Shown here: positions 1-32,616 of the stretch, piece after piece
Layout: each line of letters opens with the position of its first letter
Numbering within the stretch: the first letter of the stretch is position 1
Assembly (NCBI GenBank): GCA_903911435.1
Contig: CAIWDF010000311.1
Location: 1 to 32,616 of the forward strand
Origin: an uncultured Bacteroidota bacterium
GTDB lineage: Bacteria; Bacteroidota; Bacteroidia; 2-12-FULL-35-15
Direction of reading: 5' to 3'
Length of the DNA stretch: 32,616 bases
Position numbers and translations under genes: made by a program
Notes under the pieces: model-generated
The model's input: only the letters and a program-made list of their open reading frames with translations
What the model was told of the DNA's origin: nothing
Database searches by the model: none

Positions 1-185
1 ATTTTATTGCAAAGGTCTAGCATTTATGACCTCGATAAAGTGTCTGTGAGCTATTGTTATTAAGGTCTTATTGTTAATTTCGTTGCCTTAACTTAATGAC
101 ATTGCACTCGCGCTTGCGGGGGGAGGGGCGTGTGCTTCGTGTTTCTTTGTGCCTTAGTGGTGAAAATTCAACTACCAAATTTTTA
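1..185. other. Left-edge intergenic stretch
   Basis: No gene can be supported here. One plus-strand frame is open from the left edge to a TAA at 61-63 and could be the last 20 codons of a gene lying outside the window, but the peptide is too short to judge. A G-rich run lies at 118-129, and bases 131-180 hold a CACGAAG-type interspersed repeat, listed separately. Confidence 0.4.
131..180 (-). repeat. CACGAAG-type interspersed repeat, copy 1
   Basis: Read on the minus strand this begins TTGAATTTTCACCACTAAGG and continues with CACAAAG and CACGAAG units. It resembles 12653-12697 (TTTTTCACCACGAAGACACG, then AAGG). Both copies begin about 15-20 bases after the stop codon of a minus-strand gene and point the same way relative to that gene. 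The unit is a near-tandem of CAC-GAAG. From memory, similar CACGAAG runs occur between genes in many unrelated environmental bacteria; their function is not known to me. Confidence 0.5.
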
Positions 186-1586
186 TTAACAAACAACCTC
201 CTCATTCAAATCGGGGATACTGATGTTATGAAATCCATCTTGTAGCAATAGTTCGCGGTATTTCTTTTGCACATCGTATTCGCCATGCACCAGAAATACT
301 TGTTTCACTTTTTGTTTGTTTTGGCAGTTGAGGTAGTGTATCATTTCTTTGTAGTCGCCATGTGCACTGTACGAGTCGATGATGATTACTTCGGCATTTA
401 CCACATGTTCCACGCCAAATATTTTCACAATCTTGTTGCCCGCTCGCAGTTTACCACCTAGCGAATTAGGTTCGGCAAATCCTACCATCAATACCGTGTT
501 GGCAGGATTAGAAATAGTGTTGGCCAAGTGATGTTTTATACGGCCAGCATCGGCCATTCCAGAAGCAGAAATGATGATGCAAGGTTCTTTCAACTCGTTT
601 AGTTCTTTCGATTCGATGACATCTTGAATATAAATAAGGTTATCGAATCCGAAAGGGTTGCTATCCGTTTTCATATAATCCAGGATGTCTTGGTTGAAAC
701 ATTCGGGGTGGTTGCGCATAATAGCAGTAGCATTTACCGAAAGAGGACTATCGACATATACATTAATATGTGGCAACATTTTTTTATGTTCCATTTGATC
801 GAGGGCATACACCAATTCTTGCGTACGTCCAAGGCTAAAAGCTGGGATAATAAGTTTTCCTTTTTTGGTGATACAGGTATTGAACACCACATCGAACAAT
901 TGTTGTTCGCTATACGTGCTGTCGCTGTGTAGGCGGTCGCCATAAGTAGATTCGGTGATGATGTAATCGGCTTGTGGAAAAGGTTGAGGGTCTTTGAGTA
1001 TAGAACCCTTGTATCGGCCAATGTCACCCGAAAAGAAAATACGCTTTGTTTCTCCATTTTCAGTCAAGGTTAAGTTCACCCCAGCGCTACCAAGTATATG
1101 TCCCGAATCGGTAAAGGTAACGGTTAGGTTTTCGTAAACCGAATGTGTTGTGCCATACGGAACACCGACAAATAAAGGCAAACAGGTTTCTACATCTTTT
1201 ACCGAATAGATGGGTTTCAATAATTCTTCCCCACGTTTAAACCTTCGTTTGTTGATAAAACGAATGTCCGATTCCTGAATATGAGCGCTGTCGGAAAGCA
1301 TTATTTTACACAAGTCGGCAGTGGCGGGAGTGCAAATGATAGGACCTCTAAAACCTTGTCGAACCAGATTAGGGATGTTGCCACAATGGTCGATATGCGC
1401 ATGCGAAAGGATAAGGTAATCAATCTTTTTAGGGTCGAAATTAAATTCGCGATTCATTTCGTCCGATTGGGTACCATGCCCTTGAAAAAGTCCACAATCG
1501 AGCAATATCTGTTTGCCATCATCCGTATGTATAAGGTGTTTGCTGCCAGTTACCGTGCGTGCCGCTCCGAGGAATTTTAGTTTCAT
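186..1586 (-). CDS. Beta-CASP metallo-beta-lactamase-fold ribonuclease
   Basis: A 466-residue protein of the metallo-beta-lactamase/beta-CASP/RMMBL superfamily (CPSF73-like), cytoplasmic and probably an RNA-processing nuclease. The zinc-binding HAHIDH motif is at residues 62-67. Further conserved blocks are the SGHILGSA histidine block, FFSGDIGR, the beta-CASP motif ITESTYGDR, IIISASGMADAGR, SAHGD and a C-terminal VHGE of the RMMBL domain. Length is normal for the family and all motifs are intact. It stands alone: the desaturase upstream is divergent. A -7 element lies about 80 bp before the ATG. Substrate and exo- or endonuclease mode cannot be told from sequence. Family confidence is high; the exact biological role is open. 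Confidence 0.9.
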   Translation of the reverse strand: MKLKFLGAARTVTGSKHLIHTDDGKQILLDCGLFQGHGTQSDEMNREFNFDPKKIDYLILSHAHIDHCGNIPNLVRQGFRGPIICTPATADLCKIMLSDSAHIQESDIRFINKRRFKRGEELLKPIYSVKDVETCLPLFVGVPYGTTHSVYENLTVTFTDSGHILGSAGVNLTLTENGETKRIFFSGDIGRYKGSILKDPQPFPQADYIITESTYGDRLHSDSTYSEQQLFDVVFNTCITKKGKLIIPAFSLGRTQELVYALDQMEHKKMLPHINVYVDSPLSVNATAIMRNHPECFNQDILDYMKTDSNPFGFDNLIYIQDVIESKELNELKEPCIIISASGMADAGRIKHHLANTISNPANTVLMVGFAEPNSLGGKLRAGNKIVKIFGVEHVVNAEVIIIDSYSAHGDYKEMIHYLNCQNKQKVKQVFLVHGEYDVQKKYRELLLQDGFHNISIPDLNEEVVC

Positions 1587-1664
1587 AGCCTTGTTGAGTT
1601 GTTCAATTTCGATTAGGTGTAATCACCATTAGGGTTTGTAAGAAATGGGTTTAATTATTCACAA

Positions 1665-1672
1665 CAAAGATA
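1665..1672 (-). promoter_or_regulatory. -7 element for the beta-CASP nuclease gene
   Basis: TATCTTTG on the minus strand fits the Bacteroidota -7 consensus TAnnTTTG. A transcript starting just downstream would have a leader of roughly 70 bases. No clear -33 TTTG was found. Confidence 0.5.
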
Positions 1673-1781
1673 AGGGAGAAATGAACATCTTTTCTAATAT
1701 TGTGTTTATGTGCTAGAAGAATATAAAACAGCGATAAAAGGATGGGCTCTATCTTTTTTTTGAAAGTTATTGATTGTGGTT

Positions 1782-1826
1782 TATGATTAATATCATACAT
1801 TTGGACTTGGTTAACACCTACTTTTA
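1782..1826 (+). promoter_or_regulatory. Crp/Fnr-like dyad and promoter of the desaturase gene
   Basis: TATGAT-TAAT-ATCATA at 1782-1797 is a perfect 6+6 dyad centred at 1789.5. A -7-like TACTTTTA starts at 1819, 29.5 bp from the centre, the spacing expected for a class II activator at about -41.5. A second, better -7 match (TACATTTG, 1796-1803) has a TTG 19 bp upstream (1774-1776) and overlaps the dyad; use of that promoter would instead suggest repression. The same dyad with the same 29.5 bp spacing precedes the cytochrome b-like gene. Confidence 0.6.
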
Positions 1827-1841
1827 TCAAAATTAAAAAAC

Positions 1842-2942
1842 ATGAAGAAAATAAAATTTGTTTCTCAAGATAAACATCAACAGCAATTTGCGGCTGCACT
1901 AAGGAAAAACGTGAACGATTATTTTATCGAGAAAGGAATTTCTACCAAAGGCAATTGGACCTTAGCGGTTCAAACCATCGTAATGGTGATTTTATACATT
2001 TCACCATTCGTATTGTTTTTTATGATTCCTATGTCAGGTTGGTTATCCGTTTTGATGACAGTGGTTATGGGTATTGGTCTTGCGGGCATAGGCATGGGCA
2101 CCATGCACGATGCAGTACATCAGGCTTATTCCGAAAAACGATGGATTAACAAATTACTAGGAGGTAGTCTTTACCTCATTGGTAGTAATGTATTCAATTG
2201 GGAGATTCAACACAATGTATTGCATCATACCTATACTAATATTGATGGTTACGACCAAGACATCGAATCAAAAGGACCAATTCGTTTGTCGGAGAATGCA
2301 CCATTGCGCTCCATTCATCGTTATCAATACATTCATGCATTTTTCTTTTATGGATTAATGACCATTTCGAAATTGGTAAAAGATTTCACTCAGTTAATTG
2401 TTTACAATCGCAAAGGGATTACCCGTCATTATAAATTTAATCCTACACTTGAGTACATCAAAATGGTGGTCTTAAAACTACTTTATTTATTTGTCATCAT
2501 TGGCTTTCCAATCCTATTCACTAGTTATTCTTGGTGGCAAGTAGTGATTGGTTTCTTGGTGATGCACTGGACGGCAGGTTGCATTCTCAGTTTTGTGTTT
2601 CAAATGGCACATGTGGTGGAAGGAGCTGATGAACCTATGCCTGATGAAAACGGGGTAATTCATAACGAATGGGCAGTACATCAATTATTAACCACTTCTG
2701 ATTTTGCACGTAACAATGTATTACTCAATTGGTATGTAGGAGGATTGAATTTCCAAATCGAACACCATTTGTTCCCAAATATTTGCCATATTCATTATCC
2801 ACACATAGCACCTATTGTAGAGAAAACAGCTAAAGAATACGGATATTATTATAACCTTAAACCTACCTTAGGAAAGGCCTTCGTATCGCATATTCATAGG
2901 CTAAAGGAACTAGGACGACCAAAAGTAGTTGCTACTGCATAA
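1842..2942 (+). CDS. Membrane fatty acid desaturase
   Basis: A 366-residue di-iron membrane desaturase of the FA_desaturase family. It inserts a double bond into acyl chains using O2 and an electron donor. All three histidine boxes are present: HDAVH at residues 89-93, HNVLHH at 124-129, and QIEHH at 305-309. Hydrophobic membrane segments lie near 43-63, 67-86, 205-226 and 232-255. There is no fused cytochrome b5 domain, so electrons must come from a separate ferredoxin or cytochrome. QIEHH rather than HxxHH in box 3 resembles front-end (delta-5/delta-6) desaturases, but regioselectivity cannot be read from sequence. It is monocistronic. The dyad upstream suggests oxygen- or redox-linked control, which fits an O2-consuming enzyme. 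Confidence 0.93.
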   Translation: MKKIKFVSQDKHQQQFAAALRKNVNDYFIEKGISTKGNWTLAVQTIVMVILYISPFVLFFMIPMSGWLSVLMTVVMGIGLAGIGMGTMHDAVHQAYSEKRWINKLLGGSLYLIGSNVFNWEIQHNVLHHTYTNIDGYDQDIESKGPIRLSENAPLRSIHRYQYIHAFFFYGLMTISKLVKDFTQLIVYNRKGITRHYKFNPTLEYIKMVVLKLLYLFVIIGFPILFTSYSWWQVVIGFLVMHWTAGCILSFVFQMAHVVEGADEPMPDENGVIHNEWAVHQLLTTSDFARNNVLLNWYVGGLNFQIEHHLFPNICHIHYPHIAPIVEKTAKEYGYYYNLKPTLGKAFVSHIHRLKELGRPKVVATA

Positions 2943-3142
2943 GATAAATTGAGGTCTATAACCTTCTCCTTTTTTGGGAGATTTGGTGTTATCTACGTAA
3001 TGGAGCAAAATGGATATTGAGCTTCATTCATGTCAATCATTCTATAATTAGTGCTTACGAAAGGAGTTATTAACAAAAACCTTATTTATCAACTATTTTA
3101 GAAATACTTGCCTTTGAAACGCTTTTGTATTGATATATTCAC

Positions 3143-3150
3143 TAAATTTG
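3143..3150 (+). promoter_or_regulatory. -7 element of the HU gene
   Basis: TAAATTTG is a perfect TAnnTTTG match 41 bp before the HU ATG. A TTTG at 3124-3127 could be the -33 element, though its 15 bp spacing is short. The leader is AT-rich with no obvious Shine-Dalgarno sequence. Confidence 0.55.
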
Positions 3151-3191
3151 TTTTATAATTAATTAATGTTTAACTAATAAAAATTAAAAAC

Positions 3192-3467
3192 ATGAACAAA
3201 GCAGAACTAATTGAAGCAATTTCAGCAGAGTCAAAATTGACAAAAGCTGATTCAGCAAGAGCACTTGATGCTTTTGTAAACGCTACCTCAAAAGCACTTA
3301 AAAAAGGTGATAGAGTAGCATTAATCGGATTTGGATCTTTCTCAGTAGCTAAGAGAGCTGCAAGAAGCGGTCGTAATCCTCAAACTGGCAAAACAATAAA
3401 AATTGCTGCTAAAAAAGTAGCAAAATTTAAAGCAGGTGCTGGATTAAAAAAATCGGTTAACAAATAA
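3192..3467 (+). CDS. HU-family DNA-binding protein
   Basis: A 91-residue nucleoid protein of the HU/IHF family that binds and bends DNA as a dimer. It shows the helical N-terminal half (MNKAELIEAI), the GFGSF turn at about residues 46-50, the beta-arm signature GRNPQTG at 60-66, and a Lys-rich C-terminus. Length is exactly that of canonical HU. It has its own promoter and a strong terminator directly after the stop, so it is a single-gene unit. It is most likely the general HU rather than a sequence-specific IHF subunit, but that split is an inference. Confidence 0.97.
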   Translation: MNKAELIEAISAESKLTKADSARALDAFVNATSKALKKGDRVALIGFGSFSVAKRAARSGRNPQTGKTIKIAAKKVAKFKAGAGLKKSVNK

Positions 3468-3492
3468 TCGATTTATTTTAAAAATAAAAAAC

Positions 3493-3517
3493 CTCATAGC
3501 AATATGGGGTTTTTTTA
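3493..3517 (+). terminator. Rho-independent terminator of the HU gene
   Basis: CCTCATA (3493-3499) pairs with TATGGGG (3504-3510, one G-T pair) around a GCAA tetraloop and is followed by seven T. It lies 26 bp after the HU stop. Confidence 0.85.
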
Positions 3518-3631
3518 TGCTTTTTTGTTTCCTGTTTGGTATGAATTATAATCTAGAACAAGAAAAAAGATAGCGTATAGAATGAGCTGAAACAATAGAT
3601 TTGAAGGTGGTTTGGTTCAAATAAGTACAAA

Positions 3632-3659
3632 AAAAGTCTCGCATCGCTGCGAGACTTTT
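3632..3659. terminator. Strong bidirectional hairpin
   Basis: GTCTCGCA (3636-3643) and TGCGAGAC (3648-3655) form a perfect 8-bp stem with loop TCGC, flanked by A5 and T4, so it can terminate on either strand. It lies in a 390-bp gene-free gap and is 120 bp past the HU terminator, so it may serve the minus-strand gene ending at 3858 or an unannotated short transcript. Confidence 0.7.
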
Positions 3660-3772
3660 CCTATTCACATGAAAAAATACAAGCCAATCAACTCTTATAT
3701 TTCCGCCACAAAAGTAAGTTAAAAAATAATATGTTGTATACCTTTTTGAAAATTTTAACATTTTATTTAGGA

Positions 3773-3825
3773 GGATTCACCGACTTATTTATTCTCGAGT
3801 AGATGAGAATATCATTTGGTGAATC
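3773..3825. other. Structured element between HU and the PLP-enzyme gene
   Basis: An outer 8-bp stem GATTCACC (3774-3781) with GGTGAATC (3818-3825) encloses an inner 7-bp stem TATTCTC (3790-3796) with GAGAATA (3805-3811). A further AACCA/TGGTT hairpin follows at 3826-3838. There is no T-run, so it is not a classical terminator. It could be the 3' untranslated structure of the minus-strand PLP-enzyme transcript or a small RNA. The rest of 3518-3857 holds nothing else I can support. Confidence 0.35.
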
Positions 3826-3857
3826 AACCAAAATGGTTGCTGTGATTCAGTGAAACG

Positions 3858-5123
3858 CTATTTTTTAATGCTTTCCAGTGCTTGGTTGATATCATGGATA
3901 ATGTCTTCGTGGTATTCAACTCCTATCGAAAGACGAACCATTTTTTCGGTAATTGAAAATTCTTTTTTTAGTTTTTCATCCACATCAGCATGAGTCATAG
4001 TTGCTGGATGTTCGGCAAGACTTTCGGTACTTCCCAAACTGACAGCTAGTTTAATTAATCGTAAGGCATTCAAAAACTGAAAGGCTTCTTTTTCTCCACC
4101 TTTCACATCAAACGAAATCATTCCTCCATTTGTCAAACATTGTCGTTTCTTGATTTCGTATTGTTCTCCATGTTCAGGAGTGATGTTGCCAAGGAAATAA
4201 ACTTTTTCCACAGCAGGATGTGTGTTTAAGAAATCGGCAACTTTATTCGCATTGTACGCTATTGCATCCATTCGCACTTTCAATGTTTCCAAACTTCGAA
4301 GCAATAGCCATCCTGTATTTGGGCTTGCCATATTACCCAAAAAGGTACGCAATCCTTTCACTCGTTTAATCAATTCCTTCGAACCAAGACAAGCACCCGC
4401 AATCACATCACTATGTCCTCCGATGTATTTAGTAGCCGAATACAGCACCAAGTCGGCTCCATGTTTGATAGGATGTTGCCAAATAGGCCCTAAATAGGTA
4501 TTGTCCACAGCAAGGTATACAGGCTTTTCATTAGTTGAAAAGTGTTTTGCTATTTCTTTTTTACTTCTAATGTCAATCAAATCATTCGTTGGATTAGCAG
4601 GTGTTTCGATAAAAATAAGGGCTAACTTATCAGCCAATCCTGAATTGTTAACCAATTGTATTACCTCATCTTTGTTTTGTCCTACTTTAAATTCAAGGAG
4701 ATTGATGTTGAACTTTGGTAAAATTTTACGAATAAAATGGTCGCTTCCTCCATACAGTGGACTACTGATTAAAACCAAATCGCCAGGTTTTAAAAACTCT
4801 AGCAATACTGTGGTAATGGCCGACATTCCACTTTCGAACACAGCACAATCTTCGGCTTCATCCCAAAGTGTAAGTCGTGTTTCAAGAATTTCTAAATCAG
4901 GATTGTTGATTCGACTATAAATCAATCCAAGCTCTTCTCCTTTGTTTTGTTCCCTCAACCCGTATGCAAGACTGAAAAAAGCTTTTCCTTCTTCGGCACT
5001 TTTAAACACAAAGGTAGACGTTTGAAATATTGGGCATTTTATTGCACCTTCCGATAGTTCCGGCTTATAGCCATACGACATCATCAAGCTTTCAGGTTTC
5101 ATCTTTCTTTCCATTTCAATCAA
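3858..5123 (-). CDS. Cys/Met metabolism PLP-dependent enzyme (cystathionine gamma-synthase/methionine gamma-lyase family)
   Basis: A 421-residue fold-type I PLP enzyme acting in sulfur amino acid metabolism. Visible motifs are YSRINNP (about residues 69-75), the FESGMSAI PLP-phosphate region, ETPANPTNDLIDI, the Asp-containing AVDNTY, the PLP-lysine motif SATKYIGGHSD, and the C-terminal SLGSTESLAEHPATMTH typical of the family. Whether it is a gamma-synthase, gamma-lyase or O-acetylhomoserine sulfhydrylase cannot be decided; ESLAEHPATMTH occurs throughout. The start could be M1, M4 or M8. It lies 28 bp after the decaheme cytochrome stop on the same strand and may be co-transcribed with it. There is no SAM riboswitch in that gap. 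Confidence 0.85.
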   Translation of the reverse strand: MIEMERKMKPESLMMSYGYKPELSEGAIKCPIFQTSTFVFKSAEEGKAFFSLAYGLREQNKGEELGLIYSRINNPDLEILETRLTLWDEAEDCAVFESGMSAITTVLLEFLKPGDLVLISSPLYGGSDHFIRKILPKFNINLLEFKVGQNKDEVIQLVNNSGLADKLALIFIETPANPTNDLIDIRSKKEIAKHFSTNEKPVYLAVDNTYLGPIWQHPIKHGADLVLYSATKYIGGHSDVIAGACLGSKELIKRVKGLRTFLGNMASPNTGWLLLRSLETLKVRMDAIAYNANKVADFLNTHPAVEKVYFLGNITPEHGEQYEIKKRQCLTNGGMISFDVKGGEKEAFQFLNALRLIKLAVSLGSTESLAEHPATMTHADVDEKLKKEFSITEKMVRLSIGVEYHEDIIHDINQALESIKK

Positions 5124-5151
5124 ATAGTAGTGTTTTTAATTTTTATTTAAT

Positions 5152-6024
5152 TTAATCATCATCGTCTTCACGACCGCCTTTTTCGCCTCCTTCTCCCCTT
5201 TCTCCTCCTTCGTGCTCGCTTCCGCTTTTGTGACACGAAATACAATTGTTGAGTTCGTATATACCATGTTCGTTATGTTCTCCTCTTAAATTGCTTTCCG
5301 AATGTTCATGACATCCATAACAAGTGTATTGTTTATAGTTATTGTTAGTATGGCAAACCTCGCATTTGGCATTATGATTTCCATCCAATTGAAAATAGGA
5401 TGAATGTTCGAATGAAGCAGGAAGCCATTTACTGGTGCTGTGGCATTGGCTACAATTACCTTCGAATGCTTGGTGATTGGCCGCGGTAGGTTTTGGGTGG
5501 CACGATATACAATTGTTTTTGTCCGCTACTTGCAATTGGTCGTGATTAAAACTCACTGCATTTTTCCATCCTTTATAATTGTGACAAGCATTGCAAGACA
5601 TGGAAATACTTGCATGTATCTTGTCTATTGGTTTGGTATGGCAACCAGCACAGTTGTTTTTATCGGTGATGGGCAACATATCATGATTAAAACTTCCTGT
5701 CTGTAAGGTCGGTTTTAGTCCCTTATGGTCGGTATGGCACGAAGTGCAGGATTGATTCGCAAGTCCACTATGAAACAATATCCGTTTATTCAAATTTGAG
5801 GTAGCATTGGGCAAAGAGTCATCCTTTCCAATCTCGGCTAGTTTGTGGCAAATAATACATTTATCGGTGGCAATGCCCCAAAATGGCTGGTGACAAGCAT
5901 TACAATCGTTCATTATTTTTTGATGGCCTTCCGAAAGGCTGCCCGGATTAAGCATCATTCGAGGATAAAGATAAATTAATGCTAAGCTTATGCCAATAAT
6001 TCCTAGTATCAACAACCTTTTCAT
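5152..6024 (-). CDS. Decaheme c-type cytochrome
   Basis: A 290-residue multiheme cytochrome with an N-terminal hydrophobic signal or anchor (residues 1-19) for periplasmic location. I count ten CxxCH haem-binding motifs: CNACH, CIICH, CTSCH, CAGCH, CNACH, CISCH, CSQCH, CEVCH, CYGCH and CISCH. Regularly spaced extra His residues (FNHD, FEHS) are candidate distal ligands, as in cytochrome c3/c7-like modules. The tail after the last haem is an unusual low-complexity Glu/Gly/Arg stretch ending in four Asp. Its start overlaps the stop of the upstream membrane gene by 4 bp (ATGA), so the two are translated as a unit and probably form one electron-transfer complex. Electron acceptor unknown. Confidence 0.92.
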   Translation of the reverse strand: MKRLLILGIIGISLALIYLYPRMMLNPGSLSEGHQKIMNDCNACHQPFWGIATDKCIICHKLAEIGKDDSLPNATSNLNKRILFHSGLANQSCTSCHTDHKGLKPTLQTGSFNHDMLPITDKNNCAGCHTKPIDKIHASISMSCNACHNYKGWKNAVSFNHDQLQVADKNNCISCHPKPTAANHQAFEGNCSQCHSTSKWLPASFEHSSYFQLDGNHNAKCEVCHTNNNYKQYTCYGCHEHSESNLRGEHNEHGIYELNNCISCHKSGSEHEGGERGEGGEKGGREDDDD

Positions 6025-6593
6025 TTGCTATACATAATTATGGTGATGATGTGCATTACCGATAAGATGGCAAAAATCAAAGTGATGGGGAAATGAACAA
6101 CACGCCATTTTTTCATAAGGTCGACCGTGATGGAATCGAAAAAGAGTTCTTTGTCGGCATCTACGGTTGATTTTCCCGAGTTCATTAATAGTTGTCGCTT
6201 TTCCTTAAGCGATTCGTTTGCTTTTTTCAATAAGAATTTTCCAACCAAACCACTAGCTACAGCCACTAGGAGCATGGCAACTGCTAACCAAGGAAGTAAT
6301 GCATTGAAGTGAATACCTGCGTGAACTAACAACAGGATGGAGCCAATCCATGAAAGGTATTCGTGAAGCTGAAGAAGCTGCTTTGGATTACCCGATTCAA
6401 TAAGTTTTCGTTTGCGTAACGAATAGACAAAAGAGGAGATGATGACTAAGGTGCCTATCACACCAAGGTATCGGCCAATATAAACCAACTGAAAACGGTG
6501 CAAAAAATAATCAATCGCAATGGCAATGAGTATCATTAAAGCATACCATTGCAAGAAAGGAATAAGATATTTCGAAAATAAGGATTGCTTCAT
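6021..6593 (-). CDS. Four-helix cytochrome b-like membrane protein
   Basis: An inner-membrane protein with four hydrophobic segments, carrying His in or near the helices (LQLHEY, LLVHAGIH, RVVHFP, LSVMHI), the pattern of a b-type cytochrome that takes electrons from quinol. Coupled by a 4-bp overlap to the decaheme gene, it is the likely quinol-side partner. The reading frame is open to an upstream ATG at 6662 (213 residues), but bases 6600-6646 hold a -7 element and a dyad that would then be coding, so I prefer the ATG at 6593 (190 residues), nine residues before the first helix. A second possible promoter (TAAATTTG at 6697-6704) would support the longer form. No family name can be assigned with certainty. 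Confidence 0.75.
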   Translation of the reverse strand: MKQSLFSKYLIPFLQWYALMILIAIAIDYFLHRFQLVYIGRYLGVIGTLVIISSFVYSLRKRKLIESGNPKQLLQLHEYLSWIGSILLLVHAGIHFNALLPWLAVAMLLVAVASGLVGKFLLKKANESLKEKRQLLMNSGKSTVDADKELFFDSITVDLMKKWRVVHFPITLIFAILSVMHIITIIMYSK

Positions 6594-6599
6594 TTTTTT

Positions 6600-6646
6600 C
6601 AAAGGTATTGACAATCTAGGTGTTTTATTATGATGAATATCATAAT
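6600..6646 (-). promoter_or_regulatory. Crp/Fnr-like dyad and promoter of the cytochrome operon
   Basis: ATTATGATGAATATCATAAT (6627-6646) is a perfect dyad with 8-bp arms around GAAT. On the minus strand TACCTTTG (6607-6600) is a perfect -7 element beginning 29.5 bp from the dyad centre, the same spacing as at the desaturase gene. No -33 TTTG is present, as expected for an activator-dependent class II promoter. The -7 G is only six bases before the proposed ATG, so the message would be nearly leaderless. Confidence 0.6.
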
Positions 6647-6757
6647 TGATTGAATTCATCAACCTTGTGTCAACACGAAAAGTATTTTTAGTGTTTCAAA
6701 TTTATTGGAAATTTACCAATAACAACGATTACTTATAGAAGAAAAGGATATTAGTGT

Positions 6758-7246
6758 TTACAAAAAAACTTCGAGCGTGATTGCTAAATCGTTCAGTAAA
6801 ACAACTCGTTCGGAATTGAGTTTCTTTTGTTCTTCTTTTACTTTTGATATTGAACTTTTTACATCATCGGCTACAAATGGGCCTTCCATGGTAGAAATTA
6901 CCGTAATAGCTTCGAGCGAAACCAAATAATCTGAATCTAAAGCAAGGTCGATAAAGTAGGGTAGGTAGTTACTAAAATCAATTTCCGATTCCCAACAAGC
7001 AGCTACTAATATGTGTTTATTCTTTTTGGTTTTTTTAATGGCTGTTATTAATAAGTCCCCAGCTTTTTCTTTCTTTAGTATCATCAAGGTTTCTTCCTTG
7101 AAGTCCTTGTTTTCCGATAAGGTGAGTAATTGTATTAGCGAAGTAATCTTGTCGTTAGCCACCGACAAGCCTTCGGTTTCTTCTTCAGCACCTACAATTT
7201 TTGTCACGTATTCTTTATTGTCGAAATATTTTTTGAAATTTTCCAT
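6758..7246 (-). CDS. Small HEAT-like helical protein of unknown function
   Basis: A 162-residue cytoplasmic protein I do not recognise. It has no signal peptide or membrane segment. Sequence from about residue 30 on alternates amphipathic helices with short turns (ITSLIQLL, LLITAIKK, YFIDLALDSDYLVSLEAITVIS), which resembles HEAT/ARM-type repeats; about four helical hairpins would fit. It is rich in Glu and Lys with a hydrophobic C-terminus. It sits alone between the cyanophycinase and the cytochrome operon, all on the minus strand, with gaps over 90 bp. Role unknown. Confidence 0.7.
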   Translation of the reverse strand: MENFKKYFDNKEYVTKIVGAEEETEGLSVANDKITSLIQLLTLSENKDFKEETLMILKKEKAGDLLITAIKKTKKNKHILVAACWESEIDFSNYLPYFIDLALDSDYLVSLEAITVISTMEGPFVADDVKSSISKVKEEQKKLNSERVVLLNDLAITLEVFL

Positions 7247-7351
7247 CTTATTTAGTTTTGTGGTGCAAATGTCGATATTTTTTCAACATAGCCATTTCAA
7301 ATTCATCATAAATAAACGGTGATATGCTAAAATAATCTAAGTCAAAAACAA

Positions 7352-7385
7352 AAATCCCTGCACAAACAAGTATGAGCAGGGATTT
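7352..7385 (-). terminator. Terminator of the cyanophycinase gene
   Basis: AAATCCCTGC (7352-7361) and GCAGGGATTT (7376-7385) form a perfect 10-bp stem around a 14-base loop, 28 bp after the cyanophycinase stop. A T/A run follows in the minus direction. Confidence 0.75.
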
Positions 7386-7412
7386 AAATGATCATTAAAT
7401 TTCCAAATATAG

Positions 7413-8279
7413 CTACTGAGTTACTTTAGCATTGGCATAAAATTTCCTTTCTTTTAAATAATACAAATTTCCTTTTTCCATCACGTGAACAATCAAATGT
7501 TCGATTGAAATAGGTGCTCCTTCTTCGATATCGGCAATGTTGGAGTGACGAATGCTATGTCCATCGAATATCAAAATCAATCCGGAGCCAATGGCTTCCA
7601 TTTTGTTTCCTTCCTTTACTAGCACTCCAGTGTCTTCACCCAATCCGATGCCTATACATCCTGGATTGCCAGCAACCGCTTGTGCTAAACGTCCAAAACG
7701 ACCACGAGTAACAAAATGCGAATCGATAATTACATCTTTAATAAACGCCAAACCTGTAGTGATTTTTACTTCCCCTTTCAACAAAGCGCCTGTGCTACTA
7801 CCTTGATAAATCATGGTATTACTCATGGCCATTGCACCTGCGCTAGTACCTGCTATCACAAAGTTTTCGTTTTCGTATCGGTCTTTCAATATTTCATGAA
7901 ATTCTGTTCCTCCAAAAATCATACTCAAGCGCATTTGATTTCCGCCAGTAAACATCACTCCATCTGCTTTTTTGATACGTTCTAAGTATTCAGGATTTAA
8001 AGCATCTTCTCTGTTTTTAATATGAATAACTCCGATATTCTTTGCTCCAAGCTTTCCGAAAGCACTTAAGTAATTTTCACCAACTTCTTCAGGAATTTGC
8101 GAAGCGGTAGTGATTACTTCTACAAGTGAATCGACTCCTTTCATTTCCGAAAGAATATGTTTTAGTATCCCGAATTCAAAAAATTGTAAATGTTTCTTTG
8201 GTTCAAAATTAGGTTCTATGCCTGTGCCTTTATCTTCGCTTCCCCCGATTGAGATTAATTTTCCTTTTGGAATGTTCAT
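7413..8279 (-). CDS. cphB: Cyanophycinase (peptidase family S51)
   Basis: A 288-residue serine exopeptidase that releases beta-Asp-Arg dipeptides from cyanophycin. It starts KLISIGGSEDKG, has MFTGGNQ before the nucleophile elbow, and carries the catalytic serine in AGTSAGA (about residues 144-150), the S51 signature. Length matches cytoplasmic cyanophycinases; there is no signal peptide, which suggests intracellular mobilisation of a stored polymer rather than scavenging. It is divergent from cyanophycin synthetase with 162 bp between starts, making a synthesis/degradation pair. A -7 element is at 8307-8314. No isoaspartyl dipeptidase gene lies nearby to finish the breakdown. Confidence 0.93.
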   Translation of the reverse strand: MNIPKGKLISIGGSEDKGTGIEPNFEPKKHLQFFEFGILKHILSEMKGVDSLVEVITTASQIPEEVGENYLSAFGKLGAKNIGVIHIKNREDALNPEYLERIKKADGVMFTGGNQMRLSMIFGGTEFHEILKDRYENENFVIAGTSAGAMAMSNTMIYQGSSTGALLKGEVKITTGLAFIKDVIIDSHFVTRGRFGRLAQAVAGNPGCIGIGLGEDTGVLVKEGNKMEAIGSGLILIFDGHSIRHSNIADIEEGAPISIEHLIVHVMEKGNLYYLKERKFYANAKVTQ

Positions 8280-8306
8280 TTCTTAGTTAGTTTAAATTAT
8301 GGGGCA

Positions 8307-8314
8307 CAAAAGTA
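8307..8314 (-). promoter_or_regulatory. -7 element of the cyanophycinase gene
   Basis: TACTTTTG on the minus strand fits TAnnTTTG and lies 28 bp before the ATG. The opposite cyanophycin synthetase has only a near-match (TTACTTTG, 8409-8416), 26 bp before its ATG. No dyad is obvious between the two. Confidence 0.5.
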
Positions 8315-8441
8315 AACTCTTTATTAATGTATAGTTAAAATACCCAATTAAAATATCAACAAATTCAAGATAGTTATTAATTTATTAGGCTTTCTAATTA
8401 AAATTTTATTACTTTGAAGAAATTTATAAACCATCCGTGAT

Positions 8442-11057
8442 ATGAAAATAGTAGAAGTAAAAGTTATGCGAGGTCCAAACTATTGGTCGATTAGAAGAAG
8501 GAAACTAATTGTAATGAAATTGGACATTGAAGAATTGGAGTACAAACCAACCAACGAAATTGATGGCTTTCTCGAGCGGTTACAGATCATGTTTCCTCAT
8601 ATGATGACTCATCGTTGTTCACCAAATGTAGAAGGAGGATTTTTTATCCGTGTAAAAGAAGGAACTTGGATGGGGCATGTGATTGAACACATTGCTCTGG
8701 AAATACAAACACTTGCAGGAATGGATTGCGGATTTGGAAGAACCCGTGGCACTGGTACTAAAGGGATTTACAACGTAGTATTCTCATACATGGAAGAAGC
8801 CGTTGGGACTTATGCTGCACGCGCTTCGGTAAGAATAGCTGATGCCTTGGTGAAAGGAGAAGCCTACCATTTAGATGAAGATATTCATAAAATGCGTGAA
8901 CTCCGCGAGGAGGTTCGTTTTGGTCCTAGTACAGGCTCCATTATTGATGAAGCCGAAGCACACGATATTCCTTATATTCGTTTAGATAGTCAATCGTTGG
9001 TACAACTAGGATATGGTAAAAATCAAGTGCGCTTTCGTGCAACCATGACTAATCACACAAGTTCTATTGCGGTTGATTTAGCATCGAACAAAGATGAAAC
9101 TAAACGTATGTTGCTAGAAGCTGCTATACCTGTGGCTAAAGGTGTTTGTATCTCTAGTTTTGATGATTTGGAAGACGCTATCGAAAAGGTTGGGTTTCCG
9201 TTGGTATTCAAACCGCTTGATGGCAATCACGGAAAAGGTGCTTCCATCAATGTAAAAACAAAGGAAGAAGCCATAGCAGCTTATGACCATGCTAAGAAGT
9301 ATTCACGAAAAATCATTATCGAAAAATTCATTGTTGGATATGATTTCAGAGTACTTGTTATCAATCACAAGTTCATTGCAGCCGCCTTGCGCGAACCTGC
9401 ACATGTTATGGGCGATGGTGTTTCTTCTGTTAAGCAGTTGATAGATGAAGAAAACAAAGATCCTCGCAGAGGATATGGTCACGAAAATGTACTTACTGAA
9501 ATAAGTATTGACAGAGAAACTACCGAACAGCTTGCGAAAAAAGGATATACCATCGACACGGTGTTGGCAAAAGGAGAGAAGTGTTACCTCAAAGGTACTG
9601 CTAACTTGAGCACCGGTGGTACTTCTACCGATGTTACCGACATTGTACATCCTCACAATATATTTATATGTGAGCGTATATCGCGTGTTATTGGTTTGGA
9701 TATTTGTGGTATCGACATCATGGCTTCCAACCTTTCGGAACCATTGGAATCGAATGGTGGTGTGGTATTGGAAGTAAATGCAGCTCCTGGATTTAGAATG
9801 CACTTAGCTCCAGCTCAAGGTTTGCCTCGCAATGTGGCAGCTCCAGTAATTGAGATGCTTTATCCGAATGGAAAATCGTGTCGAATTCCTATCATAGCTG
9901 TTACAGGTACCAATGGAAAAACCACTACTACTCGTTTGATTGCACATATTGTAAAAAACAATGGATATAAAGTAGGCTTTACTACTTCCGATGGTATATA
10001 TGTAGGAAATTCAATGCTTACTAAAGGTGATACCACTGGGCCTGTGAGTGCTGAATTTATTTTGAAAGATCCTACTGTTGAATTTGCTGTACTTGAAACC
10101 GCTCGTGGTGGTATCTTGCGCTCAGGTCTTGGTTTTGGAAGATGCGATGTAGGGGTGGTGACGAATATACAAGCCGACCACATGGGATTATCCGACATCA
10201 ATACTTTGGAAGATATGGCCAAGGTGAAAGGAGTGGTGGTAGAATCGATAAAACGCGATGGTTATGCGGTATTGAATGCTGATAATAAACACTGTGTTGA
10301 CATCGGTAAAAATGCTTCTTGCAAAATTGCCTATTTCAGTATGGACGAAAACAATCCTGTGATTGTTGAACATTGCAAAAACCGTGGTATTGCCTGCATT
10401 TACGAAAATGGTTACATCACCATTAAAAAAGGCGATTGGAAATTTAGAGTAGAGAAAGTGACCACCATTCCGTTGACATTTGGTGGACGTGTTTCGTTTA
10501 TGATTTACAATGTTCTTGCCGCTACCTTGGCTTCGTACGTTTATGGATTCACCATCGAAGACATCAGGATGAGTTTAGAAACTTTTATCCCTTCTTCGGC
10601 ACAAACACCAGGTAGGATGAATATTTTCGATTTCAAAGAATACAAAGTAATGATTGATTTTGCTCATAATGCCGATGGATTCAGAGGTATTAAGGAGTTC
10701 TTATCTACTGTCGATTCGCCTTATAAAATTGGTATTATTACTGGTACAGGAGATAGGAGGGATGATGACATTAGAGATTTGGGTAGAATTTCGGCTCAAA
10801 TGTTTGACCACATCATCATTCGTCAAGATAAGTTCTTAAGAGGACGACAAGCTGAAGAAATAGTAAAACTATTGGTGGAAGGAATAAATGAAGTAAATCC
10901 TAAACAATCGTACGAATACATTCCAAAAGAAGTAGAAGCGCTGAAACATGCATTGTCGATTGCTAAACCAGGAACTTTTATCACTGCTTTGAGTGATGTG
11001 ATTGACAATGCCATTGATGTGGTTCAATCGTATCTCGACAAAGAAAGAGGACTTTAA
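8442..11057 (+). CDS. cphA: Cyanophycin synthetase
   Basis: An 871-residue ATP-dependent ligase that builds the aspartate-arginine polymer cyanophycin. Domains in order: an N-terminal substrate-binding domain to about residue 160; an ATP-grasp domain from about 215 to 480 (PLDGNHGKGA glycine loop, ending in the metal-binding VLEVNAAPGF), which adds aspartate; and a Mur-ligase-like domain from about 490 with the P-loop GTNGKTTTTR, the ETARGGILRSGLGF block and DFAHNADGF, which adds arginine. The length is that of full CphA1 enzymes and all motifs look intact. The ATG start begins the conserved N-terminus (MKIVEVKVMRGPN). It is divergent from cphB. Stored nitrogen and carbon reserve is the inferred role. 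Confidence 0.95.
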   Translation: MKIVEVKVMRGPNYWSIRRRKLIVMKLDIEELEYKPTNEIDGFLERLQIMFPHMMTHRCSPNVEGGFFIRVKEGTWMGHVIEHIALEIQTLAGMDCGFGRTRGTGTKGIYNVVFSYMEEAVGTYAARASVRIADALVKGEAYHLDEDIHKMRELREEVRFGPSTGSIIDEAEAHDIPYIRLDSQSLVQLGYGKNQVRFRATMTNHTSSIAVDLASNKDETKRMLLEAAIPVAKGVCISSFDDLEDAIEKVGFPLVFKPLDGNHGKGASINVKTKEEAIAAYDHAKKYSRKIIIEKFIVGYDFRVLVINHKFIAAALREPAHVMGDGVSSVKQLIDEENKDPRRGYGHENVLTEISIDRETTEQLAKKGYTIDTVLAKGEKCYLKGTANLSTGGTSTDVTDIVHPHNIFICERISRVIGLDICGIDIMASNLSEPLESNGGVVLEVNAAPGFRMHLAPAQGLPRNVAAPVIEMLYPNGKSCRIPIIAVTGTNGKTTTTRLIAHIVKNNGYKVGFTTSDGIYVGNSMLTKGDTTGPVSAEFILKDPTVEFAVLETARGGILRSGLGFGRCDVGVVTNIQADHMGLSDINTLEDMAKVKGVVVESIKRDGYAVLNADNKHCVDIGKNASCKIAYFSMDENNPVIVEHCKNRGIACIYENGYITIKKGDWKFRVEKVTTIPLTFGGRVSFMIYNVLAATLASYVYGFTIEDIRMSLETFIPSSAQTPGRMNIFDFKEYKVMIDFAHNADGFRGIKEFLSTVDSPYKIGIITGTGDRRDDDIRDLGRISAQMFDHIIIRQDKFLRGRQAEEIVKLLVEGINEVNPKQSYEYIPKEVEALKHALSIAKPGTFITALSDVIDNAIDVVQSYLDKERGL

Positions 11058-11071
11058 GATTTAATTGTTGG

Positions 11072-11100
11072 TTGTTGGGAATTCTAAGTTCCCAACAACT
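11072..11100. terminator. 11-bp hairpin between convergent cphA and pirin genes
   Basis: GTTGTTGGGAA (11072-11082) and TTCCCAACAAC (11090-11100) form a perfect 11-bp stem with a 7-base loop, filling the 46-bp gap between the two stops. There is no T-run on either side, so it may be a non-canonical terminator or an RNA 3'-end stabiliser for both genes. Confidence 0.5.
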
Positions 11101-11103
11101 CAC

Positions 11104-11982
11104 TTAATCCTCCAGATGACCAAACTTGCCTTTGTAAAAATCATCAAAGGCTTGAGCTATTTCTTGTCGGGTATTCATCACAAAAGGGCCATGAGCGGCA
11201 ATAGGTTCGTTGATAGGCTCTCCGCTTAATACCAGCACTACCGCATCTTCACTGGCTTTTATGGTAAATGACTCTCCATCGGTGGCCATCAATACAAAAT
11301 GATTGGTAGGTGCTTCTTCTTGATTGTTCACCACCACACTTCCTTCAATTACCAAAAGTCCGGTGCTATAGTTTGCAGGGAAAGTAAAATCGGTTTCTGT
11401 GCCTTTTTTTAGTTTGGCATTGAGCATATGAATGGGTGTAAACGTGGTGGCCGAGCCTTTCACACCTTTGTAATCTCCTGCTATCACTTCTATTTCTCCT
11501 CCACCATTGGGCAAAGCAAAGCGATTGATGTTTTCATTCTTTATTGCCTGATATTTGGGTTGACTCATTTTATCTTTGGCGGGTAAATTCACCCAAAGCT
11601 GCACCATGTGAAATTCGCCACCTTCTAGGCTCCATTCTTTTTCGTGATATTCTTTGTGCAACACACCACTAGCGGCTGTCATCCATTGAATATCGCCTTC
11701 GCCTATTACACCACCACCGCCACTGCTGTCGTGATGCGCCACTCGGCCTTTATAAGCAATCGACACGGTTTCGAATCCGCGGTGAGGATGCACACCCACC
11801 CCTCTCGGTTTGTCGGTGGGTGGGAAATAAAACTTTGAATTATAATCGAGCATAATGAAGGGATTCATGCGTTGCATGTCTAAGCGAAAGCCATCAGGAA
11901 TAAAATTATGTACCCTAAAACCATCGCCTACATAATGTGGCTCTCTTGGGCTTAATACTAGTTCTACCGATTTTTTTGTCAT
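11104..11982 (-). CDS. Pirin family protein
   Basis: A cupin-fold protein of the pirin family (two cupin domains), here 292 residues. The metal-binding histidines of the N-terminal cupin are visible in GVHPHRGFETV and in HKEYHEKE, and DIQWMTAASGVLH is the family signature. The C-terminal cupin is degenerate (HGPFVMNT). Bacterial pirins include quercetinase-like dioxygenases and regulators; the role here is not known. The frame is open from a TTG at 12003, but this TTG lies inside the -7 element, so I chose the ATG at 11982, preceded by AAAGGA, a good Shine-Dalgarno match. Confidence 0.9.
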   Translation of the reverse strand: MTKKSVELVLSPREPHYVGDGFRVHNFIPDGFRLDMQRMNPFIMLDYNSKFYFPPTDKPRGVGVHPHRGFETVSIAYKGRVAHHDSSGGGGVIGEGDIQWMTAASGVLHKEYHEKEWSLEGGEFHMVQLWVNLPAKDKMSQPKYQAIKNENINRFALPNGGGEIEVIAGDYKGVKGSATTFTPIHMLNAKLKKGTETDFTFPANYSTGLLVIEGSVVVNNQEEAPTNHFVLMATDGESFTIKASEDAVVLVLSGEPINEPIAAHGPFVMNTRQEIAQAFDDFYKGKFGHLED

Positions 11983-12000
11983 ATCCTTTGATTTAGGCCT

Positions 12001-12008
12001 CAAAGATA
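12001..12008 (-). promoter_or_regulatory. -7 element of the pirin gene
   Basis: TATCTTTG on the minus strand fits TAnnTTTG. It is 18 bp before the ATG at 11982 and overlaps the upstream TTG that could otherwise be taken as start. Confidence 0.55.
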
Positions 12009-12286
12009 AATGATTTAGTTGATAATTGCTGGTAGTTAGTTATTGGTTGTTAGGGAAGTAAATAGCGAATAGGCAATAGGTGGGGGATTTTAATCCACAA
12101 GTGTAAGCATGCGTTGCAAACGAAGGATTCAAACTCCAATGTTCTAAATAAGATTATTGGGGTATTGTGATTTAATGTATTGGTACTAATAGCTGTTTAT
12201 TAAGTTGTTGCGTTGTGTTAATTGCTTTATCTGTTTATATAAAATACTTGACTTACGGAATGTTTTTGTTAAGGCTTTTCGATGCA
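12009..12286. other. Gene-free stretch before the 21-bp array
   Basis: No gene, tRNA or clear regulatory site could be supported in 12009-12259. It contains a GTTAGTT/GTTGTTAG-like G/T-rich tract at about 12014-12056, similar in flavour to tracts at 11065-11080 and (complement) 12688-12703, and a small dyad GGATT-TT-AATCC at about 12086-12097. Bases 12260-12286 may encode the start of a repeat-containing peptide. Confidence 0.4.
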
Positions 12287-12559
12287 GTTGAACGTTCAAC
12301 TGACTTAGTTGAGGTGACTATCGACCTAGTTGAGCTTTCAACCAACTTAGTTGAGCTTTCAACTGACTTAGTTGAACTCTCTACCGACCTAGTTGAGCTT
12401 TCAACCGTTTCAGTTGAACTGTCAACTGATTTAGTTGAGCTTTCAACTGACTCAGTTGAGGTGACTATCGACCTAGTTGAGCTTTCAACTAACTTGGTAG
12501 AAGTGTCTACCGAAACGCTCGAAAATTCGCAACTTACTACAGAGGACAAGAATTTTTAA
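12260..12559 (+). CDS. Possible heptad-repeat peptide encoded by the 21-bp array
   Basis: An ATG at 12260 (or a GTG at 12215) opens a frame that reads through the whole array and encodes about eleven copies of a seven-residue unit, typically VELSTDL, ending TEDKNF. Unit-to-unit changes fall mostly on third codon positions (by hand about 22 of 36), and units 5 and 7 differ from consensus by five and three bases with no amino acid change. That is what selection on a protein would produce. However, one antisense frame is also fully open (SVESSTK repeats) and shares the same third positions, so the strand cannot be decided. There is no clear promoter or ribosome site. Treat as unproven. Confidence 0.3.
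   Translation: MFLLRLFDAVERSTDLVEVTIDLVELSTNLVELSTDLVELSTDLVELSTVSVELSTDLVELSTDSVEVTIDLVELSTNLVEVSTETLENSQLTTEDKNF
12287..12517. repeat. Tandem array of eleven 21-bp dyad units
   Basis: Eleven contiguous units of exactly 21 bp, starting at 12287, 12308, 12329 and so on to 12497. Consensus is GTTGAGCTTTCAAC followed by TGACTTA. In most units GTTGA and TCAAC form a 5-bp stem with a 4-base loop; the same arm can also pair with the next unit across 7 bases. In the last unit both arms change together (GTAGA with TCTAC), keeping the stem. Units 2 and 9 are identical to each other and differ from the rest, hinting at a 147-bp (7-unit) duplication. A degenerate twelfth unit follows. The array lies upstream of pirin and downstream of mnmA. 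Confidence 0.9.
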
Positions 12560-12652
12560 TTCGAGTCTTTTATTATTTGGAGAGAAACTAAGAACGAACC
12601 ATTACAATTTAAGACAATCGTGCTAGCGTATAATAGAAGGAAGGAGATATGT

Positions 12653-12697
12653 CTCTTAGAGCCTTCGTGTCTTCGTGGTGAAAAATCCAACAACTAA
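12653..12697 (-). repeat. CACGAAG-type interspersed repeat, copy 2
   Basis: On the minus strand this reads TTTTTCACCACGAAGACACG, then AAGG and CTCTAAGAG. It starts less than 20 bases after the mnmA stop, the same relative position and orientation as the copy at 131-180. The intervening TAGTTGTTAGTTGTTGG tract is also a repeat of GTT units. Confidence 0.5.
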
Positions 12698-12700
12698 CAA

Positions 12701-13798
12701 CTAAAAAACGTGTCGTTCGATAATACCACCACCTACAAGGTCGTCACCTTCGTAAAAAACAGCCGACTGACCGGGAGCTATGGCCGAAACCGATTTATGA
12801 AACAATACATTTAGTTTATCATTGCTATTGGTGATGGAGGCAAGGGTACCTGGGTCTTTGTATCTAATTTTGGTAAGCAGTTCGATGCCATCGGGCAAGG
12901 AGGCGTACTTTATCAAATTGTATTTGCCCACTTTCATTTGTTGTTGTTCCAAATCTTCTTTGAAACCCAATACCACCGAGTTGGTTTCGGGAATAATTTC
13001 GAGTACATATTGAGGTTCGCCAACCGCTATTTCCAAGCCTTTGCGCTGACCGATGGTGTAAAACGGATAGCCATGGTGCTTGCCCAATACCTTGCCTGTT
13101 TTATCAATAAAATTTCCACCATCCACACGGGTTTCTAGTCCATCCACTTTTCGTTTCAAGAATCCACGGTAATCGTTGTCGGGCACAAAACAGATTTCAT
13201 AGCTCTCGCTTTTGGCTGCCAAGTCGGCATAACCATTGTTTTTAGCCATTTCTTTTATTTCCGATTTACGAAAATTCTGCAGCGGAAACAAGGTGCGTTT
13301 AAGGCTTTCTTGCGACAGTCCCCAGAGCACATAACTTTGGTCTTTGGTGGTATCAATACCTCGCGAAATGACGTATCTATTGTTTTCTTGGCGGATGCGT
13401 GCATAATGTCCGGTGGCAATAAATTCGCAATCGAGCATGTCGGCACGTTTCAACAAAGCATCCCATTTGATATGCGTATTGCAAAGCACACAAGGGTTTG
13501 GCGTACGACCAGCAAGGTATTCGTCCACAAAATTGTCGATGATGTAATTGCCAAATTCGTTGCGTATGTCGAGTATAAAATGCGGAAAACCGAGGTTAAC
13601 AGCAAGCAATCGTGCATCGTTTATGGAGTCGAGGCTGCAGCAACCTGTTTCTTTGCTCGAACCTCCTGAGGTGGCATAATCCCATGTTTTCATGGTAATA
13701 CCCACCACTTCGTATCCTTGTTCGTGAAGCAAGAGGGCAGCAATGGAACTATCAATACCACCACTCATGGCCAATAAAACTTTCCCTTTTTTACTCAT
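12701..13798 (-). CDS. mnmA: tRNA-specific 2-thiouridylase
   Basis: A 365-residue cytoplasmic enzyme that puts sulfur on C2 of U34 in tRNAs for Lys, Glu and Gln, using ATP and sulfur passed from a cysteine desulfurase. The PP-loop SGGIDSS is at residues 12-18. The catalytic cysteines are C103 in NPCVLC and C203 in SYEICF. GHYARI and YTIGQRKGL are further family motifs, and the C-terminal barrel ends GQSAVFYEGDDLVGGGII. Full length and intact. Its start overlaps the upstream MORN-protein stop by 4 bp (ATGA), so the two are co-transcribed. A possible sulfur donor, the cysteine desulfurase at 22104-23231, lies 9 kb away. Confidence 0.96.
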   Translation of the reverse strand: MSKKGKVLLAMSGGIDSSIAALLLHEQGYEVVGITMKTWDYATSGGSSKETGCCSLDSINDARLLAVNLGFPHFILDIRNEFGNYIIDNFVDEYLAGRTPNPCVLCNTHIKWDALLKRADMLDCEFIATGHYARIRQENNRYVISRGIDTTKDQSYVLWGLSQESLKRTLFPLQNFRKSEIKEMAKNNGYADLAAKSESYEICFVPDNDYRGFLKRKVDGLETRVDGGNFIDKTGKVLGKHHGYPFYTIGQRKGLEIAVGEPQYVLEIIPETNSVVLGFKEDLEQQQMKVGKYNLIKYASLPDGIELLTKIRYKDPGTLASITNSNDKLNVLFHKSVSAIAPGQSAVFYEGDDLVGGGIIERHVF

Positions 13799-14574
13799 TC
13801 TTGTGGTTCTTTAAAAGGGTCTTTTATTTCTGAATTTTCGTATTTCTTTTTTGCTTTTTCTAATTCTGCTTGTGGGATTACATCCTTATCAGGCTCTGTG
13901 TTTCGGCCGTAGATGTATTTGTCAACTCGTTTCACTTTACCATTTTCTTCATAATATTTCCATTCTCCTTCTTTCAAATCGGCCACATACATGCCTTCGG
14001 CTTCTATCTTTCCAGTAGAATAATAATAAGTAGTTTTTCCTTCCACCTTGTCGTCAATCACATGTCCGTAGTATTTCAGTTGTCCGTTTTCGAAATACTT
14101 TTTCACCTCACCATTTAGTTTTCCATTCGCCCATGTTTTTTCTTCTGCCAGCTCGCCACTTGCATAAAACACATGAAACTTGCCGTTTTTAAGTCCATTG
14201 ACATAGTTTTCGTCCGAAATAACTTTACCATCAATATTGTAAAACTTCCAAATGCTATCTCTTTTTTGGTTCACATACTTTCCTTCACCCGACAGCTTTC
14301 CACCACTATCGTAAAGCTGAGCCCTCGATACCGTGCCGTTTTGCGAAAACAGGTTGATGGCTTTCAGCAACCCTGTTTCGTAATAATAAGTAAACTTGCC
14401 CACCGGAATGTCGTCAACAAAATTCCCATCGTAAATCTTCTTTTTGTTTTCATCGTATTTTATCCAATGCCCTTGTTTCTTGCCGTTTTCATCCAATTTG
14501 TTGGGTGCATCTTGTGCTTTGGCAAGGTGAGTAATCAATAAAAAACTAATAATAATGCAGGTAATTCTATTCAT
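13795..14574 (-). CDS. Exported MORN-repeat (YwqK-like) protein
   Basis: A 259-residue protein with a signal peptide (hydrophobic residues 3-18, then AKAQ) and then about eight MORN-type repeats of about 22 residues, each of the pattern G-x-W/F-x-Y-Y-x-x-G-x-x-x (GHWIKYDENKK, GKFTYYYETG, GEVKKYFENG, GEWKYYEENG). Such proteins are often called antitoxin YwqK-like in databases; no toxin is seen here and the signal peptide argues against that role. The C-terminus is charged (EKAKKKYENSEIKDPFKEP). It overlaps mnmA by 4 bp, a pairing that is probably just an operon of convenience. Function unknown. Confidence 0.75.
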   Translation of the reverse strand: MNRITCIIISFLLITHLAKAQDAPNKLDENGKKQGHWIKYDENKKKIYDGNFVDDIPVGKFTYYYETGLLKAINLFSQNGTVSRAQLYDSGGKLSGEGKYVNQKRDSIWKFYNIDGKVISDENYVNGLKNGKFHVFYASGELAEEKTWANGKLNGEVKKYFENGQLKYYGHVIDDKVEGKTTYYYSTGKIEAEGMYVADLKEGEWKYYEENGKVKRVDKYIYGRNTEPDKDVIPQAELEKAKKKYENSEIKDPFKEPQE

Positions 14575-14699
14575 AAATGGCTGTCTTGATTTTATAATAA
14601 CTTCATTATAGAAAAAAGATACAGTTGGTTAAGGTTGATGATAAATTTGTTAATTGTTAAGAAGCCTCAAAAGTAATAAAAATAAGTATTCGCTAGGTT

Positions 14700-15866
14700 T
14701 TACTTTCGTTTCGATTCGGGAATAGAGCTCACCAACTCTTCGATGCCACTCACAAACGAACTCCATCTGAAACGTTCTTTTTCTTTTTTGATGTTGGCAA
14801 TAAAAGCTTCTTCCTTTTGATGTACATAAAATTCGAGAATAAAATTGGCGATAGAAGTAGGGTTGATGGCCGAAACATAACCCACCACATTGTGAGGAAC
14901 TATTTCGGGCAAACCACCCACATGAGTCACCAACATAGGTTTATCGAAATGATAAGCAATCTGTGTTACTCCACTTTGTGTAGCATGTCGGTAGGGTTGC
15001 ACCACCATGTCGCAAGCACAAAAATAATAACGCACTTGGTCGGAAGGTATAAAATGAGTATGCAAGATGACATTATCTTTCAATCCGTGTCGTTCGATGA
15101 TTTCATTATATGGAGCAGCATCTTCGTAATACTCGCCCGCCACAATCAACTTAATGCCTAGTGCCTTGATGCGCGCATCACCCATGGCTTCGAGCAATAA
15201 ATCCAAACCTTTGTAATTACGGATAAAGCCGAAGAATAAAAGATGTTTATCAGTGGTATTCAGTTTTAAATGTTGAAGAGCTTCTTGTTTCTCCACCTTC
15301 TCACCAAAAATATCGTAGATAGGATGAGGCAGAAATACTTTTTTGTCGTTATCGGTAAACTCGCTCAAATCAGCCAAAACCGATTTCGACATGGCCACAA
15401 AACCATCCATTTGCTTTACAAAATACTTAGTCAGTTGTTCGTCACCCAATCGGTCTTCGTGCGGAATGACATTGTCGGTAATGGCCACCACTTTTATGTT
15501 TGTTCCTCGTTTGATGCGTTTCGCGATGGTGCCTAAACATGCGCCCATAAATGGCAACCAATATCTAAACACTACATAATCGGGATTCTCGCGCTTAATT
15601 TTATTAGCCACTTTTATCCATGTAATCGGATTGATAGAATTGATGCTCGTGTCGATATTTAAATCTTCGGGCCGTTTGCCTCCTGTGTCGAATTGTGTTT
15701 TGCCAGGGAATAAAAACTTAGGATATTGCAACGAAAACGAATAGATTTTAACCTCCATACCAGCAGCATTCATAGCCCTGCAGAGTGCTTCGTTAAAATT
15801 GGCAATGCCTCCTCGCAATGGAAATGCAGGACCAACAATTATTACCTTCTTTTTTGTGGGATTCAT
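14700..15866 (-). CDS. GT4-like glycosyltransferase
   Basis: A 388-residue GT-B fold glycosyltransferase, probably acting on a cell-surface polysaccharide or lipid at the cytoplasmic face. The N-terminal half opens with VIIVGPAFPLRGGIANF (acceptor-side glycine loop). The C-terminal donor-binding half has LLFFGFIRNYKGLDLLLEA, then QPYRHATQSGVTQIAYHF and VGGLPEIV, matching the GT1/GT4 glycosyltransferase core. The start must be at or very near 15866 because the conserved strand follows at once. A -7 element ends six bases before the ATG, so the mRNA is probably leaderless. It is not in a visible polysaccharide cluster. Sugar donor unknown. Confidence 0.88.
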   Translation of the reverse strand: MNPTKKKVIIVGPAFPLRGGIANFNEALCRAMNAAGMEVKIYSFSLQYPKFLFPGKTQFDTGGKRPEDLNIDTSINSINPITWIKVANKIKRENPDYVVFRYWLPFMGACLGTIAKRIKRGTNIKVVAITDNVIPHEDRLGDEQLTKYFVKQMDGFVAMSKSVLADLSEFTDNDKKVFLPHPIYDIFGEKVEKQEALQHLKLNTTDKHLLFFGFIRNYKGLDLLLEAMGDARIKALGIKLIVAGEYYEDAAPYNEIIERHGLKDNVILHTHFIPSDQVRYYFCACDMVVQPYRHATQSGVTQIAYHFDKPMLVTHVGGLPEIVPHNVVGYVSAINPTSIANFILEFYVHQKEEAFIANIKKEKERFRWSSFVSGIEELVSSIPESKRK

Positions 15867-15871
15867 TTCGG

Positions 15872-15879
15872 CAAATATA
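15872..15879 (-). promoter_or_regulatory. -7 element of the glycosyltransferase gene
   Basis: TATATTTG on the minus strand, a perfect TAnnTTTG, is separated from the ATG by only five bases (CCGAA). This predicts a leaderless or nearly leaderless transcript. Confidence 0.55.
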
Positions 15880-15937
15880 AGTTTTTTGTACGTTGTAGTT
15901 TTAATTACTATCGCAACATCTCCTAATGGACATGTTT

Positions 15938-16891
15938 TTACTTGATTAAAAATTCCAGTATAGCTTGATTAAATTCTTTGGGTGATTCCAAATTTGGCAT
16001 ATGGGCGGTATTGGGTATAACCACAAATTTGGAGTTGTTGCCAAAATAGGTATGGAGATTTTCTCCTACATGAATAGGAATGAATTTATCCCCAGCTCCC
16101 CATAGAATGAGAATAGGAAATTGAAAGGAGTAATTTTTGTTTTCATAAAAGGTTCTTTTGTTTTCAAGGCAAGTCAATAGTTATTTTTGTCCGGTGGCTT
16201 GTTTTGTGTATAACTCCTTGTAGATGCTTCTGCAGAATATAGCTGGTACTTTGGGAGGATTTAGAAAGGCTACCTTCAATAAAAGAGTTAGCTTCTTGTA
16301 ATCACTAGGAATAAGTAATTCTCCTAAACTTTTCACGTGATAATGTTCGTAAATATGGTTAATGTCTTCTAAACTCATGTACTTAACAGGAGTGTCAAAT
16401 AGTATTAATTTGTTTACATTTTGAGGGTTCAAATTTGCCAACTCAACTGCCACATTTCCTCCATATGATGCTCCACAAAGTGAATATGATTTTATTTGAA
16501 GATAATCAAGTAATAATTTCAAAGCTTCGGCTTGTTCCATCACATCACATATGGATGTATCCACCTTGCTCTCCCCAAAGTAAATCAAATTGGGAAGAAT
16601 GAGACGAAAGCTATCTTTCAGCACATCCGTTTGCTTAAACCATTGAAATTGCGATGAAGCACCAAATCCATGAATCAACATCAGCGTTGGTTTATCCACT
16701 GCAGAATCCCAATACTCGATGTGATAGTTTCCAAGATTCACTTTTTTTAGTGTAAGCCCCGATTGATGTAGTTTTTTACTTGTAAATTTATCTGCAATAC
16801 GATAGGTACTGCACGAAGTGAGAAGCAGAACTATACCGAATAGGAATAAGAACCAGTTATTAATCGGTTTTAGTTTTAAACGGAAGTTCAT
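15938..16891 (-). pseudogene. Alpha/beta hydrolase lipoprotein interrupted by an in-frame TAA
   Basis: Two open segments in the same frame (16891-16184 and 16180-15938) together make one alpha/beta hydrolase of about 317 residues, split by a single TAA at 16183-16181. The first part has a lipoprotein signal (LLTSC, Cys 27), the oxyanion HGFG and the nucleophile elbow GASYG. The second has the Asp strand (WGAGDKF) and the catalytic His (NTAHMP). Neither part alone holds the full Ser-Asp-His triad. No frameshift is needed: reading the TAA as any amino acid restores the protein. Either a recent nonsense mutation, a sequencing error, or readthrough (context CAA AAA TAA CTA). The rest of the sequence looks undecayed. 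Confidence 0.75.
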
Positions 16892-17056
16892 TTCAAATTA
16901 GGCATATGTTGTGAATTTTCGACTTTCAATAAAAGTCTCACATGGTAGATTACAAAGCTATCAATTAATTTCGAGTGAAATGGCGAATTAACACCACCAC
17001 GTTAGCAAAGTTTGAATCAAAAAACAGATTTCGTGACCATTATCATATTTCAATAT

Positions 17057-17064
17057 TATATTTG
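17057..17064 (+). promoter_or_regulatory. -7 element of the beta-helix protein gene
   Basis: TATATTTG is a perfect TAnnTTTG match 68 bp before the ATG at 17132. The leader it predicts contains a GGTGC (17094-17098) / GCACC (17106-17110) hairpin with a 7-base loop, 21 bases before the start codon; it could affect translation or mRNA stability. Confidence 0.45.
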
Positions 17065-17131
17065 TTTGCATTTTTGCATGAATAATTATAAAGGGTGCAG
17101 CGTCAGCACCTAAATAACTGACAAAATCATT

Positions 17132-19381
17132 ATGAAAAAAATTACATTATCATTCGTCTTGTTATTAGCTTTCATGTCCTCTTTTCAATCGTTTGCAACC
17201 GATGTAAGTGGATTAATTACTTCCAACACTACTTGGACCGTAGCCAACAGTCCTTATTTCGTTCGAGCAAATGTTTTGGTTACTTACGGAAATACTTTAA
17301 CCATTCAGCCTGGAGTTACTGTTAAGTTCGATAGTGCCATGTCCATTCAAGTGGATGGTGCATTGATAGCTCAAGGAAATAGCGCCAGTGGAATTATGTT
17401 TACATCCAACACCACCAATACCGCTGGTGCATGGGGTTATATTTATTTCAGCGATTTAAGTACCGATGCTGTTTATCAAGGGAATGTATACAGTGCTTAT
17501 AGCAGTGGTTGTATCCTTGAATATTGCACCATTGAGTATGCTGGTTCTAATGCAGTGGCCAACAATGGCGCCATAAAACTCGAGAACGCTCATCCTTTTA
17601 TTAATCATTGCACCATTCGCAACAACAAAGCTTCGGGAATCAGAGCCAACAACCTTTCTTCAGACTTTAAAATTTCCAATTGTTTAATTTCTTCAAACAC
17701 TTCTATCGACAATGGTGGAGGGATTTTTATCAACAACAACACATCCTCTACTTCGGGAACAGTACTTATTACCAATAATACCATTAATGACAATACCGCC
17801 ACAGCCGATGGAGGAGGGGTGTTTGCAAATGTTCAAAATTCAAGAACACTCGTAATTACTAGCAATATTATAGATGGTAATACTGCTATGAATGGTGCTG
17901 GTATTTGTAATAGCTTTCATGGCAATGCCATCATCACCGACAATGTGGTTATTAATAATACTGGTTTAGGGAGTTATGGAGGAGGAATCTACAACAGCAC
18001 CTTTGCGAATTCATTGGTAAAAAATAACGTGATAGCTAACAATCAGCTAACATCTACCACTGCTAATGCTGGTGCAGGAGTGAGCATTGTGAACCAAAGC
18101 GCCACTCAATTATTCAACAATGTGATTGCCGATAATAGTGCTACCAATTCGGGTGGAGGAATATTAAATATGCAATCTGCTTCTAGCATAAAAAACAATC
18201 ATGTGGTAAATAATACCGCACACGATCAAGCAGGTATTAACCTCAACAACTCCATCAATGATTCTGTTTGGTCCAATACTTTCGTTGGAAACACCAATAC
18301 CAACACGATTAATGCAAATAATGCTTGTATGTATTTCACCCTCGATTACCCAACCATTAGCAAAAACAATGTGTTCGGAAATGCATGTGCACTTGATTTG
18401 TATTGCGATGACGAAGCGGGTACTAGCGATATTTTTGCTCCAAACAATTGGTGGGGAGCCAACACGTATGCATCCATCAGCGCATTAATCTTCGACAACG
18501 TGGACAATAGTGCTATGGAGTTGGTGAATTTCACTCCTTTCTTCATTCAAGCGGATACCTTGGCTCCAATAGCACCTCCAACAGCAGTTAGTAAAGCTAA
18601 TATAGGTGGAGGACAAGTTCATTTAACTTGGGCATCAAACACCGAATTCGATCTTGCAGGTTACCATATTTATTATGGCGGTTTCAATGGATATTCATTC
18701 ACCAACATGATTACAGTAGGCGCTGTTACTAGCTACACAATAACAGGGTCCATCACCGATACCTATGCTGTTACTGCATTCGATAATACGTACGCTACCG
18801 CTAACGAAAATGCAACCACTTTGGTAAACGACAACATGATGAATGGAAACGAAAGTTGGTATGGTTTTGCTCATGCTAATTGTAATGGATTAGCGGTTTC
18901 TGTTGCCTCAACCATTGCTACTTGCTTGAATTGCGCTAATGGTTCGGCTACAGCCACAGTGGTAGGAGGAACTTCGCCTTATACTTATTTGTGGAACACC
19001 AATCCTCCTCAAACTACTAGTTCTATTACCAACATTTTCCCTGCTAATTACACCGTGCTTGTTACCGATTACAATGGATGTTCTCAATCTACTTCAGTGG
19101 TGGTCGGGTACAATACCAATGGTATTACAGAATTTGATAATACTGCCGTTGGTATCTATCCAAATCCGGCTAACGACCTTGTTTATATTGATGCATCATC
19201 ATTATCAAGTCAAGAATACAGCATCAGTTTATTCACGCTTTCAGGACAAAAACTAAAGTCGGAACTAGTGAATGGAGCACATTCGAAATTGAATGTAAAC
19301 GATATACCAAACGGAATGTATCTCATTGAACTTAGAACAAAGTCGGGAGTAAAAAACCAAAAGCTCATCATCAATAGATAA
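17132..19381 (+). CDS. Secreted right-handed beta-helix protein with T9SS sorting domain
   Basis: A 749-residue exported protein. The signal peptide (residues 1-22, ending SFA) is followed by a right-handed parallel beta-helix to about residue 460, with Asn-rich coils of the form NNTINDNTATADGGGV. A fibronectin III-like domain follows at about 485-570 (VHLTWASNTEFDLAGYHIYY), then an SprB-like repeat at about 590-665 (NGSATATVVGGTSPYTYLW, VTDYNGC). The last 85 residues are a type IX secretion sorting domain (GIYPNPANDLVYI, GQKLKS, NGMYLIEL, KLIINR). It is therefore likely carried by T9SS to the cell surface or medium. The fold suggests carbohydrate binding or cleavage, but no catalytic residues can be named. 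Confidence 0.9.
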   Translation: MKKITLSFVLLLAFMSSFQSFATDVSGLITSNTTWTVANSPYFVRANVLVTYGNTLTIQPGVTVKFDSAMSIQVDGALIAQGNSASGIMFTSNTTNTAGAWGYIYFSDLSTDAVYQGNVYSAYSSGCILEYCTIEYAGSNAVANNGAIKLENAHPFINHCTIRNNKASGIRANNLSSDFKISNCLISSNTSIDNGGGIFINNNTSSTSGTVLITNNTINDNTATADGGGVFANVQNSRTLVITSNIIDGNTAMNGAGICNSFHGNAIITDNVVINNTGLGSYGGGIYNSTFANSLVKNNVIANNQLTSTTANAGAGVSIVNQSATQLFNNVIADNSATNSGGGILNMQSASSIKNNHVVNNTAHDQAGINLNNSINDSVWSNTFVGNTNTNTINANNACMYFTLDYPTISKNNVFGNACALDLYCDDEAGTSDIFAPNNWWGANTYASISALIFDNVDNSAMELVNFTPFFIQADTLAPIAPPTAVSKANIGGGQVHLTWASNTEFDLAGYHIYYGGFNGYSFTNMITVGAVTSYTITGSITDTYAVTAFDNTYATANENATTLVNDNMMNGNESWYGFAHANCNGLAVSVASTIATCLNCANGSATATVVGGTSPYTYLWNTNPPQTTSSITNIFPANYTVLVTDYNGCSQSTSVVVGYNTNGITEFDNTAVGIYPNPANDLVYIDASSLSSQEYSISLFTLSGQKLKSELVNGAHSKLNVNDIPNGMYLIELRTKSGVKNQKLIINR

Positions 19382-19408
19382 GAGAATAGAGGCAAGGACA
19401 AAGATAGG

Positions 19409-20146
19409 ATGAGGTATTTTAATGGAGGTGCTCTTCTTTTGGCGAGCATTGCGTGGTTAGCCATTGGTTGCCAATCGTCACCGAAAGTAAAAGCGGAACA
19501 TAAACAAAACACTCAACCTATCATTGTTGGTGCCATGAAAAATGTGATGCACAAAGGCGAACTCGATGGCATCATTCACCTTGATACCATTAAAGATAAA
19601 AACCACCTCTATGGTATGGGGCCTGTAGAATACCTCACAGGCGAATTATTAGTGATGGATGGCATAAGTTATAAAGCCACTGTCATCAACGATACCGCCA
19701 TGAACATAGAACAAACTTTCGATGTGAAAGCTCCTTTCTTTGGTTATGCTCATATCGCTAGTTGGAAACAAAGCCCTTTGCCCGATTCGGTTATTGGCCT
19801 CAAACAACTCGAAGACTATCTTTTAAATTCAACCAAAGACTTGCCTCAACCTTACTTTTTCAAGATTAGCGCCATTACCGATTCGGCTACCGTTCATTTA
19901 ATGAACCTTCCTCCGGGCACTAAAGTATCGAAGCCCGAAGATGCCAATCAAGGCAAAAAGAACTATACGGTTACCAATCAAAAGGTCGAGTTACTAGGCT
20001 TTTTCTCAACTCAACATCAGACTATTTTTACTCATCACGACACCTTTCTTCACCTTCACCTCATTACCGAGAACAAACAAACCATGGGGCATCTCGATAA
20101 ATTGAAATTGAAAAAAGGAACTGCAACCCTCTTTCTTCCCGAATAA
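19409..20146 (+). CDS. Lipoprotein resembling alpha-acetolactate decarboxylase
   Basis: A 245-residue protein with a lipoprotein signal: MRYFNGG, a hydrophobic stretch, then LAIGC with Cys 21 as the lipidated residue. The mature part contains GAMKNVMHKGELDGIIHLD, YGMGPVEYLTGELLVMDG and FFSTQHQTIFTHHDTFLHLH, which resemble the acetolactate decarboxylase family (budA-like) fold, including closely spaced His residues near the C-terminus that could bind a metal. That match is from memory and a lipoprotein location would be odd for acetoin synthesis, so the function is uncertain. It starts 27 bp after the beta-helix gene and is probably co-transcribed; a terminator follows. Confidence 0.7.
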   Translation: MRYFNGGALLLASIAWLAIGCQSSPKVKAEHKQNTQPIIVGAMKNVMHKGELDGIIHLDTIKDKNHLYGMGPVEYLTGELLVMDGISYKATVINDTAMNIEQTFDVKAPFFGYAHIASWKQSPLPDSVIGLKQLEDYLLNSTKDLPQPYFFKISAITDSATVHLMNLPPGTKVSKPEDANQGKKNYTVTNQKVELLGFFSTQHQTIFTHHDTFLHLHLITENKQTMGHLDKLKLKKGTATLFLPE

Positions 20147-20178
20147 TTCTGCATAGTTTTTAATTCAAGTCTAACCTT

Positions 20179-20207
20179 GTCCTATAGGCTCGACAGGACT
20201 CTTTTTT
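20179..20207 (+). terminator. Terminator after the lipoprotein gene
   Basis: GTCCT (20179-20183) and AGGAC (20195-20199) form a 5-bp stem with an 11-base loop, followed by TC and six T. It lies 33 bp after the stop and separates this unit from ribBA. Confidence 0.6.
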
Positions 20208-20268
20208 CGCTTCGTTTTATTTCACATTCTTTACACAATTAATACATCACACCATTTGCTAATTATAC

Positions 20269-20276
20269 TACCTTTG
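20269..20276 (+). promoter_or_regulatory. -7 element of ribBA
   Basis: TACCTTTG is a perfect TAnnTTTG, 26 bp before the ATG. The leader is too short for an FMN riboswitch, and no RFN-like conserved blocks are seen in 20208-20302. Confidence 0.55.
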
Positions 20277-20302
20277 CCCTCGTTTTTCAACCTAAATCAA
20301 TA

Positions 20303-21520
20303 ATGAGTTCAGTACTTAATACCATAGAAGAAGCTATTGCCGATTTAAAAGCCGGAAAAATAATCATTGTTGTGGATGACGAAGACCGCGAGAACGAAGG
20401 CGATTTCATCACCACGGCTACCAACGTTACCCCCGAAATCATTAATTTCATGGCCACTCACGGTCGTGGATTGATTTGCGCTGCCATCACTCAAGAACGA
20501 TGTGCACAATTGGGCCTCGAAATGATGGTGACGAACAACACTGCCGAACACCAAACGGCCTTTACCGTTTCGGTGGATTTACTTGGTTATGGATGCACCA
20601 CCGGAATCTCTGCTTCTGACCGTGCTAAAACCATTCAAGCTCTTATCAATCCTACTATCAAACCCGAAGAACTTGGGCGACCTGGACATATATTTCCGCT
20701 GAAAGCTAAAAACGGTGGCGTGCTCCGCAGAGCTGGCCATACCGAAGCCACCATCGATTTGGCGCGCTTAGCTGGTGTTTATCCTGCTGGTGCTTTGGTC
20801 GAAATAATGAATGACGATGGCTCCATGGCTCGCTTGCCACAGCTCCTCGAAATAGCAAAAAAACACAACCTCAAGATTATTTCTATCGAAGACTTAATCG
20901 CATACCGAATAAAAAACGAAACCATCATCACCAAAGACGTTCGCGTTAAAATGCCGACTCAATGGGGCGATTTCGAACTAGTAGCCTATCACGAAACCAC
21001 AACAGGGCAAGAACACTTGGCGCTTGTTAAGGGCGAATGGCAACCCAACGAACCCGTTCTTGTTCGTGTTCACTCTTCTTGCCTCACTGGCGATATCTTT
21101 GGCTCTTGCCGTTGCGACTGTGGACCTCAATTACACAAATCAATGGAGATGATTGAAAAGGAAGGAAAAGGTGTCATCGTGTACATGAATCAAGAAGGCC
21201 GTGGCATTGGTCTGCTCAACAAATTAAAAGCATATAAACTTCAAGAACAAGGCCGCGACACCGTGGAAGCCAACGAAGACTTAGGTTTCAAAATGGACGA
21301 ACGCGACTATGGAGTGGGAGCACAGATACTTCGCGATTTAGGACTTAGCAAAATAAAACTGCTAAGCAACAATCCCAAAAAACGTGCAGGACTCATTGGC
21401 TATGGCCTCGAAATAATCGAAAATATTGCCATCGAAATAAAATCGAACGAACACAACCAATTTTATCTCCAAACAAAAAGAGATAAAATGGGGCATTCCC
21501 TTAAATTAGATAAGGAATAA
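20303..21520 (+). CDS. ribBA: Bifunctional DHBP synthase / GTP cyclohydrolase II
   Basis: A 405-residue riboflavin-synthesis enzyme with two fused domains. Residues 1-200 are 3,4-dihydroxy-2-butanone 4-phosphate synthase, with the acidic loop [11 protein letters not shown], the substrate motif [17 protein letters not shown] and the conserved GRGLICAA. Residues 205-400 are GTP cyclohydrolase II with the zinc-binding cysteines in [20 protein letters not shown], the [10 protein letters not shown] loop and [11 protein letters not shown]. Both active sites look complete, so both steps feeding riboflavin are probably carried out. It is a single gene with its own promoter and a strong terminator; other rib genes are not in the window. 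Confidence 0.97.
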
Positions 21521-21565
21521 GGATAAGAAACATTAAGAGTTCCTAATATTGTAAAGAATCCATAA

Positions 21566-21597
21566 ATCCTGCTCTTAAACGGAGCAGGATTTTTTTT
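21566..21597 (+). terminator. Terminator of ribBA
   Basis: ATCCTGCTC (21566-21574) and GAGCAGGAT (21582-21590) form a perfect 9-bp stem with a 7-base loop, followed by seven T. Confidence 0.9.
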
Positions 21598-21636
21598 ATT
21601 CATTTTCAATTGATTTACATCCAAACTTCGACATGA

Positions 21637-21985
21637 TAAGGATTCAACACCTCGTGGGAACTTCCCAGATGACCTTGTAAGAAAACAACCTAGACTGGGA
21701 ACTTCCCACGCGACCTTGTAAGGATGCAACGCCTCGTGGGAACTTCCCAGATGACCTTGTAAGAAAACATCCTAGGCTGGGAACTTCCCAGACGACCTTG
21801 TAAGTATGCAACGCCTCGTGGGAACCTCCCAGACGACCTTGTAAGAAAACATCCTTGTCTGGGAACTTCCCAGATGACCTTGTAAGGAAACATCCTAGGC
21901 TGGGAAGTTCCCACGAGGTATTGAAGGGTGTCACTACCCCGTGGGAACTTCCCACGAGCCATTGCATGTACCCACTACCTCGTGA
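21637..21985. repeat. Tandem array of 41-bp dyad units, alternating in an 82-bp pattern
   Basis: Eight full units start every 41 bp at 21637, 21678, 21719, 21760, 21801, 21842, 21883 and 21924, with a partial ninth from 21965. The core of each is TGGGAACTTCCCA, a 6+1+6 dyad (unit 5 has one mismatch; unit 7 has G at the centre). Units 1, 3, 5 share a GATGCAACGCCTCG-type left half and units 2, 4, 6 an AAAACATCCTAGGC-type left half. Unit joins make a second small dyad CCTT-GT-AAGG. Outer arms near the core vary between CGTGGG and GCTGGG. 41 is not a multiple of three, so the long open frames across it are not coding. It sits between convergent ribBA and the desulfurase gene. Confidence 0.93.
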
Positions 21986-22012
21986 AACAATGGCTTTTTT
22001 AGTCGAAAAAAG

Positions 22013-22052
22013 AAATGTTCCACGAAAACTTGCGTTTTGCGGAACATTTTTT
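22013..22052. terminator. Bidirectional terminator after the cysteine desulfurase gene
   Basis: AAATGTTCC (22013-22021) pairs with GGAACATTT (22041-22049); an inner AAAAC/GTTTT stem continues it. T-runs flank it on the plus side and A/T-rich sequence on the minus side. It closes the 41-bp array on one side and the desulfurase transcript on the other. Confidence 0.75.
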
Positions 22053-22103
22053 AACAATTCACCAAAATACTAATAGAAAACAGGAAACCTAAACCATCAA
22101 TAA

Positions 22104-23231
22104 TTATTTGCTGTACATTTCCTTTAATTTGCTCACCGTATAATCCACCTCTTCCTTCGTATTGTATTTACTAAACGAAAACCGCACCGAAGGTTGATTC
22201 ATCTCCACACCCAAAGCCTGCAACACATGCGAGCCCTTATCACTTCCACTCGTACAAGCACTTCCTCCCGAAGCAGCTATACCAGCTATATCCAAACTAA
22301 ACAAAAACATTTCTGCAGTATCCGTCTTCGGAAACCGTACACTCAGCACCGTATATAAATTATTCTCCAAACACGAACCATTAAATTCCACTCCCGGTAT
22401 GGCAGCCCGCAATTCGTCTACCATATATTGTTTCAGCCCGCTTATTTTCTCCCTCACCTCGTCCATGTCGCGCATCGCTATCTCCAAAGCCTTCGCCAAA
22501 CCTATGATGCCATACAAATTTTCAGTTCCACCCCTCATGTTTCGCTCCTGCGAACCACCGTGTATAAACGGTTGAATCTTTACATCGCCATTTATATAGA
22601 TAAAACCCACACCCTTCGGCCCATGAAACTTATGAGCAGCACAATTTATAAAATGAACCTTCGTCCGTTGCAAATCCAAAGCATAATGCCCTACCGTTTG
22701 CACCGTATCCGAATGAAAAACGGCATCATATTGTGCACAAAGCTCACTCACTTCCTTCATCGGAAGCAAATTCCCAATCTCATTATTCGCATGCATCAAC
22801 GATACCAGCGAACGCACATTCCCCTTCAACAATTCTTCCAAATGATTCAAGTCGATATGCCCATTCTTTGTCAAATTCACAAAACTTAGCTTTATCAACC
22901 CTTCCTCTTCCAACACCTCCAACGTATGCAACACCGCATGATGCTCAATGCGCGAAGTAATAGCATGTTTTATTCCCAAATCATGAACACTACAGCGAAT
23001 CGCCATATTATTAGCCTCCGTTCCTCCCGAAGTAAAAAACAATTCCGAAGGCGAAACGTTCAATAGCTTAGCCACCGATTTGCGTGCCATTTCTATTGCC
23101 GACCGAGTCTTCCGTCCATAAGCATGTATCGATGATGGATTACCGAAATGCTCAGTCATGTAGGGCAACATGGCATCAAGCACCTCTTTGTCTAATGGAG
23201 TAGTAGCAGCGTTGTCTAAGTATACATTCAT
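22104..23231 (-). CDS. Cysteine desulfurase (NifS/IscS family)
   Basis: A 375-residue PLP enzyme that takes sulfur from cysteine as an enzyme-bound persulfide for Fe-S clusters or tRNA thiolation. It opens YLDNAATTPLD, has SGGTEANNMAI, HADTVQT-type HSDTVQTVGH, and the PLP-lysine block NCAAHKFHGPKGVG. The catalytic cysteine is in SGGSACTSGS, near residue 320, with the long loop of class I (IscS/NifS) enzymes. No iscU, iscA or fdx lies next to it. It could supply the sulfur used by MnmA in this window. Full length, no oddities. Confidence 0.93.
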   Translation of the reverse strand: MNVYLDNAATTPLDKEVLDAMLPYMTEHFGNPSSIHAYGRKTRSAIEMARKSVAKLLNVSPSELFFTSGGTEANNMAIRCSVHDLGIKHAITSRIEHHAVLHTLEVLEEEGLIKLSFVNLTKNGHIDLNHLEELLKGNVRSLVSLMHANNEIGNLLPMKEVSELCAQYDAVFHSDTVQTVGHYALDLQRTKVHFINCAAHKFHGPKGVGFIYINGDVKIQPFIHGGSQERNMRGGTENLYGIIGLAKALEIAMRDMDEVREKISGLKQYMVDELRAAIPGVEFNGSCLENNLYTVLSVRFPKTDTAEMFLFSLDIAGIAASGGSACTSGSDKGSHVLQALGVEMNQPSVRFSFSKYNTKEEVDYTVSKLKEMYSK

Positions 23232-23316
23232 TTTTTTTGAGATATGCTTTCTTTCAAAAGCAAGTTTAGTTTATAGTTGAGTTTTGAGTTTAGATATGGG
23301 TATGCGTATTCCTTTC

Positions 23317-24753
23317 TTATGCGTTTATTTGTTGACTTTTGATACACTCACGGATGTCGGCCATTATTTTTTTAGCAAGATTATCAGCCGTAGTTTCACT
23401 TTCGCTTTCCGAGTAAATACGAATAATAGGTTCAGTATTCGATTTGCGCAAATGCACCCATTCCTTCTCGAATTCTATCTTCACACCATCCACCGTATTC
23501 ACAGGTTGTTTCTTATATTTCTCTTTTATATCATCCAATATAGCATCCACGTTTATTTCCTTCGTCAATTCTATTTTATTTTTCGAGATATGATAATCAG
23601 GAAAAGAAGAACGCAACATCGAGCAGCTCTTTCCAAACTTCGCCAAATGCGACAAGAACAAAGCAATACCAACCAAAGCATCTCTACCGTAATGAAGCTC
23701 AGGCAATATTATTCCACCATTACCTTCACCACCTATTATGGCATTAGTTGCTTTCATTAGTGTCACCACATTCACTTCGCCCACAGCCGATGCAGCATAA
23801 CTGCCTCCATGTTTCTCCGTTACATCTCTCAAAGCACGAGTAGATGATAAGTTCGATACCGTAGCACCTTTTTCACCAGCACTCATTTTGCTTAATACAT
23901 AATCAGCACAAGCCACAAGGGTATATTCCTCACCAAACATTTCTCCATCTTCGCAAACCAATGCCAATCTATCCACATCAGGGTCTACAACAATACCAAG
24001 GCTAGCATTTTCTTTTTTCACAGCCTTCGCTATGTCTCTTAAGTTCTCTGGCAAAGGTTCAGGGTTATGCGGAAATTCACCAGTAGGGTCGCAATAAAGT
24101 TTCACCACTTTCTCCACACCCAATGCCTCTAGCAATTGAGGTAAAACGATACCTCCTGTAGAGTTTACACAATCAATCACTACTTTAAATTTAGCCGCAC
24201 GTATAGCAGCCACATCCACTAATGATAATGCTAGAATCTTGTCAATATGTTTTTTGAAATAAGTATCGTTCTTCGTTACTTTTCCTAACGAATTCACATC
24301 AGTAAAGCTGTAATCATCGCTATCAGCTATTTTCAATACTTCTTCGCCCTCTTTCTCGTTAATAAATTCACCCTTTTCGTTCAACAGTTTAAGCGCATTC
24401 CATTGTTTAGGATTATGACTTGCCGTAAGAATGATTCCTCCATTTGCTTTTTCCTCCGGTACAGCAAGCTCCACAGTAGGTGTTGTCGATAAACCAATAT
24501 CTACCACATCCACACCCATTCCTTGCAAGGTACCAATCACAATGTTGTTCATCATTTCCCCCGAAATACGAGCATCCCTGCCGATCACTATTTTTATTTT
24601 GCTTTTTGTTCCGTTTTTTGGTGTATCGTTTTTCGATTTAATAAATGTTGCAAATGCAGCTGTAAACTTTACCACATCCAACGGACTCAATCCTTCGCCT
24701 GGTTTACCTCCTATCGTTCCTCTTATTCCCGAAATTGACTTAATTAATGACAT
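23317..24753 (-). CDS. glmM: Phosphohexomutase, probably phosphoglucosamine mutase
   Basis: A 478-residue alpha-D-phosphohexomutase. Motifs in order: SGIRGTIGG near the start, the phosphoserine loop TASHNP at residues 110-115 (Ser 112 is phosphorylated), the metal loop DPDVDRLA, the sugar-specificity loop GGEGNGGII and the phosphate-binding RKSNTEPIIRIY. GlmM interconverts glucosamine 6- and 1-phosphate for peptidoglycan. The GEGNGG sugar loop differs from the usual bacterial GEQSGH of GlmM, so a phosphomannomutase or phosphoglucomutase role is possible. The desulfurase starts 85 bp downstream on the same strand. A clear -7 element lies 116 bp upstream. Confidence 0.85.
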   Translation of the reverse strand: MSLIKSISGIRGTIGGKPGEGLSPLDVVKFTAAFATFIKSKNDTPKNGTKSKIKIVIGRDARISGEMMNNIVIGTLQGMGVDVVDIGLSTTPTVELAVPEEKANGGIILTASHNPKQWNALKLLNEKGEFINEKEGEEVLKIADSDDYSFTDVNSLGKVTKNDTYFKKHIDKILALSLVDVAAIRAAKFKVVIDCVNSTGGIVLPQLLEALGVEKVVKLYCDPTGEFPHNPEPLPENLRDIAKAVKKENASLGIVVDPDVDRLALVCEDGEMFGEEYTLVACADYVLSKMSAGEKGATVSNLSSTRALRDVTEKHGGSYAASAVGEVNVVTLMKATNAIIGGEGNGGIILPELHYGRDALVGIALFLSHLAKFGKSCSMLRSSFPDYHISKNKIELTKEINVDAILDDIKEKYKKQPVNTVDGVKIEFEKEWVHLRKSNTEPIIRIYSESESETTADNLAKKIMADIRECIKSQQINA

Positions 24754-24868
24754 TATTTATTTTAAAATTGTTATTTAAACGTAGATTAACATTTATAGTT
24801 TCTCAAAAAAGGTGAATGCTCATTTCTTTTTCCCTCACTATTAATGTATTTTTCTTTTTTTTGGAATG

Positions 24869-24902
24869 CAAATATAAATCTTTACGCGCTTATATAGGTC
24901 AA
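24869..24902 (-). promoter_or_regulatory. Promoter of the phosphohexomutase gene
   Basis: On the minus strand TTG (24902-24900) is followed after 23 bp by TATATTTG (24876-24869), a -33/-7 pair of Bacteroidota type. The leader would be about 110 bases, AT-rich, with no clear hairpin. Confidence 0.5.
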
Positions 24903-25042
24903 TTAATTCTCAACAATCCTAAAAATCGGCTGTTAAAAACAATTCTGCCAAGCATACTTGTATTTTTACTACTTTCGCTTAATTTTTAAAAAAATGACTG
25001 TTCCGGAAGTATCCAGATATTGATAAACAAAACTTTTGAAAG

Positions 25043-26449
25043 ATGAAAAAGGACGAATTCGAAGATAAAGAAAGGAAGAGAGTGCTGGATTTAGTGCATC
25101 GTTTTGAGGAAATGTTGGTAAAAGGAAACCAATACTATTTCGAAACCGAAGACTTAGAAGATATCATTGATTATTATTTCGAAAAAAACGCACCAAAGAA
25201 AGGTTTATTGGTGGTTGATTTCGCGCTGAAGCAATATCCTTTTGCTACTGTTTTCTTATTACGCAAAGCGCAACTGCTTGCGGCTAATAACCAAAGCCAG
25301 AAGGCGCTTGAAGTGCTTTCATATGTCGAAAGTGTGGAACCTCTGAATCCTGAAATGTTCATGACCAAGGGTTCGATTTATAGCTTAATGAGTTTGTCGG
25401 ACCAAGCCATTGAAAATTTCAAAAAAGCAGCCGAATATTCTGATGATGTGGAGGATATTTATCTAACCATCGCTATGGAATACATGAATTCGAACCGTGC
25501 AGGGGATGCCATTTATTACTACAAAAAAGTATTAGCCGAACATCCAGATAATGAAATAGCCATTTACGAACTTGCGTTCTGTTTTGACTTGAACGACCAG
25601 CTTGAAGAGTGTGTTAAATACTATTTAGCTTTTGTTGAAGATCATCCTTATTCGGCTAGCGCCTGGTTCAACTTAGGTGTAACTTATAATCGCTTAGAAA
25701 AATATGAGGATGCCATAAAAGCGTATGACTATGCCATCCTTATTCACGAAGAGTATTCGTCCGCTTATTTCAACAAAGCCAATTCGTTGGCAGCTCTCAA
25801 CCGTTTGGATGAAGCCATTGAAGTATATAAGGAAACGATGGCGAGAGAAGAGCCCGATGCACTTACTCATTATTATATGGGCGAGTGTTACGAGAAAAAA
25901 CACGATTACGAAGCAGCATTGAGGCAATATTTCAAGTCCATTGCCATCGATTCGAAATACCCTGATACACAAGCGGGCATTGCTGTGGTGCTTGATGCCT
26001 TGGGACGTCCAAGTGATGCTGTTCATTACATCAAAAAAGCCATCGACTTAGAAATTGAAAACCCTGAATATTGGCATATATTGGGGCAAATTCAGAAAAA
26101 GCTGCTGTTTTATGAAGATGCCGAGCATGCGTTCAAAAAGTCTATTGAACTTGATTCTGACGACCCGCAACTGTGGCTCGATTATGCCGATTTATTGTTC
26201 GAACAAGAAAACAAAAACGGTTCGTTAGAGATATTGGCCGAAGGCATCAAAAATCATCCTCAAAATGCAGCGTTGCAATACCGCATTTCGGCTTGTTTGA
26301 TGAGCATTGGCCAGAAACAAGAAGCCTTAAGCTTTTTACATACAGCCTTAAAACTCGATTACGACAAGCATTCGGAATTGTTTGCGTACATTCCACAATT
26401 AAAAGAGAACACAAGTATAACCGACTTAATAGAGTCATATAAAAAATAG
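25043..26449 (+). CDS. Tetratricopeptide-repeat protein
   Basis: A 468-residue soluble protein made almost entirely of TPR units from about residue 40 to 450 (for example AIENFKKAAEYSDD, AIKAYDYAILIHEEYSSAYFNKANSLAALNRLDEA, AEHAFKKSIELDSDDPQLWLDYADLLFEQ). I estimate eleven or twelve repeats. There is no signal peptide or membrane segment, and the N-terminus is highly charged (MKKDEFEDKERKRV). It is a likely protein-interaction scaffold. The stop is one base before the ATG of the ComA-like gene, so the two are co-transcribed; whether they work together is unknown. Confidence 0.88.
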   Translation: MKKDEFEDKERKRVLDLVHRFEEMLVKGNQYYFETEDLEDIIDYYFEKNAPKKGLLVVDFALKQYPFATVFLLRKAQLLAANNQSQKALEVLSYVESVEPLNPEMFMTKGSIYSLMSLSDQAIENFKKAAEYSDDVEDIYLTIAMEYMNSNRAGDAIYYYKKVLAEHPDNEIAIYELAFCFDLNDQLEECVKYYLAFVEDHPYSASAWFNLGVTYNRLEKYEDAIKAYDYAILIHEEYSSAYFNKANSLAALNRLDEAIEVYKETMAREEPDALTHYYMGECYEKKHDYEAALRQYFKSIAIDSKYPDTQAGIAVVLDALGRPSDAVHYIKKAIDLEIENPEYWHILGQIQKKLLFYEDAEHAFKKSIELDSDDPQLWLDYADLLFEQENKNGSLEILAEGIKNHPQNAALQYRISACLMSIGQKQEALSFLHTALKLDYDKHSELFAYIPQLKENTSITDLIESYKK

Positions 26450-26450
26450 T

Positions 26451-27251
26451 ATGAATTTTACCTTACCTTATATACCCGAGCGACCCGCCAAGCCTAGAAC
26501 AAGTGGAATAACAATGATGATGGACAAAGGTCTTAGCATTCGTCAGGTGGAAGATTTTTTATCAGTAAGTAGCGATTTGACAGATGTGGTGAAGCTTGGA
26601 TTTGGTACTTCGTTCGTAACAAAACAACTGGAACAAAAAATAAAGCTTTACAAAGAAGCAGGTATGAAAATCTATCTTGGTGGTACTTTATTCGAAGCCT
26701 TTGTAATACGCAATATGTTTGAAGATTATCGAAAATTGATAACCAAATTAAAGCTCGATTGTGCCGAAGTATCGGATGGATCGATAGATATGAATCATAA
26801 CAAGAAATGCGAATACATACATACGCTTGCAAAAGATTTTACGGTGTTTTCGGAAGTGGGTTCGAAGGAAGCAGGTATTATCATTCACCCTGCCAAATGG
26901 GTATCGATGATGAATGCTGAGTTAAAAGCGGGTTCGTGGAAGGTGATTGCCGAAGCGCGTGAGAGTGGAAATGTAGGTATTTACCGTTCGAACGGAAACG
27001 CGCATACCATCCTCATCAATAAAATACTAGCCAAGGTAAAACGTGAGGACATTTTGTGGGAAGCTCCTCAGAAAGCTCAACAAGTATGGTTTGTGAAGCT
27101 GCTTGGTGCTAATGTAAACCTTGGTAACATTTCGTTTGACGATGTTATTCCGCTTGAAACATTGCGTCTTGGTCTTCGCGGAGATACCTTTTTTAGTTAT
27201 TTGCCTACTGATTTGAAAGAAAAAACAGCCAAAGAAAACTCGAAAGCATAA
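26451..27251 (+). CDS. Phosphosulfolactate synthase family protein (ComA-like)
   Basis: A 266-residue TIM-barrel protein of the ComA family, which adds sulfite to phosphoenolpyruvate to make (2R)-phospho-3-sulfolactate. Motifs that fit are RTSGITMMMDKGL at the first strand, VVKLGFGTSFV, KIYLGGTLFEAF, CAEVSDGSIDM, FTVFSEVGSKE, VIAEARESGNVGIY and LWEAPQKAQQVWFVKLLGANVNLGNI. All barrel strands seem present. ComB and ComC, needed for coenzyme M precursor synthesis, are not in the window. In Bacteroidota a sulfolactate product could feed sulfonolipid or sulfonate metabolism, but that is inference. Operon with the TPR gene. Confidence 0.88.
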   Translation: MNFTLPYIPERPAKPRTSGITMMMDKGLSIRQVEDFLSVSSDLTDVVKLGFGTSFVTKQLEQKIKLYKEAGMKIYLGGTLFEAFVIRNMFEDYRKLITKLKLDCAEVSDGSIDMNHNKKCEYIHTLAKDFTVFSEVGSKEAGIIIHPAKWVSMMNAELKAGSWKVIAEARESGNVGIYRSNGNAHTILINKILAKVKREDILWEAPQKAQQVWFVKLLGANVNLGNISFDDVIPLETLRLGLRGDTFFSYLPTDLKEKTAKENSKA

Positions 27252-27274
27252 TAAAATCACCCTAAACCTTAAAC

Positions 27275-27589
27275 ATGCATCAATTAACTGTACAAAAACT
27301 GAAAGAGTGGAAAGACTCCAACACTGATTATCAATTAATCGACATTCGCGAAGAACATGAAGTAGACGACCTTTCAATGGGAGGAGAACACATCCCTATG
27401 GGCGAGATTATGGGCAAATTAGATCGAATTTCGAAAATAAAACCGGTGGTTGTTCACTGTCGCATTGGCAGCCGTTCCACTGCTGTGTGCAATGCCCTCA
27501 GTGTAGCGGGTTTCGACAATATATACGACCTACAAGGTGGCATATCCGAATGGGTGCGCTCCATAGAACCATCTTTGGGTAAGAAATAA
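27275..27589 (+). CDS. Single-domain rhodanese-like protein
   Basis: A 104-residue cytoplasmic rhodanese domain. It has LIDIREEHEVDD, HIPMGEI, and the active-site loop HCRIGSRS with Cys 62 as the persulfide-carrying residue, then LQGGISEW. Length is that of a stand-alone sulfurtransferase such as GlpE. It starts 23 bp after the ComA-like gene and is probably in the same operon, so a role with sulfite or sulfane sulfur is plausible, but the acceptor is unknown. Confidence 0.9.
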   Translation: MHQLTVQKLKEWKDSNTDYQLIDIREEHEVDDLSMGGEHIPMGEIMGKLDRISKIKPVVVHCRIGSRSTAVCNALSVAGFDNIYDLQGGISEWVRSIEPSLGKK

Positions 27590-27657
27590 AACTTGCCGAA
27601 AAGGTTCATCGATAGGCATTTCAACAAAAATAATAGTATTCATCATCAACATTTATC

Positions 27658-28311
27658 ATGCTCGATTTATTCAAACACATTTTACATCTCGATTTCGATT
27701 GGTTGTTTCAAAACTATGGAACAGCTGTTTATTTTATTCTCTTTTTAGTTATTTTTGTTGAGACAGGATTAGTGGTAATGCCCTTTCTACCGGGCGATTC
27801 GCTGCTATTCACGGCAGGTTTGTTTGCCAATCAAATCAATAAAACATCGGGCGAACCGTATCTCAACCTTTCGTACCTACTTGTTTTGCTAATGATAGCG
27901 GCCGTTGTGGGCGACAACCTCAATTATTGGATTGGCCGAAAGATTGGGCTACGCGTGCTACACATCAAATGGAAAGGCAAAAGCATTGTGAAACAAGAAT
28001 ACCTCGACAAAACCCATTCGTTTTACGAAAAATACGGAACCAAAACCATCATTATGGCGCGCTTTGTGCCCATTGTGCGCACCTTTTCGCCTTTTGCTGC
28101 CGGCATTGCCGAAATGAACTATCGCAAGTTTGTTTCGTTCGACATCCTTGGCGGAGCCCTATGGATAGGCTCACTTACCATAGCTGGCTATTTCCTTGGC
28201 GAGATTGAATGGATTAGAACTCACATCGAACTAGTGGCACTTGTCATTATTTTTGTGTCGGTGCTACCTATTTTGCTCGAAATTTTAAAAGCAAAGCGCA
28301 ATAAAGCATAA
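27658..28311 (+). CDS. DedA/SNARE-associated family membrane protein
   Basis: A 217-residue polytopic inner-membrane protein of the DedA (VTT) family, thought to flip or transport phospholipids or undecaprenyl phosphate. Signatures are FVETGLVVMPFLPGDSLLF, AAVVGDNLNYWIGRKIG with the membrane acidic residues, and ARFVPIVRTFSPFAAGIAEM, the conserved re-entrant arginine-proline block, followed by a final helix LVALVIIFVSVLPILLEI. Full length. It follows the rhodanese gene by 68 bp and is followed by a strong terminator, so it may close that operon. Confidence 0.92.
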   Translation: MLDLFKHILHLDFDWLFQNYGTAVYFILFLVIFVETGLVVMPFLPGDSLLFTAGLFANQINKTSGEPYLNLSYLLVLLMIAAVVGDNLNYWIGRKIGLRVLHIKWKGKSIVKQEYLDKTHSFYEKYGTKTIIMARFVPIVRTFSPFAAGIAEMNYRKFVSFDILGGALWIGSLTIAGYFLGEIEWIRTHIELVALVIIFVSVLPILLEILKAKRNKA

Positions 28312-28402
28312 ACCCCTCAAAAAACTGTTCTCCGAAAGCCAAATTCTGTTAGTTTGGGTAAAAATTTTTCGTGTAATTTTGAAATAAGGAACCAACAGCC
28401 AC

Positions 28403-28434
28403 AAAAAAAAGCCGAACACGTTCGGCTTTTCTTT
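28403..28434. terminator. Bidirectional terminator between dedA-like and dsbA-like genes
   Basis: GCCGAA (28411-28416) and TTCGGC (28421-28426) form a perfect stem with loop CACG, flanked by eight A and four T. It serves the two convergent genes. Confidence 0.9.
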
Positions 28435-29077
28435 ATTTAGCTCCCAATTCGAGCTGCACCTTGTTCATTAGTTCCAAAAAAGTTTCACTCTCTTGAGCCC
28501 CCGAAATAGCATACTTTCGGTCGAAAACAAAAAATGGCACCCCCGTAACACCAATCATTCGGGCCACTTCAATATCCTCATTCACCTCCTGGATATATTG
28601 TTCCGAGTCGAGCATTGTCTTCACTTTTTCTTTGTAAATGCCAATGTTTTCGCCTATTTGGCATAGGGTATCCGCATCAGCTGTATTTTTCCCATCAGTA
28701 AAATAAGCCTTAAATAGTGCTTCTTCCGCCTCATCTTGCAATTTGAATTGCTTCGCGAGGTGCGAAAACCTATGCGCATCAAACGAATTAGCCACCACCG
28801 CCTTATCGAAACGATATTCCAAACCAACCTTTTCGGCAAGTTTAGTAACGCGTTCGTTCATCTGCTTAGCCTGTTCAAGGCTGAAACCCTTACGTTCGGC
28901 CAGAAACTCATGAATCGTTTTGCTTGCATCCGTCACTATACTAGGGTCGAGTTGAAAGCTTTTCCACTCAATTGCTACCTCCTCGCGGTGGTCGAACTGC
29001 TTCAGAGCGGCCTCAAACTTGCGTTTCCCGATGTAACAAAATGGGCACATCACATCACTCCAAATCTCTACTTTCAT
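28433..29077 (-). CDS. DsbA-like thioredoxin-fold oxidoreductase (FrnE type)
   Basis: A 214-residue thioredoxin-fold protein of the FrnE/2-hydroxychromene-2-carboxylate isomerase-like DsbA group. The redox motif CPFC is at residues 11-14 (WSDVMCPFCYIGK), followed by a helical insertion and the cis-Pro turn GVTGVPFFVFDRKYAISGAQ. There is no signal peptide, so it acts in the cytoplasm, where FrnE proteins have been linked to oxidative-stress tolerance. It starts 3 bp after the FMN reductase stop, so the two form an operon. Confidence 0.92.
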   Translation of the reverse strand: MKVEIWSDVMCPFCYIGKRKFEAALKQFDHREEVAIEWKSFQLDPSIVTDASKTIHEFLAERKGFSLEQAKQMNERVTKLAEKVGLEYRFDKAVVANSFDAHRFSHLAKQFKLQDEAEEALFKAYFTDGKNTADADTLCQIGENIGIYKEKVKTMLDSEQYIQEVNEDIEVARMIGVTGVPFFVFDRKYAISGAQESETFLELMNKVQLELGAK

Positions 29078-29080
29078 TCT

Positions 29081-29650
29081 TTATTTATCTTCTTTAATTA
29101 ATTTCAATCCCTTGGTCCATCTCACTATTTGTTTTAGCAAGCCTTCCATTGCTTTGTGCGAAGTTTCGTTTGGCAGAAATTCGCCTTTCTCATTAATCAG
29201 TTGAGTGAAAAAAGGAAAGTTAACGCTTTGCGAAATAGGCACCATGCTCAATGTCGAAAGGTCAGCTTTCAAGGCGTTAGCAGCTCTTGTACCAGCCGAA
29301 ACGCCACCATAACTAACAATACCGGCAGCTTTGTATCCCCACTCGTGAACCAAGTATTCCAGCGCATTGCGCAATGGAGCAGGGTAGTTGTAGTCGTATT
29401 CGGCAGTCACAAAAACAAAAGCATCTGCGTCATCAATCTTTGCACTCCATTGTTTGGTATGTTCGAGCTCGTATTTACGCATCATCGGATGGTTGGCTTC
29501 GTTCATTAGGGGTAGATTTATCTCACCCAAATCCAATACTTCCACCTCAAAACCCCCAAATTGTTTGGCTTTTTCGGCTACCCAATTAGCTATTAATGGT
29601 CCTTTTCTACCCGGACGAACTGTTGACGAAATGATTTTTAATTTATACAT
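29081..29650 (-). CDS. NADPH-dependent FMN reductase family protein
   Basis: A 189-residue flavodoxin-like flavoprotein. It has the phosphate-binding SSTVRPGRKG near the start, FVFVTAEYDYNYPAPLRNALEYL for FMN binding, and GIVSYGGVSAGTRAA. The family reduces flavins, quinones or azo compounds with NAD(P)H. There is no signal peptide. Together with the DsbA-like gene 3 bp downstream and the HxlR regulator 0.9 kb upstream it makes a group with a quinone or thiol stress theme, because YodB-type HxlR proteins control such reductases in Bacillus. Confidence 0.9.
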   Translation of the reverse strand: MYKLKIISSTVRPGRKGPLIANWVAEKAKQFGGFEVEVLDLGEINLPLMNEANHPMMRKYELEHTKQWSAKIDDADAFVFVTAEYDYNYPAPLRNALEYLVHEWGYKAAGIVSYGGVSAGTRAANALKADLSTLSMVPISQSVNFPFFTQLINEKGEFLPNETSHKAMEGLLKQIVRWTKGLKLIKEDK

Positions 29651-29682
29651 ATTTAGTTTTTATTTAATAAGGTTCGAAACGA

Positions 29683-29722
29683 AAAAAACTTCTACCGAAA
29701 CAAGTTTCAGCAGAAGTTTTTT
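29683..29722 (-). terminator. Terminator after the yceI-like gene
   Basis: AAAAAACTTCT (29683-29693) and AGAAGTTTTTT (29712-29722) form an 11-bp stem, with an inner GAAAC-AA-GTTTC pair. It lies 25 bp after the yceI stop and 33 bp before the FMN reductase start, so the reductase operon needs its own promoter or read-through. Confidence 0.75.
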
Positions 29723-29746
29723 CGGATAATTAATTATAGTTTTTAA

Positions 29747-30322
29747 CTAGTTTTTTGCAAACTCAGCATTTGCAATGATAATGATTTCATCGCTCAACAT
29801 AGCAGTTGGCATAGAAGCACCGATAGCGAAATCGCTACGTTTCAAAGTACCAGAAATTTTGAATCCAGCAATGTTCTTTTTAGTCATTGGATGAACACCT
29901 GTTCTTGCAATTGCATCTAGTTCTACTGATTTTGTAACACCGTGCATAGTAAGATCACCAGTTATTTTGTAAAGGTTATCTTTTACTTTTTTAAATGATT
30001 TACTTTTGAAAGTAAGGGTGCCAAATTTAGCTGCATCAAAAAAGTCAGGGCTTTTTAAATGTGTATCTCTTTGGTCGTTCTCAGTATTGATAGAGTTCAC
30101 GTCAGCGCTCATTTCAACTACGGCATCCGAGAAATCGTCTTTTGAAGAGGTAACGGTTGCGTCAAATTTTTTGAACCATCCTTCTACTTCCGATACTGCT
30201 AAGTGAGTAACGGTGAAACCCAATTTAGCATGTGCTTTGTCTAATGACCATGTTGTGTTTTCTACTGGTTTAAATGCTAATAAAGCTACAGCTGATGCTG
30301 CGATAAAAATTAATTTTTTCAT
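29747..30322 (-). CDS. YceI family periplasmic lipid-binding protein
   Basis: A 191-residue exported protein with a signal peptide (MKKLIFIAASAVALLAF). The rest is a lipocalin-like YceI barrel: TTWSLDKAHAKLGFTVTHLAVSEVEGWFKKF, DVNSINTENDQRDTHLKSPDFFDA, LTFKSKSF, and DLTMHGVTKSVEL. The family binds isoprenoid or quinone-like lipids in the periplasm. Full length. It is divergent from hxlR with 243 bp between, and operator-like palindromes in this gap suggest it is a target of that regulator. Confidence 0.95.
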   Translation of the reverse strand: MKKLIFIAASAVALLAFKPVENTTWSLDKAHAKLGFTVTHLAVSEVEGWFKKFDATVTSSKDDFSDAVVEMSADVNSINTENDQRDTHLKSPDFFDAAKFGTLTFKSKSFKKVKDNLYKITGDLTMHGVTKSVELDAIARTGVHPMTKKNIAGFKISGTLKRSDFAIGASMPTAMLSDEIIIIANAEFAKN

Positions 30323-30407
30323 TCTTTTTTTTGTTTTAATTGTTTTTACTGTTTATTTATTATTTACTGTTTCCATTAACTTTATCTTCTATTAAGGAAG
30401 ATGCCAA

Positions 30408-30435
30408 ACTATAAAGTGCTATACTTCTTTATAGT
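30408..30435. promoter_or_regulatory. Operator-like dyad upstream of yceI
   Basis: ACTATAAAG (30408-30416) and CTTTATAGT (30427-30435) are 9-bp inverted arms 10 bases apart. On the minus strand AGTATAGCACTTTATAGT followed by TTGG closely resembles the hxlR-side palindrome AGTATAGTACTATACT, also followed by TTGG, so it is probably another site for the same regulator. Confidence 0.5.
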
Positions 30436-30476
30436 GTCATTTCACTAACAAACGAAAAGTTTTTTGTTTAGCGGTA

Positions 30477-30539
30477 CAAAAGTAACTATATTTGCTAACC
30501 AAAAGTAAGTACTTACTTATAGTATAGTACTATACTTTG
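30477..30539. promoter_or_regulatory. Twin palindromic operator and divergent promoters of hxlR and yceI
   Basis: Two perfect 16-bp palindromes stand two bases apart: AAGTAAGTACTTACTT (30503-30518) and AGTATAGTACTATACT (30521-30536). Their centres are 18 bp apart. On the minus strand TACTTTTG (30484-30477) is a perfect -7 element toward yceI. On the plus strand TATACTTTG (30531-30539) is a near -7 match toward hxlR and overlaps the second palindrome, so binding there would repress hxlR itself. Confidence 0.65.
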
Positions 30540-30565
30540 GTATAGAACCATTAAATTAGTATGAC

Positions 30566-30928
30566 ATGATAAAAAAGAAAGAAGTTAAAACCTATAGCGA
30601 ATGCACTAAAGCGATACTTCCGGTACGTGATGCTTTAGATATTTTGAGCGGTAAATGGAAACTACCAATTATTATTTCTTTAACATTTGGTAACAAACGT
30701 TTCAGCGAAATGAAAAAAGAAATTCCTGGAATTACCGATAGAATGCTCTCGAAAGAACTCCGTGATTTGGAAGTGAACCAATTGGTGAAGCGCACGGTGT
30801 ACGATTCGGTGCCGGTGATAGTAGAATACTCGATGACACATGATGGGAAATCTTTAGAACCCTTAATTGATGAGCTACGCGACTGGGGAATACAGCACCG
30901 CAAACGTATTACAGGGAAACATAAATAA
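30566..30928 (+). CDS. HxlR-family winged-helix regulator
   Basis: A 120-residue DNA-binding regulator of the HxlR/YodB family, acting as a dimer. Signatures are DILSGKWKLPIIISL at about residues 26-40, RFSEMKKEIPGITDRMLSKELRDLE (recognition helix), and the wing with VPVIVEYSMTHDGKSL. One cysteine, Cys 13, is placed like the N-terminal redox-sensing Cys of YodB-type members, so it may sense quinones, aldehydes or oxidants. It has palindromes over its own promoter, suggesting autorepression and control of yceI. Stand-alone gene. Confidence 0.94.
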   Translation: MIKKKEVKTYSECTKAILPVRDALDILSGKWKLPIIISLTFGNKRFSEMKKEIPGITDRMLSKELRDLEVNQLVKRTVYDSVPVIVEYSMTHDGKSLEPLIDELRDWGIQHRKRITGKHK

Positions 30929-31023
30929 CATTCAACAGAGGTTTTCGTTCTGTCGTGGAACAAGAAAAGATGTTTAATCGTAAAAATACTAGTTCAATCA
31001 TAGTGTGAGTTGAATAATTATTC

Positions 31024-31031
31024 TACATTTG
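31024..31031 (+). promoter_or_regulatory. -7 element of the outer-membrane protein gene
   Basis: TACATTTG, a perfect TAnnTTTG, lies 26 bp before the ATG at 31058. No convincing -33 element was found. Confidence 0.5.
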
Positions 31032-31057
31032 CCACCTAATAACCTAATTTAATATAT

Positions 31058-31756
31058 ATGAAAAAACTAATTACACTAGTATCTGTTGTTGTGCTGAGCA
31101 TAACAATAGCAAAAGCAGATGATTTAAATTTGAATGGATTTAAATTGAAACCAACAGGCGAAACTTCTTTGTTTGGAGTTAAGAAAAAAGGTAGTGATCG
31201 CGGTGGCGATGGCATCAAAGGGAAAATCATTATCCATGCTGGTATTGGTTTGAACTTATTGAAAACGAACTTATATGCTCGTTACATTATTAGTACGGCA
31301 TGGGAAAACATGGATACATATCCTACTTTCAAACAAAGCCCTATGATAAACCTTGGTCTTGATTATGGTTTAGGTAAAAAATTCTCTTTAGGTGCTGCGT
31401 TTGGTTACCAAACGGCAACTGCTACTTTTGATGATGGTTATGGAGATCCATTAATCGACAAATGGACTCGTATTCATATTGCATTCCGTGGCGATTACCA
31501 CATTATTGCAACTGACAATGTTTGTTTGTATACTGGATTAAAAGTAGGATACAACATGTACAAAGTTACGACTAATATTGCTGCTCCTTTTGCTGATACT
31601 TATATTTCAGAATTGAGCAAACCATCTGCTATCAGTACTCAAGTTCACTTTGGTTTCTCTTACTTCTTCGCAAGTACAGTGGGTATCAACGCTGAGGCTG
31701 GAATTGGTTACGGAGGTCCGTACATTATGGCTTTAGGAGTTACTGCTAAGTTCTAA
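31058..31756 (+). CDS. Outer-membrane beta-barrel protein
   Basis: A 232-residue exported protein with a signal peptide (residues 1-20, ending AKA). After an N-terminal stretch with a Lys/Gly/Arg-rich linker (KKKGSDRGGDGIKG) come alternating hydrophobic strands with Gly and aromatic girdles (INLGLDYGLGKKFSLGAAFGYQ, YTGLKVGYNMY, VHFGFSYFF, AGIGYGGPYIMALGVTAKF). The chain ends in Phe, as outer-membrane barrels recognised by BamA do. About eight strands are likely. No specific family or function recognised. A strong terminator follows. Confidence 0.82.
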   Translation: MKKLITLVSVVVLSITIAKADDLNLNGFKLKPTGETSLFGVKKKGSDRGGDGIKGKIIIHAGIGLNLLKTNLYARYIISTAWENMDTYPTFKQSPMINLGLDYGLGKKFSLGAAFGYQTATATFDDGYGDPLIDKWTRIHIAFRGDYHIIATDNVCLYTGLKVGYNMYKVTTNIAAPFADTYISELSKPSAISTQVHFGFSYFFASTVGINAEAGIGYGGPYIMALGVTAKF

Positions 31757-31770
31757 GCATACACTTCAAT

Positions 31771-31808
31771 AAAAAAAGCGGTTTCAGCAATGAAACCGCT
31801 TTTTTTTT
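31771..31808. terminator. Bidirectional terminator between the barrel gene and DUF2889 gene
   Basis: GCGGTTTCA (31778-31786) and TGAAACCGC (31791-31799) form a perfect 9-bp stem with a GCAA loop, between seven A and nine T. It serves both convergent genes. Confidence 0.95.
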
Positions 31809-31825
31809 GCGTTAATATTAAGGTC

Positions 31826-32344
31826 TTATTCTTTCTCTTTATACACGTAGCAAGAGTTTTTGAGCAAATGCATGGAGATGTCGAACTTCTCATTTTCATC
31901 CAATATATTGAAATCGCGACTCATCAAACCAAATCCTTCATCAAAACCAATAAGTGTAGTGGCCGCAAAATTGATGGTTTCGAGGGCCAATTCGCGCAAG
32001 TGAATGCAACCTTCGCTACCGCCAATGCGTTGCGAAACGCTTCGTGTGATGCCTCTTTCTATTTTAAGCCCCACCAGTTGTTTGGCTTTTAGCGCCACCA
32101 CAGGGCAAGCCGCATGCGGATGACTTGCAAATTCGCTTTTGGCATTGGTTATCATTTTCGAAACTGGGTCGATGTGGATGTTCAATCTAATCAGGTGATA
32201 GGGGTCTAAAAAAGTGGCTTCGAGCATCAGGTGCCCGTTTTCCAATTCAAAAGCTTCGATACCGATATCGCGTTTCGATACCAATCGTTTCACCGGAATG
32301 CGGTCTTGTTTCGAGTATAATTCAGTGTTTTTAGGTTCTTCCAT
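31826..32344 (-). CDS. DUF2889 family protein
   Basis: A 172-residue cytoplasmic protein that I place in DUF2889 from the pattern HPHAACP, GLKIERGITRSVSQRIGGSEGCIHLREL and the earlier strand block LEATFLDPYHLI. Several His and Cys residues (HPHAAC, GCIHL) might bind a metal. No function is established as far as I know. It lacks a signal peptide or membrane segment. It has its own promoter (TATCTTTG at 32375-32368) and shares the downstream terminator with the barrel gene. Confidence 0.75.
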   Translation of the reverse strand: MEEPKNTELYSKQDRIPVKRLVSKRDIGIEAFELENGHLMLEATFLDPYHLIRLNIHIDPVSKMITNAKSEFASHPHAACPVVALKAKQLVGLKIERGITRSVSQRIGGSEGCIHLRELALETINFAATTLIGFDEGFGLMSRDFNILDENEKFDISMHLLKNSCYVYKEKE

Positions 32345-32367
32345 TTGTTTTCGTATTAAAATTTTCG

Positions 32368-32375
32368 CAAAGATA
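32368..32375 (-). promoter_or_regulatory. -7 element of the DUF2889 gene
   Basis: TATCTTTG on the minus strand fits TAnnTTTG, 24 bp before the ATG at 32344. The tandem array begins 80 bp further upstream. Confidence 0.5.
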
Positions 32376-32455
32376 TTAATTTATAAGCTAGAACTTGTTG
32401 TGGTTTGTTAGCAATTTATTTCGATGCCTCGATGATTTGTGTATTAAAGGAGGCT

Positions 32456-32616
32456 CGGCAGTAATTCGTCTCCGTTCGGCAGTAAGTGATGTCCGTTCGG
32501 TAGTAAGTGATGTCCGTTTGGTAGTAAGTGACGTCCGTTCGGTAGTAAGTGACGTCCGTTCGGTAGTAAGTGACGTCCGTTCGGTAGTAAGTGACGTCCG
32601 TTCGGTAGTAAGTGAC
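32456..32616. repeat. Tandem array of 21-bp units running off the window end
   Basis: Seven full units of 21 bp begin at 32456, 32477, 32498, 32519, 32540, 32561 and 32582, with 14 bases of an eighth at the edge. Consensus is CGGTAGTAAGTGAC followed by GTCCGTT. The first unit is the most divergent and units 5-7 are identical, so the array is more uniform inward. Each join makes CCG-TT-CGG, a tiny dyad kept as CCG-TT-TGG (G-T pair) at one place, and each later unit has the palindrome GACGTC. One plus-strand frame (VVSDVRS repeats) and all three minus frames are open; coding is not shown. True length is unknown. Confidence 0.9.

Follow-up and report, generated by a model that had tools for sequence, protein, structure and literature searches.

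A 41-bp dyad array beside ribBA belongs to a genome-wide class of non-coding 21n-bp arrays in a Bacteroidota lineage

Results

Structure of the array between ribBA and a cysteine desulfurase gene

We analysed a stretch of 32,616 nucleotides from an uncultured Bacteroidota bacterium (contig CAIWDF010000311.1 of assembly GCA_903911435.1; hereafter, the window), the features of which are listed in Table 1. The ribBA gene and a cysteine desulfurase gene are convergent in the window, and a tandem array with a 41-bp period, the ribBA array, lies between their two terminators. This position had been proposed in the original prediction, which was made from the sequence alone; the ribBA terminator is supported, and the opposite hairpin with its T-runs fits. 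Because the array is flanked by two terminators, it is probably little transcribed. There is no gene downstream of it, and Rfam gave nothing above the gathering score for it.

Table 1 Features of the window discussed in this study
Feature	Position	Strand	Remarks
Second class array	12280..12513	.	21/42 bp; GTTGAACTTTCAAC-type dyads (GTTGAAC-type); downstream of mnmA, upstream of pirin gene
ribBA	20303..21520	+	DHBP synthase / GTP cyclohydrolase II
Intrinsic terminator of ribBA	21564..21592	+	
Tandem array, 41-bp period	21629..21984	.	8 core units and degenerate edge; 82-bp higher-order repeat, units 1-6
Core dyad 1	21655..21667	.	TGGGAACTTCCCA
Core dyad 2	21696..21708	.	
Core dyad 3	21737..21749	.	
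Core dyad 4	21778..21790	.	
Core dyad 5	21819..21831	.	One arm mismatch (TGGGAACCTCCCA)
Core dyad 6	21860..21872	.	
Core dyad 7	21901..21913	.	Inverted central base (TGGGAAGTTCCCA)
Core dyad 8	21942..21954	.	
Clearest midpoint dyad	21901..21954	.	24-bp arms 21901-21924 / 21931-21954; axis 21927.5, midway between cores 7 and 8
Hairpin, T-runs on both strands	22010..22052	-	Likely terminator of cysteine desulfurase gene; RNA fold of 22005-22056
Class-V aminotransferase	22104..23231	-	Cysteine desulfurase-like (NifS/IscS type)
Third class array	32455..32616	.	21 bp, TCGGTAGTAAGTGACGTCCGT; runs off contig end; adjoins DUF2889 gene

The predicted series of eight near-constant cores was confirmed: the spacing is exactly 41 bp throughout, six cores match the core sequence exactly on the plus strand, and two are one-base variants. 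When up to two mismatches were allowed, 17 core matches were observed in the whole window versus 0.69 in shuffles. The left flanks are of two types that follow the order A, B, A, B, A, B from unit 1 to unit 6; the alternation, which had been claimed for the whole array, is broken in units 7 and 8. Tandem Repeats Finder (TRF) gave a match of 92% at a period of 82 bp versus 77% at 41 bp. Since the flanks alternate over units 1-6, the 82-bp block is the amplified unit, as had been supposed. The array is also non-coding as proposed, 41 bp being indivisible by three. It is not a CRISPR array, as its "spacers" themselves repeat with the 82-bp period.

Furthermore, a second, weaker dyad lies midway in each unit, so that symmetry axes occur every 20.5 bp. 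Complementarity was 0.56-0.89 at the core axes and 0.50-0.75 at the midpoints, versus an average of 0.26. With axes at both cores and midpoints, the ribBA array forms a 20.5-bp axis lattice that is readable alike on both strands.

Conservation of the ribBA array

The core was confined to the ribBA array within the 4.19-Mb genome (G000). Among 35 congeners it was not found as an array, and a single match occurred in G021, outside any array. According to the tree, G020 and G021 are sister species; both keep the convergent ribBA/cysteine desulfurase pair, with gaps of 47 and 5 bp, respectively, and both are array-less. The ribBA array is accordingly specific to its lineage. In G032 and G024, which are more distant and also bear arrays, ribBA is followed by other 42-bp arrays and other downstream genes. 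The one in G024 resembles an array preceding a gene of family F3 (described below) in the same genome (70%, E 2.5e-16).

Taken alone, the uniqueness of the ribBA array at the sequence level would fit chance slippage. The original prediction held that a lone occurrence with array-less relatives would point that way; this is what was found for the sequence and not for the class of arrays described next, which extends genome-wide.

A genome-wide class of arrays with a 21n-bp period

The ribBA array is a member of a genome-wide class of non-coding arrays that have nearly all unrelated sequences and a common period of 21/42 bp. We sampled 496 kb of G000, about 12% of its length, and found 27 arrays with a period of about 21n, or 54 per Mb; extrapolation from this sample gives about 230, an estimated couple of hundred arrays in total. 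The density was 64 per Mb in G032, 92 per Mb in G024, and 7 per Mb in G014 (298 kb sampled), and several other sampled congeners had zero arrays of the class. Flanks from other Bacteroidota showed 9 arrays per Mb, many of them coding. Of 70 contig ends, 14 abut an array; breaks in the assembly seem to fall within arrays of this kind.

The autocorrelation of non-coding 7-mers in three species (G000, G032, and G024) peaked only at 21n lags. With N masked, 7-mer recurrence in G000 reached 283 per 10 kb at lag 42 and 196 per 10 kb at lag 21, with a median of 1.9; the peaks at lags 42, 21, 84, 63, 126, and 105 (74-283 per 10 kb) stood about 100-fold over background. Small peaks at lags 82, 41, and 123 in this genome fit the ribBA array.

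A clear register could be assigned to 64 arrays, of which 33 have a period of 42 bp, 27 of 21 bp, three of 41 bp, and one of 43 bp. Only nine similar pairs were found among them, none involving the ribBA array. Two array pairs in G000 have a unit in common; in one case (L048/L157) the two may be parts of one array that was split between contigs. A common 21-bp unit of the CAATGTAAACATGCATTGCAC type (89% identical) was seen at two loci of this genome, L052:497-774 and L148:1-197, one of which is upstream of an F1 gene. Copies within arrays are imperfect (self-match 0.70-0.98). Twelve of the 64 lack an open frame, and with a 21-bp period chance alone should leave frames open. Coding heptad repeats were considered unlikely given the 41- and 43-bp members, the dyad symmetry, and the lack of other multiples of three.

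The window itself contains two further members (Table 1). Orthologous mnmA loci of other species are nearly all without an array. Another repeat in the window, a palindromic 18-bp sequence (AGTATAGTACTATACTTT), occupies a short intergenic region at 30504-30562.

The gaps holding 25 resolved arrays were co-directional in 13 cases, divergent in seven, and convergent in five, compared with 57 convergent gaps among 444 intergenic gaps (p = 0.36). Convergent gaps are thus not enriched, and the convergent position of the ribBA array, previously seen as suiting a protein-binding, supercoil-absorbing or attachment array, is not a property of the class.

Dyad symmetry and constraint

Consensus dyads of at least five pairs were present in 33 of the 64 arrays versus 8.4 +/- 2.7 in shuffles (maximum 17 of 200), about four times chance; the other 31 lack a strong consensus dyad. 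This register-based test replaces one on TRF consensus units, which gave a weak result. Within arrays, the dyad arms were half as variable as the other positions (0.052 vs 0.109), and none of 2000 rotations of the arm mask reached the observed value (p < 0.0005). Moreover, 42-bp arrays have a second symmetry axis exactly 21.0 bp from the first (0.56 vs about 0.26 at all other distances). The DNA helix completes two turns in 21 bp and four in 42 bp; the dyads are therefore spaced by whole helical turns, with axes at 21.0 bp in the class and 20.5 bp in the ribBA array.

Gene families preceded by arrays

Two multicopy gene families are headed by arrays of this class. F1 (about 253 aa, up to 10 copies per genome; L143:4336-5097, minus strand, and L294-L323) has a helical domain followed by an FnIII-like C-terminal domain. 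F3 consists of proteins of about 320 aa (L053:12304-13266, minus strand, and L339-L353), and no convincing fold match for it was obtained in PDB. Neither family matched Pfam or NCBIfam, and PHROGs gave no toxin match either. An array was found just upstream of F1 at 16 of the 18 loci whose upstream sequence was long enough and downstream at two of 25, and just upstream of F3 at all 14 visible loci, there with a period of 41-43 bp. The background was 23 of 502 genes (4.6%; Fisher test vs F1/F3, p about 1e-17). The F1 arrays nearly always have their own sequence at each locus. Several F3 arrays have in common a hairpin, GCCTATTCC-N6-GGAATAGGC, with changed stems, and F3 arrays at orthologous loci remain recognisable from one species to another (L340/L341). 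Many class arrays, including the ribBA array, have no neighbour from these families.

The promoter motif TAnnTTTG was present in four of 33 spaces between an array and the start of an F1/F3 gene versus 128 of 263 other genes in these species (p = 5e-5); a housekeeping promoter is thus not enriched there, and no motif common to the F1/F3 leaders was clear. At L053, a 42-bp array (13643-13923) lies between an F3 gene and a divergent gene for a protein with PAS and LuxR-type (GerE) domains, a possible regulator and candidate binder.

The species range of a third family, F2, is the same; the few members inspected came from already sampled stretches. F1 and F2 range over the array clade plus the outlier G019, with F1 also weakly in G002, and F3 was found only within the clade. 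Relatives of F1 also occur in other families (G299, G190, and G219), and plasmids and viral contigs gave no F1 match. Shared ancestry within one clade confounds the link between arrays and families, which for the most part goes back to a single evolutionary event and does not amount to independent replicates.

Discussion

The mirror-image sites of many class arrays, and the place of many just upstream of lineage-specific families, suggest DNA-binding platforms of an undescribed type. Specifically, we favour, with about even confidence, the reading that they are face-phased binding lattices acting at the DNA level, the ribBA array being a solitary member without a partner gene. All dyad sites would lie on one face of the helix, and a dimeric or oligomeric protein could occupy the regularly spaced dyads side by side to form a short nucleoprotein platform. 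Upstream of F1 and F3, such a platform might act as a control element or insulator for genes most of which are without the usual promoter motif, and the solitary ribBA array would perhaps be an insulator or a nucleoid-binding block between two terminators. The class statistics favour a DNA-binding array, as originally suggested for this locus; the idea of a conserved attachment or binding sequence is not supported, the core being unique to the ribBA array. Since array sequences differ almost everywhere, a single sequence-specific protein is unfit for this role, and the model requires recognition by shape or a separate partner at each locus.

A fixed helical period and dyad spacing across dozens of mostly unrelated arrays is hard to obtain via one binding specificity or plain slippage. 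Shape- or phase-based recognition, many co-diversified pairs of binder and site, or a two-turn mutational ruler could account for it; each would be new and is testable, and the two array-headed families offer a concrete handle on the class. More tentatively, and as less likely than not, we consider that these loci might together constitute an undescribed chromosomal system of one Bacteroidota clade, in which an estimated couple of hundred loci of private sequence and common 21-bp dyad lattice, upstream of expanded families of unknown proteins, act as locus-specific nucleoprotein platforms that replace ordinary promoter logic.

The main rival is that the arrays are functionless minisatellites, generated by a lineage-specific bias of replication or recombination that duplicates intergenic DNA by two helical turns with the help of palindromes. 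This would account for the private sequences and for lineage-specific gain, as seen in the sister species that keep the gene pair without an array; the 82-bp blocks reveal unit duplication, and every gene orientation hosts arrays. However, neutrality leaves unexplained why dyad arms are constrained and why the arrays of F1 and F3 genes are almost always upstream, and the conservation of orthologous F3 arrays and the recurrence of axes at exactly 21.0 bp also speak against it. We therefore regard neutral origin as unlikely, though deserving serious weight.

A role at the RNA level, in which transcribed hairpin repeats act as antitoxin RNAs like those of type III toxin-antitoxin systems, as attenuators, or as processed small RNAs, seems quite improbable. 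An array 5' of a protein gene does resemble the type III layout, and F3 arrays have strong hairpins. Nevertheless, their folding bias was alike on both strands (mean z -2.00 and -1.99), a pattern that would fit DNA dyads better than RNA hairpins. F1 and F3 gave no family match, whereas type III systems have toxins of the ToxN/CptN/TenpN family, and the ribBA array is terminator-fenced, below the Rfam gathering score, and without a downstream gene.

We give still less credence to a mobile or decayed cassette, under which arrays, with or without an F gene, would move as units and the ribBA array would be left over from an insertion. The empty site in both sister species, the resemblance between the ribBA-adjacent and F3 arrays of G024, and the unit type at two G000 loci would agree with it; against it, nearly every array differs in sequence, F1 is unmatched in plasmids and viral contigs, and inspection of the ribBA array flanks by eye showed neither terminal inverted repeats nor target duplications. 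Finally, the original suggestion of a supercoil-absorbing array, taken as a cruciform block reserved for pairs of convergent genes, would suit the extrudable dyads and the position of the ribBA array, but it is highly improbable because convergent gaps are not enriched among arrays and most resolved arrays lie in divergent or co-directional gaps.

Our search, which covered the open-access literature, gave no array class with a fixed 21n period and dyad symmetry; novelty is to that extent provisional. Phased operator and iteron arrays place their sites at whole helical turns on one face of the DNA, with one protein and one sequence per replicon. The class arrays share the whole-turn spacing of dyads and differ in occupying an estimated couple of hundred loci with differing sequences. 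Borg genomes each contain many intergenic tandem-repeat arrays that are virtually all unique, fast-evolving, and element- or lineage-specific, some with predicted hairpins; their units have varied lengths, perfect copies, and A-rich sequences, and half are in ORFs (PMC9879509). Many unique intergenic arrays within one genome are a common feature. Unlike Borg repeats, however, the class arrays have 21n-bp periods (21, 41, 42, and 43 bp only), imperfect copies, conserved dyad arms, and a GC content above their surroundings, and they lie mostly outside genes on bacterial chromosomes.

Within Bacteroidota, the BrickBuilt minisatellite-MITEs and the 464/PgRS 41-nt repeats of Porphyromonas gingivalis form intergenic arrays of 23 or 41 nt, each with one shared repeat sequence, many copies, and terminal inverted repeats (PMC4596501). 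Host phylum and intergenic location are alike, whereas the class arrays have a private sequence at nearly every locus in place of dispersed copies. The LTRR of heterocystous cyanobacteria (named in PMC2408588) are one family of intergenic tandem repeats with possible palindromic hairpins; both kinds are intergenic with possible palindromes, but the class arrays are nearly all unrelated in sequence and have only period and symmetry in common. The TAACTGA direct repeats of marine Beggiatoaceae are intergenic, upstream of start codons, and absent at the same site in close relatives (PMC4679880). Unlike the class arrays, they consist of one dyad-less 7-bp sequence a few nucleotides from the start codon.
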